DNA of 64,000 bases, taken from Pseudomonadota bacterium. GTDB taxonomy: Bacteria > Pseudomonadota > Gammaproteobacteria > Burkholderiales > JABEVD01. The notes beneath the pieces are model-generated. The model did not search any database. It was not told the origin of the DNA and saw nothing but the letters and a program-made list of their open reading frames with translations. The position numbers and the translations under genes were made by a program. Position 1 is the first letter of the stretch. Each line of letters opens with the position of its first letter. The stretch spans positions 73,308 to 137,307 of the forward strand of contig JAJZRS010000006.1 in NCBI GenBank assembly GCA_021802545.1. The letters are read 5' to 3'. Positions 1 to 64,000 of this stretch are shown here, in pieces.

Positions 1-703
1 GACCCAGGTCGACGACCTGATGTCCGAAGTGAAAAAATGCGTCGAAAAGGGAGAGCGTGTGCTGGTGACGACCCTCACCAAGCGCATGGCCGAGGATCTG
101 ACGGACTATTTCTCGGAGCACGGCATCAAGGTCAGGTATCTCCATTCGGACATCGGAACGGTCGAGCGGGTCGAGATCATCAGGGATCTGAGGCTGGGCG
201 TCTTCGACGTGCTCGTCGGCATCAACCTGTTGAGGGAAGGATTGGACATTCCGGAAGTGTCCCTGGTCGCGATACTGGATGCGGACAAGGAAGGCTTCCT
301 GAGGTCGGAGCGATCCCTCATCCAGACCGTGGGGCGCGCGGCGCGCCATGCCGGAGGAAGGGCGATACTCTATGCGGACGAGATCACGGGCTCCATGCAG
401 CGCGCGATGAGCGAGACGGATCGACGCCGCAGTAAGCAGATCGCCTACAACGAAGCTCACGGCATCATTCCGGTCGGGGTCTCGAAAGGCATCCGGGACA
501 TGATAGACGGGGTTTACGAGGAAAAGAAGGAGCAGGATTCATCTAAATACCTGTCCATGTCCGAGGCCGAAATTTCGAAGGAGATCAAGCGGCTGGAAAA
601 GGAAATGATGATTGCCGCGAAGAACCTGGAATTCGAGAAAGCGGCCAAATTCAGGGACGAGCTCCATGCGCTGCAGGAATCCGTCTTCATGTCCAAGGAA
701 TGA
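1..703 (+). CDS. uvrB: UvrABC system protein B, C-terminal part (partial at left edge)
   Basis: Nucleotide excision repair helicase subunit, which verifies damage handed over by UvrA and recruits UvrC. The frame is open from base 2, so the start lies outside the window and 233 residues remain. Visible are the second RecA-like domain with helicase motif V ([19 protein letters not shown], residues about 84-102 of the fragment), motif VI (QTVGRAAR) and the closing UVR domain (about the last 40 residues, [15 protein letters not shown]), which pairs with UvrC. The family is about 670 residues long, so roughly the last third is present. Nothing is broken. Identification is firm. Confidence 0.97.
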
Positions 704-743
704 CGCTAAGGGAAGCTTAAAATTTGGCGCCTATAGTTCCCGT

Positions 744-1715
744 ATGCGCGCCTTCCTGATTCTCGCCCTGTTTTTCTCGATTCCGGCATTTTCCGGGCAG
801 TACGATGCCATAGACGCGCACGCGCTATCCGCATCCGCCATGGAAGAGCGCTCGATCTCAAGCCTGGCGGATTACCTGGCCGCACCTGCTAAGGACGACG
901 AGGAGAAGGCGAGGGCGATCTACCGCTGGATGACCGACAGGATAGACTACGACGTCGACGCTTTTATCAAACAGGGAAGCGCCAGCCCCGGCGCTGCGCT
1001 CTTTTCCAGGAAAGGGCTCTGTTCCGGGTACGCAGGGCTTTTCGAAGCCCTGGCGAGAGCAGCCGGGCTGGAAGTCGTCACCGTGAAGGGGCAAGCCAAG
1101 GGATACGGCTTTTCCGCGGGCGGACCCATGCTGGCGCACGAATGGAATGCAGTCAGGATAAATGGATCGTGGCGTCTGGTCGATTCGACATGGGGCGCAG
1201 GCTACGTGCAGGACGGGCGCTTCGTCAGGAGTTTTTCCGAGCGCTATTTCCTGGCTTCTCCAGATGAACTGGCCTTCTCCCATTACCCGGACTCGTCTTC
1301 GTGGCAGCTCCAGATGCGCAAGCTGACGCTCCATGAATTCGAACGCCTTCCGCTTCCAGGACCTGCCTTCTTCAATCTCGGCATCACTGGAGAGGACGCA
1401 TGGCGAGCCGTCTCAAGAGACGATTTCGGAGGAGAATTCGTGCATACCTTCGACACGCCTTACCATCTCGTGTACGTGAAGGATGCGCCGCTCGCCTATC
1501 GCCTCCATCCAGGAAGAACGCTGCACTGGATGCTCGAGAGCGCATCGTTCGAAAAGATGGCGGTTTCCTACGGAAAGCGCTGGATCGACATGGACGTTAA
1601 ACCGGGCGCGTTCGAGAAAAGCCTCGCGGCAGGCGAATCCGGCGACATCACGGTTTTCGGGAAGCTGCCCGGCGAGAGAAGCTACCGCGCAGTGCTTGCC
1701 TACCGCGTTCAGTGA
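744..1715 (+). CDS. Secreted transglutaminase-like domain protein
   Basis: A 323-residue protein with an N-terminal hydrophobic signal (MRAFLILALFFSIPAFSGQ) and a transglutaminase/CYK3-like core. The catalytic triad can be read: Cys93 in KGLCSGYA, His132 in AHEWNAV and Asp147 in LVDSTW. This fold includes peptidases, peptide N-glycanases and cross-linking enzymes; the substrate cannot be told here. The C-terminal ~170 residues look like a separate beta-rich domain similar to that of other bacterial KGLCxGYA proteins. An upstream in-frame start at 612 would lie inside uvrB and lacks the signal peptide start, so ATG 744 is preferred. Gene context gives no function. Confidence 0.8.
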   Translation: MRAFLILALFFSIPAFSGQYDAIDAHALSASAMEERSISSLADYLAAPAKDDEEKARAIYRWMTDRIDYDVDAFIKQGSASPGAALFSRKGLCSGYAGLFEALARAAGLEVVTVKGQAKGYGFSAGGPMLAHEWNAVRINGSWRLVDSTWGAGYVQDGRFVRSFSERYFLASPDELAFSHYPDSSSWQLQMRKLTLHEFERLPLPGPAFFNLGITGEDAWRAVSRDDFGGEFVHTFDTPYHLVYVKDAPLAYRLHPGRTLHWMLESASFEKMAVSYGKRWIDMDVKPGAFEKSLAAGESGDITVFGKLPGERSYRAVLAYRVQ

Positions 1716-1725
1716 AGAGTCTGTC

Positions 1726-1734
1726 TGATATAAT
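1726..1734 (+). promoter_or_regulatory. Extended -10 promoter for the phosphatase gene
   Basis: TGATATAAT is a perfect extended -10 element ending 20 bases before ATG 1755; no clear -35 is needed or seen. Transcription would begin near 1741. It overlaps only the intergenic gap after the transglutaminase gene. Confidence 0.6.
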
Positions 1735-1754
1735 TCAGATCCGATATTAACGCC

Positions 1755-2240
1755 ATGAAGCAAATGAAAAAAACAAGCATCCTGTTCGTCTGCATGGGCA
1801 ACATCTGCCGCTCTCCCACGGCCGAAGCGGTTTTCAGGCGCAAGGTCGAGGAGGCGGGCGTCTCCGCGCAATTCCATATCGATTCGGCAGGCACGCACGG
1901 CTATCACATCGGCAATCATCCGGACGAGCGTTCGATGCGCGCTGCAATGAGCCGGGGCTACGACATGAGTTCATTGCGGGCAAGGCAGGTCGACAGGGAG
2001 GATTTCCTGAAGTTCGACCATATCCTGGCGATGGACAGGGACAATCTTTCGATATTGAAGCGCATCGCAGGCCCCGAACTCGAAGCCAAGGCGATGCTCT
2101 TCATGGAATATTCAAGCGAATTTCCCGACAAGGAAGTGCCCGACCCCTATTACGGTGGGCAGCACGGATTCGAGATCGTGCTCGACCGGATCGAGAGCGC
2201 GTCAAGCGGACTGCTCAGGGCCATCCTGGCAGCCCGCTGA
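1755..2240 (+). CDS. Low-molecular-weight protein-tyrosine phosphatase
   Basis: A 161-residue cytosolic phosphatase. The P-loop CX5R(S/T) is intact at residues 13-20 (CMGNICRS), giving nucleophile Cys13 and Arg19, and the general acid is Asp130 in DPYYGG. Length is normal for the family. Start could be ATG 1755 or 1764 (MKKTS); both sit downstream of the extended -10 at 1726-1734. The neighbours do not include a tyrosine kinase or exopolysaccharide genes, so the physiological substrate is open. It converges on rne with only three bases between the stop codons. Confidence 0.93.
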   Translation: MKQMKKTSILFVCMGNICRSPTAEAVFRRKVEEAGVSAQFHIDSAGTHGYHIGNHPDERSMRAAMSRGYDMSSLRARQVDREDFLKFDHILAMDRDNLSILKRIAGPELEAKAMLFMEYSSEFPDKEVPDPYYGGQHGFEIVLDRIESASSGLLRAILAAR

Positions 2241-2243
2241 AGC

Positions 2244-4580
2244 TCATTCTGCGCGCTTCGTCTCCACCTGCATCAAGGGCTCCTGAGCCTCGATGGGCGT
2301 GATGTTGCGGGTCCTGCGCCGCCTCGGCTGAGTCCTCGCCTTTTCGAAATCGGCTTCGGCTGAAGTCTTTTCGACCTTCTCAGGATTCGTTTCGACCTGC
2401 TGCAGGAGCGGTTCTTCAGCGGCAGCCTTCCTTGAAGCCTTGGGCTTGGCTGCCTTGGGCTTCGCGACTTCGACGGCTTCCACTGCCTGAGGCTTCGCGT
2501 ACTCGATGGTCGCCTCGATGCTGGCCGGAGCTTTCGCCCGTTTTTCCTGGGCCCTGGGCTTGGCATATTCGATGGTCGCCTCGATCGCCTGAGGTTTGGC
2601 GTATTCGATGGTCGCTTCGATCGGCAGGACGGCCTTCGCTTCCTGGCGCTCTCCCCTGGACCTGTCGCGTCTGCCGCGACGGCGCTTGCCCCTTCCTTCT
2701 CCTTCGCGCTTCTCCTCGATCGGCTTTTCGACGGGTTCCGCTGCAAGGACAGGCTTTTCCTGCTTCTCGGGCTTCTCGCGTTCGGGACGCTGCTTCTGCT
2801 GGGCAGGTCGCTGCTGCTGCGGCTTCTGCTGGGCCTGGCGCTGGGGTTTTTCCCTGACAGGAGCTGCGGGCTTGGGCTGGACTTTCGGCGCAGGCGCTTC
2901 TTCCGTCTTGAACCAGGAGAACATCTTTTCGAAGAAGGTTGGCTTCTTCTCCTCGACCTTCACCGTCACCGGCGCGGGCTGATCGGGGGTGATTCCCTTC
3001 ACGGCGGCTTCCTGCCTGGGTTTTGCTTCCTTCGCAGGCTCGCCCACGACTTCTTCAAGCGGCTTTTCGACGAGCTGGTAGCTTGCAGCGGATTCCGACG
3101 ATCCGATTTCGTCGTGGCGGATGCGGGTGATCGTGTAGTTGGGGGTCTCGATATGCATGTTCGGGATCAATACGACGCCCACCCTGAGCCTCGATTCGAT
3201 CGCATGGATGTCGGCCCTTTTCTCGTTGAGCAGGAAGGTCGCGACGTCCACGGGAACCTGGGCGCGCACCAGCGCGCTGTTGTCCTTCATCGCCTCTTCC
3301 TGGATGATCCTCAGGATGTGCAGGGCGGAGGACTCGATTCCCCTGATATGGCCTGTGCCGTGGCAGCGCGGGCAGGGCATGTGGCTCGATTCGCCGAGAG
3401 AAGGCTGAAGCCGCTGGCGGGACAACTCGAGCAGCCCGAAGCGGGAGATCTTGCCAGTCTGGACGCGCGCGCGATCGTGCCTCAACGCGTCCCTCAGCCT
3501 GTTTTCGACTTCCCGCTGGTTTTTCCCGCTTTCCATGTCGATGAAGTCGATCACGATGAGGCCGCCCAGGTCGCGCAATCTCAGCTGCCTGGCGATCTCG
3601 TCTGCGGCTTCGAGGTTGGTGTTGAAGGCGGTATGCTCGATGTCCGCGCCTTTCGTTGCTCTCGCCGAATTGACGTCGATCGAGACGAGCGCCTCGGTAT
3701 GGTCGATCACGATCGCGCCCCCGGAAGGCAGGGAGACGGTGCGCGAATAGGCGGTTTCGATCTGATGCTCGATCTGGAAGCGCGAGAAGAGGGGAATGTC
3801 GTCGCTGTAATACTTGACGCGGTTGACATTGGCGGGCATCACGTGACTCATGAACTGCTTGGCCTGCTGGTAGATGTCTTCCGTGTCGATCAGGATCTCG
3901 CCGATGTCCTGGTTGAAATAGTCACGGATGGCGCGGATGACCAGGCTGCTTTCCTGGTAGATCAGGAAGGCGCCGCTCTGCAGCTTCGATGCGTTTTCGA
4001 TCGCGGTCCACAGCTGCATCAGGTAGTTGAGGTCCCATTGCAGCTCTTCGAGGGATCGTCCGATCCCCGCAGTCCTGGCGATGATGCTCATGCCGTGAGG
4101 CGTGTCGAGCTGCGCCATGATGTCGCGCAGTTCGTTGCGGTCTTCGCCTTCGATCCTTCTGGAGACGCCGCCCCCCCTGGGGTTGTTCGGCATCAGGACG
4201 AGATAGCGCCCCGCCAGGCTGATGTAGGTGGTGAGCGCAGCGCCTTTCGTGCCGCGCTCGTCCTTGTCGACCTGGACGATGACTTCCTGCTTTTCCTTCA
4301 GGACATCCTGGATCCTGGCCCGCCCGGCGTCCGAACTCTCGCCCTGGAAATAGCTTTTCGAAATTTCCTTGAAGGGGAGAAAGCCGTGCCGCTCCCCGCC
4401 GTAATCGACGAAAGCGGCTTCCAGACTGGGCTCTATCCTGGTGATGACGCCCTTGTAAATATTGCTTTTTCTTTGTTCCTTTCCTGATGATTCTATGTCC
4501 AGGTCGATCAGTTTCTGACCATCCACTATCGCGACCCGGAGTTCTTCGGCCTGGGTCGCATTGAACAACATGCGTTTCAT
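2244..4580 (-). CDS. rne: Ribonuclease E
   Basis: Essential endoribonuclease for mRNA decay and rRNA/tRNA maturation, and scaffold of the degradosome. The 778-residue protein shows the S1 domain near residues 35-120, the DNase I-like catalytic region with metal-binding aspartates in [11 protein letters not shown] and [10 protein letters not shown], and the zinc-link CPRCHGTG (Cys403, Cys406) that holds the dimer of dimers. After about residue 510 comes a low-complexity arm rich in Pro, Lys, Arg, Glu and Gln, with an Arg-rich RNA-binding stretch ([13 protein letters not shown]) and a repeated [10 protein letters not shown] motif. It ends RAE. It is divergent from rluC, as in many proteobacteria, with a long leader that could carry autoregulation. 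Confidence 0.96.
2498..2626 (-). repeat. Three in-frame repeats in the RNase E C-terminal arm
   Basis: Within rne, the decapeptide [10 protein letters not shown] is encoded three times, followed by QA, RA and QA. Two copies are directly adjacent (DNA unit of 36 bases around 2562-2626) and the third lies beyond a Lys/Ala-rich spacer. The encoded motif is short, acidic-aromatic and evenly spaced, as expected for a protein-docking microdomain in the disordered degradosome scaffold, although no partner can be named. Confidence 0.75.
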
Positions 4581-4858
4581 TATTTATTTTCTCCCGCGCT
4601 CATGACACGGGGTTCTGCGCAACTTCCTGCGCTGTTAGACATCAGACTTCTATACGGAATTCATGATTCAGAGTCAGAGTTGCAATGCCCTTTTTAGGGA
4701 AGGGGGTGACGTGCCTTGAGCGCGCAAATCAATTATTATCGCTACTTTGCCTGGTGAGCGAACTTAACCATGGTTACAACAAATTCGGGGACGCTTCGTT
4801 CGGAGCGCTCTTCCGGAATGCGTACGCAAATCCTGAAAGATAGTCAAGTATAAGCAAA
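4581..4858. other. Divergent rne/rluC intergenic region
   Basis: A 278-base gap holding the rne leader (minus strand) and rluC upstream sequence. The rne ribosome site GGGAGAAAAT lies just before its ATG. On the minus strand GATAAT (near 4734-4739) is a possible -10, which would give an rne leader of about 150 bases; CCCTTTTTAGGG near 4688-4699 can form a small hairpin in that leader. RNase E is known to control its own mRNA through a leader hairpin in E. coli; whether this leader does so is not shown. No gene is visible here. Confidence 0.4.
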
Positions 4859-5785
4859 ATGAGTGATGCATGCAAAGAATCTGTCACAAGACAGGTCGTG
4901 ACGGAAGCCGATGCAGGGCAGCGCATCGACAACTATCTCTTTTCCCATCTGAAAGGGGTGCCGAAAAGTCATGTCTACCGCATCCTGAGGAGCGGCGAGG
5001 TCAGGGTCAACAGCAAGCGGGTCGACGCCGCCTACAGGCTGGTCACAGGCGACATTTTGCGCCTGCCTCCAGTCAGGGTCGCCCAGAAGAAGGAGGAGAG
5101 GAGGCTGCCCGAATTCGACATGCCCATCCTTTTCGAGGACGACTGCCTGATCGCGATCGACAAGCCCGAGGGCGTGGCCGTGCACGGCGGGAGCGGCGTG
5201 AGCTTCGGGGTGATCGAGCAATTGCGCGCGAGCCGCAAGGATGCGAAGTTCCTCGAACTCGTGCACAGGCTGGACCGAGATACTTCAGGCGTGCTCCTGA
5301 TCGCGAAGAAACGCTCCGCCCTGGTCGAATTGCACCGCCAGATCAGGGAAGGCGGGATCGAAAAATTTTATTTTGCCGTCGTGGCCGGCAAATGGCAAAA
5401 TCGCAGGCAGGACGTGAAGCTGCCGCTTCACAAGTACCTCACCGAGTCGGGCGAGAGGCGGGTCAGCGTGAATCCTGAAGGGCTGCCTTCCAGGACGGTC
5501 TTTTCCCTGATGGAGCAGGGTGACAAAGCGAGCCTGCTGGAGGCCGACCTCAAGACCGGCAGGACCCATCAAATCAGGGTGCACCTGGCACATCTCGGTT
5601 TTCCCATTTTGGGCGACACGAAATACGGCATGGATGCGCTGAACCGGGAAATTTCCAGGGCAGGCTATAAAAGAATGTATCTTCATGCTGCAAGAATAAA
5701 ATTCAAACATCCGGAAGGCAGGGAGATTGCGATCGAATCCAGGCTTCCGGACACCTTCTATAAATTAATGGAATACATGAAGTAG
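4859..5785 (+). CDS. rluC: 23S rRNA pseudouridine synthase RluC
   Basis: Isomerises specific uridines of 23S rRNA (positions 955, 2504 and 2580 in E. coli) to pseudouridine. The 308-residue protein has an N-terminal S4 RNA-binding domain (about residues 15-75, KSHVYRILRSGEVRVN) followed by the RsuA/RluA catalytic domain. The signature HRLDRDTSG contains catalytic Asp139, and GRTHQIRVHLAHLG is also intact. The divergent position next to rne matches the E. coli arrangement and favours RluC over RluD. Its stop is followed directly by the ATG of the HAD gene, so the two are probably co-transcribed. Confidence 0.93.
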   Translation: MSDACKESVTRQVVTEADAGQRIDNYLFSHLKGVPKSHVYRILRSGEVRVNSKRVDAAYRLVTGDILRLPPVRVAQKKEERRLPEFDMPILFEDDCLIAIDKPEGVAVHGGSGVSFGVIEQLRASRKDAKFLELVHRLDRDTSGVLLIAKKRSALVELHRQIREGGIEKFYFAVVAGKWQNRRQDVKLPLHKYLTESGERRVSVNPEGLPSRTVFSLMEQGDKASLLEADLKTGRTHQIRVHLAHLGFPILGDTKYGMDALNREISRAGYKRMYLHAARIKFKHPEGREIAIESRLPDTFYKLMEYMK

Positions 5786-6454
5786 ATGGAACAATATTAT
5801 GATTTAATAGTGTTTGATTGGGACGGCACGCTCATGGATTCGGCCTGCGCCATCGTCGATTCGATACAGGCGGCGAGCATCGATGCGGGTTTTCCTGCGC
5901 CTACTCCTGATGATGCCAGGCACATCATCGGGCTCGGACTGATGGAGGCGATGTCGCATCTTTTTCCGGATGCGGGGCGCGAGGATTGCGCAAGGCTCGC
6001 GGACTTCTATCGCCACCATTATCTGAAGGCGGTTGACGAAGGCATCCATCTTTTCGAAGGCGCTCAAGAGACAGTCGAATACCTCAAGGCATCCGGCTAC
6101 CTGCTCGCTGTCGCCACGGGAAAGAGCAGGCGCGGGCTCGATTCGGCCTTCGAATCGTCAGGCATCGGCCATTTTTTCAATGCGAGCCGCTGCGCCGACG
6201 AATCGTTTTCCAAGCCCCATCCCGCCATGCTGCTTGAATTGATGGAAAGGCTGGGCGCTGATCCCGAAAGAACCCTGATGATAGGCGACACCACGCACGA
6301 TTTGCTGATGGCGGCCAATGCAGGCGTCGATTCCCTTGCATTGTGCCATGGTGCCCATACGCGTAGCGTATTGGCGGAACTGGAGCCGCTTGCCTGCCTG
6401 AACGATTTTTCCGAATTGCGGTCCTGGTTTGAAAGGAGGGAAGCCCATGTCTGA
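5786..6454 (+). CDS. HAD family hydrolase, phosphoglycolate phosphatase-like
   Basis: A 222-residue HAD subfamily IA phosphatase. Motif I is FDWDGTLMD (nucleophile Asp11, general acid Asp13), the helical cap follows at about residues 20-90, motif II/III residues lie around VATGKSRRG and FSKPHP, and motif IV is MIGDTTHD. Phosphoglycolate phosphatases and many promiscuous sugar-phosphate phosphatases share this architecture, so the exact substrate is not settled. It starts one base after the rluC stop and its end overlaps the start of the peptidase gene by eight bases, which supports a three-gene operon. Confidence 0.87.
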   Translation: MEQYYDLIVFDWDGTLMDSACAIVDSIQAASIDAGFPAPTPDDARHIIGLGLMEAMSHLFPDAGREDCARLADFYRHHYLKAVDEGIHLFEGAQETVEYLKASGYLLAVATGKSRRGLDSAFESSGIGHFFNASRCADESFSKPHPAMLLELMERLGADPERTLMIGDTTHDLLMAANAGVDSLALCHGAHTRSVLAELEPLACLNDFSELRSWFERREAHV

Positions 6455-7370
6455 AAACTGGGAAAGAGAAACGCTCGAAAAACTGGCCTTTTCCGTTCTC
6501 CAGGAGCAAAGGAGGGCGAGGCACTGGGGCATCTTCTTCAAGCTGCTGGCCTTCATCTTCCTGTTCGCTCTGCTTTATCTCGCCTATCGGGGAAACAGCG
6601 AGATCAGCCCCAAATTTTCCGGAAAGCATACCGCGCTGGTCGAACTCAACGGGCCGATCGCAGCCAATACGCCTGCAAGCGCCGAGGAGATCAACGATAG
6701 CCTGGACGATGCGTTCAAGGACAAGGACACGAAAGGGGTGATCCTGCAGATCGACAGCCCCGGCGGAAGCCCGGTGCAGGCGGGCCAGATCAACGACGAG
6801 ATCACCCGGCTCAGGAAGCGCTATCCGAATATTCCCATCTATGCCGTGGTCGGCGACATGTGCGCCTCCGGCGCCTATTACATCGCGGTTGCAACCGACA
6901 AGATATTCGTCGACAAGGCGAGCGTCGTCGGCTCGATCGGCGTGCTGATGGACGGATTCGGGTTCACCGGGACCATGCAGAAGCTGGGCGTGGAGAGGAG
7001 GCTCCTGACTGCAGGCGCGAACAAGGGGTTCCTCGATCCCTTTTCTCCGATGAGCGACAAGCAGAAGGCTTATGCGCTCGACATGCTTGAGGACATCCAC
7101 AAGCAGTTCATTCATGCGGTCAAGGCGGGCCGTGGAAGCCGCCTGAAGGAGACGCCGGACATGTACAGCGGGCTCGTCTGGACGGGCGAAAAGAGCATCG
7201 CCATGGGACTGGCCGATGCGTACGGCACGACCGATTCTGTCGCAAGGCAGGTGATCGGGGCCGAGCAGATCGTCGACTACACGCCTAAGGAAAACATCGC
7301 GCTGCGCTTCGCCAAGAAGTTCGGCGTCAGCATGGCCGGCACCTTGATGCAGGCGATGGACCTGCGCTAG
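6447..7370 (+). CDS. sppA: S49 family peptidase (SppA type, half-length)
   Basis: Membrane-anchored serine peptidase that degrades cleaved signal peptides or membrane proteins. The 307-residue protein has one N-terminal transmembrane segment (about residues 30-50, LLAFIFLFALLYLAY) and a single S49 domain. The nucleophile is Ser141 in CASGAYYIA; the general-base lysine should lie in the following 50-60 residues, as in Bacillus SppA. Many enteric SppA proteins are twice this length. ATG 6447 is chosen because AAAGGAGGG sits six bases upstream; an upstream in-frame codon at 6429 would lie deeper in the HAD gene. Confidence 0.88.
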   Translation: MSENWERETLEKLAFSVLQEQRRARHWGIFFKLLAFIFLFALLYLAYRGNSEISPKFSGKHTALVELNGPIAANTPASAEEINDSLDDAFKDKDTKGVILQIDSPGGSPVQAGQINDEITRLRKRYPNIPIYAVVGDMCASGAYYIAVATDKIFVDKASVVGSIGVLMDGFGFTGTMQKLGVERRLLTAGANKGFLDPFSPMSDKQKAYALDMLEDIHKQFIHAVKAGRGSRLKETPDMYSGLVWTGEKSIAMGLADAYGTTDSVARQVIGAEQIVDYTPKENIALRFAKKFGVSMAGTLMQAMDLR

Positions 7371-8065
7371 CCCTTGATCAGGAACACGGAAGGGCGCTTG
7401 CCCAGCTCGGTCCCTTTCCAGCTTCTGACCGGTTTCGTCATGATCGATTCCGTATCGAGCGAGAGATCGGTCGCGATTGAGAGCTGGGTGTCACCCCTGC
7501 AGTTTTCGACCAGCGCGTCCAGGAGGCGCTTGTTCCGGTAAGGCGTCTCGATGAAAATCTGGGTCTCATCCCGTTCTCTGGATGCCTTCTCGATTGCCCT
7601 GATCTTCTTGTCCAGGTCTTCCTTCTCGACCGGAAGATAGCCGTGGAAACAAAAGCGCTGGCCGCCAAGCCCTGAAGCCATCAGGGAGAGCAGGATGGAA
7701 GAGGGACCGACGAGCGGCGCGACCCTGATGCCCTTCCTGTGCGCGAGAAAAACGAGATCGGAGCCGGGGTCGGCGACCGCAGGGCAGCCCGCTTCGGATA
7801 TCAGCCCGACATCCCGTCCGGCCAGGAGCGGGGCAAGCAGCGCTTCGATTTCCATCTTGGAGGTATGCTCGTCGAGGACGTGGAATTCGATTTGCTGCAA
7901 GGGGGTTTTCGTTTTGCAGCGCTTGAGAAAATGCCTTGCGGATTTCGGATGCTCGACGACGAAGCAGGAAAGGTCGGCAATGCGCATCAGCACGTCCCGA
8001 GGCAGGATGCCTTCCAGAGGGCCTTCACCGAGCGGGGAAGGGACAAGGTAGAGTGTTCCGGTCAT
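7367..8065 (-). CDS. SAM-dependent methyltransferase of the tetrapyrrole-methylase fold (RsmI-related)
   Basis: A 232-residue protein starting MTGTLYLVPSPLGEG. The family shares the fold of RsmI, which 2'-O-methylates C1402 of 16S rRNA, and the motifs LISEAGCPAVADPGS and PLVGPSSILLSLMASGL are of that type. It is shorter than RsmI and belongs to the group commonly found beside S49 peptidase genes in betaproteobacteria; its substrate is not known to me. An upstream in-frame ATG at 8161 would overlap the divergent hibernation-factor gene and add unconserved residues, so 8065 is used. Its stop overlaps that of the peptidase by four bases. Confidence 0.83.
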   Translation of the reverse strand: MTGTLYLVPSPLGEGPLEGILPRDVLMRIADLSCFVVEHPKSARHFLKRCKTKTPLQQIEFHVLDEHTSKMEIEALLAPLLAGRDVGLISEAGCPAVADPGSDLVFLAHRKGIRVAPLVGPSSILLSLMASGLGGQRFCFHGYLPVEKEDLDKKIRAIEKASRERDETQIFIETPYRNKRLLDALVENCRGDTQLSIATDLSLDTESIMTKPVRSWKGTELGKRPSVFLIKG

Positions 8066-8120
8066 GAGCGCTGAAGATAGAGCAAATGGTCGATGCTTGC
8101 AAGCTTGAATTCGCCGAGAT

Positions 8121-8154
8121 TTTCCCCTAGAAATGAATTGAAGGGGAAAGGAGT
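8121..8154 (+). promoter_or_regulatory. Leader hairpin touching the ribosome site of the HPF-CSD gene
   Basis: TTTCCCCT (8121-8128) and AGGGGAAA (8142-8149) form a perfect 8-bp stem with a 13-base loop. The right arm runs into the Shine-Dalgarno AAAGGAG (8147-8153) of the gene starting at 8160, so folding would hide part of it. Translation could therefore depend on stem melting; this is inference from the sequence only. Confidence 0.45.
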
Positions 8155-8159
8155 CCATC

Positions 8160-8684
8160 ATGCAAAGACCACTTCAAATCACGACAAGGGATATACCGGA
8201 ATCAGCCGCTGTAGATGCCCATATCCGCGAAAAGGTCGATAAGCTCGGGCAATTCTATCCGCATATCGTCGGGTGCCATGTCGTCGTCGAAATGCCTCAC
8301 AAGCACAGCCACAGGGGAAAGCTTTTCAATGTCAGGATCGAAATCAAGGTGCCGGGGAGTGAAATCGTCGTCAACCGTGAGCTCGACGAAGACATCTATG
8401 TCGTCCTGAGAGACGCTTTCGATGCGGCGAAAAGGGCGCTCGACGACTACGGCAGGAAGCAGAGGGGAGACGTCAAGTTCCACGAGCCGGTCACGCACGG
8501 CACTGTTGCGAAGCTGTTCGAAGAAGGATACGGCTTCATAGAAACGGCCGAAGGGGAACTCTATTTCAGCCGCGACAATGTCGTCAACAATGGATTCGGC
8601 AAGCTCGAGGTCGGGGATGAGGTGCACTTCATCGTCGAGCCCGCGGGAGAAGGATTGCAGGCGAAGCGCGTGAGCAGGCGCTGA
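8160..8684 (+). CDS. Ribosome hibernation factor (HPF/RaiA) fused to a cold-shock domain
   Basis: A 174-residue two-domain protein. Residues about 1-100 form the HPF/RaiA (sigma-54 modulation protein) domain, with the beta-alpha-beta-beta-beta-alpha pattern and the acidic-basic helix DEDIYVVLRDAFDAAKRAL; this domain blocks tRNA and mRNA sites on idle 70S ribosomes. Residues about 112-172 form an S1-like cold-shock domain, starting HGTVAKLFEEGYGFIET with the GYGFI RNA-binding strand. The fusion would combine ribosome silencing with single-stranded RNA binding. The start is set by AAAGGAG seven bases upstream. The next gene starts directly after the stop, suggesting an operon. Confidence 0.88.
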   Translation: MQRPLQITTRDIPESAAVDAHIREKVDKLGQFYPHIVGCHVVVEMPHKHSHRGKLFNVRIEIKVPGSEIVVNRELDEDIYVVLRDAFDAAKRALDDYGRKQRGDVKFHEPVTHGTVAKLFEEGYGFIETAEGELYFSRDNVVNNGFGKLEVGDEVHFIVEPAGEGLQAKRVSRR

Positions 8685-9665
8685 ATGCGCCCGATCTTCC
8701 ATGCGGAGCTCGTCAACGGCGATACGGGCGACCCCGCCCTTTTCGTCGACATCCTGTTCGCGGGAAGGGCGCTTCTTTTCGACCTGGGGGACCTTTCGGC
8801 GCTTGCTCCGAAAAAGATGCTGAGGATATCGGCGGTTTTCGTCTCGCACGCCCACATGGATCATTTCATCGGCTTCGACAGGCTGCTTCGCGTCCTGCTC
8901 GGGCGCGACAAGGTCGTATCCCTGTTCGGGCCGCCAGGCATTGCGCGCCAGGTCGAAGCCAAGCTTTCAGCCTATACCTGGAATCTGGTCGGCAATTACG
9001 CCTCCGATCTAGTCTTCATCGTGAGCGAGCTTTGTCTGGATGGACATTGCGAGAAATGGGCTTTTTCCAGCAGGCGCGCTTTTCGGCGCGAATCGCTCGG
9101 CCATGCCGCGATCGAAAAAGGAATCATCGTCGACGAGCCGTTCCTGAAGGTCCGCTTCGATTTCCTGAACCATGACATCCCCTGCCTCGCCTTCTCTATC
9201 GAGGAAAAGATGCATGCCAACATCTGGAAGAACAGGCTCTCCGAACTGGGGCTGGAGGCGGGCCCATGGCTCAGGCATCTCAGGGAGGCCGTGCTCGCCT
9301 GCGCGCCGGACGATGCGGTCATCGATGCAAACGGCAGGAAAATGACGCTTGGAGAATTGTGGGGTGCGGTCAGGATCGTGCCAGGACAGAAGCTGGCGTA
9401 TGTCACCGATGCGGATTTCGACGCAGGGAACCTCGAAAGAATAGCGAATCTTGTGGACTGCTCGGACATTCTTTATATCGAGGCCGTTTTCCTCGATGAA
9501 GACGGACAGCACGCGAAGAAGACGCGCCATTTGACGGCGGGGCAGGCCGGAATGATCGGGAAATTGGCGCGCGCAAAGGCGATCGTCCCGTTCCATTTTT
9601 CGCCGAGATATTCCGGAAGGGAGGAAGCGTTGAGACGGGAAGCATGCGAGGCGTTCAGCCCTTGA
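8685..9665 (+). CDS. Metallo-beta-lactamase-fold hydrolase, ribonuclease Z-like
   Basis: A 326-residue hydrolase with the zinc-binding signature SHAHMDH (His55, His57, Asp59, His60). The closing VPFHFSPRYSG matches the HFSxRY motif of RNase Z-type proteins, and a further AYVTDADFD supplies a metal-ligand aspartate. RNase Z cuts the 3' trailer from tRNA precursors. The flexible exosite arm of the true enzyme is not evident, so tRNA cleavage is likely but not certain. The ATG abuts the stop of the HPF-CSD gene, and the end overlaps rtcB (opposite strand) by 11 bases. All four genes around it concern RNA. Confidence 0.75.
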   Translation: MRPIFHAELVNGDTGDPALFVDILFAGRALLFDLGDLSALAPKKMLRISAVFVSHAHMDHFIGFDRLLRVLLGRDKVVSLFGPPGIARQVEAKLSAYTWNLVGNYASDLVFIVSELCLDGHCEKWAFSSRRAFRRESLGHAAIEKGIIVDEPFLKVRFDFLNHDIPCLAFSIEEKMHANIWKNRLSELGLEAGPWLRHLREAVLACAPDDAVIDANGRKMTLGELWGAVRIVPGQKLAYVTDADFDAGNLERIANLVDCSDILYIEAVFLDEDGQHAKKTRHLTAGQAGMIGKLARAKAIVPFHFSPRYSGREEALRREACEAFSP

Positions 9666-11058
9666 TGCAGATTCTCGGGGAAAGATGGGCGACGCGCCTT
9701 GCCAGATTCGCGTTTTCCGTGTCGAGCACGACCCTGTCCACGTCCTTGTATGCGCCGGGCGCTTCTTCCGCAGCGCCTCTCATCGATCTGGTCTTGATCA
9801 GTATGCCACGCGCCGCGAGCTCATCGATCAGCGCCCTGCCGTTCCAGCGCTTCGCCGCCCGAGTGCGGCTCATCGCCCGTCCTGCCCCGTGGCTTGCCGA
9901 TGCGAAGGCAGGGTTGCCGGGATTGCCCGCGAGGATGTAGGAGCCTGTTCCCATGCTCCCGCCGATGATGACGGGCTGTCCGGCTTCCCTGTACCGCTCG
10001 GGAAGCTCGGGATGATGGGGCGGAAAGGCGCGCGTTGCGCCTTTCCTGTGGATGTGGAGTAATCTTTCCCTTCCGCCCACGCTGTGCTGCTCTAACTTGC
10101 AGGTGTTGTGGCTCACGTCGAAGAGCGTCTCGAGTCTGGACCCCGGCAATATTTTCGAAAAGGCCTCCCTGGCGAGATGCGCGAGGATCTGCCTGTTGGC
10201 GAGCGCGATGTTGATCGCCGAATTCATCGCGCCGATGTACTGTTTCCCTTCGGGGGACAGAATAGGCGCGCAGGCAAGCTCCCTGTCGGGAAGCCTGATG
10301 CCCAGACGGCCGGCGGCCTTGGCGAGCAGGAGCAGGTAATCCGTTCCGATCTGGTGCCCAAGACCGCGCGAGCCGCAATGGATGGAAACCACGATTTTCC
10401 CTGTTCTCAGGCCGAAGGCTTGGGCTGCCGTCTCGTCAAAGATTTCGTCGACGACCTGGATTTCGAGGTAATGGTTGCCGGAGCCCAGTGTGCCCATTTC
10501 GCCGAGCTGCCTGTGCTTGGCATGCAGGGAGACGCATTCGGGTTCCGCCCCCTTCATCTTTCCTGTTTCCTCGACATAATCGAGATCGAGCGCCGTGCCG
10601 TATCCGGAATCGACGGCCCACTGGGCGCCGCGCATCATGACTTCGTCCAGTTCATCGACGCCGAGCCTGATGCGCCCTTCCTCGCCGACTCCCGCCGGAA
10701 TGCTTCTGTACAGGCTGTCGGCGAGCTGCTTCGCGACAGGCTGGATGTCGTCCCAGCCGAGATTGGCCCTCAGGCATCTTATGCCGCAGGAAATGTCGAA
10801 GCCGACGCCTCCCGCCGAGATGATGCCGCCTTCCTCGGCATCGAAGGCGGCCACCCCGCCTATCGGGAAACCGTAGCCCCAGTGCGCATCCGGCATGGTC
10901 ATCGCACGCCCGACAAGCCCGGGAAGCTTGGCCACGTTGGTGATCTGCTCGAGCACCTTCTCGTCCATTTCGGCGATCAAGGGGGCGCTGCCGTAGAGAA
11001 GCGCGCCATCCGCTTCCCAAGAATAAGGTGAAACCATTTTGAGCAGATTGATGTTCAT
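9655..11058 (-). CDS. rtcB: RNA-splicing ligase RtcB
   Basis: GTP- and Mn-dependent RNA ligase joining 2',3'-cyclic phosphate or 3'-phosphate to 5'-OH ends, used in RNA repair. The 467-residue length is normal. The metal-binding cysteine is Cys91 in GVGFDISCGIR. The histidine cluster appears in SIHCGSRGLGHQIGTDY and DVSHNTCKLE, and the guanylylated histidine region in GGSMGTGSYILAG. The archease gene lies one base upstream, forming the known RtcB-archease pair. No RtcR regulator or RtcA cyclase is seen nearby, unlike enteric rtc operons, so control probably differs. Confidence 0.95.
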   Translation of the reverse strand: MNINLLKMVSPYSWEADGALLYGSAPLIAEMDEKVLEQITNVAKLPGLVGRAMTMPDAHWGYGFPIGGVAAFDAEEGGIISAGGVGFDISCGIRCLRANLGWDDIQPVAKQLADSLYRSIPAGVGEEGRIRLGVDELDEVMMRGAQWAVDSGYGTALDLDYVEETGKMKGAEPECVSLHAKHRQLGEMGTLGSGNHYLEIQVVDEIFDETAAQAFGLRTGKIVVSIHCGSRGLGHQIGTDYLLLLAKAAGRLGIRLPDRELACAPILSPEGKQYIGAMNSAINIALANRQILAHLAREAFSKILPGSRLETLFDVSHNTCKLEQHSVGGRERLLHIHRKGATRAFPPHHPELPERYREAGQPVIIGGSMGTGSYILAGNPGNPAFASASHGAGRAMSRTRAAKRWNGRALIDELAARGILIKTRSMRGAAEEAPGAYKDVDRVVLDTENANLARRVAHLSPRICIKG

Positions 11059-11059
11059 G

Positions 11060-11470
11060 TCATACGTCGACGATGCAGCGCGCCGCCCATTCCTTTCCTT
11101 CCTGTTTGACGGAAAGCCCGGTCAGGGTCGCGCCCTTGACTTCGCCCCCCCTCGTCATGCTGTCGCTCCAATGTTGTCCTATGGCTTCCCCATGCCAATT
11201 TTCCCCGTTTCTTTTCAGGCTGAATTCGGAGAAGGCCATCTTTCTGCTCTGCGCTTCAAAAACCAGCCTGTTGAGCCAGGTCACGAGCGCATATTCGAAA
11301 TCATCCTCAGAAAAATCGATATTTATTGTATGAAGCGGCCTGACTTCGGAAAGATCGCACTGGATGGAAAAGAGCGCTTTCGCAGCCGCCTCGAATGCCT
11401 CCTCGACCGTTTTGCCCGTGCCCGTGATGCCGATATCTGCATCGTGCTCGAAATAGCCGTATTCCCCCAT
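11060..11470 (-). CDS. Archease, RtcB activator
   Basis: A 136-residue archease. The family speeds RtcB guanylylation and multiple turnover, and has conserved metal-binding acidic residues. Visible here are the N-terminal EHDADIGITGTG, where ADIG is the family hallmark, and the C-terminal VKGATLTGLSV with final VDV. It is immediately upstream of rtcB on the same strand (one base between) and directly downstream of nrdJ with no gap, so nrdJ, archease and rtcB could share a transcript. Confidence 0.94.
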   Translation of the reverse strand: MGEYGYFEHDADIGITGTGKTVEEAFEAAAKALFSIQCDLSEVRPLHTINIDFSEDDFEYALVTWLNRLVFEAQSRKMAFSEFSLKRNGENWHGEAIGQHWSDSMTRGGEVKGATLTGLSVKQEGKEWAARCIVDV

Positions 11471-13180
11471 TCAGTCCGGCTCCCGCTCGCTCGAGCAGCA
11501 ATGCGGCTTTTCAAAGAGCACCTGTCCCGTCACGGGATTCGGCCTGAAGGCCGTGCAGCCCTTGAGGCCGAGCTCGAATGCGCGCTCGTAGAGCGAAGCG
11601 AAAGCATCGAAATCGAGGCATTCCGGCACGTTGACGGTTTTCGATATGGCATTGTCGACATGCTTCTGGAGGGCGGCCTGCATGAGGAGCTGCTCATCTG
11701 GCAGGATGTCGATTGCTGTCAGGAAAGAGGAGGGGAGCTGTGCCTCTCCCATCGTTTTCCTGAAAAGGAGATAGGCCGGGTCACTCACATTGACCGATTC
11801 GATGCTCCCGTCGGCTCGCCTCAGATTGCGCGCGTATTCGAATGCGTAGACGGGCTCCAGGGCGCTCGATATGTTTCCCGCGAGCAGGCTGATGGTCCCG
11901 GTCGGGGCTATCGCAATGAGATGGCTGTTCCTGATGCCGAATTTTTCGATGCCATGGATCAGGTCTGCAGGAAGATTCCTGACGAATTCGTTCTCGAGAT
12001 AGGCGCGTTCATAAAGCGGGAACGGGCCCTTTTCCTGGGCCGTTTCGACGGAAGATCTGTAGGCCGCTTCCTTGACCGTTTTCATGATGCGCTCGGCCGT
12101 ATCACGCCCTTCCTTACTTCCGTAGGGCAGATTGAGCATGATGAGGGTATCGGCAAGACCTGTGATGCCGAGGCCTATCCTCCTCGACGACTGTGCGACC
12201 TTTTTCTGCTTTTCCAGCGGAAAATGCGAAATGTCGTAGACGTTGTCCAGCATTCTCGCTGCAATATGCGCGACTCTCCCGATTTTCTCGAAGTCGATGG
12301 ATGCTTTTCCGGTGAAAGGGTGATCGACGAAGCGCGTCAGGTTGATCGAACCCAGGTCGCATGCGCCGTAAGGGGGAAGCGGGATTTCTCCGCAGGGATT
12401 GGTCGCGCTGATGGTTTCGCAATAGGCCAGATTGTCCGCGCGCCTCACCCTGTCGATGAAGATGATGCCCGGCTCTGCGCAATCGTAGGCCGAGCGCATG
12501 ATGCGCTCCCACAGTTCTTTCGCGCCCAGCGTATTGAAGACCTTTCCTTCGAAGACGAGCGGCCATTGCGCGTCCATGCGGACTGCATCCAGGAATGCGT
12601 CGGTGGCCAGCACGGAAAGGTTGAAATGATGAAGGGCATTGCCTTCCCGCTTCGCCTCGACGAAGTCCAGGATGTCCGGATGATCGCAGCGCAATGTCGC
12701 CATCATCGCGCCGCGCCGCGCGCCGGTCGAAAGAATGGTGGCGCACATGCTGTCCCAGATCTTCATGAAGGAAACGGGGCCAGAGGCGATCATGCCCACT
12801 TGCTTCGCAGGCGTGCCGTAAGGCCTCAGCGTGGAGAAATCGTAGCCGACCCCGCCGCCCTGCTGCATGGTGATCGCGCCTTCCTTGAGCGAATCGAAGA
12901 TGCCTGAGAGCGAATCCTCTATTTTCCCCATCACGAAGCAGTTGAACAGGGTGGATTTGTGCCCGGTTCCGGCCCCAGCCTGTATCCTGCCCCCGGGAAG
13001 GAAGGAGAAATCCTCGAGAATCGAATAGAATTCGGATTCCCATCGGCTTTCCTTTTCCAGGCTCGCCAGCGCTTTCGAGATGCGCCTCCAGGTGTCTTCG
13101 ATGGAATGGTCCATGGCGGCCTCGCCCTCGCGCCACCTGTATTTGGCATTCCAGATCTTGTCAGAGAGGGGATGTGGCAT
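11471..13180 (-). CDS. nrdJ: Adenosylcobalamin-dependent (class II) ribonucleotide reductase
   Basis: Reduces ribonucleotides to deoxyribonucleotides with a thiyl radical made from coenzyme B12, independent of oxygen. The 569-residue protein is of the short NrdJ type. Active-site residues are Cys81 (LFNCFVM), Cys263 in N261-P-C-G-E265 (radical site with Asn and Glu), and Cys274 in GACDLGSINL; the 11-residue spacing of the last two matches class II enzymes. The C-terminal redox cysteines are Cys561/Cys562. The conserved opening IWNAKYR requires the start at 13180, only eight bases from the divergent relA start. A B12 riboswitch with uptake genes lies at 60 kb. Confidence 0.95.
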   Translation of the reverse strand: MPHPLSDKIWNAKYRWREGEAAMDHSIEDTWRRISKALASLEKESRWESEFYSILEDFSFLPGGRIQAGAGTGHKSTLFNCFVMGKIEDSLSGIFDSLKEGAITMQQGGGVGYDFSTLRPYGTPAKQVGMIASGPVSFMKIWDSMCATILSTGARRGAMMATLRCDHPDILDFVEAKREGNALHHFNLSVLATDAFLDAVRMDAQWPLVFEGKVFNTLGAKELWERIMRSAYDCAEPGIIFIDRVRRADNLAYCETISATNPCGEIPLPPYGACDLGSINLTRFVDHPFTGKASIDFEKIGRVAHIAARMLDNVYDISHFPLEKQKKVAQSSRRIGLGITGLADTLIMLNLPYGSKEGRDTAERIMKTVKEAAYRSSVETAQEKGPFPLYERAYLENEFVRNLPADLIHGIEKFGIRNSHLIAIAPTGTISLLAGNISSALEPVYAFEYARNLRRADGSIESVNVSDPAYLLFRKTMGEAQLPSSFLTAIDILPDEQLLMQAALQKHVDNAISKTVNVPECLDFDAFASLYERAFELGLKGCTAFRPNPVTGQVLFEKPHCCSSEREPD

Positions 13181-13183
13181 AAT
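13175..13183 (+). promoter_or_regulatory. Extended -10 element directly before relA
   Basis: TGGCATAAT is an extended -10 with one mismatch to TATAAT. It ends five bases before ATG 13189, so the predicted first base of the RNA falls at or beside the start codon. It lies within the first codons of nrdJ on the opposite strand. No Shine-Dalgarno is present near the relA start, which agrees with a leaderless transcript, although other promoters further upstream are possible. Confidence 0.45.
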
Positions 13184-13188
13184 GAGTC

Positions 13189-15276
13189 ATGGTTACCGTT
13201 GTTCCGCCTTTCGAGCACGCCGATCTTTCGAGCTGGATCGATTCAATCTCTTCAGGCTATGCCCCTCACGAGGTCGAGTCGATCCGCCTTGCCGCACAGT
13301 GCGCCGCAGCGCACGATGAAATCCTGCAAAACGGAGAACGCATGCTGGAGCATGCGCTGTCCTGCGCTTCAATCCTAGCAGGGATGCATATGGATTGCGA
13401 GGTGCTGCAGGCCTCCTTGCTGCTCCATTGCGGGACGGACATCGCTCCTTTCGGGGAAGGGGTTGCAGGACTCGTCGAGGGGGTTTCGAGATTTTCCTCG
13501 TTCGATGTCGAAGAGATCGTGGACCTGGAAGGCATGCGCAGGCTGCTGCTCGCGATCGTGCAGGACATCCGCGTCGTTCTCCTCAAGCTTGCCGACCAGC
13601 TCCAGAGCCTGCGCCACCTGGCCGGATGCGACAACGAGGAAGCCAGAAAAAAGGCTGCGCACAAAACGCGCGACATCTATGCGCCGCTCGCGAACCGGCT
13701 GGGCATCTGGCAGATCAAGTGGGAGCTCGAGGATCTGTCTTTCCGCATTCTCGAGCCTGTCATCTACAGGAAAATAGCAAAGCAGCTCGACGAGAAGCGC
13801 CTCGATCGTGAAAGGTTCATTGACACATCGATCATCGAACTGAAGGATGCGCTCCATCAGGCAAGCATAAGCGGCGAGATTTCCGGGCGACCGAAACACA
13901 TCTACAGCATCTACAAGAAGATGCAGCGCAAGAACCTGGGCTTCGAGGGAATTTACGACGTCAGGGCGATCAGGGTGCTGGTCGAATCGGTGAAGGACTG
14001 CTATGCCGTGCTGGGCATCGTCAACGATCTCTGGACGCCGATTCCAGGGGAATTCGACGACTACATCGCCAAGCCCAAGGAAAACGGATACAGCTCCTTG
14101 CATACCGGGGTGATCGCCTCCGAAGGAAAGGCGCTCGAAGTCCAGATCAGAACCTACGATATGCACGATGCCTCTGAAATGGGGGTGGCTGCGCATTGGC
14201 GCTACAAGGAAGGCGGGAAGCGCGACTTCAAATTCGAGGAGAAGCTCGTCTGGCTCAGGAAACTGCTCGGCTGGCGGGACGATCTGGGCGAATCGGCCAA
14301 TATCGCGACGGGGGGACTTTTCGCCGATTCGATCTACGTGCTGACGCCGCAGGGGAAGGTCATCGACCTGCCCAAGGACGCCACACCGGTCGATTTCGCC
14401 TACCATGTGCATACCGATCTGGGGCACCGTTGCCGCGGCGCGAAGGTGGACGGCGCGATCGTCCCGCTCAATACCCCATTGAAGACCGGCCAGCGCGTCG
14501 AAATCATCGCTGCGAAGCAGGGCGGCCCTAGCATGGACTGGCTCAATCCGGACCAGGGATTCGCGAAGAGCTCGAGGGCGCGCACCAAGATCAGGCAATG
14601 GTTCAACAGCAGAAATCTCGAAGCGAGCGTGGCGAGCGGACGGCATCTGGTCGAGCACGAGCTCAAGCGTTCCGGAAAGAGCGGCTTTTCCCTCGAGAAG
14701 ATGGCCGGGCATTTCGGATTTTCGAAGCTCGACGATTTCCTGGTCGAGGCGGAAAGAGGGAGTATCACACGGCGCCAGATCCACTCTTTTTTGAGGAATG
14801 ATGAACCCGAGCAGGAAAAGAAGCCTGTTCTGAGAAGCCGGGAAGCGCCGGGCGAAGTGCTGATTGTCGGCGTGGACAAGCTGCTCACCCAGCTCGGCAA
14901 ATGCTGCAGGCCAGTGCCGCCGGACGAAATCGTCGGTTTCGTGACCAAGGGCAGGGGGGTGATGATCCACAGGAAAAGCTGCGCGAACGTCGCCCATCTC
15001 GATCCGGACAGACTGCTCGATGCGGCATGGGGCGGCCCCGGCGGAAAATATGCCGCAGAGATCCACATCGAAGCCTCCGACAGGCAGGGGCTTCTTCGCG
15101 ACATATCGGATGTTCTGGCGCGGGAACGGGTCAACGTCACGGCGACCAGGACGGTGAGCAGGAAAGACAGGGCGAGCATGCGCTTCACGGTTGAAGTGTC
15201 CGACCTTGCCGAACTGCGCAAGGTGCTTGTGCTGATCGGGGATGTGAAAGGCGTGATGCAGGCATCGAGGCGATAG
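13189..15276 (+). CDS. relA: (p)ppGpp synthetase RelA
   Basis: Ribosome-associated stringent-response enzyme. The 695-residue protein has an N-terminal pseudo-hydrolase domain in which the HD-x-x-E-D metal site is replaced (LLLHCGTD), so hydrolysis should be lost. The synthetase domain follows at about residues 240-350 with the RelA-type EFDD motif (Glu288-Asp291) in EFDDYIAKPKENGYSS. TGS lies at about residues 380-440 (IYVLTPQGKVIDLP), then the Cys-rich zinc-finger region (LGKCCRPVPPDEI, HRKSCANV) and a C-terminal ACT domain. These traits distinguish RelA from SpoT. Start 13189 has no ribosome site but follows a promoter closely. Confidence 0.93.
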   Translation: MVTVVPPFEHADLSSWIDSISSGYAPHEVESIRLAAQCAAAHDEILQNGERMLEHALSCASILAGMHMDCEVLQASLLLHCGTDIAPFGEGVAGLVEGVSRFSSFDVEEIVDLEGMRRLLLAIVQDIRVVLLKLADQLQSLRHLAGCDNEEARKKAAHKTRDIYAPLANRLGIWQIKWELEDLSFRILEPVIYRKIAKQLDEKRLDRERFIDTSIIELKDALHQASISGEISGRPKHIYSIYKKMQRKNLGFEGIYDVRAIRVLVESVKDCYAVLGIVNDLWTPIPGEFDDYIAKPKENGYSSLHTGVIASEGKALEVQIRTYDMHDASEMGVAAHWRYKEGGKRDFKFEEKLVWLRKLLGWRDDLGESANIATGGLFADSIYVLTPQGKVIDLPKDATPVDFAYHVHTDLGHRCRGAKVDGAIVPLNTPLKTGQRVEIIAAKQGGPSMDWLNPDQGFAKSSRARTKIRQWFNSRNLEASVASGRHLVEHELKRSGKSGFSLEKMAGHFGFSKLDDFLVEAERGSITRRQIHSFLRNDEPEQEKKPVLRSREAPGEVLIVGVDKLLTQLGKCCRPVPPDEIVGFVTKGRGVMIHRKSCANVAHLDPDRLLDAAWGGPGGKYAAEIHIEASDRQGLLRDISDVLARERVNVTATRTVSRKDRASMRFTVEVSDLAELRKVLVLIGDVKGVMQASRR

Positions 15277-15312
15277 GATAAGATTAGAATATCGTTATTC
15301 CGGACACGAAAA

Positions 15313-17499
15313 ATGGACGCTGATACCGTATACGCCAGGACCAGGAAAGGGGAGGAAGCACTCAAGGATGCTCATCTTTCCCTCGAGATGCACGACATCC
15401 TGTCCGGCATAGACGGCAAGACCAGCGCCGACCGGCTGGCTGCTTCCTCTTCGTTCCTGTCCAGAGAGACGGTCGATGCCGCCATCCGCGATTTCCTCGA
15501 ACAGGGCTACATCAAGCCGGCTTTGGAGGAGGTCGCCGAAGAAGCCGTTCCTGATGCGCACGTCGATGAGCAGGTCGAAGAGAAGGTCGAAGAAGCCCCC
15601 GCGCGCAATGTCGGAAAAAGCAAGTTTTCCCAATCGGAACGCACGTTGATCGCCAGCGTGCTTTTCCTGGACATCGTCGAATACACCAAAAAGCCGGTTT
15701 CGGAACAGTTCAAAATCAAGGAAGAGTTCAACAGGCTCGTCTCCGAGTTCGTGCAGATCATCCCCGAAGACGACCGCATCATCATCGACACGGGCGACGG
15801 CGCCGCGCTGGGCTTTCTCGCCGATCCCGAGGCCGTTCTCACGATCGCGATCAGGCTGAGGGATACCCTTGAAGCCGACGGCCACGCGGATTATCCGGGG
15901 CTTTACGTGAGGCAGGGGATCAATCTCGGGCCCATCAGGCTGGTTGCCGACATGAACGGAAGGGAGAACCTGATCGGCGACGGAGTCAACGATGCGAACA
16001 GGATCATGGGTTTTGCTCAGGGAGACCAGGTTCTGGTTTCACGCTCCTTCTACGACGTGGCGAGCCGCCTCTCGAGCGAGCATCCCAGCCTTTTCAAATA
16101 CCAGGGCATACACAAGGACAAGCACGGCAGGGAGCACGAAGTCTACGAGGTGATGGGCGGGAATCGGGCCGCGGAGGATGCGCGCAAGCAGCAGAAAACG
16201 GAGGATGAGATCCGTGCCGAGCGCATGGCGAAGATGAAGGAGAAGCTCGAGGCTGCAGCCAAGGCTGAGGCCGCAGCCAAGGCCTCAGCGGAGGCGCGCG
16301 AGTCGATCGAAGCCGAGGCGAGGCAGAAGGCCGAAACGAAAAAGGCCGCCGAGGTGAAGATCAGGCAGCCGAAAAAGAAGGGCGCAGGCAAGGCGATAGC
16401 CGTCTCGTTCATCGTCCTGGCGGCCCTGCTGCTCGGCGCGCTGCCCTTCGTGCCGCTTGGGTTTCTCGCCAAGAGCGAATCCGATTCGATTTCGCACAAG
16501 ACGGGAAAAACGGCATCCATCGGTTCGGCCTATTTTTCACTGCTGCCCACGCCGAGGATCGTGCTGAAGGACGTTTCTGCAGGCGGCATCAAAATCGAGA
16601 AAATGACCGAAGATCTTTTCGGGGCCAAGGCCATTGTCATCCATGGGGTGAAGGCGGATCAGGACGCCCTTTCAGGGCTCGCGGGCTGGAAGAATATCGC
16701 CGGCATTCTGCAATTCGAGCAAGTGTCGCTTTCCCTGGATGGAAAGCAGCTTCCGCTCTTCGACGGGGAGGTCGAGACGGGCCAGGACGGATCTTTCGGG
16801 CACGCCAGGATAGAGAGCGATGGCATGAGCGCCGATATCGCGCCTGACGATTCGGGATTCAAGATAGAGCTTGCCGCAAAGCGCTGGGCCTTGCCGATGG
16901 GTCCTTCCTGCCCGTGGGATGAACTCCATGCCAGCGCGGTCGAAAAAGGCGGCCAGGTCGACATTTCTTCCTTCAAGGCGACGGGCTACGGCGGAAGCGT
17001 TTCCGGTTCGGGCAGCATCTCGTGGAACCAGGGCTGGCGCGCCACCGCGCGCTTCAAGGGAAGCGAGCTTGAAGTCGACCAGCTGCTGCCCTATTTTTCG
17101 AAAGACGCCAAGCTTTCCGGATGGCTCAAGTTCGATGCTGCGGCATCGATGGCGTCGACGAGCCTCACCGGTCTGTTCGATTCGCCGAGCATAAACGCTG
17201 CGTTCGGGCTGCATGACGGCAAGGTTGACAATGTCGATTTCGCCCAGGCGATCAGGATGACTTCTCCCGATGGAACAAGGGGAGGGGAGACGAAATACGA
17301 TGCGCTGTCGGGGAGTCTCGCCCTGGTCGGGGGAGAATACCGTTACAGCGGTCTCAGGCTGAATTCGGGAATGATGAACGTTGCGGGAAATCTGATCGTG
17401 AAGGGCGGCAATCTTTCCGGCGCGGCGGAGGTGTCACTTGCCCAGATTCGTTCTGCGCTGACGCTTTCCGGCAGCCTGGCGTCCCCCGTTATCCGCTGA
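15313..17499 (+). CDS. Class III nucleotide cyclase domain fused through a transmembrane segment to an AsmA-like domain
   Basis: A 728-residue fusion. Residues about 1-75 look like a small helical domain (YARTRKGEEAL). Residues about 112-280 form a class III adenylate/guanylate cyclase domain: metal aspartates in LFLDIVEYTK and IDTGDGAALGF, and the Asn-Arg pair in VNDANRIM are retained, so activity is plausible. An Ala/Lys/Glu coiled coil (about 285-355) leads to one transmembrane helix (about 358-380). The remaining ~340 residues resemble the C-terminal beta-rich part of AsmA-like envelope proteins (GSGSISWNQGW, LNSGMMNVAGNLIVKGG). Topology implies a cytoplasmic cyclase and periplasmic AsmA part. 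Nucleotide specificity is not certain. Confidence 0.75.
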   Translation: MDADTVYARTRKGEEALKDAHLSLEMHDILSGIDGKTSADRLAASSSFLSRETVDAAIRDFLEQGYIKPALEEVAEEAVPDAHVDEQVEEKVEEAPARNVGKSKFSQSERTLIASVLFLDIVEYTKKPVSEQFKIKEEFNRLVSEFVQIIPEDDRIIIDTGDGAALGFLADPEAVLTIAIRLRDTLEADGHADYPGLYVRQGINLGPIRLVADMNGRENLIGDGVNDANRIMGFAQGDQVLVSRSFYDVASRLSSEHPSLFKYQGIHKDKHGREHEVYEVMGGNRAAEDARKQQKTEDEIRAERMAKMKEKLEAAAKAEAAAKASAEARESIEAEARQKAETKKAAEVKIRQPKKKGAGKAIAVSFIVLAALLLGALPFVPLGFLAKSESDSISHKTGKTASIGSAYFSLLPTPRIVLKDVSAGGIKIEKMTEDLFGAKAIVIHGVKADQDALSGLAGWKNIAGILQFEQVSLSLDGKQLPLFDGEVETGQDGSFGHARIESDGMSADIAPDDSGFKIELAAKRWALPMGPSCPWDELHASAVEKGGQVDISSFKATGYGGSVSGSGSISWNQGWRATARFKGSELEVDQLLPYFSKDAKLSGWLKFDAAASMASTSLTGLFDSPSINAAFGLHDGKVDNVDFAQAIRMTSPDGTRGGETKYDALSGSLALVGGEYRYSGLRLNSGMMNVAGNLIVKGGNLSGAAEVSLAQIRSALTLSGSLASPVIR

Positions 17500-17994
17500 A
17501 AGATAAGCCGTGATTTCCGCGTGTACAGCCTTTTCGGCGGGGTCATAGAGGAAATTGTTGGGATCGAACGCCCTGGCAAGCATGCCGAGCGCGACGAAAT
17601 AGACCATCCCGATCAGCGCGCCATTCCAGTAGCCCATGAAAACATCGGCGATCGCTGCGATCGTGCCGCACGCATGCAGCACGACGGCAGCCCTGCCGAA
17701 ATCCTTGGCGGCTGCGGGCATCGTATAGTAATGGCCGTATTTCTCGAGCATGATGTTGGCTGCATCCGAAAGCTTTTTCGAGCGCATGTCCTTTTTCTTC
17801 GACTTGAGGCCGGAAAGCGGAATGAGCAGCAGCATTGCGGCGAGAACCAGCGTCGCCCAGCTCCAGGTCTTGGAAAAATAGAGGGCGCCCAGGGATATTG
17901 CGCCGATAGCGAGCGATATGGCGAAAAACATCCGCGAACTATGCCAGAGGCTCCAAAAGACGTCAATTGCCTGGAACCGAAGGCTCGCTGACAT
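17434..17994 (-). CDS. Predicted inner-membrane protein of unknown function
   Basis: A 186-residue protein with about four hydrophobic segments: FFAISLAIGAISLGALYF, WATLVLAAMLLLIPLSG, VVLHACGTIAAIADVFMG and LIGMVYFVALGMLARA. A Lys/Arg-rich loop follows the second. I do not recognise the family. Its 3' end overlaps the end of the cyclase-AsmA gene by 66 bases on the opposite strand, encoding a basic tail (RQAAGKRQRRTNLGK). ATG 17994 or an internal Met at residue 22 could be the start. Confidence 0.65.
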   Translation of the reverse strand: MSASLRFQAIDVFWSLWHSSRMFFAISLAIGAISLGALYFSKTWSWATLVLAAMLLLIPLSGLKSKKKDMRSKKLSDAANIMLEKYGHYYTMPAAAKDFGRAAVVLHACGTIAAIADVFMGYWNGALIGMVYFVALGMLARAFDPNNFLYDPAEKAVHAEITAYLSADNGGRQAAGKRQRRTNLGK

Positions 17995-18102
17995 GCGTCA
18001 TGGAATTTTGACTATGGCTATTGCATTCGGAACGAACGATAAGAATAATACTGTTTTTGAAACTTGAATCGTTTGGCTGCAGCCGATGTGCAAGGTTAAA
18101 GA

Positions 18103-21100
18103 ATGATCGTTGCCTGTTTGTACATGATCGCCGGTATCGTGGCTTACGCTTCGATACACCACTTCGCCATCGCATTCAAATCCCCGAGAAAATCGTTACA
18201 GCTGCTCTTCGCCGTCATGTGCGCGCTTTCGGTCGTTTTCGCCATGTTTCAGGCGCTCAATATGCGGTCAGCCAATGTCGCCGAATTCGCCGATACGCTC
18301 AGGATCAATCTTGCCGCCATCCTGCTCTTCCTGACCATCCTCCCGTGGTTCATCGGGCTTTATGCCGGGAACATGAAAATGCCCGTGATGGCCGGCCTGA
18401 GCCTGTTTTTTGCCGTGCTCACCCTGGCCAATTTCGCGCTGCCCGCCACGCTCCAGTACAGCCATATCGACGGGATATACACCCAGAATCTGCCCTGGGG
18501 AGAAGCCGTCACGCGCGCGAATGGGGAAAAGGGGGTCTGGTCCTACATTGCGTTTTTCGGCTTCGCAGTCGAATTCGGCTACGTGATGTATACCCTGGGT
18601 GCCGTATACCGCGCAGAACAGCGCCGGGAAGATTTCTGGATGTTCGTCGCATTCCTGATCCTGCTTGGATCCATGCTTGAAGGGATACTGGTGCGATGGC
18701 AGATGATCAATTTCATCGAAACAGGTCCGCTGGGCTTCCTGGCTACGGTGATCGTCATGAGTGTGGCGCTGACGAGCGAAATGCTGCAGAGAATGCGCGC
18801 ATCCGAAAGCAACTTCCGCTCGCTCTTCGACAATTCTCCAACGGCCATCCTGGCAGTCGATTCGGAGAACCATCGCATCGTGCAAGCCAATGACATTGCG
18901 GTTGAAATGTTCGGCTACAGTTTCGCTGAAATGCTCAAGAAATCGTTCGACGATTTGACGGGGCAGGATACGCCCGACGTTCAGGAATGCTTCCAAAACT
19001 ATGAGCTGCTTTCAAAAGGCGTGGTCAAGTACCTCTACTGCGAGAAGACATTCAGAAGAAAGGACGGAAGCAGCTTCACAGCGCTCGTTTCGTCTTCTTC
19101 GCTCAGGAATGAAGAGGGAACGGCGCTGCGTTTCATCCACAGTCTGGTCGACATCACGAAGCAAAAGCAGGCGATCAGCGCACTGCAGGAAAGCGAAATC
19201 AGATTCAGGACCATCATCGAACAGTCGCCGATCGGGCTGGTGCTCGGCCGGGACGGGGTCATCGTGGAAGCGAATGACGTGTTTCTGCAAATGTACGGAT
19301 ACGGGAATGTTTCAGAAGTGCTCGGGCAGCCGATCATCAGCCATATCGCTCCCCAGTGCAGGACGGAGGTCGAAGAGCGAATCAGGCGAAGGGCATTGGG
19401 CGAGGATACGGAGCCTTCCTATGAAACAGTCGGATTGCGCGCGGATGGTTCGCAGTTTCCCGTGCATATATCGGCCAGACGCGTGGAATTGGAAGACGGT
19501 CCCATGACATGCGCCTTCGAAATCGACATCACGGCGCGCAAAAATGCGGAAGCCGATCTGCGCATTGCCGCCATTGCGCTCGAATCCAATGAAGGCATGC
19601 TCATCGCGGACGCGCAAAACGTGATCCTGAAGGTCAACCGCTCATTCAGCGAAATCACAGGTTATTCGGCCGAGGAGGTCATCGGCCGGAATCCGCACAT
19701 CCTGAGCTCTGGGCTCCAGGACGCCGAGTTTTATGCGACGATGTGGAAAAGCCTGAAGGATGTCGGCGTCTGGGAAGGGGAAATCTGGAACCGCAGAAAG
19801 AACGGGGAAATCTATCCCGAGCGGCTCACCGTCACGGCAGTGAAGGACGCTGCGGGCAACGTCACGAACTATGTCGCCGCTTTCACCGACATTACCGAGA
19901 GCATGGCTGCGGCGGAAAAGATCAACCATCTCGCCTTCTACGACCATCTCACCGAACTGCCGAACCAGAAACTCCTCATGGACCGTTTGCACCAGGCCCT
20001 GGCTTCCAGTTCGCGGAATGGCCGGCATGGCGCAGTGCTTTTCATCGATCTGAACGATTTCAAATCGCTCAACGACACCTTGGGTCATGCCACCGGAGAT
20101 GCCGTGCTCAAGCAGGTTGCGCTTCGTCTGTCCGATATCGTCAGGAAGGGCGACACCGTCTCGCGTTTCGGCGGAGACGAGTTCGTGGTGATACTGGATG
20201 GATTGAGCAGTTCTTCACTGGAAGCCGCCGAGCAGACCGAGGCGGCATGCAGCAAGATATTTTCTGCAATGCAGCGCCCCATTCAGCTTGGCGCGCATGA
20301 ATATCAGTGCTCCATCTCCGTCGGAGCGACGCTTTTCGGAAAATCCGAGCAGTCCATCGAAGAACTGCTCAAGCAGGCGGACATCGCGCTTCATCACGCA
20401 AAGCGCGCAGAAAGAAATTCGCTGCGCTTCTTCGACCGCAGAATGCAGGAAGTGCTCGATTCAAGAACGGCGCTCGAAAGCGAGCTTCACCAGGCTGTCA
20501 AGACAAGGCAGTTTTCCCTGTACTACCAGATCCAGATGCACAGTTCCGGTTATCCAGTCGGCGCCGAAGCCTTGATCCGCTGGCACCACCCCGAGCGAGG
20601 CATCATCACGCCTTCCCAATTCATACCGCTTGCGGAGGAAATGGATCTGATCCTGCCGATTGGAGAATGGGTGATCGAATCGGCCTGTTCGAAGATCAAG
20701 GAATGGGAGAAGGATGTTGCGAAACGCGAACTCGTCATGTCCGTGAATATCAGCGCAAAACAGCTTCATCTGCCCGACTTCGCAGCCCAGATGATCGATG
20801 CGGTGAAACGGCACGGCATCGACCCGCGGAAGCTCAAGCTCGAAATCACAGAAAGCATGCTGCTCGAAAATATCGAGACGACGATCAGCGTCATGAATGA
20901 GCTGAGGAAAGCAGGTCTGCGTTTTTCTCTCGACGATTTCGGGACGGGCTATTCCTCCCTCCAGTACCTCAAGATGCTGCCGCTCGACCAGCTGAAGATA
21001 GACCAATCCTTCATTCGGGATATCGTCACCGATGGAAACGACCAGGCCATCGTGCGCACCATCATCGCAATGTCCAAGAGCCTGAATCTCGATGTCATTG

Positions 21101-21228
21101 CGGAAGGCGTGGAAACGCCTGAACAGCAAAGGTTTCTCGAGGCATGCGGATGCAACCACTATCAGGGATATCTTTTCGGCAAGCCGTCAAGTCAGGAAAT
21201 TTTCGATACTGCGTGCTTATGCAGGTGA
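18103..21228 (+). CDS. Membrane 7TM-PAS-PAS-PAS-GGDEF-EAL cyclic-di-GMP protein
   Basis: A 1041-residue sensor that can make and/or break c-di-GMP. Residues 1-230 hold about seven transmembrane helices. Three PAS domains follow (around 245-365, 370-485 and 490-610; hallmarks VDITKQKQ, IDITARKN and TDITESMA). The GGDEF motif is intact at residues 690-694 (RFGGDEFVVILDG). The EAL domain has E822-A-L in EALIRWHHP plus VNISAKQL, LEITESM, LDDFGTGYSSL and AEGVETPEQ, so all usual catalytic residues are present. Either activity could dominate. It stands alone before the tRNA-Val gene; no target operon is obvious. Confidence 0.93.
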   Translation: MIVACLYMIAGIVAYASIHHFAIAFKSPRKSLQLLFAVMCALSVVFAMFQALNMRSANVAEFADTLRINLAAILLFLTILPWFIGLYAGNMKMPVMAGLSLFFAVLTLANFALPATLQYSHIDGIYTQNLPWGEAVTRANGEKGVWSYIAFFGFAVEFGYVMYTLGAVYRAEQRREDFWMFVAFLILLGSMLEGILVRWQMINFIETGPLGFLATVIVMSVALTSEMLQRMRASESNFRSLFDNSPTAILAVDSENHRIVQANDIAVEMFGYSFAEMLKKSFDDLTGQDTPDVQECFQNYELLSKGVVKYLYCEKTFRRKDGSSFTALVSSSSLRNEEGTALRFIHSLVDITKQKQAISALQESEIRFRTIIEQSPIGLVLGRDGVIVEANDVFLQMYGYGNVSEVLGQPIISHIAPQCRTEVEERIRRRALGEDTEPSYETVGLRADGSQFPVHISARRVELEDGPMTCAFEIDITARKNAEADLRIAAIALESNEGMLIADAQNVILKVNRSFSEITGYSAEEVIGRNPHILSSGLQDAEFYATMWKSLKDVGVWEGEIWNRRKNGEIYPERLTVTAVKDAAGNVTNYVAAFTDITESMAAAEKINHLAFYDHLTELPNQKLLMDRLHQALASSSRNGRHGAVLFIDLNDFKSLNDTLGHATGDAVLKQVALRLSDIVRKGDTVSRFGGDEFVVILDGLSSSSLEAAEQTEAACSKIFSAMQRPIQLGAHEYQCSISVGATLFGKSEQSIEELLKQADIALHHAKRAERNSLRFFDRRMQEVLDSRTALESELHQAVKTRQFSLYYQIQMHSSGYPVGAEALIRWHHPERGIITPSQFIPLAEEMDLILPIGEWVIESACSKIKEWEKDVAKRELVMSVNISAKQLHLPDFAAQMIDAVKRHGIDPRKLKLEITESMLLENIETTISVMNELRKAGLRFSLDDFGTGYSSLQYLKMLPLDQLKIDQSFIRDIVTDGNDQAIVRTIIAMSKSLNLDVIAEGVETPEQQRFLEACGCNHYQGYLFGKPSSQEIFDTACLCR

Positions 21229-21270
21229 TCAGCCGGAGGTTCGGGACGAAACATGGGGCGGGGGTTTTGA

Positions 21271-21299
21271 TTGACGGAAAGAATGTAGGCATGTAAAAT
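21271..21299 (+). promoter_or_regulatory. Sigma-70 promoter of tRNA-Val
   Basis: TTGACG (21271-21276), a 17-base spacer and TAAAAT (21294-21299) place the start of transcription near 21306, a few bases before the tRNA. Spacing is ideal. Confidence 0.75.
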
Positions 21300-21312
21300 T
21301 CACTTTTTTACT

Positions 21313-21389
21313 AGGCGGTTAGCTCAGCTGGTTAGAGCGTTGCCTTGACATGGCAAAGGTCGTAGGTTCGAGTCCTATACCGCCTACCA
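21313..21389 (+). tRNA. tRNA-Val (anticodon GAC)
   Basis: A 77-base tRNA with encoded CCA. Acceptor AGGCGGT pairs with ACCGCCT, the D stem is GCTC/GAGC, the anticodon stem TTGCC/GGCAA carries loop TTGACAT (anticodon GAC at 21347-21349), the variable loop is AGGTC, and the T arm is GTAGG-TTCGAGT-CCTAT. The discriminator is A. It reads GUC/GUU valine codons. Confidence 0.97.
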
Positions 21390-21397
21390 AATTTTTC

Positions 21398-21421
21398 GTG
21401 CGGCTCAAAGCCGCACTTTTT
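21398..21421 (+). terminator. Rho-independent terminator after tRNA-Val
   Basis: GTGCGGCT (21398-21405), loop CAA and AGCCGCAC (21409-21416) form a perfect 8-bp stem followed by a run of five T. It separates the tRNA from thrS, whose ATG is 16 bases further on, so read-through or a second promoter must serve thrS. Confidence 0.85.
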
Positions 21422-21436
21422 ATTTTCAGGACGGAC

Positions 21437-23332
21437 ATGCCGGTCATTCGGTTGCCAGACGGATCAGAAAGAGCATTCGATCACACCGTGACGGTGGGTG
21501 AAGTGGCGTCTTCCATCGGCGCAGGGCTCGCCCGCGCCGCCATTGCCGGGCGCGTGAACGGCAAGCTGGTCGATCTTTCCCATGCAATCGATGCCGATTC
21601 GGATCTTTCCATCGTCACGGAGAGGGATGCCGAAGGGCTCGAGATCATCCGCCATTCCACGGCGCATCTGCTCGCTCATGCGGTGAAGGAGCTTTTTCCC
21701 GAGGCGCAGGTGACGATCGGCCCGGTCATCGAAAACGGCTTCTATTACGACTTCTCGTTCAAGCGTCCCTTCACGCCAGAAGATCTTGCAGCGATAGAAA
21801 AGCGCATGCTCGAGATCTCGAAGCGCGATCTTCCCGTATCCAGAAGCGTGAAATCGAGAAGCGACGCGATCAGCTATTTCAAGTCGATCGGCGAGCATTA
21901 CAAGGCCGAGATCATCGAGTCCATTCCGTCCGAAGAGGATCTTTCCCTCTACACGCAAGGGGAATTCACCGATCTTTGCCGCGGCCCGCACGTGCCTTCC
22001 ACGGCCAAGCTCAAGGTGTTCAAGCTGATGAAGGTGGCAGGTGCCTACTGGCGAGGGGACTCGAAGAACGAGATGCTGCAGCGCATCTACGGCACGGCAT
22101 GGACAAAAAAGGAAGACCAGGACGCTTATCTCCACAGGCTGGAGGAGGCCGAGAAGCGCGACCACAGGAAAATAGGCAGGCAGCTCGACCTCTTCCATAC
22201 CCAGGAAGAGGCGCCGGGCATGGTGTTCTGGCATCCGAAGGGATGGACGCTCTACCAGATCGTCGAGCAGTACATGAGGCGGGTGTTTCGCGAGAACGGC
22301 TATCATGAAATCAGGACGCCGCAACTCGTCGATCGCAGCCTGTGGGAAAAATCGGGACACTGGGACAAGTTCCAGGACATGATGTTCACGACGAGTTCCG
22401 AATCGCGCGACTATGCGGTGAAGCCGATGAACTGCCCGTGCCACATCCAGGTTTTCAACCAGGGGTTGAAGAGCTACAGGGATCTTCCCTTCAGGCTCGC
22501 CGAATTCGGCTCCTGCCACAGGAACGAGCCTTCAGGGACGCTATCCGGCATCATGCGGGTCAGGAATTTCACGCAGGACGATGCGCACATCTTCTGCACC
22601 GAAGGCCAGATCCAGAGCGAGGTGTCGAATTTCATCGACCTGCTGATGAAGGTCTATGCCGATTTCGGCTTTTCGGACGTGCTGGTCAAGCTCTCCACCA
22701 GGCCGCAGAACCGCGTCGGAACAGACGAAGACTGGGACAGGGCGGAACAGGCGCTCTCCACCGCGCTCGATGCGAAGAAGATGGAATGGGAATTGCAGCC
22801 CGGAGAAGGCGCGTTCTACGGGCCGAAGATCGAATTTTCCCTGAAGGATTGCCTGGAACGGGTCTGGCAGTGCGGCACGATACAGGTCGATTTTTCAATG
22901 CCCGGAAGACTGAATGCGACCTATGTCGCCGAAGACAATTCAAGGCAGGTGCCCGTGATGCTGCACCGCGCAATTCTCGGGTCGCTCGAGCGGTTCATCG
23001 GCATCCTGATCGAACACCATGCCGGCGCGTTTCCCTTGTGGCTTGCGCCAATACAGGCTGTGGTGCTCAACATATCGGATGCGCAGGCGGAATATGCGGA
23101 AAAAGTCGCGCAAAGCCTGTGTCAAAAAGGATACAGGGTCCATTCGGACTTGAGAAATGAGAAGATAACCTATAAAATCCGCGAGCATAGCTTGCAGAGG
23201 CTGCCCTACCAAATCATCGTCGGTGACAAGGAAGTCGCGTCCGGAAAGATCGCCGTGCGCTCCCGCACGGGCGAGGACCTCGGGCAGATGTCGCTGGATG
23301 CCTTCATCGAACGTCTTTCCGCGGAATCGTGA
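21437..23332 (+). CDS. thrS: Threonine-tRNA ligase
   Basis: Charges tRNA-Thr and edits mischarged serine. The 631-residue protein contains the TGS domain (residues 1-60, MPVIRLPDG), the second editing/additional domain with [16 protein letters not shown], the class II catalytic core (motif 2 in [16 protein letters not shown]; zinc ligand cysteine in [10 protein letters not shown]) and the anticodon-binding domain ([17 protein letters not shown]). ATG 21437 is preferred because an in-frame extension upstream would run back through the terminator and the tRNA. It leads the conserved thrS-infC-rpmI-rplT-pheST-ihfA block. Confidence 0.97.
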
Positions 23333-23373
23333 AAGCAGTCGGGGCTTAATTTTTTTAGAATTGGAGACGAACT

Positions 23374-23892
23374 ATCGCTCAGGATAAAGAGCCGAGGATC
23401 AACGGCGAAATCTCGGCACCGCAGGTGAGACTGATTGGATTGAATGGTGAACAGCTGGGCATCATGAGCCTTTCTTCAGCGAATGCCCTGGCAGAGGAAG
23501 CCGAAATCGATCTGGTCGAAATTGCACCGCAAGCTTCGCCGCCCGTATGCAGACTGATGGACTACGGCAAGTACAAGTATCAGGAAAGCAAGAAAAGGCA
23601 CGAAGCGAAGCTGCACCAGAAGCAGATACAGGTCAAGGAAGTCAAGTTCAGGCCGAGCACGGACGAGGGCGATTACCAGATCAAGCTCAGGAACCTGATC
23701 CGCTTCCTTGAAGATGGAGACAAGACGAAGATCACGCTGAGGTTCAGGGGGCGCGAGATGGCGCACCAGGAATTCGGGCTCAGGCTGCTGCAGCGCCTGC
23801 AGGCAGACCTCGAGGCGCACGGCACGGTCGAGCAGTTTCCGAAAATGGAAGGCAGGCAGATGGTGATGGTCCTGTCGCCCAAAAAGAAGTAG
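23374..23892 (+). CDS. infC: Translation initiation factor IF-3, apparent AUC start codon
   Basis: Binds the 30S subunit, checks start-codon pairing and keeps the subunits apart. The conserved IF-3 N terminus ([18 protein letters not shown]) begins upstream of the first standard start codon (GTG 23425), which would delete it. In frame, a TAG lies at 23356, and the only suitable codon with a ribosome site is ATC at 23374, preceded by GGAG (23363-23366) at seven bases. This gives 172 residues starting IAQDKEPRI in frame (read as Met). E. coli infC likewise uses a rare AUU and autoregulates through it. The C domain ([17 protein letters not shown]) is complete. Confidence 0.9.
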
Positions 23893-23992
23893 CAGTAACA
23901 GCCGCATTGGCGGCATAACAAGGCGTGTTCGGGTTGTGAAGCATTCCGGGGCCGGAATCACCCGACGCGGTTTCAAATAGAAAGGAAGTAAC
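23893..23992 (+). promoter_or_regulatory. infC-rpmI spacer with two hairpins, possible L20 control leader
   Basis: The 100-base gap before rpmI contains GCCGC-ATTG-GCGGC (23901-23914) and a 7-bp near-palindrome ATTCCGG/CCGGAAT (23943-23958). Neither is followed by a T run. In E. coli and Bacillus, L20 represses its operon by binding a structured leader before rpmI; the position fits, but no specific L20 site was matched. Confidence 0.35.
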
Positions 23993-24190
23993 ATGCCCAA
24001 GATGAAATCGAAAAGCGGCGCTGCAAAGCGCTTCAAGGCTCTGGGTGGCGGCGGATTCAAGCGCTCCCAGGCATTCCTGCGTCACATCCTGACGAAGAAG
24101 ACCACCAAGCGCAAGCGCCATCTGCGCGGCACGTCCACCGTGCACGCCTCGGACAAGCGCTCAATCCGCAGCATGCTGCCTTACGCTTAA
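23993..24190 (+). CDS. rpmI: 50S ribosomal protein L35
   Basis: A 65-residue basic ribosomal protein: [15 protein letters not shown] at the start and [18 protein letters not shown] in the middle are typical of bL35. AAAGGAAG lies nine bases before the ATG. It is followed 12 bases later by rplT, the usual pair. Length and sequence are normal. Confidence 0.98.
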
Positions 24191-24202
24191 GGGAGAAGAA
24201 TC

Positions 24203-24559
24203 ATGTCAAGAGTGAAACGTGGAGTAACGGCGCGCGCGCGCCACAAGAAGGTTCTGGCGCTGGCCAAGGGTTTCCGCGGACGCCGCGGCAACGTATACCG
24301 CATCGCCAAGGAAGCGGTGATGAAGGCGGGGCAGTACGCCTACCGCGACCGCCGTCAAAGGAAGCGCCAGTTCCGCGCCCTGTGGATCGCCCGTATCAAT
24401 GCGGCGTCCCGCGAATGCGGAATGACCTACAGCCAGTTCATGCACGGCCTCAAGAAGGCTTCGATCGAGGTGGATCGCAAGGTTCTTGCGGACATCGCGG
24501 TTTTCGACAAACCCGCATTCGCGAGTTTCGTCGAGAAGGCCAAAGCGAGCCTCGCCTGA
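24203..24559 (+). CDS. rplT: 50S ribosomal protein L20
   Basis: A 118-residue basic protein essential for early 50S assembly, and the known autoregulator of the rpmI-rplT m[35 protein letters not shown] and [16 protein letters not shown] are bL20 hallmarks. GGGAGAAG provides the ribosome site. A terminator follows 14 bases after the stop. Confidence 0.98.
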
Positions 24560-24569
24560 TCTGCAATAA

Positions 24570-28012
<3,443 letters not shown>

Positions 28013-28020
28013 GAGGTCGT

Positions 28021-28323
28021 ATGACATTGACCAAGGCAGAACTGGCTGATCTGCTGTTCGAAAAGGTCGGGCTCAACAAGCGAGAGGCGAAGGATCTCGT
28101 CGAATCCTTTTTCGAGGAAGTGAGATTGGCGCTCGAGAGCGGAGAAGAAGTGAAGCTTTCGGGTTTCGGCAATTTCCAGCTGCGCGACAAGCCGCAGCGC
28201 CCTGGGCGGAACCCCAAGACCGGGGAAGAGATTCCGATCACCGCAAGGCGCGTCGTCACGTTCCATGCGAGCCAGAAACTGAAGGCGCTTGTCGATCAGA
28301 GCGAGCATGGAAACGCAGGATAA
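28021..28323 (+). CDS. ihfA: Integration host factor subunit alpha
   Basis: DNA-bending nucleoid protein acting with IhfB. The 100-residue protein shows the HU/IHF fold with [29 protein letters not shown], where the RPGRNPKTG beta-arm contains the proline that intercalates into DNA. AGGAGG lies six bases before the ATG. Its position after pheT and before a MerR-type gene is the standard proteobacterial arrangement. The last 17 bases overlap the next gene. Confidence 0.97.
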
Positions 28324-28663
28324 TTCTGCGCTGCCGCCCATTCCCGCCAAGCGTTATTTCACGATAGGGGAAGTGGGGGAGCTTTGCAGGGTCAAGCCGC
28401 ATGTGCTGCGCTACTGGGAACAGGAATTCTCCCAGCTCAAGCCCCTGAAGCGCCGCGGCAACAGGCGCTATTACCAGCACCATGAAGTGCTGCTCATTCG
28501 GCGCATCCGCGATCTGCTTTACGAACAGGGATTTACCATCAGCGGAGCGAGGCAGCGCCTTGAAACAGAGTCGACGTCCAACCACAGGCAGGCAGAGCCG
28601 GAATTCGACGGCGCTGTTTTCAGGGAAGAAGTGAAAAAAATCCTCGAAATCCTGCAGCGCTGA
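28307..28663 (+). CDS. MerR family transcriptional regulator
   Basis: A 118-residue regulator with a MerR winged helix at residues about 17-85 ([25 protein letters not shown], split [12 protein letters not shown] wing). Only a short tail follows, with no metal-binding cysteines, so metal sensing is unlikely. The same small regulator follows ihfA in many beta- and gammaproteobacteria, but I know no settled function. ATG 28307 (METQDNS) is chosen over a codon at 28289. It overlaps ihfA by 17 bases, so the two are probably co-transcribed. Confidence 0.88.
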
Positions 28664-28672
28664 TCCTTTCTT

Positions 28673-28681
28673 TGATATAAT
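28673..28681 (+). promoter_or_regulatory. Extended -10 promoter of tRNA-Pro
   Basis: TGATATAAT, identical to the element at 1726-1734, ends 11 bases before the tRNA-Pro gene and puts the start of transcription about five bases ahead of it. No good -35 is seen. Confidence 0.65.
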
Positions 28682-28692
28682 TTCACCTTTTT

Positions 28693-28769
<77 letters not shown>

Positions 28770-28780
28770 GATAATCCAGG

Positions 28781-28810
28781 CAAAAGGCCGGTCGTTTGAC
28801 CGGCCTTTTG
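28781..28810 (+). terminator. Rho-independent terminator after tRNA-Pro
   Basis: CAAAAGGCCGGTC (28781-28793) and GACCGGCCTTTTG (28798-28810) make a perfect 13-bp stem with loop GTTT. The A/T arms give a T tract on either strand, so it could work in both directions. Confidence 0.85.
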
Positions 28811-28859
28811 CATTCAAAGCGCCATCACAGGCATGAAGTTCTGGTACCATCCCCCTGGC

Positions 28860-29597
28860 ATGAACAAGGAATGGAACTGCATCATGAAGGAAGTCGCATC
28901 TGCCCTGATCATGGCGTTCAAAACACAGCTTCATCCGAAGATGCTGGGATTGCTGCTCTGGCCCATGCTGATCGCCATCCTCGTCTGGCTCGGGCTCGCC
29001 ATTCTCTTCTGGCATAACTGGGCATCCGACCTGTCCGGATGGCTCCAGGATACGTCGCTTCAGGAATGGATGGCGCGGGGGATACTGGCCGCGATTTCGG
29101 GCTATCTCGTCGCCTTCATACTCGTCATGCTGCTCCTGCCTGCGATCCTTGTTACGGCGCTCGTCATTACCGCAGTCTTCGCCATGCCGATCATGGTCGA
29201 GCACGTCGCAACAAGATACTATCCTGATCTCGAGAGGAGGAAGGGGGGCAATATTGCGGGAAGCGTGATGAATTCGATTGTCGCCATTTCCGTCTTTCTT
29301 GTCCTCTGGCTGGTCACGCTTCCGTTCTGGTTTTTTTCCGCATTCGCGCTTGCCGTTCCGGTCGCGCTTTCTGCTTATCTCAACCAGCGTCTTTTCCGCT
29401 ACGATGCTCTCGCCGAACACGCAAGTCGCGAGGAATTCGAAGCCTTGCTCGAGCATTCGACAGGAAAGCTCTACCTCCTCGGCATCGCTGCCGGCCTGCT
29501 CCAGTTCGTTCCGGTGCTCAATCTCTTCTCAACGACTTACATCGCGCTCGCATTCATCCATCTTTGCCTTTCCGAATTGAGGCAACAGCGGACCTGA
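28860..29597 (+). CDS. EI24/CysZ-like integral membrane protein
   Basis: A protein of about 245 residues with four or more long hydrophobic segments (LGLLLWPMLIAILVWLGLAI; ISGYLVAFILVMLLLPAIL; SIVAISVFLVLWLVTLPFW; LLGIAAGLLQFVPVLNLFS) and a central EHVATRYYPDLERR loop. This pattern fits the EI24 domain family that includes the sulfate transporter CysZ, but sulfate transport is not shown by the context. The start is uncertain: ATG 28833, 28860 and 28884 (MKEVASAL, closest to family starts) are all in frame and none has a ribosome site. An extended -10 (TGGTACCAT, 28842-28850) ends nine bases before 28860. Confidence 0.78.
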   Translation: MNKEWNCIMKEVASALIMAFKTQLHPKMLGLLLWPMLIAILVWLGLAILFWHNWASDLSGWLQDTSLQEWMARGILAAISGYLVAFILVMLLLPAILVTALVITAVFAMPIMVEHVATRYYPDLERRKGGNIAGSVMNSIVAISVFLVLWLVTLPFWFFSAFALAVPVALSAYLNQRLFRYDALAEHASREEFEALLEHSTGKLYLLGIAAGLLQFVPVLNLFSTTYIALAFIHLCLSELRQQRT

Positions 29598-29654
29598 ATC
29601 AAGTTTTTCCAGATTCGGCCGAAATAGAGTCATGGCTGGAAAAAGGAGGTGATC

Positions 29655-29894
29655 ATGAGCGCTATCCACATGCTGGTTTGGATCATCGAGGACATGGACC
29701 TGCCGGACCATGTGAATGCCGTCTTCATCGATGCCGGCTCGAGACGATTCATGCTGGAGATGGGCAGGGGACATGTGATAGGCCATCCCGATTCGGTACT
29801 GGAAAAGTGGCTTTCCGAAGGGCGTGATGTCCTGATCCGTCCGGAGTCCTCCAAATACGGCAGGATGGCAGCCGAGCGCGTTTCCCTGAACTAG
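29655..29894 (+). CDS. Small uncharacterised protein with a very strong ribosome site
   Basis: A 79-residue soluble protein beginning [21 protein letters not shown] do not recognise a family. It has mixed alpha/beta character, no transmembrane segment and no cysteine. The evidence for translation is the stretch AAGGAGGTGATC (29643-29654) directly before the ATG, which is exactly complementary to the 12-base 3' tail of bacterial 16S rRNA. It ends four bases into the chemoreceptor gene on the other strand. It may be co-transcribed with the EI24 gene, 57 bases upstream. Confidence 0.75.
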
Positions 29895-31510
29895 ACCCTG
29901 AATCTTCCGACAACCCCCTTCAGGGAAGCGGCGAGCTGTTCCAGCCTGTTGGCGGAATGGGAAGTTTCCTCGATCGCAGCGCTGTTCTCTTCGGCCATTT
30001 GCGCGATTCTTTCCACGTTCTTCGAGATGCTGTTGCTCGCCATCCTCTGCTCGTTCACGGAATTGGCGATGTCTTCGACGCCCGAATTGGCCATGCTGAC
30101 CGAATCTTTCGCCCGTGAAAGCACATCGGCCACCTTGCCCATGCATTCTTCGCTTGCGGAAAGCGATTGCAGGCCGTCGCTGATCGATCTTTCCACGCGC
30201 ACCGATTGCCCGCTCAGGGACTGCGTGACGGAATCGATTTCGCTCGCCGATTGTGCGGATTTTTCGGCGAGTTTCCTGACTTCGTCGGCCACTACCGCGA
30301 AACCACGGCCCTGTTCGCCTGCACGTGCGGCTTCGATGGCAGCGTTGAGGGCGAGCAGGTTGGTCTGATCGGCGATGTCCCTGACCTGTCTGGTCATATC
30401 GGTGATGGCTTGCGTGGAGCTGACGAATTCGTTCACCTGCGTGGCTATTTCCTTCACGGAATCCCTGACCTTGGAAATTTCCTCCAGCATGTTCGAAAGG
30501 CTGTCGCTGCCCTGGTTGGTATGACTGAGTCCCTGGTGGGAAAGGTTCTTCACTTCTTCGGACGAATCCGCAACGGACGCGATGGCGACCGTGATTTCCT
30601 CGACGGCCGACGCGGTTGCCGAAGCCGCCTCCGATTGATCCCGCGTTCCATCCGCGACCTTGGATGCGGAAGCCGAAAGCTCGCTTGCTGCGTTCGAGAC
30701 TTCTTCTGCGTTCGACCTGATCTCCGTGACGAGGCTTTGCAGCCCCTGCATGAAGCGGTTGAAGGCATCGGAGGTCATCCCGATTTCATCGCGGCTGTGC
30801 ACGGGGATGCGCTTGGTCAGATCGCCGTTCCCGACAGCCAGTTCGTTCATGGAATGAGACAGTTCCTTGATGGATTTGACGATGTTGTTGATCAGCAGCA
30901 GCATGCCGATTGCGCCAAGAATGATTGCGACGACCGTTATCGCGATGGAAAGGGTGATGGTGCGCTTGACCTGACCCTCGATCGCCCTGCGCTTCACTTC
31001 GGATGACTGGTATTTGTCATCGATGAGCGATTCCAGATTTTTCCTGATCTTGCGCCATGCCGGCGTTTCGTTCTTGTTGAGCTCATCGACCGCTGCCATC
31101 TGATCGCTTGCGGCAAGGTCCTTGGCGTGCATTCTTGCGGCTGTCACTTTTTCCCAGAGGGGTTTTATTTCGTTGAGCACTTTCAGTTCTTCAGGATCGC
31201 CCGCAGAAAGTTCGATTGATTTTTCCAATGCATCAGAAAAGGCTTTCGAGGCTTTGTCGATGGTTTTCAAGGGAAGCGGGTCGGAAGGCTTGAGCACATA
31301 GTTCCTTTCGGCCTGGCCGGACAGCAAGCCGTTCTCGTACATCTTCGACAGGGATTTCAGCTTGACGAGGTCTTCGTTGACGAAGGCCTTGAATTGGGAA
31401 CCGAGATTTCCCAGGCTGACGAGGGCCACCGTCAAGGCAATGACAACCAGAAGGGTGGCGGAACCGTTGCCGATCAGCAGCTTGGTCCTGGTGCCGAGAT
31501 TCCTGAACAT
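29891..31510 (-). CDS. Methyl-accepting chemotaxis protein
   Basis: A 539-residue transmembrane chemoreceptor. One membrane helix lies at residues about 12-34, the periplasmic region (about 35-185) is predicted helical and fits a four-helix-bundle sensor, a second helix follows at about 187-210 ([17 protein letters not shown]), then HAMP (to about 262) and the cytoplasmic signalling coiled coil. The hairpin tip contains [19 protein letters not shown], and [19 protein letters not shown] is near the end. No CheR/CheB-binding pentapeptide is visible at the C terminus (VVGRFRV). GGAGG precedes the start. The AT-rich 152-base upstream gap holds a small dyad CCATAACCCTTATGG (31605-31619). Confidence 0.93.
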
Positions 31511-31662
31511 AAAGCCTCCAACTTTCTTATATATTTAATGTATTTCTTCTAATTCTTATATACGGCAAGCCGTTGGCAATTCTTGAATGAATCTGGCGCA
31601 AAAGCCATAACCCTTATGGATTACGGGTTTCTACCTCTTTAGTATATATTCAAACGCCTTAA

Positions 31663-32967
31663 TTATTTCTGGAGCAGCAGGATCTGGATATCCATGACGT
31701 TCGTTCCCGTCGGCCCTGTCTTGTAGTGACAGCGGATGCCCGACAAGGCTTCCAGCCTGGAAAAGAAACCATAAGAATCGTTGTTCTCAAGATAATCGCC
31801 GGGATCGATTCCAAAATCTTTCGCGATACGAGCCGTTCTTCCGTCAACGAATGCGCCCGCGGCATCGGTCGGACCATCCGCACCGTCTGTGCCGGCCGAG
31901 AGAAGCGCAATGCCTGCCTCGCCTTCTATTTCGATGCAAAATGCCAGGGCGAATTCCTGGTTCCGCCCGCCTTTGCCATCTCCCTTGACGCTTACAGTGG
32001 TTTCTCCGCCGCTGACAAGGCACAATTTTTTCCCAGATGAGCTGCTCTCGCGCGCTTTTGCGGCAAGATATTTCGCAGCTGTACGCGCTTCTCCATTTAG
32101 TCTGTCCGTGACGATTTTCGCATCGAACCCCAATAGCATCGCCTTTGTCCTGGCGGCCTCTAACGCCTGCCTGTTGCTTGCGACGATCACATGATTGGCG
32201 CTCGGCATGTCTTCCTTGAGCGTTTCAGGAATCTCCCCCTGGATGCCTTTCCTGAGATGGTCCAGGATGCGCTGCGACAATCCGTATTTTTCTGCGATAT
32301 CGAACGCGTCAAGAAAGGTGGAGTCATCCTTCGAGGTCGGGCCGGATGCAATGACGTCGATTTTGTCCCCGATCACGTCCGAGACGATAAAGGATATGAC
32401 CTGGGCTGGATAGGCCGCGCGTGCGAGCTGGCCACCCTTGATGCTTGAGATGTGCTTTCGCACAGCATTCGTTTCAGAGATGGAGGCGCCTGCATTCAGC
32501 AAACGAAATGTCGCCGCCTGCTTGTCTTCAAGCGACAAATCCGGGGCAGGCAAGGACAATAGCGCCGATGCGCCGCCCGACAGGAGGCAGATGATGAGCG
32601 TTCTTTCGTCAGCCGCCTTTGCCATGTCGAGAATTCGCCGGGTCGCCATCATTCCTGAGATGTCTGGAATGGGGTGCGATGCCTCCACCTGCTCGATATG
32701 AAGAAGCTTTTCGGCATGCCCTGTTTTGACGATGACGAGGCCGGCTGCGATCCTGGATCCGAGCAGCATTTCGATGGCCGCTGCCATCTTCGATGACGCC
32801 TTGCCTGCGCCGATCACGACGATGCGTTCGAAGGCATCCAGATCGTAATTCCGCCCTGGAACGACGAGCCTTCCATTTCCCATCCTGATGGCCGAAAGGA
32901 CCGCCTGCACGGGATCAACCGCGTCAAGTGCCGCACCGAAGATTTCCTCTAGGATGGCGTTCCGCAC
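31663..32967 (-). CDS. Glycerate 2-kinase (MOFRL family)
   Basis: Phosphorylates D-glycerate to 2-phosphoglycerate, linking hydroxypyruvate/glyoxylate metabolism to glycolysis. The 434-residue protein has an N-terminal DUF4147-type domain (VIGAGKASSKMA, LLSGGASALL, SNAVRKHIS-like ETNAVRKHISSIKGG) and a C-terminal MOFRL domain (LVSGGETTVSVKGDGKGGRNQEFAL, LLSAGTDGADGPTDAAGA; GPTGTNVMD near the end). The start is GTG 32967; no good ribosome site is seen, but conserved sequence begins immediately. No glyoxylate carboligase or tartronate reductase is next to it. Confidence 0.9.
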   Translation of the reverse strand: MRNAILEEIFGAALDAVDPVQAVLSAIRMGNGRLVVPGRNYDLDAFERIVVIGAGKASSKMAAAIEMLLGSRIAAGLVIVKTGHAEKLLHIEQVEASHPIPDISGMMATRRILDMAKAADERTLIICLLSGGASALLSLPAPDLSLEDKQAATFRLLNAGASISETNAVRKHISSIKGGQLARAAYPAQVISFIVSDVIGDKIDVIASGPTSKDDSTFLDAFDIAEKYGLSQRILDHLRKGIQGEIPETLKEDMPSANHVIVASNRQALEAARTKAMLLGFDAKIVTDRLNGEARTAAKYLAAKARESSSSGKKLCLVSGGETTVSVKGDGKGGRNQEFALAFCIEIEGEAGIALLSAGTDGADGPTDAAGAFVDGRTARIAKDFGIDPGDYLENNDSYGFFSRLEALSGIRCHYKTGPTGTNVMDIQILLLQK

Positions 32968-32978
32968 AAATATAAGGA

Positions 32979-33020
32979 TTGACTAATGTATAAAATTAAA
33001 CCATAATTTAAACATGGTTT
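32979..33020 (+). promoter_or_regulatory. Promoter with overlapping dyad upstream of the small membrane gene
   Basis: TTGACT (32979-32984), a 17-base spacer and CATAAT (33002-33007) form a good sigma-70 promoter. A dyad AAACCAT (32998-33004) / ATGGTTT (33014-33020) with a nine-base centre overlaps the -10 and the expected RNA start, as a repressor operator would. The site lies in the 80-base divergent gap with the glycerate kinase gene. Confidence 0.6.
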
Positions 33021-33047
33021 ATTCATTCGTCTTTGAAGGAGGAAATC

Positions 33048-33248
33048 ATGCACGGGCAAATCATGGCCGAACTCATCATGCCCTTCGGAATCGGGTTCTT
33101 TCTCGGCATCGTCCTGTTCCTGGTGCTCGAACGGATGGGATGCATCGACAAGTGGCTTGGGCTCGAGACGGTTACGCGGCAAGGAAAGGGTAATCTGTGT
33201 ACCCCTTTTCTTCGCCGGAATAAAGCCTCTCGTAATCTGGCGCATTGA
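33048..33248 (+). CDS. Small single-span membrane protein, unknown
   Basis: A 66-residue protein, MHGQIMAELIMPFGIGFF at the start, with one hydrophobic helix (residues about 8-28) and a polar C-terminal half with net positive charge. The family is not recognised. Support comes from GAAGGAGG five bases before ATG 33048 and a well-spaced promoter with a possible operator at 32979-33020. The last 77 bases overlap the end of the flavin oxidoreductase gene on the opposite strand, so the tail sequence is constrained by that gene and may be less meaningful. Confidence 0.6.
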   Translation: MHGQIMAELIMPFGIGFFLGIVLFLVLERMGCIDKWLGLETVTRQGKGNLCTPFLRRNKASRNLAH

Positions 33249-34251
33249 GGGATGCGCCGCGCCTGAAGCGCTCGACGAGATCGGGATTGGCCAGGAGCAG
33301 CCTGCCAAAGGCGATCGCGTCCGCTTTTCCTGAAGCGACTTCGCGGGCGGCGCTGTCGTAGTCGTACCCGTTGTTGAGTATCAGATTGCCTTTGTAGATT
33401 GCGCGCAGCCTGTCGTAATCGAAGGGAAGCCATTGATCCTGCGGCGCGCCCCCCGTGCCTTGGAGCAGATCGAGGAAGGCGAGATCGAATCGGTTGATCT
33501 CGTTCACGACGTACTCGAAAGTGCCCTGAGGATCTTCGTCCGAGATGTCGTTGAAGACGGTCACGGGCGAAAGCCTGATGCCGACCTTGCCGTTGCCTAT
33601 TTTCGAGCAGACGGAATCCAGCACTTCGAGCAGGAATCTTGCCCTGTTTTCGCGGCTTCCGCCGTATTCGTCGGTTCGCCTGTTCGTGGAAGAGCGCAGG
33701 AACTGGTCGAGCAGATAGCCGTTTCCGGCATGCACCTCGATTCCATCGAATCCGGCTTCCATCGCGTTTTCAGCGGCTTTTGCATAAGTCCCGGCCAGCG
33801 CCTTGATCTCAATCGTCTCCAGCGCTCTTGGGGTCACGTAATCCTTCATTCCGGAATAGGTGATCGCCTGGCCTTCCGGGCGGATTGCGGAGGGCGCGAC
33901 CGGAAGTGCGCCATTCGGCTGGAGGTCGGGATGGGATATGCGCCCGACATGCCAGAGCTGGATCGCGATTTTTCCACCCGCATCGTGCACCGCCTTCGTC
34001 ACCTTCTTCCAGCCTTCGATCTGCTCCCTGCTGTGGATGCCCGGGGTTCTGGGATAACCATGCCCCTCGGGGCAAATCGGCGATGCCTCTGTCAGGATCA
34101 GTCCGGCGCTCGACCTTTGGCCATAATATTCAGCGACGAGATCGGTCGGCGCGTTGCCCGCGCCAGCCCTGTTTCGCGTGAGCGAGGACATCACGATGCG
34201 GTTGGACAGCGCGATATCTCCGAGCTTGATGGGAGAGAACAGATCGGTCAT
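33172..34251 (-). CDS. Alkene reductase of the Old Yellow Enzyme family
   Basis: FMN-dependent NAD(P)H oxidoreductase that reduces activated C=C bonds or nitro compounds. The 359-residue TIM barrel starts LFSPIKLGDIALSNRIVMSS. The substrate-anchoring His-x-x-Asn pair is in VHAGNGYLLDQFLRSSTN, and the DEYGGSRENRARFLLEV motif is complete. FMN phosphate binding is suggested by LNNGYDYDSA and AIAFGRLLLANPDL. The physiological substrate is open. It is divergent from the HTH-ferredoxin-reductase gene with 106 bases between starts, which could place both under one redox-responsive control. Confidence 0.93.
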   Translation of the reverse strand: MTDLFSPIKLGDIALSNRIVMSSLTRNRAGAGNAPTDLVAEYYGQRSSAGLILTEASPICPEGHGYPRTPGIHSREQIEGWKKVTKAVHDAGGKIAIQLWHVGRISHPDLQPNGALPVAPSAIRPEGQAITYSGMKDYVTPRALETIEIKALAGTYAKAAENAMEAGFDGIEVHAGNGYLLDQFLRSSTNRRTDEYGGSRENRARFLLEVLDSVCSKIGNGKVGIRLSPVTVFNDISDEDPQGTFEYVVNEINRFDLAFLDLLQGTGGAPQDQWLPFDYDRLRAIYKGNLILNNGYDYDSAAREVASGKADAIAFGRLLLANPDLVERFRRGASLNAPDYERLYSGEEKGYTDYPFLAA

Positions 34252-34357
34252 TGAAGGCTCCTTATGGGTGTTTGCTTAGATTTATCACAGCAACATTGCA
34301 GATTCAAGGCGCTTGCGCGAATACGTCGCCATGCCTACACTTTCTTTGGAGGTGGAA

Positions 34358-35713
34358 ATGTCCCAGCTTCTGACTTTGTCCAGGGCGGCAAGACTCATCG
34401 GTGTGCCGAGGGGTACGCTGCAGCAATGCGTCAAGGATGGGAGGCTCGAATCCTTCGACGGCATGGTCTCGATAGAATCGCTGCGCGCAGCCTTCCCGGA
34501 AAGCCAGTTCGAAGAAGACCCGGTTTTCGAGCGCATAGCAAAAATCAAGGAAGAGGCATTCGGCAAGCGGGTCAGGGAGCGCGTTTTGCCCGACAGGGAG
34601 GTGCTCTCCGCAAGGCTTTACGAGCAAAGCAGGGAACTCGCCGACTTCAGGCTGCATCTCGAACGCTACCATGCCATCATCGTGGATACGATCGAAAAAT
34701 TGAAGGCCCTGCCGTCTCGCCCCGAAATCGACGATCTGGCAAAATGGCTGGATCATGAACTCGAGGAAGCGCTTGTGACCGAATCTCCGGATGAACTGGA
34801 TGCGCTGGAAGGCTATCTGCGCATCGTTTCTGCCCACGTGACGCTGCGCCCGAGCGGACGCGAGTATTTTGCGGAAGGGAACGACACGCTGCTGGAGGCC
34901 GCATTGAGGGCGGGACTCGCCCTCAACTACGGCTGCAGCAGCGGCAATTGCGGGCTGTGCAAGGCGAGGGTGGTTTCGGGCGAAACGAAAAGGGTGAGGC
35001 ACCACGACTACGTCTTCAGCGAAACGGAGAAGAGCATGGGCTACATCCTCACCTGTTCCCATGCAGCAGTGACGGATGTCGTGATCGAGGCGCTGGAGGC
35101 GAACCGGCCCGAAGACATTCCTGTCCAGGAAATCGAGACGAAGGTGAGGGCTGTGGAAACGCTGGGCAACGTCACGAGGCTCATGCTTCAGACGCCCAGG
35201 ACCAGCCGCCTGCGCTTCCTTGCAGGTCAAAGCGTGACGCTCGGCGAGCGCGACTATCCGATCGCAAGCTGCCCGTGCGACGACCGCAACCTCGAATTCC
35301 ATATCCCGCTGGACGATGCGCTTGCAGGGGCGCAGCGTGGCCAGTCTTTGATGCTGCACGGGCCTTTCGGCAATTTCGTGCTGCGCGAGGACACGGGCAG
35401 GCAACCCTGCTTCATCGTGTCGGGTACCGGGTTTGCGCCAGTCAAGAGCCTGATCGAGCATGCCATGGCGCTCGACGTGTATGCTTCGATCGCGCTCTTC
35501 AGGATCGGAGAGAATCGCTATCTCTCCAATCTTTGCCGGGCCTGGGAAGATGCGCTCGACAACTTCAGCTACGTAGAATTAAGCGATTTGGCGCGTCTTC
35601 CGGATATTTCCGACCGGGACGTATATGTTTCTGGCCCCGAGGATTTCCTGGAAAACGCAAGCGTCTTGCTGAGGGAGAAGGGTGTGCCGGAATCCCGGAT
35701 TTTCATCCCATGA
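34358..35713 (+). CDS. HTH-like domain fused to a [2Fe-2S] ferredoxin and FAD/NAD(P)H reductase
   Basis: A 451-residue three-part protein. Residues about 3-45 resemble an excisionase/MerR-type helix-turn-helix ([36 protein letters not shown]). A helical linker covers about 50-145. A plant-type ferredoxin domain follows with Cys193, Cys198, Cys201 and Cys233 (CX4CX2CX31[18 protein letters not shown]). The last ~210 residues are a ferredoxin-NADP reductase unit: FAD site near [10 protein letters not shown] and NAD site [16 protein letters not shown]. Related two-domain reductases serve oxygenases; the DNA-binding-like head is unusual. ATG 34358 follows TGGAGG by five bases. Its end overlaps mdh by 11 bases. 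Confidence 0.75.
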
Positions 35714-36686
35714 GATGCCTGACCTGGTCGCGCTCCCAGAGCAATTCCCTGTAGGATGCATCCATACGCTGCCTCATGAAGGGGGTGACCTCGAGCCCCT
35801 CGACGATCGAATATTGCCCTCCCTTGCATTGAACCGGGAACCCGTAGATCACGCCTTCCGGGATGTCGTAGCTGCCGTTCGAGCGAATACCCATGCTCAC
35901 CCAGTCATGCTCCGGCGTGCCGAGCAGCCAGTCCCTGACATGGCATATGGCGGCGTTCGCAGCGCTCCCGACCGAGCTCGCACCGCGCGCGTTCAGGATT
36001 TCGGTTCCCCTGTTCTGAACGCCTGGAATGAATTCCTTTTCCACCCAATCGCTGTCGTGGATGAACTGGTTCGCATTGATGCCGTCGACCACGGCATGAT
36101 AAAGATCGGGAAATTGCGCAGAGGAATGGTTTCCCCAGGCGATCGCCTTGCGCACATGGTTGACCGGCCGGCCCGCATGCGCGGCTATCCTGGAAAGCGC
36201 ACGATTGTGATCGAGACGCATCATCGAAGTGTAGTTTCCCGGATCGAGCCTTCTCGCGTGACTCGCCGCGATGAGCGCATTGGTGTTGGCCGGGTTGCCC
36301 ACGACCAGCACTTTCGCGTGCGTGGAGGCGACCTTGTCCAGCGCAATGCCCTGCGTCTTGAAGATTTCGCCGTTGACGGTCAAAAGATCGCTGCGTTCCA
36401 TGCCTACCGTCCTCGGACGGCTGCCGACCATGATGACGATATCGGCACCTGCAAAAGCATCTTCGGGGATGTCGGTCGCATGAACGCCTGAAAGAAGCGG
36501 AAAGGCGCAATCGTCGAGTTCCATCACCACCCCCTTGAGCGCGTTGAGCAACGGCGTGATTTCTAGGAGCTGGAGGATGACGGGCTGCCTGTAGCCGAGC
36601 ATGTCGCCGGATGCAATGCGGAAAAGAAGATTGTAGCCGATGTGGCCTGCGGCTCCGGTGACCGCGATTCTGACCGGTTGTCTCAT
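35703..36686 (-). CDS. mdh: Malate dehydrogenase
   Basis: NAD-dependent oxidation of malate to oxaloacetate in the TCA cycle. The 327-residue protein is of the cytosolic/Thermus-like MDH type: Rossmann motif [19 protein letters not shown], catalytic-loop residues [42 protein letters not shown] and the catalytic histidine in [14 protein letters not shown] 36686 after GTGGGGA is preferred over a TTG six codons upstream. It faces away from the sdh-gltA-suc operon with a 91-base divergent gap. Confidence 0.95.
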
Positions 36687-36777
36687 CGATTTCCCCACTT
36701 TCAATGCCTGTTGTAAAATGGTACACGCTTCAAGGCGCTTCTGGAATCGCCGCTATTCATCCATCGAAAGGTAAGGA

Positions 36778-37143
36778 ATGAAGCCCAGGTATCTCGACCT
36801 TTTCAGAATCAGGCTTCCCCTGCCGGGATTCGTGTCCATCCTGCACAGGGCAAGCGGCCTGCTCCTTTACTTGGCGATTCCCCTTACGCTTTATGGACTG
36901 GAGGCCAGCCTGAGTTCGAATCGAAAATTCGATGCATTGAGGCAAATGCTCGATTTTGAGCCTGCCAAGCTGATCGAGCTGCTGCTGCTTTGGGCCTTGC
37001 TGCATCACCTTTTTGCCGGAATCCGCTTCCTGCTGCTCGACCTGGGAATAGGCGCATCGCTCGGATCGGCCAGGACCGCGAGCAGATGGGTATTGGCGGC
37101 AAGCCTTCTGCTCACGCTCTATTCGGGATTCAGGCTATGGTGA
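36778..37143 (+). CDS. sdhC: Succinate dehydrogenase cytochrome b556 subunit
   Basis: Membrane anchor of complex II, binding haem b and quinone with SdhD. The 121-residue protein has three transmembrane helices. PLPGFVSILHRASGLLL holds the conserved quinone-site Ser/Arg region, and LLHHLFAGIRFLLLD contains the His-x3-Gly-Ile-Arg haem-ligand motif. AAGGTAAGG precedes the ATG. First gene of the sdhCDAB operon; overlaps sdhD by seven bases. Confidence 0.93.
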   Translation: MKPRYLDLFRIRLPLPGFVSILHRASGLLLYLAIPLTLYGLEASLSSNRKFDALRQMLDFEPAKLIELLLLWALLHHLFAGIRFLLLDLGIGASLGSARTASRWVLAASLLLTLYSGFRLW

Positions 37144-37484
37144 AAAGGACGGTATCCGGGGCGCATTACGGCATCGTGGGATGGCTCGTCCAGCGCGTTT
37201 CCGCCGCCTTCATGGCCGCCTTCATTCTTCTTTTCCTCGTCGTTCTGATTGCGCGCTCGCCATCCTCCTATGCTGACTGGAAGATGCTCATGTCGCAAGA
37301 ATGGATGAGGATCGGCATGCAGCTCTTTTATTTCGGCCTTTTTCTTCATGCATGGATAGGCATGCGCGACATCCTGATGGATTACGTTCATCCGACCGGA
37401 ATCCGGTTGGTGCTGCAGGTAGCGGTCATCCTTTCGCTGTCCGTGTATGCAATCTGGTCCGTGCGCATCCTTTGGGGAAACTGA
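37137..37484 (+). CDS. sdhD: Succinate dehydrogenase membrane anchor subunit
   Basis: Second membrane anchor of complex II. The 115-residue protein opens [20 protein letters not shown], typical of SdhD, and has three helices ([38 protein letters not shown] with the haem-region His and Asp-Tyr quinone motif; [17 protein letters not shown]). ATG 37137 overlaps the end of sdhC by seven bases; GTG 37140 is an alternative. Its TGA shares one base with the sdhA ATG. Confidence 0.92.
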
Positions 37485-39238
37485 TGGAGAAAAGGAAATT
37501 CGACGTTGCGATCATCGGGGCGGGCGGGGCCGGCATGCGCGCCGCGCTTCAGCTCTCCACCGCAGGATGCAATGTGGCGGTGCTCACCAAGGTTTTTCCG
37601 ACGAGATCGCATACCGTCGCAGCCCAAGGCGGCATCACCGCGGCGCTCGGCAACGTGACCGAGGACGACTGGCTCTGGCACATGTACGATACGGTCAAGG
37701 GATCCGATTATCTGGGCGACCAGGATGCCATCGAATACATGTGCAGGATGGGGCCTCAGGTCGTCTATGAAATGGAGCATTTCGGGCTTCCTTTTTCCAG
37801 GCTACAGAACGGCAAGATCTACCAGCGGCCTTTCGGCGGGCAATCGAGGAATTTCGGAGGCGACCAGGCGACGCGGACCTGTGCTGCAGCCGACCGGACA
37901 GGTCATGCGGTGCTGCATACGCTTTACCAGAAGAACATCCAGGCCAAGACGCATTTTTTCGTCGAATATATGGCGATCGATCTGGTCAGGGATGGCGAAG
38001 GGCGCGTGCTCGGCGTGATTGCGCTCGACATGGAAAAAGGGGAGCCGCTGCTTGTCGAAGCGAGAGCGACGCTGCTCGCCACGGGCGGGGCGGGGAGAAT
38101 CTTCCATGCCAGCACCAATGCCTTCATCAACACCGGGGACGGTCTCGGGATGGCTTCCCGCTCGGGGATTCCGCTCGAGGACATGGAATTCTGGCAATTC
38201 CACCCGACTGGGGTCGCGGGGGCGGGCATCCTGATCTCCGAGGGCGTGAGAGGAGAAGGGGGATATCTCGTCAACAGCGCAGGGGAGCGCTTCATGGAGC
38301 GCTATGCGCCGCACGCCAAGGATCTTGCAGGGCGCGACGTGGTGGCCAGAGCGATCGCGATCGAGATCCACGAAGGGCGGGGATGCGGCAAGAACAGGGA
38401 TCACGTGCTCCTGAAGCTCGATCACATCGGGCGCGAGGTGATTCTGGACAAGCTTCCCGGAATACGCGAGATTGCCATGAAATTCGCCCATGTGGATCCG
38501 CTGGATTCCCCGATTCCGGTCGTGCCCACCGCACATTACATGATGGGCGGCATTCCGACCCATTATCGTGGGCAGGTCGTTGTTCCTGCCAAAACTGGGC
38601 CTGAAGAGGCCGTCCAGGGGCTTTACGCGATAGGCGAATGCGCATGCGTTTCCGTGCACGGCGCGAATCGCCTGGGCGGCAATTCCCTGCTCGATCTGCT
38701 TGTTTTCGGACGGGCTGCGGCCGACCATATCGTCGAGTATCTGAAGGAGAATCCGACTTCTCCTCCTGTACCGAAAGGCGGGCTGGATCTCGCCCTCTCG
38801 AGACTCGCGAGATGGGAAAGACCGGACGGAGAAGAACGCGTGGCGGACATCTACAGGGACATGCAGAAAATCATGCAATCCCATTGCGGCGTATTCAGGC
38901 GGGCGGAAGTGCTCGAAGAAGGCCTTCAAAAGCTGCTCGAAGTGAGACAAAGGCTGGATCGTGCCGCGATTTCGGACCACAGCCGCGTGTTCAACACGGC
39001 GAGAATCGAGGCGCTGGAACTCGACAACCTGATGGAAGTCGCATTCGCCACGATACGCTCGGCCATCGAAAGAACGGAGAGCCGGGGCGCACATGCACGG
39101 GACGACCATCCCGAACGGGATGACGAGAATTGGCTCAAGCACACGCTCGCCTACAGTGACGGCACCATCGACTACAAGCCGGTCAGGCTGAAGCCTTTGT
39201 CCGTGCCTTCCTTTCCGCCCAAAACGCGTACCTATTGA
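37484..39238 (+). CDS. sdhA: Succinate dehydrogenase flavoprotein subunit
   Basis: Catalytic subunit oxidising succinate to fumarate with covalently bound FAD. The 584-residue protein shows the dinucleotide motif [14 protein letters not shown], the FAD-attachment histidine in [14 protein letters not shown], and active-site residues in [14 protein letters not shown] and [13 protein letters not shown]. [19 protein letters not shown] is complete. Start 37484 (TGATG with sdhD) is used although the frame stays open further upstream. Length is normal. Confidence 0.97.
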
Positions 39239-39245
39239 GGACATC

Positions 39246-39941
39246 ATGCGCTTTTCCATTTACCGCTTCGATCCGGATGCCGACGCCAATCCCTACATGA
39301 AGGATTACGACGTTGAGCTGGAAGCCGGGGACAAGATGCTGCTGGATGCCCTGATCCTGATCAAGGCACAGGACGATTCGCTCTCCTTGAGAAAATCCTG
39401 CAGGGAAGGGGTGTGCGGGTCGGATGCGATGAACATCAACGGCAGGAACGGACTCGCCTGCATCACGCCACTGTCCGCTCTGAAGGAACCGATCGAATTG
39501 CTCCCCCTCCCGGGGCTCCCTGTGATCCGCGACCTCGTCGTCGACATGGAGCCTTTCTTCAGGCAATACCGCTCGATCAGGCCCTATCTCATCAACAACG
39601 ATCCGCCTCCCGAGACGGAGCGGCTTCAATCGCCAGAGGAGCGTGCCGAACTCGACGGCCTGTACGAATGCATCCTGTGCGCCTGCTGCACCACCGCATG
39701 CCCCTCATTCTGGTGGAATCCGGACAAATTCGTCGGACCTGCAGGCCTCCTTCAGGCCTGGCGCTTCATCTCGGACAGCCGCGATCAGGCGACATCGGAG
39801 CGGCTCGACGATCTCGAGGATCCCTACCGCCTGTTCCGCTGCCACAGCATCATGAATTGCGTCGATGTCTGTCCCAAGGAATTGAACCCTACCGAAGCGA
39901 TCGGAAAAATCAAGGCCATGATGGTCAGAAGGAAGATATGA
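39246..39941 (+). CDS. sdhB: Succinate dehydrogenase iron-sulfur subunit
   Basis: Electron-transfer subunit with [2Fe-2S], [4Fe-4S] and [3Fe-4S] clusters between FAD and quinone. The 231-residue protein has the ferredoxin ligands in SCREGVCGSDAMNINGRNGLAC, the [4Fe-4S] set in CILCACCTTACPSFWW, and the [3Fe-4S] set in CHSIMNCVDVCPKELNP. The middle cluster reads C-x2-C-x2-C-x3-C. TGAGGA lies before the ATG. It overlaps sdhE by four bases (ATGA). Confidence 0.97.
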   Translation: MRFSIYRFDPDADANPYMKDYDVELEAGDKMLLDALILIKAQDDSLSLRKSCREGVCGSDAMNINGRNGLACITPLSALKEPIELLPLPGLPVIRDLVVDMEPFFRQYRSIRPYLINNDPPPETERLQSPEERAELDGLYECILCACCTTACPSFWWNPDKFVGPAGLLQAWRFISDSRDQATSERLDDLEDPYRLFRCHSIMNCVDVCPKELNPTEAIGKIKAMMVRRKI

Positions 39942-40159
39942 GTGCGATACGCTGGCGGGCGAGGCGCGGCATGCTCGAGCTCGACATCCTGTTGTCCGGC
40001 TTCCTGGATCGACACGAGCACGCGCTCGATGACGATCAGATCGAGGCGCTCGAGCGCCTCTTGACATACCCTGATGCGGAACTCTGGGATATCATAGCGG
40101 GGAGGAGGGAGGTCGAAGAGGGCGAAAAGCGCCTCGTTGAACTCATCGGAACCAATTGA
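39938..40159 (+). CDS. sdhE: FAD assembly factor SdhE
   Basis: Small protein that promotes covalent flavinylation of SdhA. The 73-residue sequence contains the [17 protein letters not shown] motif (the RGxxE signature is essential in the family) and [14 protein letters not shown]. Its start overlaps the sdhB stop (ATGA), placing the maturation factor in the same operon as its client. It was also partly covered by a different frame, so the assignment rests on the motif. Confidence 0.95.
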
Positions 40160-40175
40160 TCGGCAACTGAAAATC

Positions 40176-41471
40176 ATGGAAAAACAAAGAACTGCAACAT
40201 TATCCTTCAGCGACGGCACCCCGGGGGTTGAATTGCCGATCATCCCGGGGACGCTCGGGCCGGACGTGATCGACATCAGGAATCTCGCCAAAACGGGCTT
40301 GTTTACCTACGATCCCGGCTTTCTTTCGACGGCGAGCTGCAGCTCGGGCATCACCTACATCGACGGCGACTCCGGCCAGCTTTACTACCGAGGCTATCCG
40401 ATCGAGCAGCTCGCTGAGAAGTCGAGCTATCTGGAAGTGTGCTATCTGCTGCTTCACGGCGAGCTGCCAACGCAGGATGAACAGGATAAATTCGAAAACG
40501 AGATCAAGCGCCGCACCATGGTGCACGATCAGCTCATGAGCTTCTACAAGGGATTCAGGCGAGATGCCCATCCCATGGCGGTGATGGTCGGCGTGGTGGG
40601 GGCGCTTTCGGCCTTCTATCACGATTCGCTCGACATCAGCAATCCGGCGCACAGGGAAGTGTCCGCATTGCGCCTGATCGCCAAGGTGCCGACCATCGCG
40701 GCGATGTGCTACAAGTACAACATCGGCCATCCTTTCATGTACCCGAACAATGCGCTCGGTTATGTCGAGAATTTTCTCCACATGATGTTCGCCACGCCCT
40801 GCGAGCAATACGCGGCCAATCCGAAGCTGGTGAAAGCGCTGGAGCGCATCTTCATCTTGCACGCAGACCACGAGCAGAATGCGTCGACCTCGACGGTGAG
40901 GCTGGCAGGCTCGTCGGGCGCGAATCCATTCGCCTGCACTTCCGCAGGGATCGCGGCGCTCTGGGGGCCCGCTCATGGCGGTGCGAACGAGGCCGTGCTC
41001 AAGATGCTGGACGAGATCGGCGACATTTCGCAGATTCCGAAATTCATTTCGCGCGCGAAGGACAAGAAGGACAGTTTCCGCCTGATGGGCTTCGGCCACA
41101 GGGTCTACAAGAACGTGGATCCGCGCGCGAAGGTGATGCGCGAGACATGCTACGAGGTGCTGGACGAACTCGGCCTGCAGAACGACAGGCTGTTCGAGAT
41201 GGCCATGGAACTCGAGCGCGTAGCGCTGCAGGACGACTATTTCGTCGAGCGCAAACTCTACCCCAACGTCGATTTCTATTCGGGAATCGTGCTGCGCGCT
41301 CTGAATGTCCCGCTCAACATGTTCACCGTGATCTTCGCGATCGCGAGGACGATCGGGTGGATTTCTCAATGGAACGAAATGATCTCGGATTCCGATCGCA
41401 AGATAGGCCGGCCGAGACAGCTATACAGAGGACCTGAGAGGCGAGACTACAAGGCTCGATCGGAGCGGTAG
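40176..41471 (+). CDS. gltA: Citrate synthase
   Basis: Condenses oxaloacetate with acetyl-CoA. The 431-residue type II (hexameric, NADH-sensitive class) enzyme shows [20 protein letters not shown], the active-site histidines in [16 protein letters not shown] and [13 protein letters not shown], and [17 protein letters not shown] 40176 is preferred over an upstream TTG inside sdhE. Located within the operon between sdhE and sucA (one base before sucA). Confidence 0.96.
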
Positions 41472-41472
41472 G

Positions 41473-44190
41473 ATGTCTGATTCCTGGCTCAGCGCGGCGA
41501 ACGCGGCTTACATCGAAGCGCTTTTCGGACAATATCTCGATCATCCGGAGGCGCTGCCCGAGGCTTGGCGCAGCGCATTTTCAGAGCTGCCAAAAGCTGC
41601 TTCTTCTGCATCCGACAGGAGGCAGATTTCCGTGCTCCAGATGATCAATGCCTACCGCTTTCTCGGCGTGCGGGCAGCCGACCTTGATCCGCTGAAGCAT
41701 ATCGAAAAACCGGAAGTTCCGGAACTCGATCCCGCCCATTACGGCCTCATCGAATCCGACCTTGACGATGTTTTCGACACGGGCTCGTTCGTCGGACCGG
41801 AAAAGGCGACATTGCGCGAAATCCTGGATGCGCTCAGGAAAACCTATTGCGGCGCCATCGGCATCGAATACATGTACATCAGCGAGAACGAGCAGAAGCG
41901 CTGGATACAGGCAAGATTCGAGGGGAGGCGCTCCCAGCCGGATTTTTCCGGCGAATACAGAAAACACATCCTGCAGCGGCTGACGGAGGCCGAGACGCTC
42001 GAGCGTTATCTGCATGTGAGGTATGTCGGGCAGAAGCGCTTTTCGCTGGAAGGCGGGGACAGCCTGATTCCGCTCCTGGATAGGCTCCTGCAAAATGCCG
42101 GGGCAGAAGGCGTCCATGAAGTGGTGATCGGCATGGCGCACAGGGGAAGGCTGAACGTGCTGGTCAACACGCTGGGGAAAATGCCCGGGGAGCTCTTTTC
42201 TGAATTCGAAGGCAGGGAAGCAGCCGAGCTCTCGTCTGGCGACGTCAAGTACCACCAGGGATTTTCTTCAGACATCATGACGGAAGGCGGTCCCATGCAC
42301 GTGACCCTCGCCTTCAACCCGTCCCATCTCGAGATCGTCAATCCCGTCGTGGAAGGATCGGTCAGGGCCAGGCAGCACAGAAGGCACGATTACGAGGGAA
42401 ATCAGGTGCTGCCCATCCTGATCCACGGGGATGCCGCCTTTACCGGACAGGGCGTGGTCATGGAAACCCTCAATCTTTCCAAGACGCGCGGCTATGGCAC
42501 GGGGGGCACGGTGCACGTCATTGTCAACAACCAGATCGGCTTCACGACCTCGGACCCAAGGGATACGCGTTCGACAATCTATTGCAGCGATGTCGGGAAA
42601 ATGGTCGAAGCGCCGATCTTCCACGTCAATGCCGACGATCCGGAAGCGCTTCTCATGGTGACGGATATCGCGCTCGATTTCAGGAACGCCTTCAAGAAGG
42701 ACGTGATCATCGACATGGTCTGCTTCAGGCGCCATGGGCACAACGAACAGGACGAGCCGCTCGTGACGCAGCCGCTCATGTACAAGATCGTCAACGCGCA
42801 TCCCGGCACGCGCAGCCTTTATGCACAGACGCTTGAAAAGCTCGGCATCGTCGAGAAAGGTGCGGCCGACAGGATGATCGACGATTTCAAGGCCGCCATG
42901 GACAAAGGGGAGCATCCCAATGCCACCTTCCTGAAAGGGGTGAAGAATCCGCATTTGTCGGACTGGTCGATATTCAGGAACACCAAATGGAACGAGAACG
43001 ATGAAACAGCGCTGCCGCTCGGGGAACTGAAGCGCCTCTCTACCAGGCTGACCACTATCCCGGACAATTTCAGGCTCCATTCCCGGGTGGAGAAGATCAT
43101 TGCCGACAGGCGCGAGATGGGGCAAGGAAGAATCCCGCTCGATTGGGGCATGGCTGAGAACCTGGCCTATGCTTCTCTCCTTGCCGCAGGATACCCCGTC
43201 AGGATTTCAGGTCAGGATGTCGGGCGAGGCACCTTCTTCCACAGGCATGTCGTGCTGCACGACCAGAACCGGGAAAAATGGGACGAGGGCATCTATATTC
43301 CGCTCCAGCACATCGAGGCGGGCCAGGCCGATTTTGCGGCTGTCGATTCGGTCTTGTCGGAGGAAGCCGTGCTCGGCTTCGAATACGGCTATGCGACCGC
43401 GGAGCCGAACGAACTCGTGATCTGGGAAGCCCAGTTCGGCGATTTCGCCAACGGCGCCCAGGTGGTCATCGACCAGTTCATCACTTCAGGAGAGGCCAAA
43501 TGGGGCAGGTTGTGCGGGCTCGTCATGCTGCTGCCGCACGGCCACGAAGGCCAGGGCCCGGAACATTCCTCGGGGCGGCTGGAACGCTATCTGCAGCTTT
43601 GCGCCGACTACAACATTCAGGTATGCGTGCCCTCCACCCCAAGCCAGATGTTCCATCTGCTGCGCCGACAAATGCTCAGACCTTACAGGAGGCCGCTGAT
43701 CGTTTTCACGCCCAAAAGCCTGCTGAGGCACAAGGATTCCGTATCCAGTCTCGATGAACTGGCGGAAGGGAAATTCAATCCCGTGACGGGTGAAACAGAA
43801 GCGTCCATCGAAGCGGAAAAAGTCAGGCGCATCATCTTCTGCGCAGGAAAAGTCTATTATGATCTTCATCATGCGCGGCTTGAAAAAAACATCACGGACA
43901 TGGCCATCGTGAGGATCAACCAGCTCTATCCCTTTCCTCACGAAGATTTCAAGGCAGAGCTTTCGCGCTATCCCAATGCGCTCGAGGTGCTCTGGTGCCA
44001 GGAAGAACCGAGAAACCAGGGGGCGTGGCACCACCTCGAACATTATTTCATGCGGCACATCGGGGAAAGGCGTCTGCTCTCCTCCATGCGCCCGTCTTCA
44101 GCCTCTCCTGCGGCAGGCTATTACGCGAAATATCTGGCAAGGCAGAAGGAGCTGGTTGAAGGCGCCTTTGCCGAACACGAGGAGAAATGA
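41473..44190 (+). CDS. sucA: 2-oxoglutarate dehydrogenase E1 component
   Basis: Thiamine-diphosphate decarboxylase of the 2-oxoglutarate dehydrogenase complex. The 905-residue protein has the N-terminal E2-binding segment ([19 protein letters not shown]), the ThDP core with [34 protein letters not shown], and the [17 protein letters not shown] motif, and the transketolase-like second half ([20 protein letters not shown]). A full OGDH gene means a complete oxidative TCA cycle is possible rather than a split one. The end overlaps sucB by four bases. Confidence 0.97.
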
Positions 44191-45302
44191 TGCTGATCGA
44201 AATCAAGGTGCCACAGCTTTCCGAATCGGTTTCCGAGGCGACCCTGCTTGCATGGCACAAGAAGGAAGGGGAGCATGCAAGCCGAGGTGAAAACTTGATC
44301 GACATCGAAACGGACAAGATCGTGCTTGAATTGCCGGCGGTCGAATCGGGTGTGATCACGAAGATACTCAAGGAAGAGGGCAGCATCGTCACGAGCGGGG
44401 AAGTCATCGCGATGCTCGACACCGCAGGACCCGAGAAAAAAGCTGCATCATCCGAGCCTGCGCGCATCGAACCCGAGAAGCCTGTCCTGATGCCGGCTGC
44501 GAAAAAGCATGCCGACGAGCGCGAATTGAAGATCTCGGAAATCAAGGGCACGGGGCGCGGCGGGCGCATTACCAAGGAAGATGTTCTGCAAGCCGGAAGC
44601 GGCAGGATGGAGCGGCATGTGCCGATGTCCAGGCTCCGCGCAAGGATCGCGCAAAGGCTGCTCGAATCGCAGAGAAATGCCGCCATCCTCACGACCTTCA
44701 ACGAAGTCAACATGCAGGCCATCGTCGATCTGCGCGCCAGGTACAGGGATGAGTTCGAGAAGAAGCACGGCGTCAAGCTCGGCTTCATGTCCTTTTTCGT
44801 GAAGGCTGCCCTGTCCGCATTGCAGCGCTTTCCCGTTCTCAATGCCTCCATCGAAGGCAACGACATCGTCTACCATGATTATTACGACGTCGGCATTGCC
44901 GTCGGCACGGAGCGCGGGCTCGTCGTTCCCGTATTGCGCGATGCGGACCAGCTTTCTTTCGAAGACATCGAAAAGCGCATCGCCGATTTCGGAAAACGCG
45001 CAAGGGAAGCCAAGCTCTCGCTGGAAGAGCTCGAAGGAGGAACGTTCTCGATCACGAACGGCGGCATCTTCGGATCGATGCTTTCCACGCCGATCATCAA
45101 TCCGCCCCAAAGCGCGATCCTCGGGATCCATTCGATGAAGGACAGGCCGGTCGCCGAGAACGGACAGGTCGTGATCAGGCCGGTGATCTATCTTGCGCTT
45201 TCCTACGATCATCGTCTCATCGATGGCAGGGAGGCGGTCCAGGCGCTGGTCGCGATCAAGGAGGATCTGGAGGATCCGGCCAGGCTCCTTCTGGAGATCT
45301 GA
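44187..45302 (+). CDS. sucB: 2-oxoglutarate dehydrogenase E2, dihydrolipoyl succinyltransferase
   Basis: Core acyltransferase of the complex. The 371-residue protein has one lipoyl domain (lipoyl-lysine in [13 protein letters not shown]), a short linker, a peripheral-subunit-binding domain ([19 protein letters not shown]) and the catalytic domain with final [13 protein letters not shown] (catalytic His/Asp). It is a little shorter than the ~400-residue norm, mainly in the linkers. Two ATG codons in tandem (44187, 44190) are possible starts. Confidence 0.95.
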
Positions 45303-46712
45303 ATGAGCGCTTATGACGTGGCTGTGATCGGTGCAGGCCCGGGCGGCTATGTCGCGGCAATCCGCTGCGCCCAGCTGGGCCTCAAAACGGTATGCATAGA
45401 CGAGCGCGAAAGAGACGGCAAGGGACTCCTGGGCGGCACTTGCCTCAATGTGGGCTGCATTCCTTCCAAGGCCCTGCTCGAATCGTCCGAAAACTTTGAG
45501 AGGGCAAAGCACGGTTTTCCATCACAAGGCATATTGATCGGAGATTTGAAGCTCGATCTTCAGGCCATGCAGGAAAGGAAGCGGAAGATCGTCGATGCCC
45601 ATACGAACGGCATCGCATTCCTTTTCAAGAAGAACAAGGTCGATTCCATCTTGGGGCGCGCCAGAATCGTTTCGGGCGGGCAAGCTTATCAATTGGAAAT
45701 ATCATCTAGCGCAACGGTCGAAGCGAAGCATGTCATCATCGCGACAGGATCTTCTCCCAGAAAAATTGAAGGTGCCCCGTTCGGCCCCAGGATCGTCGAC
45801 AGCAGCGGTGCGCTGTCTTTCGAAGAAGCGCCGAAAAGGCTGGGCATCATCGGGGCAGGCGTCATCGGGCTGGAACTGGGCAGTGTTTGGCGGCGGCTCG
45901 GTAGCGAAGTGACGCTGCTCGAATCCTCTCCAGAATTTCTGCCGCTTGCCGACGGGAAGATCTCGAAGGAGGCAATGCGCCTCTTCGGGCGAGACCAGGG
46001 GTGGACGATAAAACTCGGAGTAAATGTATTATATATCAATGAAAAAGATGATATTGTTAATGTCGTTTATGAGGAAAAATCAGGCCGGGTCGAACAGGAT
46101 TTCGACAAGCTGATCGTCGCTGCAGGCAGGGCCCCCAATACTCAAGGCATTGCCGAGGACGCGCTCGGGCTTGCGCTCGACGACAAGGGATTCGTCAGGA
46201 TCGATGCGCAGTGCAGGACGAATCTGCCGCGCATTTATGCAGTCGGGGACGTCGCCGGCGGGGCGATGCTTGCGCACAAGGCGTCAGAAGAAGGCGTGAT
46301 GGCCGCCGAGCTGATAGCGGGGAGGAAGGCTGAATTTGACCGGAACATCGTGCCCTGGGTCATTTATACCAAGCCTGAGATCGCCTGGGTCGGCAAGACC
46401 GAGCAGCAGCTGAAGGAAGCAGGAATGGAATACAAGGTCGGCCAGTTCCCTTTTTCGGCGAATGGCAGGGCGCAGGCGCTTGGGGAGGCGAAAGGATTTG
46501 CGAAAATGCTCTCAGACGCGAAGACGGACAGGGTGCTCGGCGTGCACATTGTCGGGCCATACGCCTCCGAACTGATCGGCGAAGCGGTTCTGGCCATGGC
46601 CTTTTCCGCCAGCAGCGAAGACATCGCGCTGACGGTCCATGCCCATCCTTCGCTTTCTGAAGCGATCCACGAGGCAGCGCTTGCGGTGGCGGGGCGGGCG
46701 CTACACATTTGA
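45303..46712 (+). CDS. lpd: Dihydrolipoyl dehydrogenase (E3)
   Basis: FAD enzyme re-oxidising dihydrolipoamide with NAD. The 469-residue protein has AVIGAGPGGYVAAIRCAQLG (FAD), the redox-active disulfide in GGTCLNVGCIPSKALL, a second Rossmann motif LGIIGAGVIGLELGSVWRRLG, YAVGDVAGGAMLAHKASEEG, and the catalytic His-Glu pair in HAHPSLSEAIHEA. It starts right after the sucB stop, closing the operon. A short AT-rich stretch (46016-46080) encodes a surface loop of the NAD domain. Confidence 0.97.
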   Translation: MSAYDVAVIGAGPGGYVAAIRCAQLGLKTVCIDERERDGKGLLGGTCLNVGCIPSKALLESSENFERAKHGFPSQGILIGDLKLDLQAMQERKRKIVDAHTNGIAFLFKKNKVDSILGRARIVSGGQAYQLEISSSATVEAKHVIIATGSSPRKIEGAPFGPRIVDSSGALSFEEAPKRLGIIGAGVIGLELGSVWRRLGSEVTLLESSPEFLPLADGKISKEAMRLFGRDQGWTIKLGVNVLYINEKDDIVNVVYEEKSGRVEQDFDKLIVAAGRAPNTQGIAEDALGLALDDKGFVRIDAQCRTNLPRIYAVGDVAGGAMLAHKASEEGVMAAELIAGRKAEFDRNIVPWVIYTKPEIAWVGKTEQQLKEAGMEYKVGQFPFSANGRAQALGEAKGFAKMLSDAKTDRVLGVHIVGPYASELIGEAVLAMAFSASSEDIALTVHAHPSLSEAIHEAALAVAGRALHI

Positions 46713-46721
46713 CTGCCCGCC

Positions 46722-46730
46722 TGCTAATAT
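46722..46730 (+). promoter_or_regulatory. Extended -10 before the DUF2802 gene
   Basis: TGCTAATAT (46722-46730) resembles an extended -10. Transcription would start near 46737, ten bases before the first candidate ATG. A TTGACT at 46709-46714 is too close for a normal -35, so the call is tentative. Confidence 0.35.
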
Positions 46731-46746
46731 CCGACATTTCGGCATA

Positions 46747-47130
46747 ATGGATAGAATGCAGTTTTTCACCTGGCGGGAATTGCTGATCGGTTCGATCGTC
46801 GCGCTGACCTTCTACGTCGCCGTGGAGTTGCTCGTTTTCCTGCGCGCATCGAGAAAAAGAACCAAACTCAGGCCGATTCCGGAAGTGCGGCACGAAAAAT
46901 CGGCGCTTGAATCCCTGAAGGAAGAAATGGCCGAATTGAGGACCCATGTCGCGTTGATGCAGAAGGAAATCGACAGACTGAGGGAAGAAAATGATGCGCC
47001 CGCACCCTATGCCCAGGCGATCAGGATGGTGAGGCAGGGGATGGGGCCTGCAGAAATCGCAGTAGCCTGCGACATATCCAAGGGAGAGGCCGAACTCATC
47101 GCATCCCTGCACAGGAGCCGCGGCGGCTAG
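46747..47130 (+). CDS. DUF2802 domain membrane protein
   Basis: A 127-residue protein with one N-terminal transmembrane helix (residues about 10-30, LIGSIVALTFYVAVELLVFL), a coiled coil (about 50-80, ESLKEEMAELRTHVALMQKE) and a C-terminal helix-turn-helix-like DUF2802 segment (AIRMVRQGMGPAEIAVACDISKGEAEL). The family is widespread in betaproteobacteria and has no established role. ATG 46756 (MQFFTW) is an alternative start. It overlaps the following minus-strand gene by four bases. Confidence 0.83.
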   Translation: MDRMQFFTWRELLIGSIVALTFYVAVELLVFLRASRKRTKLRPIPEVRHEKSALESLKEEMAELRTHVALMQKEIDRLREENDAPAPYAQAIRMVRQGMGPAEIAVACDISKGEAELIASLHRSRGG

Positions 47131-47465
47131 ACGATTTCATCGACCGATGTGGTGACGTCGCCTTTCCTCTGGTTCTTCTTGCGCCTGTCGTTGACGACCC
47201 TGATGTCGTAGAGAATCGGCGTGCTGTGCAGTCTTCTGCAGTATTTGCGCCGCTCCTCTTCGCTGCGTTCCATGAAAACATGCGTTTCCTCCTCTTCTTC
47301 CGGCAAGGACTTTTTGCGGCGCTTTTCCTGAGGCTTGAAGTTGAAGGCAATCGGCACAACGGGCGGGACTCCCCCGTCCTTGGCAGCCTGAATCCGAACC
47401 ACGCGCGGCGTACCCCGCTCGTCAGTCGGGTGGGGTGGAGGAAGATCGCTGGGAACATACCGCAT
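47127..47465 (-). CDS. Conserved small hypothetical protein
   Basis: A 112-residue basic, charged protein. The N-terminal half is Pro-rich (MRYVPSDLPPPHPTDERG) and the C-terminal half has ERRKYCRRLHSTPILYDIR and NDRRKKNQRKGD, ending with VDEIV. The arrangement resembles short uncharacterised proteins I have seen in betaproteobacteria, but no function is known to me. ATG 47465 is set by AAAGGAGAAATC immediately upstream; an in-frame codon at 47552 lies upstream without such a site. A -10-like TATACT (47489-47484 on this strand) fits a short leader. Confidence 0.7.
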   Translation of the reverse strand: MRYVPSDLPPPHPTDERGTPRVVRIQAAKDGGVPPVVPIAFNFKPQEKRRKKSLPEEEEETHVFMERSEEERRKYCRRLHSTPILYDIRVVNDRRKKNQRKGDVTTSVDEIV

Positions 47466-47515
47466 GATTTCTCCTTTCGCTTCAGTATAAAACATTTCTG
47501 AATGTCTGCCCGATT

Positions 47516-47524
47516 TGGTATGAT
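47516..47524 (+). promoter_or_regulatory. Extended -10 before the PHP phosphoesterase gene
   Basis: TGGTATGAT (47516-47524) is an extended -10 with one mismatch, 26 bases before ATG 47551. No convincing -35 is present. Confidence 0.45.
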
Positions 47525-47550
47525 TGGCACTGCTACGCAAAATCCCACCC

Positions 47551-48384
47551 ATGCCAACTATCGACCTGCATTGCCATTCGACGATCTCAGACGGTGTGCT
47601 TTCCCCTGGCGACCTTGTCGCGCGTGCCGCTGAAAACGGAGTCGAGATCCTTGCGCTGACCGATCACGACGATTGCGATGGCCTCATCGAGGCGCGCCAC
47701 GCTGCCGAAAGCCGGAACATCGCATTCGTGAACGGCGTCGAAATCTCCGTGACTTGGCGCGGCAGAACGCTGCACATCGTGGGGCTCAACATCGATCCTG
47801 AAAACGCGGATCTCAAGAATGGCCTCAACACGCTCAGGGAAGGGCGGATCAGGCGTGCGAAACTCATTGCCGAAGGGCTCGCCAAGGCGGGCATTTCCGG
47901 AAGCTTCGAGGGGGCGTACCGCTTTGCATCCAACAAGAATCTGATCGGACGGACGCACTTCGCGAGATTTCTCGTCGAAAAAGGACATGCCAAGGACATC
48001 CCTTCCGTGTTCAGGAAATTCCTGACCCACGGCAAGCCCGGTCATGTCGCGCACCAGTGGGCGCAATTGAGTGAGGCAGTCGGCTGGATCAGGAAAAGCG
48101 GGGGAATTGCGGTGATTGCCCATCCGGGCCGCTATGACCTGAGCACGGCTGCGCTGGAAGCGCTTTTTGAGGAATTCAGGGAGGCCAGAGGAGAAGGATT
48201 GGAGGTCGTGACGTCGAGCCACACGAAAGAAATGGCGATGCGGTTCTGCGGGTTCGCACGGCGCTTCGATCTTTTCGCATCCCTGGGGTCGGACTTTCAC
48301 AGCCCGGACGAGAGCAGAATGGATGTCGGCCGCCTTCCGCCTTTGCCTGAGGGATGCCGCCCGATCTGGGAGGGACTCGCCTGA
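47551..48384 (+). CDS. PHP-domain phosphoesterase (YciV/RNase AM type)
   Basis: A 277-residue metal-dependent phosphoesterase. The opening motif IDLHCHSTISDGVLSP and ALTDHDDCDGL provide metal ligands; VNGVEISVTWRG, GRTHFARFLVEKGH, IAHPGRYDLS and SLGSDFHSPDE are further PHP motifs. The family hydrolyses 3',5'-nucleoside bisphosphates and trims 5' ends of short RNAs. It is followed by the YciO gene (one-base overlap), a combination common in proteobacteria near trpS and scpAB. Confidence 0.88.
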   Translation: MPTIDLHCHSTISDGVLSPGDLVARAAENGVEILALTDHDDCDGLIEARHAAESRNIAFVNGVEISVTWRGRTLHIVGLNIDPENADLKNGLNTLREGRIRRAKLIAEGLAKAGISGSFEGAYRFASNKNLIGRTHFARFLVEKGHAKDIPSVFRKFLTHGKPGHVAHQWAQLSEAVGWIRKSGGIAVIAHPGRYDLSTAALEALFEEFREARGEGLEVVTSSHTKEMAMRFCGFARRFDLFASLGSDFHSPDESRMDVGRLPPLPEGCRPIWEGLA

Positions 48385-49013
48385 TGGCGCAGCTTTTTTC
48401 CATCCATCCCCTGAATCCGCAGCAGCGCCTCATCAGGCAGGCTGTCGAAATCGTGAACAACGGCGGGGTCATCGTCTATCCCACCGATACGAGCTATGCG
48501 CTGGGATGCAGGATCGGCGACAAGGCCGCCATGGAAAGGATGCGCTCGATCCGAGGTGTCGACGAGCACCATCACTTCACGCTCGTCTGCAGGGATCTTT
48601 CGAGCATTTCCCATTATGCCCAGGTCGACAACAAGCAATACCGGATGCTGAAATCCGCCACACCGGGCGGCTATACATTCATCCTCAAGGCGACAAGAGA
48701 GGTTCCGAAAAGGCTGCAGCATCCGAAGCGCAACACGATCGGGATCAGGATCCCGGACAATGCCGTGGTGATGAGCCTGCTGGATGCGCTGGGCGAGCCG
48801 ATCCTGAGTTCCTCGCTGCTGCTTCCCGGCGAAGACATCCCGCAGAACGATCCGGAATTGATCAGACAGGTACTGCAAAACCAGGTCGACCTCGTTATCG
48901 ACAGCGGCGCATGCGGGGTGGACGTGACCACCGTGATCGACCTGACTGAGGATCCGCCGGTTGTCCTGCGGCGCGGCAGCGGTCCGCTTTCACCATTGGG
49001 GCTGGCAGAATGA
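48384..49013 (+). CDS. YciO/Sua5/YrdC family protein
   Basis: A 209-residue protein of the L-threonylcarbamoyladenylate synthase superfamily: GGVIVYPTDTSYALGC, IRGVDEHHHFTLVCRDLS and GGYTFILKAT. It is of the YciO type (KRLQHPKRNTIGIRIPDN), which is a paralogue of TsaC/YrdC; its activity in tRNA t6A formation is weaker or disputed. It shares one base with the PHP gene and overlaps the protease gene by four bases, so the three form an operon. Confidence 0.87.
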   Translation: MAQLFSIHPLNPQQRLIRQAVEIVNNGGVIVYPTDTSYALGCRIGDKAAMERMRSIRGVDEHHHFTLVCRDLSSISHYAQVDNKQYRMLKSATPGGYTFILKATREVPKRLQHPKRNTIGIRIPDNAVVMSLLDALGEPILSSSLLLPGEDIPQNDPELIRQVLQNQVDLVIDSGACGVDVTTVIDLTEDPPVVLRRGSGPLSPLGLAE

Positions 49014-49660
49014 CGGATCCGGGCAATTTCATCCAGGCGGCAGCGATCTACGCGCTCCCGATCATATTTGCTATCACTTTTCACGAAGCCGCACACGGCT
49101 ATGTCGCCAAGCATTTCGGCGACATGACGGCCTACATGCAGGGGAGGGTGAGCCTGAATCCGATGCGCCATATCGATCCGATCGGCACGATCGTCATTCC
49201 CCTGGTTTCGCTTGCGCTGGGCGGTTTCCTGTTCGGCTGGGCAAAGCCCGTTCCCGTCAACTTCGGTGCGCTGCGAAATCCGAAGAAAGACATGCTCTGG
49301 GTCGCCCTCGCAGGCCCCATGTCCAATCTCGCCATGGCGCTCGTCTGGGCCTGTCTGCTCAAGCTGTCCACGTGGATGCCCGGGAATTACTTCGCATCCC
49401 CGCTCGCCATCATGGCCAACATGGGGGTGAAGATCAACGTCGTGCTGATGATGCTCAATCTGCTGCCGATCCCGCCGCTCGACGGCGGGAGGGTGCTGGT
49501 CAGCCTGCTGCCGACCAGACAGGCCTATCAGCTTGCCAAAATCGAGCCATACGGCATAATCATACTTGTCGTGCTGCTCTTTGCGGGGATACTCGGGGCC
49601 GTCATCGGCCCGCTGATCAATATCGCTATCGACCTGATCTTGCGATTGTTTGGTTTATAA
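49010..49660 (+). CDS. Site-2 protease family (M50) membrane metalloprotease
   Basis: A 216-residue membrane protease with about five or six transmembrane segments. Zinc ligands are the HExxH in ITFHEAAHGYVAKHFGD and the second motif NLLPIPPLDGGRVL. It has no PDZ domain, unlike RseP, and belongs to the short group of unknown substrate. The ATG overlaps the YciO stop by four bases, and trpS follows after 11 bases. Confidence 0.9.
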   Translation: MTDPGNFIQAAAIYALPIIFAITFHEAAHGYVAKHFGDMTAYMQGRVSLNPMRHIDPIGTIVIPLVSLALGGFLFGWAKPVPVNFGALRNPKKDMLWVALAGPMSNLAMALVWACLLKLSTWMPGNYFASPLAIMANMGVKINVVLMMLNLLPIPPLDGGRVLVSLLPTRQAYQLAKIEPYGIIILVVLLFAGILGAVIGPLINIAIDLILRLFGL

Positions 49661-49671
49661 TAAGGTACAAC

Positions 49672-50874
49672 ATGTTTGCCGACCGAATTCTTTCAGGTAT
49701 GCGCCCGACCGGGCATCTTCATCTTGGCCATTACCACGGCGTGCTCAAGAACTGGGTCAAGCTGCAGCACGAGCATCCATGCCTCTTCTTCGTGGCAGAC
49801 TGGCATGCATTGACCACCCATTACGACACCCCCGAGGTGATCGAGGACAGCGTGTGGGACATGCTGATAGACTGGCTCGCTGCCGGCGTCGATCCTGCCC
49901 AGGCCACGCTTTTCATCCAGTCGAGAGTTCCCGAGCATGCTGAACTGCATCTGCTGCTCTCCATGATCACGCCCTTGGGATGGCTGGAGCGCGTTCCGAC
50001 CTACAAGGACCAGCAACAGAAGCTGACCGAGAAGGATCTTTCCACGTATGGATTTCTCGGCTATCCCCTGCTGCAGAGCGCAGACATCCTCATTTACCGT
50101 GCAACCCATGTGCCTGTCGGAGAAGATCAGGTGCCGCACATCGAATTCACGCGCGAAATCGCGCGGCGCTTCAATCATATTTACGGCAGGGAAGCCGGAT
50201 TCGAGGAAAAAGCCAGGGAAGCCGTGAAGAAGCTCGGATCCAAGAAGGGCAGGCTTTACACCGAGTTCAGGGCGCGTTTTCAGGAACAGGGCGACGTGGA
50301 GGCGCTGGAAGCGGCCAAGTCGCTTCTGGATGAACAGCAGAATTTGAGCATCGGCGACAAGGAAAGGCTTTACGGCTACCTCGAGGGCTGCGGCAAAATG
50401 ATTCTTTCCGAACCTCAGGCCATGCTGACGAGCGCGTCCCGTATGCCCGGACTGGATGGCCACAAGATGTCCAAGTCGTACGGCAATACCATATCCTTGA
50501 GGGAAGATCCTGCTGCCGTCGAAAAGAAAATCAGGACGATGCCCACCGATCCGGCAAGGGTAAGGCGGACCGATCCCGGGGACCCCGAGAATTGCCCGGT
50601 CTGGCAGTTCCACAGCGTCTATTCCGACGAGGCAACCTGTGACTGGGTAAAGAAAGGGTGCCGCAGCGCAGGCATAGGCTGCATCGAATGCAAGCGGCCC
50701 GTCATCGACGCGGTATTGAAGGAACAGGAGCCGATGAGGGAACGGGCTCAGCTTTATCTGGATGATCCCGTTCTGGTGAGAAACATCATCGCGGACGGCT
50801 GCGAAAAAGCGCGCCGCCTCGCGCAGGAAACGATGCGCGAAGTCCGCGAATCCATGGGGCTCGACTACACTTGA
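49672..50874 (+). CDS. trpS: Tryptophan-tRNA ligase
   Basis: Class I aminoacyl-tRNA synthetase of 400 residues. The ATP-binding HIGH region is PTGHLHLGHYHGVLKNW and the KMSKS loop is intact (GHKMSKSYGNTI). GEDQVPHIEFTREIARRFN is also present. A Cys-rich piece, CDWVKKGCRSAGIGCIECK, near residue 325 occurs in the longer bacterial TrpRS subgroup. ATG 49672 follows TAAGGT by five bases; the open frame upstream is overlap with the protease gene. Confidence 0.96.
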   Translation: MFADRILSGMRPTGHLHLGHYHGVLKNWVKLQHEHPCLFFVADWHALTTHYDTPEVIEDSVWDMLIDWLAAGVDPAQATLFIQSRVPEHAELHLLLSMITPLGWLERVPTYKDQQQKLTEKDLSTYGFLGYPLLQSADILIYRATHVPVGEDQVPHIEFTREIARRFNHIYGREAGFEEKAREAVKKLGSKKGRLYTEFRARFQEQGDVEALEAAKSLLDEQQNLSIGDKERLYGYLEGCGKMILSEPQAMLTSASRMPGLDGHKMSKSYGNTISLREDPAAVEKKIRTMPTDPARVRRTDPGDPENCPVWQFHSVYSDEATCDWVKKGCRSAGIGCIECKRPVIDAVLKEQEPMRERAQLYLDDPVLVRNIIADGCEKARRLAQETMREVRESMGLDYT

Positions 50875-51635
50875 TTGTCGCCCGCGTCCATGGCGAAGCA
50901 ATCCAGGATCTTCCACAGGATCTCTACATTCCTCCAGAGGCGCTCGAAATTGTTCTGGAGACATTCGAGGGCCCCCTCGACCTTCTTCTCTATCTCATCC
51001 GCAAGCACAACCTCGATATCCTCGATATCAGCATGGCCGAACTCACCCGGCAGTACATGGCGTACATCGAAGCCGCGAAAGCACGTCACGAGTTGGCCGC
51101 AGAATATCTGCTGATGGCAGCGCTCCTGGTCGAAATCAAGTCGAGGATGCTGCTGCCGAAGCACGCTGAAATCGAGGACGAGGTGGACCCCAGGGCGGAA
51201 CTGGTCAGGCGCCTGCTCGAATACGAGAAAATGAAGCAGGCTGCGCTGCGCTTGGACGGGATGGAACAGGCTGAGCGGGATTTTCTCATTCCATGCGTAG
51301 ACCTGGACTGGATAGAGATGCCCGAGCTTCCCTCCGTGATTTCGGACGATCTCAAGCAAGCCTGGATGGGGCTCGTTGCGCGCGCGAAGCTGACTGATCC
51401 GCACAGGGTGGGCCGGGAGGAGCTATCGATAAGAGAGCATATGACGGGAATCCTGAAGAAGCTGCAAGGCAGGGATTTCATCGAATTCGAGGAGTGCTTC
51501 GATCTTGGATCGGGGCTCGCCGTCATGATCGTGACATTCCTCGCTCTTCTTGAGCTTGTCCGTGAAAGCCTGGTCAGTATCAGCCAGGCCGATTTCTTCG
51601 GATCGATCTACGTCAAGGCGAATCATGAATATTGA
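50871..51635 (+). CDS. scpA: Segregation and condensation protein A, TTG start
   Basis: Kleisin subunit of the SMC-ScpAB condensin. The 254-residue protein has the N-terminal SMC-neck-binding helix region ([21 protein letters not shown], residues about 30-50) and the C-terminal winged helix. The first residues ([21 protein letters not shown]) match betaproteobacterial ScpA, so the TTG at 50871, overlapping the trpS stop (TTGA), is taken as the start. It overlaps scpB by 11 bases. Confidence 0.93.
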
Positions 51636-52143
51636 TCAGGTCGTGGAAGCTGCTTTGCTGTGTTCGGATGAGGCGATTCCCGTTGCCGAGCTCGTCAGGC
51701 TGTTCGAAGGAGAAATCGATCGCCGCGGCATCGAGGACATCATTGCCCGCTTATGCAGCAAATGGGAGCATTCAGGGCTTGAACTGGTCGAAGTTTCCAG
51801 CGGCTGGCGCTTCAGAACGCGCCCGGCGATGAAGCAATATCTCGATAGACTCAATGAAAAGAAAGCGCCGCGTTATTCGAGGGCCGCGCTGGAGACGCTC
51901 GCCATCATCGCCTATCGTCAGCCGGTCACCCGGGGAGACATCGAGGAAATAAGGGGGGTTTCGGTTTCCCCGCAGATCCTGAAGATGTTCGAGGCCAGAA
52001 ACTGGATCGAAAGCGTTGGGCATCGGGACGTGCCTGGCCGGCCTGCGCTCTATGCGACTACGGCAAAATTTCTCGACGATCTCAACCTGAAATCCCTTTC
52101 CCAATTGCCCCCGTTGCTGGAAAGCGAATCTATACTTGGATAA
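51625..52143 (+). CDS. scpB: Segregation and condensation protein B
   Basis: Winged-helix dimer that binds ScpA in the SMC complex for chromosome compaction. The 172-residue protein contains [24 protein letters not shown] and the helix [18 protein letters not shown] 51625 ([12 protein letters not shown]) overlaps scpA. The C-terminal tail is short. It ends the trpS-scpAB group; the next gene is 490 bases away. Confidence 0.94.
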
Positions 52144-52212
52144 CCAGCGTGAATCGGGTTATTCCGGCTTCAAATTTATCGATAAAATCGATTAAACTAA
52201 TAGAATTAAGGC

Positions 52213-52242
52213 TTGACCTAAAAAGCAGGGCATAGTTATACT
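52213..52242 (+). promoter_or_regulatory. Sigma-70 promoter of the ACIII leader
   Basis: TTGACC (52213-52218), an 18-base spacer and TATACT (52237-52242) each differ from consensus by one base. Transcription would start near 52249, about 380 bases before actA. The region just upstream is AT-rich with two ATCGAT sites (52178-52183, 52187-52192). Confidence 0.7.
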
Positions 52243-52319
52243 GCGAAAAAAATGCTATTCCGGACGGCTTGGGAGCGGCAAACACAAGGTATAAACAAGG
52301 TGGTGGAGGAGGAGGGAGC

Positions 52320-52433
52320 ATGAGGGTGAATTTCAATCACGTCAGGGACGTAAGCCAGGCAGGCTGGCGCGCGCTTTCCTTTCGCCATTTCAGTTATTTC
52401 CCAGGTAAATCTGCAGTCATCGATGCTTCATGA
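52320..52433 (+). CDS. 37-codon leader reading frame upstream of ACIII
   Basis: ATG at 52320 is preceded by GGAGGAGGAGG (52305-52315), an exceptionally purine-rich ribosome site, and lies ~70 bases after a good promoter. The frame encodes 37 residues starting MRVNFNHVRDVSQAGW. No family is recognised. It may be a small protein or a leader peptide that affects transcription or stability of the act operon. Confidence 0.5.
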   Translation: MRVNFNHVRDVSQAGWRALSFRHFSYFPGKSAVIDAS

Positions 52434-52480
52434 TGGAATGCATCGGTCTGTCAGCATCGGGGCCACGGCTCCCGGTGCTA

Positions 52481-52501
52481 AGTATCATTATCATTATCAT
52501 T
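52481..52501. promoter_or_regulatory. Fur-box-like hexamer array upstream of actA
   Basis: AGTATC-ATTATC-ATTATC-ATT reads on the other strand as AAT-GATAAT-GATAAT-GATACT. The ferric uptake regulator recognises arrays of three or more GATAAT hexamers; here two are perfect and one has one mismatch. The array is ~240 bases downstream of the sigma-70 promoter at 52213 and ~130-150 bases before actA, so it would act either as a roadblock or on a nearer promoter not identified here. Confidence 0.45.
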
Positions 52502-52572
52502 GCTAATAAAGGGGAATTTGGTGGGGTAGAAGATAGTGTGCCTCGCGGCGGTTTGCGTGGGTGAAATTTCGA

Positions 52573-52602
52573 ATGGTCAATTTCAATGGATATAACTTAT
52601 GA
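52573..52602 (+). CDS. Nine-codon minicistron coupled to the long form of actA
   Basis: ATG 52573 opens MVNFNGYNL and stops with TGA in an ATGA overlap with ATG 52599, which is in frame with actA. The start repeats the VNFN of the leader frame at 52320 (shared AATTTCAAT at 52329-52337 and 52579-52587). The ribosome site is weak. Translation is speculative. Confidence 0.25.
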   Translation: MVNFNGYNL

Positions 52603-52631
52603 CTTGCTTTAATACTTCTGGAACGAGAAAC

Positions 52632-53240
52632 ATGATCCATCGTTTGCTGGCGGTACTGTCTTTTGTCTTCCTTTGCGTGGGGACAGCAAGTGCTGAGCCG
52701 TTAAAGTGGGGCGGCCCCATCGGTTCGCAAACCTCTGACGGCTACAATGCGCTGGGACCAGTCGTCAAGCAGCCTATCGAATTTCCCCATTACAGGCATG
52801 CGAGAGACATGGGGATCAGCTGCCTGTATTGCCATACCGGCGCAAGGCGCGGCTATGTCTCGGTGATTCCGAGGATTGACAAGTGCATCGGATGCCACCA
52901 GAACATCGAATCCGTCAGGAACAAGCCCAGGATCAAGAAGCTCTTTGAATACTGGGAAAAGAAGGAGCCGATTCCCTGGAAGAAGGTCAACGATCTTCCG
53001 GACTATGTCAGGTTCAACCACGAGCGCCATGTTCAACGCTTCTATTTCAGGCAGAACAGGCCGATCAGGGAAGTATGCGGATATTGCCATGGCGATGTCG
53101 CCAACATGACTGTGGATAGGCGCGTCAAGTCGCTGTCTATGGGGTGGTGCATCAGCTGCCATCAGAAGGACCACAGAGAAAATGATGTCAGTATGAAAAC
53201 CAGCCACGGGCCCTATGAATGTTGGCAGTGTCACAAATAA
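52632..53240 (+). CDS. actA: Alternative complex III subunit ActA, pentahaem cytochrome c
   Basis: Periplasmic multihaem cytochrome of the quinol:electron-acceptor oxidoreductase ACIII. The 202-residue form starts MIHRLLAVLSFVFLCVGTASA, a signal peptide; an in-frame ATG at 52599 would add 11 residues. Five CXXCH haem sites are visible: CLYCH, CIGCH, CGYCH, CISCH and CWQCH, matching the pentahaem ActA. Extra histidines (HYRHAR, NHERHV) can serve as distal ligands. No lipobox cysteine is placed for lipid attachment. First gene of actA-B1-B2-C-D-E-F. Confidence 0.92.
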   Translation: MIHRLLAVLSFVFLCVGTASAEPLKWGGPIGSQTSDGYNALGPVVKQPIEFPHYRHARDMGISCLYCHTGARRGYVSVIPRIDKCIGCHQNIESVRNKPRIKKLFEYWEKKEPIPWKKVNDLPDYVRFNHERHVQRFYFRQNRPIREVCGYCHGDVANMTVDRRVKSLSMGWCISCHQKDHRENDVSMKTSHGPYECWQCHK

Positions 53241-53303
53241 GGGTTTGCGAGATCGTTCGCGGACATGTTTCCACCCGAAAATTAGCTATGGGAAGATTTG
53301 GTT

Positions 53304-55520
53304 ATGAGTGAAAGCGGCATTAATCGCAGGGATTTTCTGAAGGTGCTCGGGCTTGGCGGAAGCTCTCTGGCGCTTACGGGTTGCGGCAATACCGATATTC
53401 GGTCTGGTGATGAATTGATCATGCCGAATGTGAGCCCCGAGGATTTCGTCGTGCCGGGCCTCAGCGTTTTCTATGCGTCGACCTGCACGCAATGCGGTTC
53501 GGCTTGCGGCGTCATGGGGCGCGTCCGTGAAGGGCGTGTGCTCAAGATGGAAGGCAACCCGCAGTCGAAAATCAGCGGCGGAAAGATCTGCGGCCTCGGT
53601 CAGGCCGCGGTCCAGGTCCAGTACAATCCCGATCGCCTGACCCAGCCGATGATGAAGGTGGGCAACGGTCTCCAACCCGTCAGCTGGGACAAGGCAATGG
53701 CCACGCTGAACGAGAAGGTCGGGCCGAAAAGCGGCATCAAGGGAGAGAACTTTGCCTTCATGACGGGCGCCATGAGCGGCCATCTCAAGGTGCTCGTGCA
53801 GAACTATCTCGACAGCCTCGATTCGAAGAATCACTTCGCATATGAAGCGCTTTCCCCATCGATCGGGTTCGCTGCGAACAAGCAGGTTTACGGCGTCGAC
53901 ATGCCGAGACTGCATTTCGACAAGGCGAAATTGATCGTTTCCTTCGGAAGCGACTTCCTCGGCACCGGCGCATCCCCTGTCCATTTCGCAGCCGAATATG
54001 CGAAATTCAGGAAGGCTCCCAGAGGCACGCTGGTCCAGATCGAACCCAAGATGACCATGACGGGGGCGAATGCCGACCGCTGGATTGCGATCATACCCGG
54101 CACGGAAGGCATATTTGCGCTTGGCGTGGCCAATCAACTGCTCAAGCACAGCGAATTCACGAATACGGTGCCGGCAGGCATCGCGAGCCTGGTGAGCAAA
54201 TACGATCCTGAAACGGTCAGCCAAATCACCGGCGTCCGTCCGGAACTGGTCGGTCACGTGGCCTCGCTCCTGTGGGAAAAGACGCCAAGCATCGTGATTT
54301 CAGGCGCTTCGGCCGAAGGACATGCCCATGGCGTGCAGAATGCGGTAGCGATTCAGTTGCTCAACAAGATCCTCGGCAACGTCGGCAAGACGATAGACGG
54401 GCAGGCCAAATCGCCTTTCCCGCAAATCGCCCCGGAAGCCGGCAGTTTTTCAAGCCTGAAGGCAATGAACGATGCCATGGGCGGCGGCAAGCTGCAGGCC
54501 GTCTTCATCCATGGCGCAAACCCGGTCTTCACCGCGCCGAGCTTCATGGGCTTCCGCGACAATCTGCGCAAGGTGCCTTTCAAGGTGGCCTTCGTCAATG
54601 CGGCCGACGAGACGGCGCAAGAGTGCGATCTCGTTCTGCCTATCCTCACGGCTGTCGAAGAATTCGGTTCCAACATCGCCTGGTATCAGCCTGAAGGGGT
54701 CGAAATCACGATGCAGCAGCCGCTCATGAACAAGCTTTATCCGGATACGCGTTCCATGGGCGACATCATGCTCGATCTTGTCAAGCAGCGCCGCGCTGAC
54801 GAATACAAGAACTGGCCCGATTTCTTTTCCTATTTGAAGGCGGCCGTCATCAACATGAAGCCTGCCGTCAAGTACACCGATACGGACGAGCATTTCTGGT
54901 ACGACACATTGAGCTCAGGCGTGATCCACATCGATGCGCCTCAGGAACAGATCGGCGATTCCTTTGCCGAAGCAGCACTTTCCCTGCCCGAAGTCCAGAA
55001 CGTGCAGGATCCGAAGTTCCCGTTCTACCTGGTTCCTTCGGAGCGTCATTACTTCAGGGATGGAAGGCACGCCAATTGCGGTTGGCTTCAGGAGTCGCCC
55101 GATCCGCTCACCACGATCGTCTGGGATTCCTGGGTTGAGATCCATCCCAAGACCGCTGCAAGCATGGGCATCAAGGAAGGCGATTATCTCGAGATCGCAT
55201 CCCAGAACGGCACGCTGAAAGTGAAGGCCTATCTCTTCCCGGGCATTCACCCCGACGCTGTTTCGATCCCTCTGGGGCAGGGGCATGAGTCGCTCGGCCG
55301 CTTTGCGAACGGCGTCGGCGTCAACCCGTTCACGATCCTGAATCCGGTTTTCGAGAAGGATACGGGGGAGCTTGCGATGTTTGGCACCCGCGTTTCCGTG
55401 AAGAAGACAAGCGATTCCGAGATCGTCGTCAAGGATGAAGGGCCTGTCAGCACCCAGATGGGACGCAAACTGGTCGTGACGTTACCAGCTGACGTGGCTC
55501 AGCTTTCCAAGGAGATTTAA
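53304..55520 (+). CDS. actB1: Alternative complex III subunit ActB, molybdopterin-oxidoreductase-like part (ActB1)
   Basis: A 738-residue protein of the complex iron-sulfur molybdoenzyme fold. The N terminus has a twin-arginine motif (NRRDFLKVLG) followed by a lipobox ending at Cys27 (LALTGC), so Tat export and lipid anchoring are likely. Cysteines in STCTQCGSACGVMG and KICGLGQ could hold one [4Fe-4S] cluster. In characterised ACIII the homologous domain has no molybdenum cofactor, so catalysis is not expected. In many ACIII complexes this domain is fused to the ferredoxin domain; here it is a separate gene, with actB2 beginning two bases after its stop. Confidence 0.9.
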   Translation: MSESGINRRDFLKVLGLGGSSLALTGCGNTDIRSGDELIMPNVSPEDFVVPGLSVFYASTCTQCGSACGVMGRVREGRVLKMEGNPQSKISGGKICGLGQAAVQVQYNPDRLTQPMMKVGNGLQPVSWDKAMATLNEKVGPKSGIKGENFAFMTGAMSGHLKVLVQNYLDSLDSKNHFAYEALSPSIGFAANKQVYGVDMPRLHFDKAKLIVSFGSDFLGTGASPVHFAAEYAKFRKAPRGTLVQIEPKMTMTGANADRWIAIIPGTEGIFALGVANQLLKHSEFTNTVPAGIASLVSKYDPETVSQITGVRPELVGHVASLLWEKTPSIVISGASAEGHAHGVQNAVAIQLLNKILGNVGKTIDGQAKSPFPQIAPEAGSFSSLKAMNDAMGGGKLQAVFIHGANPVFTAPSFMGFRDNLRKVPFKVAFVNAADETAQECDLVLPILTAVEEFGSNIAWYQPEGVEITMQQPLMNKLYPDTRSMGDIMLDLVKQRRADEYKNWPDFFSYLKAAVINMKPAVKYTDTDEHFWYDTLSSGVIHIDAPQEQIGDSFAEAALSLPEVQNVQDPKFPFYLVPSERHYFRDGRHANCGWLQESPDPLTTIVWDSWVEIHPKTAASMGIKEGDYLEIASQNGTLKVKAYLFPGIHPDAVSIPLGQGHESLGRFANGVGVNPFTILNPVFEKDTGELAMFGTRVSVKKTSDSEIVVKDEGPVSTQMGRKLVVTLPADVAQLSKEI

Positions 55521-55522
55521 AA

Positions 55523-56371
55523 GTGTCGATTACGAATCTTTTGAACAACTGGTCCTTCTACAGGAACAAGCGTCCTTACCGCGGTCAGTACGACCTCAAC
55601 AAGGAATACAGCGAGTACAAGTGGGCCATGGCGCTCGATCTCGACATCTGTACCGGCTGCAACGCCTGCACCACGGCCTGTTATGCTGAGAACAATCTGC
55701 CCGTCGTCGGCAAGAAGCGCTTCCATCATGGCCAGGTGATGCACTGGATCAGGATAGAGCGCTATTGGGACGAAAAAATGGTCGACTTTCCCGAACAGGG
55801 CGCGTCCTTCCTGCCGATGATGTGCCAGCAATGCGAAGCTGCACCCTGCGAAACGGTTTGCCCGGTCGGCGCGACCAGTCATACCAATGACGGATTGAAT
55901 TCGCAGAACTACCATCGCTGCATCGGTTCCCGTTACTGCTCTGCCAACTGCCCGTACAAGGTCAGGTACTTCAATTTCTGGAATTACCCCTCGACGGCAT
56001 GGCCTGCACCGCTTCCCGACCAGTTGAACCCTGACGTGACAGTCAGGACGAAGGGTATCATGGAGAAATGCACCTTCTGCGTGCAAAGGCTGAACGAAGC
56101 AAAGAGCCGCGCGAGAACCGAATACCGCCTCGTCAGGGATGGCGAAGTCGTTCCGGCCTGCGTCCAGGCTTGCCCGACGAGCGCCATCACCTTCGGCAAC
56201 ATCGTTGATCCGAACTCGAAGGTGGCCAAAATGTGGAAGAACCAGCAGGTCGATCTCTACAAGGATTTGCAGGAGAAAGACAACACGGTTCGAGGCTACA
56301 GGATACTGGAAGACCTGAGGCCATTCCCCTCCGTGATGTATATGGAGCGCATCAGGGACACGGAAGCTTAG
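55523..56371 (+). CDS. actB2: Alternative complex III subunit ActB, iron-sulfur part (ActB2)
   Basis: A 282-residue four-cluster ferredoxin of the DmsB/PsrB type. Cysteine groups: CTGCNACTTAC, CQQCEAAPCETVC, CIGSRYCSANC and CTFC plus CVQAC. In the third, Ser replaces one Cys (CIGS), which fits three [4Fe-4S] and one [3Fe-4S] cluster, as described for ACIII. The start is GTG 55523 with AAGGAG eight bases upstream, immediately after actB1. It should take electrons from quinol oxidised at ActC and pass them to ActA. Confidence 0.92.
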   Translation: MSITNLLNNWSFYRNKRPYRGQYDLNKEYSEYKWAMALDLDICTGCNACTTACYAENNLPVVGKKRFHHGQVMHWIRIERYWDEKMVDFPEQGASFLPMMCQQCEAAPCETVCPVGATSHTNDGLNSQNYHRCIGSRYCSANCPYKVRYFNFWNYPSTAWPAPLPDQLNPDVTVRTKGIMEKCTFCVQRLNEAKSRARTEYRLVRDGEVVPACVQACPTSAITFGNIVDPNSKVAKMWKNQQVDLYKDLQEKDNTVRGYRILEDLRPFPSVMYMERIRDTEA

Positions 56372-56385
56372 GATTACGAGGGGCT

Positions 56386-56402
56386 GGGCCTTTTTGAGGC
56401 CC
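56386..56402 (+). other. Intercistronic hairpin between actB2 and actC
   Basis: GGGCCT (56386-56391), loop TTTTG and AGGCCC (56397-56402) form a 6-bp GC stem without a following T run. It may protect or process the mRNA, or weakly terminate transcription, and so set the ratio of upstream to downstream subunits. Confidence 0.45.
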
Positions 56403-56436
56403 GAGGACTAATGTTTCGATTTCAGGGAATTATGGA

Positions 56437-57885
56437 ATGATCAATACATTCGAAGAAAGAGATGTTGCGGTAGAAAAGCGCTTCATCCACAAGGAAAAGG
56501 ATATCCGCGAGGATATCGCTTGGGCGCAGATCAACAAGGACGTGCTGAAGAGTCTGGAGCGGCCGAGGATGCTCTTCTGGGTGATCTTCATCGCATCCTT
56601 GGCGCTTTTCATGGTCGGCGTCTCGTGCGAAATCTACCAGTACCAGACCGGCATGGGGGTGGCAAACCTCGACAACCCTCACGTGTGGGGGCTCTATATC
56701 GGGACCTTCATCTTCTGGATCGGGATGAGCCACTCCGGCACGCTGCTTTCGGCGATTCTGCACATCATGCATGCTGACTGGCGCAAGCCGATCTACCGGT
56801 TCGCGGAAGCGATGACGACGTTCTCGCTGATGACGGCAGGTCTTTTCGTCATGGTGCACCTGGGACGCGTCTGGCAGTTCTATTATGTCGTCGCCTATCC
56901 GAACGAACGCTGGACCTGGCCGAACTTCCAGTCTCCTCTGGTTTGGGACGCTACCGCCATCTTCACCTATCTCACTTCCTCGATGATCTTCCTCTACATC
57001 GGGATGATTCCCGATCTTGCCATCTGCCGCGACAATGCGACAGGATTCAGGAAGAGCTTCTACACCTTCCTTTCCCTGGGATGGATGGGGACGGACAGGC
57101 AGTGGGCCAATTTCCGCGTGACCTACCTGACGGTTGCCTGCTTCCTGATCCCGCTGGCCGTTTCGGTGCACTCCATCGTTGCAACCGACTTCGCGGTATC
57201 CCAGCAGCCCGGCTGGCACATCACCTCGTTCCCGCCCTACTTCGTGGCAGGTGCGCTCTATTCGGGATGTGCGGCGATCATCACGCTGTTCATCGTGCTG
57301 CGCTACGTGTTCCGCTTCGAGGAATACATGACGATGCCGATTCTTGAAAAGACCGCCAAGCTCACGTTCGCGATCGCCATGGTCTGGACCTACCTCAACC
57401 TGGTCGAATACTCCTCGACCTGGTATGGCGACGACATGTACGCGAAACAGGCGCTCATCTACAGGGCGACGGGCGACTTCGCGCCCTACTGGTGGATGAT
57501 GAACTTCCTGGGTTCGGTCGTTCCCTTCACCCTTGCCTTCAAGCGCATCAGGAACAACATCCCGGCCATGCTGGTGATTTCCATCCTGCTTAACGTAGGC
57601 ATGTGGCTCGAGCGCTGGATGATCGTTTCCCCGACCTTCGCCAACGGCATCTATCCCTGGACCTGGGATCACGATCAATGGCCCAGCCTTGTGCAGTGGG
57701 GCATCGTTGCAGGCAGCTTCGGCTGGTTCAACATGCTGTTCATGCTGTTCTGCAAGATCTTCCCGTCGGTTTCGATGTACGAAGTCAAGGAAATGGTGTA
57801 CCACCGCTCCCTGGTCCGCAAGGGGACGGAAGACGCCACTCAGATCAATCCAGAACTTGCAGTTGAAGGAGGCATCGCATCATGA
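56437..57885 (+). CDS. actC: Alternative complex III subunit ActC, NrfD/PsrC-like membrane protein
   Basis: Quinol-binding integral membrane subunit of 482 residues with about ten transmembrane helices, starting near residue 44 (MLFWVIFIASLALFMVGV). Conserved NrfD-type features include WGLYIGTFIFWIGMSHSG (quinone/proton site region), HLGRVWQFYY, WDATAIFTYLTSS, and MWLERWMIVSPT. The N-terminal ~40 residues are cytoplasmic and charged. ATG 56437 is used. Its stop overlaps actD by four bases (ATGA). Confidence 0.93.
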   Translation: MINTFEERDVAVEKRFIHKEKDIREDIAWAQINKDVLKSLERPRMLFWVIFIASLALFMVGVSCEIYQYQTGMGVANLDNPHVWGLYIGTFIFWIGMSHSGTLLSAILHIMHADWRKPIYRFAEAMTTFSLMTAGLFVMVHLGRVWQFYYVVAYPNERWTWPNFQSPLVWDATAIFTYLTSSMIFLYIGMIPDLAICRDNATGFRKSFYTFLSLGWMGTDRQWANFRVTYLTVACFLIPLAVSVHSIVATDFAVSQQPGWHITSFPPYFVAGALYSGCAAIITLFIVLRYVFRFEEYMTMPILEKTAKLTFAIAMVWTYLNLVEYSSTWYGDDMYAKQALIYRATGDFAPYWWMMNFLGSVVPFTLAFKRIRNNIPAMLVISILLNVGMWLERWMIVSPTFANGIYPWTWDHDQWPSLVQWGIVAGSFGWFNMLFMLFCKIFPSVSMYEVKEMVYHRSLVRKGTEDATQINPELAVEGGIAS

Positions 57886-58409
57886 GCAAATCCCATATGC
57901 TCGCATTATTTACGGATTTCGATGAGGCCTCGAACGCGATTCGCGAGCTCAAGGCATCCAACCTCGAGGGATTCAATATCAAGGACGTGACCCTGAAGTC
58001 ACCGATCGAGCATCCGGAGATCGAGGAGCTCCTCGGCAAGCGACCGGTATACGTTCAGTTCTTCACCCTGTTCGGCGCAATTTTCGGAGGGTTGGGTGGC
58101 TTCACCTTCATCTCTTCGTCGCAGGCGACCTTCCTGCTGCAGCCCAAGGGCGGGAAGCCGGTGATTCCGATTCCGCCGGACATGGTGCTGACGTACGAGC
58201 TCTTCATCCTGTTTGGCGTGTACATCACGGTGCTGGGTTTCTTCATCGGCGCGAAGCTGCCGATGAAGCGCCACAAGCTCTACAATGCCCGCGTGTCCGA
58301 AGACCAGATCGGGATTTTGATCAAGGCGGATGACACTGCCATGCCGGCCATCAAGGATCTCATGACGAGACACAAGGCGCTCGAAATCATCGGGGAGGGA
58401 AGTAAATGA
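57882..58409 (+). CDS. actD: Alternative complex III subunit ActD
   Basis: A 175-residue DUF3341-type protein. Residues 1-55 form a soluble ferredoxin-like domain (ALFTDFDEASNAIRELKAS), followed by two transmembrane helices (FFTLFGAIFGGLGGFTFI; YELFILFGVYITVLGFFIGA) and a soluble C-terminal part (DQIGILIKADDTAMPAIKD). In solved ACIII structures ActD is a two-helix subunit on the cytoplasmic side. It overlaps actC and actE by four bases at each end, indicating translational coupling. Confidence 0.92.
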   Translation: MSKSHMLALFTDFDEASNAIRELKASNLEGFNIKDVTLKSPIEHPEIEELLGKRPVYVQFFTLFGAIFGGLGGFTFISSSQATFLLQPKGGKPVIPIPPDMVLTYELFILFGVYITVLGFFIGAKLPMKRHKLYNARVSEDQIGILIKADDTAMPAIKDLMTRHKALEIIGEGSK

Positions 58410-58987
58410 AGAAGTTGCGTTGGGCCGCCGCATCGGCAATTCTGATCCCGTCGCTTGCCATGGCTTGGCCGTGGTCGACCGACATGATGGATCAAATCAG
58501 CATCAAACCGCAGCATGGCCCCATGGGCGTGCGCCCTTTCCCTGAGCATTCCGTTCCGATTCCGAGCACGCAGACCTCGACGCGGATCGCTTCAATGGAT
58601 GAGGCGGATGCCGCCAAGAACCCGGTGCCTGCCACCCCGGAATCGATTCACAACGGCCAAAAGCTGTTCGAGATCATCTGCACGCCCTGCCACAATTATT
58701 CAGGCAAGGGTGACGGCCCGGTTGGCATGAAGCTGTCGTTGCAGCCTTTCGATCTGACATCCGACAGGATCCAGCACGAAGTGACCGAGGGGCATATTTT
58801 CGGCTACATGACTTTCGGCGGGGCGATCATGCCGTCTTACGCCAACGATCTTTATCCCAACGAGCGCTGGGACATCGTCAACTTTGTTCGTCATGGTTTG
58901 CTGCAGTACTCTCAGAACTGGCTCAAGACGCATTACAGCGCTGACAGAGGCAACCTGGATTACACGAACAAAGGCGGCAAACAATAA
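58406..58987 (+). CDS. actE: Alternative complex III subunit ActE, monohaem cytochrome c
   Basis: A 193-residue periplasmic cytochrome with an N-terminal signal (KKLRWAAASAILIPSLAMA) and one haem site, CTPCHNYSGKGDGPVG, of class I type. The distal ligand is probably a methionine in YMTFGGAIMPSYAN. It is the likely exit point for electrons toward a soluble cytochrome or oxidase. Unlike several characterised ActE proteins I see no lipobox cysteine at the signal end. Confidence 0.92.
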   Translation: MKKLRWAAASAILIPSLAMAWPWSTDMMDQISIKPQHGPMGVRPFPEHSVPIPSTQTSTRIASMDEADAAKNPVPATPESIHNGQKLFEIICTPCHNYSGKGDGPVGMKLSLQPFDLTSDRIQHEVTEGHIFGYMTFGGAIMPSYANDLYPNERWDIVNFVRHGLLQYSQNWLKTHYSADRGNLDYTNKGGKQ

Positions 58988-59002
58988 AGGGGTATATTAA
59001 TT

Positions 59003-60010
59003 ATGGTTTCTTTTGCCAGTTGGTCGGTATTGACCGTAGACTTTCTGATCATTCTCTATGTTGCCCTGGGCGGCGTGACGCTTGCAGCGCTGCTGCACCT
59101 CGTCAACGCGAAATGGCGTTTCGACGTGAGATTCCTTTCGGTGTCTTTCTTTTCCCTTTATCCCCTGGCGTTCGTGCTGCTGCTCATCCTTCTCTGGAAC
59201 GGCAAGACGACCTTCCCTTGGGTCGGCGCTACCGAGCACATGCCGTTCTGGAACAATCTGACCTTCCTTTCCATACGCGAAGTGCTCGGCATGCTCGTGA
59301 TCGGCGCTCTTGGCGGCATGTTCATCAAGTATCAGGCCACATCCGATACCGATCCTGACAGCAAATCAATGTTCCGCAACGTGGCGCTTCTGATTCCGTT
59401 CGCCTACGTGCTTTACGGCACCATGGTGAGCTGGGATTTCGAGATGACGCTGCTGCCCAACTGGCAAAGCTCGATCTACGCCATGTATTTCTTCGTGAGC
59501 AATTTCGGCATGTTCCTTGCGTTCACCGTGACCCTGATCTATTTCCTGAACAGCTCGGGTGCGCTCAAGAAGCCGATTGGGGACTATATCTACAACTACT
59601 TCGCGCAGATCATGCTGGCGTTCACGATCCTCTGGGTCTATACCTTCTTCGCCCAGTACCTGATCATCTGGTACGGCAACCTGCCCGAAGAAACTGAGCG
59701 CTTGTTCCACATGCAGAACGGCTATTACGGCGGACTGTTCTGGACATTCTTCTTCATGAAGTTCGTGTTCCCGTTCGCCATGCTGGTGTTCCCCTTCAAC
59801 AGGCACTGCATCTACTCCATCCTGACCGTTGCCGCGAGCATCATGATCGGCACATGGCTGGAACGCTATACCTGGATATCGGGGACCTATACGACGCCTC
59901 ACATGCCGATGACTTCTCTGTTCGACATCGGCGTCACTGCCATCGTCTTCGGGGCCGCTTTCATCATCGTCAGAATGACCATGAAGCGGTACGACCTGAT
60001 CAAGGCCTGA
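59003..60010 (+). CDS. actF: Alternative complex III subunit ActF, NrfD-like membrane protein
   Basis: A 335-residue integral membrane protein with about nine hydrophobic helices (for example VDFLIILYVALGGVTLAALL, FFVSNFGMFLAFTVTLIYFL, TFFFMKFVFPFAMLVFPF). It is distantly related to ActC but lacks its N-terminal extension; in solved complexes ActF packs beside ActC and has a proposed proton path. It is the last act gene; a strong terminator follows after 18 bases. No caa3 or other oxidase genes follow, unlike many act operons. Confidence 0.9.
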   Translation: MVSFASWSVLTVDFLIILYVALGGVTLAALLHLVNAKWRFDVRFLSVSFFSLYPLAFVLLLILLWNGKTTFPWVGATEHMPFWNNLTFLSIREVLGMLVIGALGGMFIKYQATSDTDPDSKSMFRNVALLIPFAYVLYGTMVSWDFEMTLLPNWQSSIYAMYFFVSNFGMFLAFTVTLIYFLNSSGALKKPIGDYIYNYFAQIMLAFTILWVYTFFAQYLIIWYGNLPEETERLFHMQNGYYGGLFWTFFFMKFVFPFAMLVFPFNRHCIYSILTVAASIMIGTWLERYTWISGTYTTPHMPMTSLFDIGVTAIVFGAAFIIVRMTMKRYDLIKA

Positions 60011-60028
60011 CAAGCCCCCAGCGAATGA

Positions 60029-60061
60029 CCCGTCACCTCAATGGTGACGGGTTTTTTTTTG
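60029..60061 (+). terminator. Rho-independent terminator of the act operon
   Basis: CCCGTCACC (60029-60037), loop TCAAT and GGTGACGGG (60043-60051) form a perfect 9-bp stem followed by nine T. A strong intrinsic terminator. Confidence 0.93.
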
Positions 60062-60071
60062 CCCGTTGTTT

Positions 60072-60080
60072 TGCTATCAT
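60072..60080 (+). promoter_or_regulatory. Extended -10 promoter of the cobalamin riboswitch
   Basis: TGCTATCAT (60072-60080) is an extended -10 with one mismatch, directly after the act terminator and eight bases before the riboswitch, placing the RNA start near 60087. Confidence 0.55.
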
Positions 60081-60087
60081 TGCGACG

Positions 60088-60260
60088 CCTCAGGTGCCCG
60101 TCACTTGCCGCTTTCAAAGGGATAGGTGAGGGTGAAACGGGAAACAGGTTGAATGCCTGTGCTGCCCCCGCAACGGTAAGAGAGCGTGAGTCGTCATATG
60201 CCACTGTGATTTCATGGGAAGGCGACGGCTTTTTCTCGAGCCCGGAGACCGGCCTGAAGC
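60088..60260 (+). promoter_or_regulatory. Cobalamin riboswitch
   Basis: Conserved blocks appear in order: AGGTGCCCG, GGGTGAAACGGGAAACAGG, the core GCTGCCCCCGCAACGGTAAG, the B12 box GCCACTGTG, and GAGCCCGGAGACCGGCCTG. This is the AdoCbl-type aptamer layout. About 115 bases lie between it and btuB; a 7-bp hairpin GTACGCG/CGCGTAC (60343-60360) there abuts the btuB ribosome site and may be part of the expression switch. Binding of cobalamin should lower btuB-btuF expression. Confidence 0.95.
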
Positions 60261-60375
60261 GTGAGAGGATGTCGCGGGGATGCGGCAGGCCGGTCGCCTC
60301 ATGGGCTGCTTCCGTTCGTCCCTGCGCTCCATTGTGTATTCAGTACGCGGGGTCGCGTACGTTTTGGAGAGCAAC

Positions 60376-62169
60376 ATGAAGCGCCTTTTCCTTTTCTTGC
60401 CGCTGGTTCCTGCAGTGGCCTGGTCTGACGATTTTCCCCAATACGACGGCAGCGAAATCGTCGTCACGGCAAGCCGAATCCCCGAGCCTGTTTCTTCCGC
60501 AATAGGCGATATTTCAGTCATCACCCAAGCCGAAATAGAAAAGAGCGGCCAATCCACGCTCGTGGAGCTCCTCCGCACCCAGCCAGGCGTTGAAATCACC
60601 TCCAGCGGCGGATTCGGTCAGATCAGCGCTGTCCAGATGAGGGGGGCGTCATCCAGGCACACCCTGGTCCTGATAGACGGCATGCGAATCGACTCGGCTT
60701 CTGCCGGAACGACTGCGTTCCAGAACATACCGCTCGACCAGATCGATCATATCGAGATATTGAGGGGGCCCGAAAGCGGACTTTACGGCTCGGATGCGAT
60801 CGGCGGCGTGATCCAGATTTTCACCAAAAGGGCAGAAAAAAATGCCTTCTCTGCAACAGCAGGATACGGCGGCTACAATACCAGAGATTTCAGCGCCGGA
60901 CTCCAGGAAGTGGCCGGGAAAAGCAATCTCAGCATCAATGCCGGCTACATGACAAGCGATGGCTTCCCTGCAACCAGGCCGGGCAATTTTTCCTACAATC
61001 CCTACGCCGATGCCTACAGGAACGCGAATGCTTCAATGAATTATGCATTTCACTTTTCCAAGGAGGACGAAGCGGGCATTCGTCTTTTCCAAAGCTCGGG
61101 GGATACCCAGTTTGCCGACACTCAGCTGATCGGCCTTAATCACCAGGTCCTTTCCAGCTATTCCTTGTACAGCAAGAACAGGATTCTTCAAAACTGGAAC
61201 AGCCTCGTCAGGCTGGGCAGATCCGAAGATCATGCGGTGACAAGTGGAAACTTCCCCGGAAACAACACCACCTACCAGAATCAGTATGCCTGGCAGAACG
61301 AATTTTCGCTGGAGCAAGGCAGCGTCACAGCTGGACTCGAAAGGCTGGAACAGCATGTATCGAGCGATCCTGCCTATACCGTAACGAAAAGAACGGTCAG
61401 GTCCGTCTTCGGAGGATATGAAGGGCAATTCGGCAAGCATTCGTTCCAGGCCGACGTCAGAATGGACAAAAACAGCCAGTACGGTTCATCCCGGACTGGC
61501 AATGCGGGCTATGCCTACAGGATCAATCAGAAATACCGGGCGAGGGCGAACGTGGGTACTGCATTCAAGGCGCCCACTTTCGATTTCCTCTATTATCCGG
61601 GTTTCAGCAATCCGAACCTGCTGCCCGAGCGCTCAAGGAGTCATGAAGTCGGCCTCGATTACCGGTCTGACGGGCGTCATGCCGGATTGACCTATTTCGA
61701 CAACCGCATCACCGATCTCATCGTTTCTCCGCCGCCATTTTATCTGCCCTCGAATGTCGATTCCGCCAGGATCAGGGGATTGGAACTTGTCTACCAGGAA
61801 AAAATCGGCGAATACAGCATCGATTCTTCGTTGACGCTGCAAGATCCGGTCGACTCAAACAGCGGGATGATGCTTCAGCAGCATGCACGGCATTTCGGTT
61901 CGGCAAGATTGAGTCGGAAGATTGGCGCATGGGATACTGGGATGGAATGGTATGTCAGCGGATATCGTTATAATTCGACGACCCAGAGCCCGTCAACGAT
62001 CATGGGCGGGTATGGCCTTGTCAATCTCACTTTGGGAAGGGACATTTCAAAATCCTTGCGCCTGGATGCGAGATGGAACAATCTGCTCAACAAGCGCTAT
62101 GAACTCGTCCAGTACTACAATACCCCTGGCTCCAACCTTTTCGTGAGTCTGACCTACAAGATGCAATGA
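60376..62169 (+). CDS. btuB: TonB-dependent vitamin B12 receptor BtuB
   Basis: Outer-membrane cobalamin transporter of 597 residues. It has a signal peptide (MKRLFLFLPLVPAVAWS), a TonB-box-like EIVVTASRI, the plug domain (QMRGASSRHTLVLIDGMRI, LRGPESGLYGSDAIGGVIQI) and a 22-strand barrel ending in aromatic-rich SLTYKM. ATG 60376 with GGAGAG upstream is chosen; an open frame back to 60280 runs through the riboswitch platform. The riboswitch supports cobalamin rather than siderophore as substrate. It overlaps btuF by four bases. Confidence 0.93.
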   Translation: MKRLFLFLPLVPAVAWSDDFPQYDGSEIVVTASRIPEPVSSAIGDISVITQAEIEKSGQSTLVELLRTQPGVEITSSGGFGQISAVQMRGASSRHTLVLIDGMRIDSASAGTTAFQNIPLDQIDHIEILRGPESGLYGSDAIGGVIQIFTKRAEKNAFSATAGYGGYNTRDFSAGLQEVAGKSNLSINAGYMTSDGFPATRPGNFSYNPYADAYRNANASMNYAFHFSKEDEAGIRLFQSSGDTQFADTQLIGLNHQVLSSYSLYSKNRILQNWNSLVRLGRSEDHAVTSGNFPGNNTTYQNQYAWQNEFSLEQGSVTAGLERLEQHVSSDPAYTVTKRTVRSVFGGYEGQFGKHSFQADVRMDKNSQYGSSRTGNAGYAYRINQKYRARANVGTAFKAPTFDFLYYPGFSNPNLLPERSRSHEVGLDYRSDGRHAGLTYFDNRITDLIVSPPPFYLPSNVDSARIRGLELVYQEKIGEYSIDSSLTLQDPVDSNSGMMLQQHARHFGSARLSRKIGAWDTGMEWYVSGYRYNSTTQSPSTIMGGYGLVNLTLGRDISKSLRLDARWNNLLNKRYELVQYYNTPGSNLFVSLTYKMQ

Positions 62170-63020
62170 AACGCTTCCTGGGGATATTCCTGCTGCTCGC
62201 CCAGACCGCTGCGTGGCCCGCAGTGGTCGCAACGGACGATACGGGAAGGGCGGTCGGTTTGCCCATGCCGGCGAAGCGCATCGTCAGCCTTGCACCCAGC
62301 ATTACCGAGCTGCTTTATGCCGCGGGTGCGGGGAGCAGAATCGTCGGCGTTGTCGACTACAGCGACTATCCCAGGGAGGCGCTCAAGATTCCGAGGGTGG
62401 GCGGGGCAGGCGCCCTGGACATCGAGCGCATCGTCAGCCTGAAACCCGATCTTGTCGTAGCCTGGAAGAGCGGCAATCCTTCGGGCCAGATCGACAAGCT
62501 CAAAAGCCTTGGCCTGCCCGTCTTTTTTGCCGAACCCAGGCGCCTGCAAGATATTGCCGCCGACATCGAGAGTCTAGGGGGGCTTGCTGGAAGCCAAGGG
62601 GAAGCCTTGCGGGCCGCACAGGCATTCAGTAACGGCGTCGCAACCTTGGGGCGGCAATATTCGAAAAAGAAGCCCGTCTCAGTATTCTACGAAGTATGGC
62701 CTGGTCCGTTGATGACGGTCAGCGACAGGCACATCATTTCCGAAGTGCTGCATCTGTGCGGCGCGCGCAATGTGTTCGGGAAGCTCCCCATGCTGACACC
62801 GACGGTGAGCACCGAATCTGTCATCGTTGCCGATCCCCAGGCCATCGTTTCGAGCGGCCCCGAAAAATGGCTGAACGCTTGGAAGAAATGGGACATCACA
62901 GCAACGAGGCAAGGTCATTTGTTTCACATCCCGGCCGACCTCATCAGCCGGCCAAGCCCGAGGATACTCGAAGGCGCCAAGCTGCTTTGCAGTCAGATCG
63001 ATACTGCTAGAGGCAAGTAG
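62166..63020 (+). CDS. btuF: Periplasmic vitamin B12-binding protein BtuF
   Basis: A 284-residue substrate-binding protein with a signal peptide (KRFLGIFLLLAQTAAWPA) and the helical-backbone fold of metal-chelate binding proteins: RIVSLAPSITELLYAAGAG, VVDYSDYPREALKIPRVGG and LKPDLVVAWKSGNP are BtuF-like. It starts in the btuB stop (ATGA), so both depend on the riboswitch. The BtuC permease and BtuD ATPase are not present in the window and must be encoded elsewhere or replaced. Confidence 0.9.
   Translation: MKRFLGIFLLLAQTAAWPAVVATDDTGRAVGLPMPAKRIVSLAPSITELLYAAGAGSRIVGVVDYSDYPREALKIPRVGGAGALDIERIVSLKPDLVVAWKSGNPSGQIDKLKSLGLPVFFAEPRRLQDIAADIESLGGLAGSQGEALRAAQAFSNGVATLGRQYSKKKPVSVFYEVWPGPLMTVSDRHIISEVLHLCGARNVFGKLPMLTPTVSTESVIVADPQAIVSSGPEKWLNAWKKWDITATRQGHLFHIPADLISRPSPRILEGAKLLCSQIDTARGK

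Positions 63021-64000
<980 letters not shown>

Follow-up and report, generated by a model that had tools for sequence, protein, structure and literature searches.

A conserved fusion of a class III nucleotide cyclase with an AsmA-like domain across one transmembrane helix

The window analyzed here is a 64,000-nt stretch of contig JAJZRS010000006.1 (assembly GCA_021802545.1, positions 73,308 to 137,307 of the forward strand) from a Pseudomonadota bacterium of the order Burkholderiales. An ATG-initiated open reading frame exactly covering positions 15313-17499 (+) encodes a 728-aa protein, in which an N-terminal domain and a class III cyclase domain are followed by a long helix, a transmembrane (TM) helix and an AsmA-like domain (Table 1). 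In each of the nine genomes of the window's genus, the gene directly upstream is relA on the same strand, and this adjacency was seen in none of the other lineages that carry the fusion. The 3′-end is overlapped by a small convergent ORF in every genus genome whose flank reaches there. Between this small ORF and thrS, the window also has a PAS-GGDEF-EAL gene (18103-21228, +), while no such gene was seen there in the five genus relatives with flanks reaching thrS.

Table 1. Features of the fusion locus and of the encoded protein (positions in the window)
Feature	Position	Strand	Evidence
relA/spoT-type (p)ppGpp synthetase gene, 36 bp upstream of the fusion gene	13189..15276	+	Pfam, synteny
Fusion gene, 728 aa (N-domain, class III cyclase, helix, TM, AsmA-like domain)	15313..17499	+	ORF, Pfam, orthologues
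N-terminal domain, residues 1-72, winged-helix-like	15313..15528	+	AlphaFold2; common to cyclase-less Burkholderiales long-helix AsmA-like proteins
Class III nucleotide cyclase domain, residues 105-285	15625..16167	+	Pfam PF00211, Foldseek to Rv1900c, structure alignment to Ma1120
D120, first metal aspartate	15670..15672	+	43/43 fused cyclases
I158 at the canonical base-recognizing Lys position	15784..15786	+	Alignment to Ma1120; Ile or Leu throughout
D162, second metal aspartate (GDG)	15796..15798	+	43/43 fused cyclases
N219 at the canonical base-recognizing Asp position	15967..15969	+	43/43 fused cyclases
N226...R230, transition-state Asn-Arg pair	15988..16002	+	43/43 fused cyclases
Long charged helix between cyclase and membrane, residues 284-350	16162..16362	+	AlphaFold2, composition
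TM helix, residues 362-379, preceded by KIRQPKKK (N-terminus inside)	16396..16449	+	AlphaFold2, hydropathy
AsmA-like periplasmic domain, residues 383-728 (~345 aa)	16459..17496	+	Pfam AsmA, AlphaFold2
Small convergent ORF, 186-aa predicted membrane protein, overlapping the fusion 3′-end by 66 bp	17434..17994	-	No Pfam match

To define the architecture, the protein was modeled by AlphaFold2 in two parts. The model of residues 1-390 (39 sequences, pLDDT 86) shows the N-domain and the cyclase, followed by an uninterrupted helix at 284-350, and in that of residues 361-728 (35 sequences, pLDDT 87) the TM helix leads through a short helix into an all-beta domain. The topology proposed in the initial annotation, with the cyclase inside, one TM helix and an AsmA-family region outside, is thus borne out by Pfam, AlphaFold2 and the fold searches. 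The linker that it had named a coiled coil is predicted as a single continuous helix, and this feature is not conserved beyond the genus. It had also missed the N-terminal domain of about 70 residues, which has the sequence MDxxTVYxRTxKGEEx...DGKTS... and serves as the signature of a wider AsmA-like family. No Pfam winged-helix-turn-helix match was obtained for this domain in the window copy and only sub-cut-off matches were found in relatives, and the fold-search results were occupied by cyclase matches. In membrane cyclases, the sensor usually lies N-terminal to the cyclase; the fusion protein shows the opposite order of cyclase, TM helix and periplasmic domain, and is therefore unlike the receptor type, in which an N-terminal sensor and a TM helix precede the cyclase.

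The cyclase assignment is based on both profile and fold. Pfam Guanylate_cyc (PF00211) matched residues 112-253 with 23.4 bits (curated cut-off 21.9), and the score reached 34.3 bits in relatives. The cyclase model matched Rv1900c in Foldseek (E 4e-12) and was superimposed on Ma1120 (5d0e) over 159 residues with a Z of 21.7 and an rmsd of 1.9 (VIA-align). The fold and the metal aspartates are common to these two class III enzymes and the fusion cyclase, and the Asn-Arg pair is likewise present in most class III cyclases. All of D120, D162, N226 and R230 are kept in 43/43 distinct fused cyclases, among which the metal, transition-state and loop residues do not vary; the retention noted at first in a single copy therefore extends to the homologues, where a loss of these residues would have told against the first reading. 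By these intact residues, the fusion protein is predicted to be a catalytically competent class III cyclase tethered to the inner membrane. In contrast to Rv1900c and Ma1120, it has its periplasmic domain C-terminal of the catalytic domain, and carries Ile/Leu158 and Asn219 at the base site, as found in 43/43 fused and nearly every unfused cyclase. The canonical base-recognizing residues are Lys and Asp (or Thr) (PMC4215837), and the pair of an ATP-specific adenylyl cyclase is thus absent from the fused cyclases. Because of this replacement, the base is not predictable and the product cannot be called cAMP. Four unfused relatives (L087, L091, L092 and L093) are without one or two of D120, D162 and N226 and are possible pseudo-cyclases. 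A Pycsar cyclase (PycC) was also considered and rejected, as PADLOC gave no match for the window protein and matched one relative only at E 0.0058.

The C-terminal ~340 residues, described initially as AsmA-like, can be firmly assigned to the AsmA family by profile matches. Pfam AsmA (PF05170) matched residues 532-654 of the window copy with 37.5 bits (cut-off 29.8, E 1.7e-9), and among the alignment members AsmA was matched in 35/35 (E<0.01; 39.3 bits for the window copy) and its clan partner YhdP (PF13116) in 23/35, so the possibility that this region belongs elsewhere, on which the first reading could have failed, found no support. This membership rests on the Pfam profiles, since the sequence search of the AsmA part against solved structures returned no matches and hhalign gave only a weak match to E. 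coli AsmA on its own (probability 4, E 0.0095). As for its structure, which the initial annotation had proposed to predict and search, the modeled domain is all-beta, and the PDB matches are middling. The best Foldseek match among solved structures was Vps13 (E 0.011), and in the structure search Vps13 (Z 6.7), Atg2 (6.6) and LPD-3 (8.3) appeared among porins of equal Z. Because of this mixture with porins, the fold evidence is only suggestive of a lipid-groove kinship with Vps13, Atg2 and TamB.

The AsmA-like clan (AsmA, YhdP, TamB and YdbH; PF05170, PF13116) is characterized by an N-terminal TM helix followed by a periplasmic beta-rich domain, and AlphaFold2, hydropathy and basic residues all indicate the same arrangement in the fusion, with a single N-in TM helix. 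The Chorein-N start of AsmA and TamB consists of a short helix and strands (PMC6791001), in agreement with those predicted right after the TM helix of the fusion. Two differences from the clan were found: the large cytoplasmic extension with the cyclase, and the periplasmic length, which is ~345 residues compared with 617 in E. coli AsmA, >1,200 in TamB and YhdP, and 1276 in the YhdP homologue PA4476 of P. aeruginosa. PA2708, another short AsmA-like protein, was judged probably too short for spanning the periplasm (PMC10900882). Further AsmA-family open frames of 572, 1032 and 1279 aa are encoded in the window's own genome, which indicates that the fusion does not replace them. Given its short length and these longer proteins elsewhere in the genome, the AsmA part itself probably does not serve as a lipid bridge.

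The distribution of the fusion, a check proposed at the outset, was found to be genus-wide and to extend to Gallionellaceae/Nitrosomonadales and one other family. We scanned 399 genomes of the order, scoring two candidates per genome, so that the counts are a lower bound, and also the contigs of named genomes, in which a single-protein query gave nothing and an alignment query recovered fusions. Every one of the nine genomes of the window's genus carries the fusion, and in one of the eight others it is divided between two contigs. Outside the genus, it occurs in one genome from another family (L082/L115) and in many genomes of Gallionella, Ferrigenium, Sideroxydans and Nitrosomonadales, with iron-oxidizing Gallionella among them. 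Full-length genus orthologues share 51-60% identity, which rules out both a chance ORF and an assembly join. The fusion is real and conserved. Within the genus, identity to the window copy is 73-80% in the cyclase and 43-54% in the AsmA part, and this higher identity of the cyclase is what selection on an enzyme would be expected to produce. Fusions of the Gallionellaceae/Nitrosomonadales and the other family are usually 1040-1400 aa, with a long helix ahead of the cyclase. The N-domain and helix are retained by most fusions; a Gallionella member (L108) has lost the N-domain and retained both the cyclase and the AsmA-like part.

Relatives of the two halves point to a possible origin of the fusion. 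Other families of the Burkholderiales contain cyclase-less proteins of 750-1675 aa, which agree with the fusion in the N-domain, the AsmA-like region and the TM helix before it but differ in having a much longer charged helix. Extremely long charged cytoplasmic helices were also observed in the AsmA-like family members L050, L039 and L123, in proteins of up to 1724 aa. For the other half, the widespread cyclase-TM-PEGA proteins of the order have a cyclase that is ~50-57% identical to that of the fusion and shares its unusual residues at the base site, and this cyclase is followed by one TM helix and a C-terminal envelope-type domain, here PEGA-like; they differ in the absence of the N-domain and the AsmA-like domain, in GDGINV in place of GDGxND, and in falling outside the fused clade. 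No described function was found for them in the literature. The window protein combines the N-domain/long-helix/TM/AsmA-like backbone, which is widespread in Burkholderiales, with a cyclase akin to the cyclase-TM-PEGA family; this cyclase lies in the cytoplasmic portion of the backbone and may have been inserted there. Unfused cyclase relatives carry PEGA-like or TonB_C domains after one TM helix, so that one cyclase is used modularly with three envelope-type domains, AsmA-like, PEGA-like and TonB_C. The TonB_C domain (PF03544, E 3.8e-14) was observed after the TM helix of a cyclase relative at L088:4157-5593 (-).

In the cyclase tree, the 43 fused sequences form one clade (support 100/96), and GDGxND is found in 41/43 of them, compared with mostly GDGINV in unfused cyclases. 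The AsmA tree does not unite the fused rows in one clade, and a constraint holding them together was rejected (p 4e-8). A family member without cyclase, L048, is placed inside the Gallionellaceae rows of this tree, which indicates that the AsmA part can work without the cyclase. When L048 was treated as a cyclase loss in a thinned set, a single fused clade was no longer rejected (p 0.26); a single fusion followed by loss is therefore possible, the alternative being that the cyclase moved from one AsmA backbone to another.

How a signal might pass between the two sides depends largely on the linker. Within the genus, the cyclase-to-membrane linker is helix-rich and 76-85 residues long, with a helix of ~66 residues in the window protein, whereas outside the genus it spans 131-233 residues with 8-21% Pro+Gly. 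As the helical linker is peculiar to the genus, rigid signaling across the membrane has no general support, and since the periplasmic part is also short compared with characterized lipid bridges, lever-like transmission is disfavored; control by dimerization or clustering, or plain tethering, fits better.

We infer that the fusion protein makes a cyclic mononucleotide at the membrane and that its activity is set by the envelope part, most simply through dimerization or clustering of the AsmA-like domain. In Gallionellaceae, the partner could be the product of an AsmA-family gene found 24-67 bp upstream of the fusion on the same strand at 12 loci. This reading as a whole, a membrane-tethered cyclase inserted into an AsmA-like backbone with envelope-set activity, has in our judgment about an even chance of being correct. 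Against it speak the Pro/Gly-rich linkers outside the genus, the place C-terminal to the cyclase that the sensor would take, and L048 with its cyclase-less AsmA part. The sensing of the envelope or of lipids, suggested at first from the topology, is a reasonable hypothesis.

A different account, in which the AsmA-like part is an anchor or has an envelope job of its own and the cyclase is controlled from the cytoplasm via the N-domain and long helix with no transmembrane signal, seems to us less likely, though plausible. It agrees with the flexible membrane linkers of most relatives, with the N-domain and helix kept in most fusions and with the cyclase-less backbone in many genomes; however, the partners of the cyclase are only single-TM, envelope-type C-terminal domains, and L108 without the N-domain still joins a cyclase to an AsmA-like part. 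A bolder form of envelope control, that the periplasmic domain acts as a lipid groove directly reporting lipid supply or outer-membrane state and switches the inner-face cyclase to make a cyclic nucleotide of unusual base, is unlikely; if true, a single protein would connect lipid traffic in the envelope to second-messenger signaling.

Signaling could also run inside-out, with the cyclase domain sensing a nucleotide or product and tuning the AsmA-like domain, and hence envelope lipid handling, by the energy or stringent state, as a regulator first and an enzyme second. The wide occurrence of the AsmA-like backbone without cyclase and the upstream relA across the genus would suit this, yet catalytic residues kept in 43/43 are more than a pure sensor needs and relA is not adjacent in the other lineages, which makes it quite improbable. 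We consider it very improbable that the cyclase domain is a degenerate, inactive dimerization module: the replaced base-recognizing Lys and Asp in every fused member speak for it, but none of the metal, transition-state and loop residues varies and the predicted fold is intact (Z 21.7). A chance or artefactual joining of two genes can practically be dismissed, as dozens of independent contigs, belonging to several lineages, carry the same fusion.

The initial annotation knew of no described system of this kind, and likewise the literature searched, which mostly did not reach subscription papers, gave no description of a cyclase-AsmA fusion. Class III cyclases occur in 746 architectures in Pfam (PMC4886424), and with hundreds of architectures known, a new partner alone does not make a new kind of system. 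How Gram-negative bacteria sense the lipid supply to the outer membrane is an open question, and the fusion gives one protein on which it can be tested.

The cyclic nucleotide would act through a cNMP-binding regulator, and several such regulators are encoded in the genome. A search of the window's own genome for CRP-family effectors, as suggested initially, yielded 11 cNMP-binding places, including one CRP-like protein with a GE..RSA pocket motif and an HTH. Five further matches to the cyclase family were found in the same genome. Another cyclase gene also lies there ~2 kb from a stand-alone cNMP-binding gene (L003 and L076, G000:C32:45537-48446).
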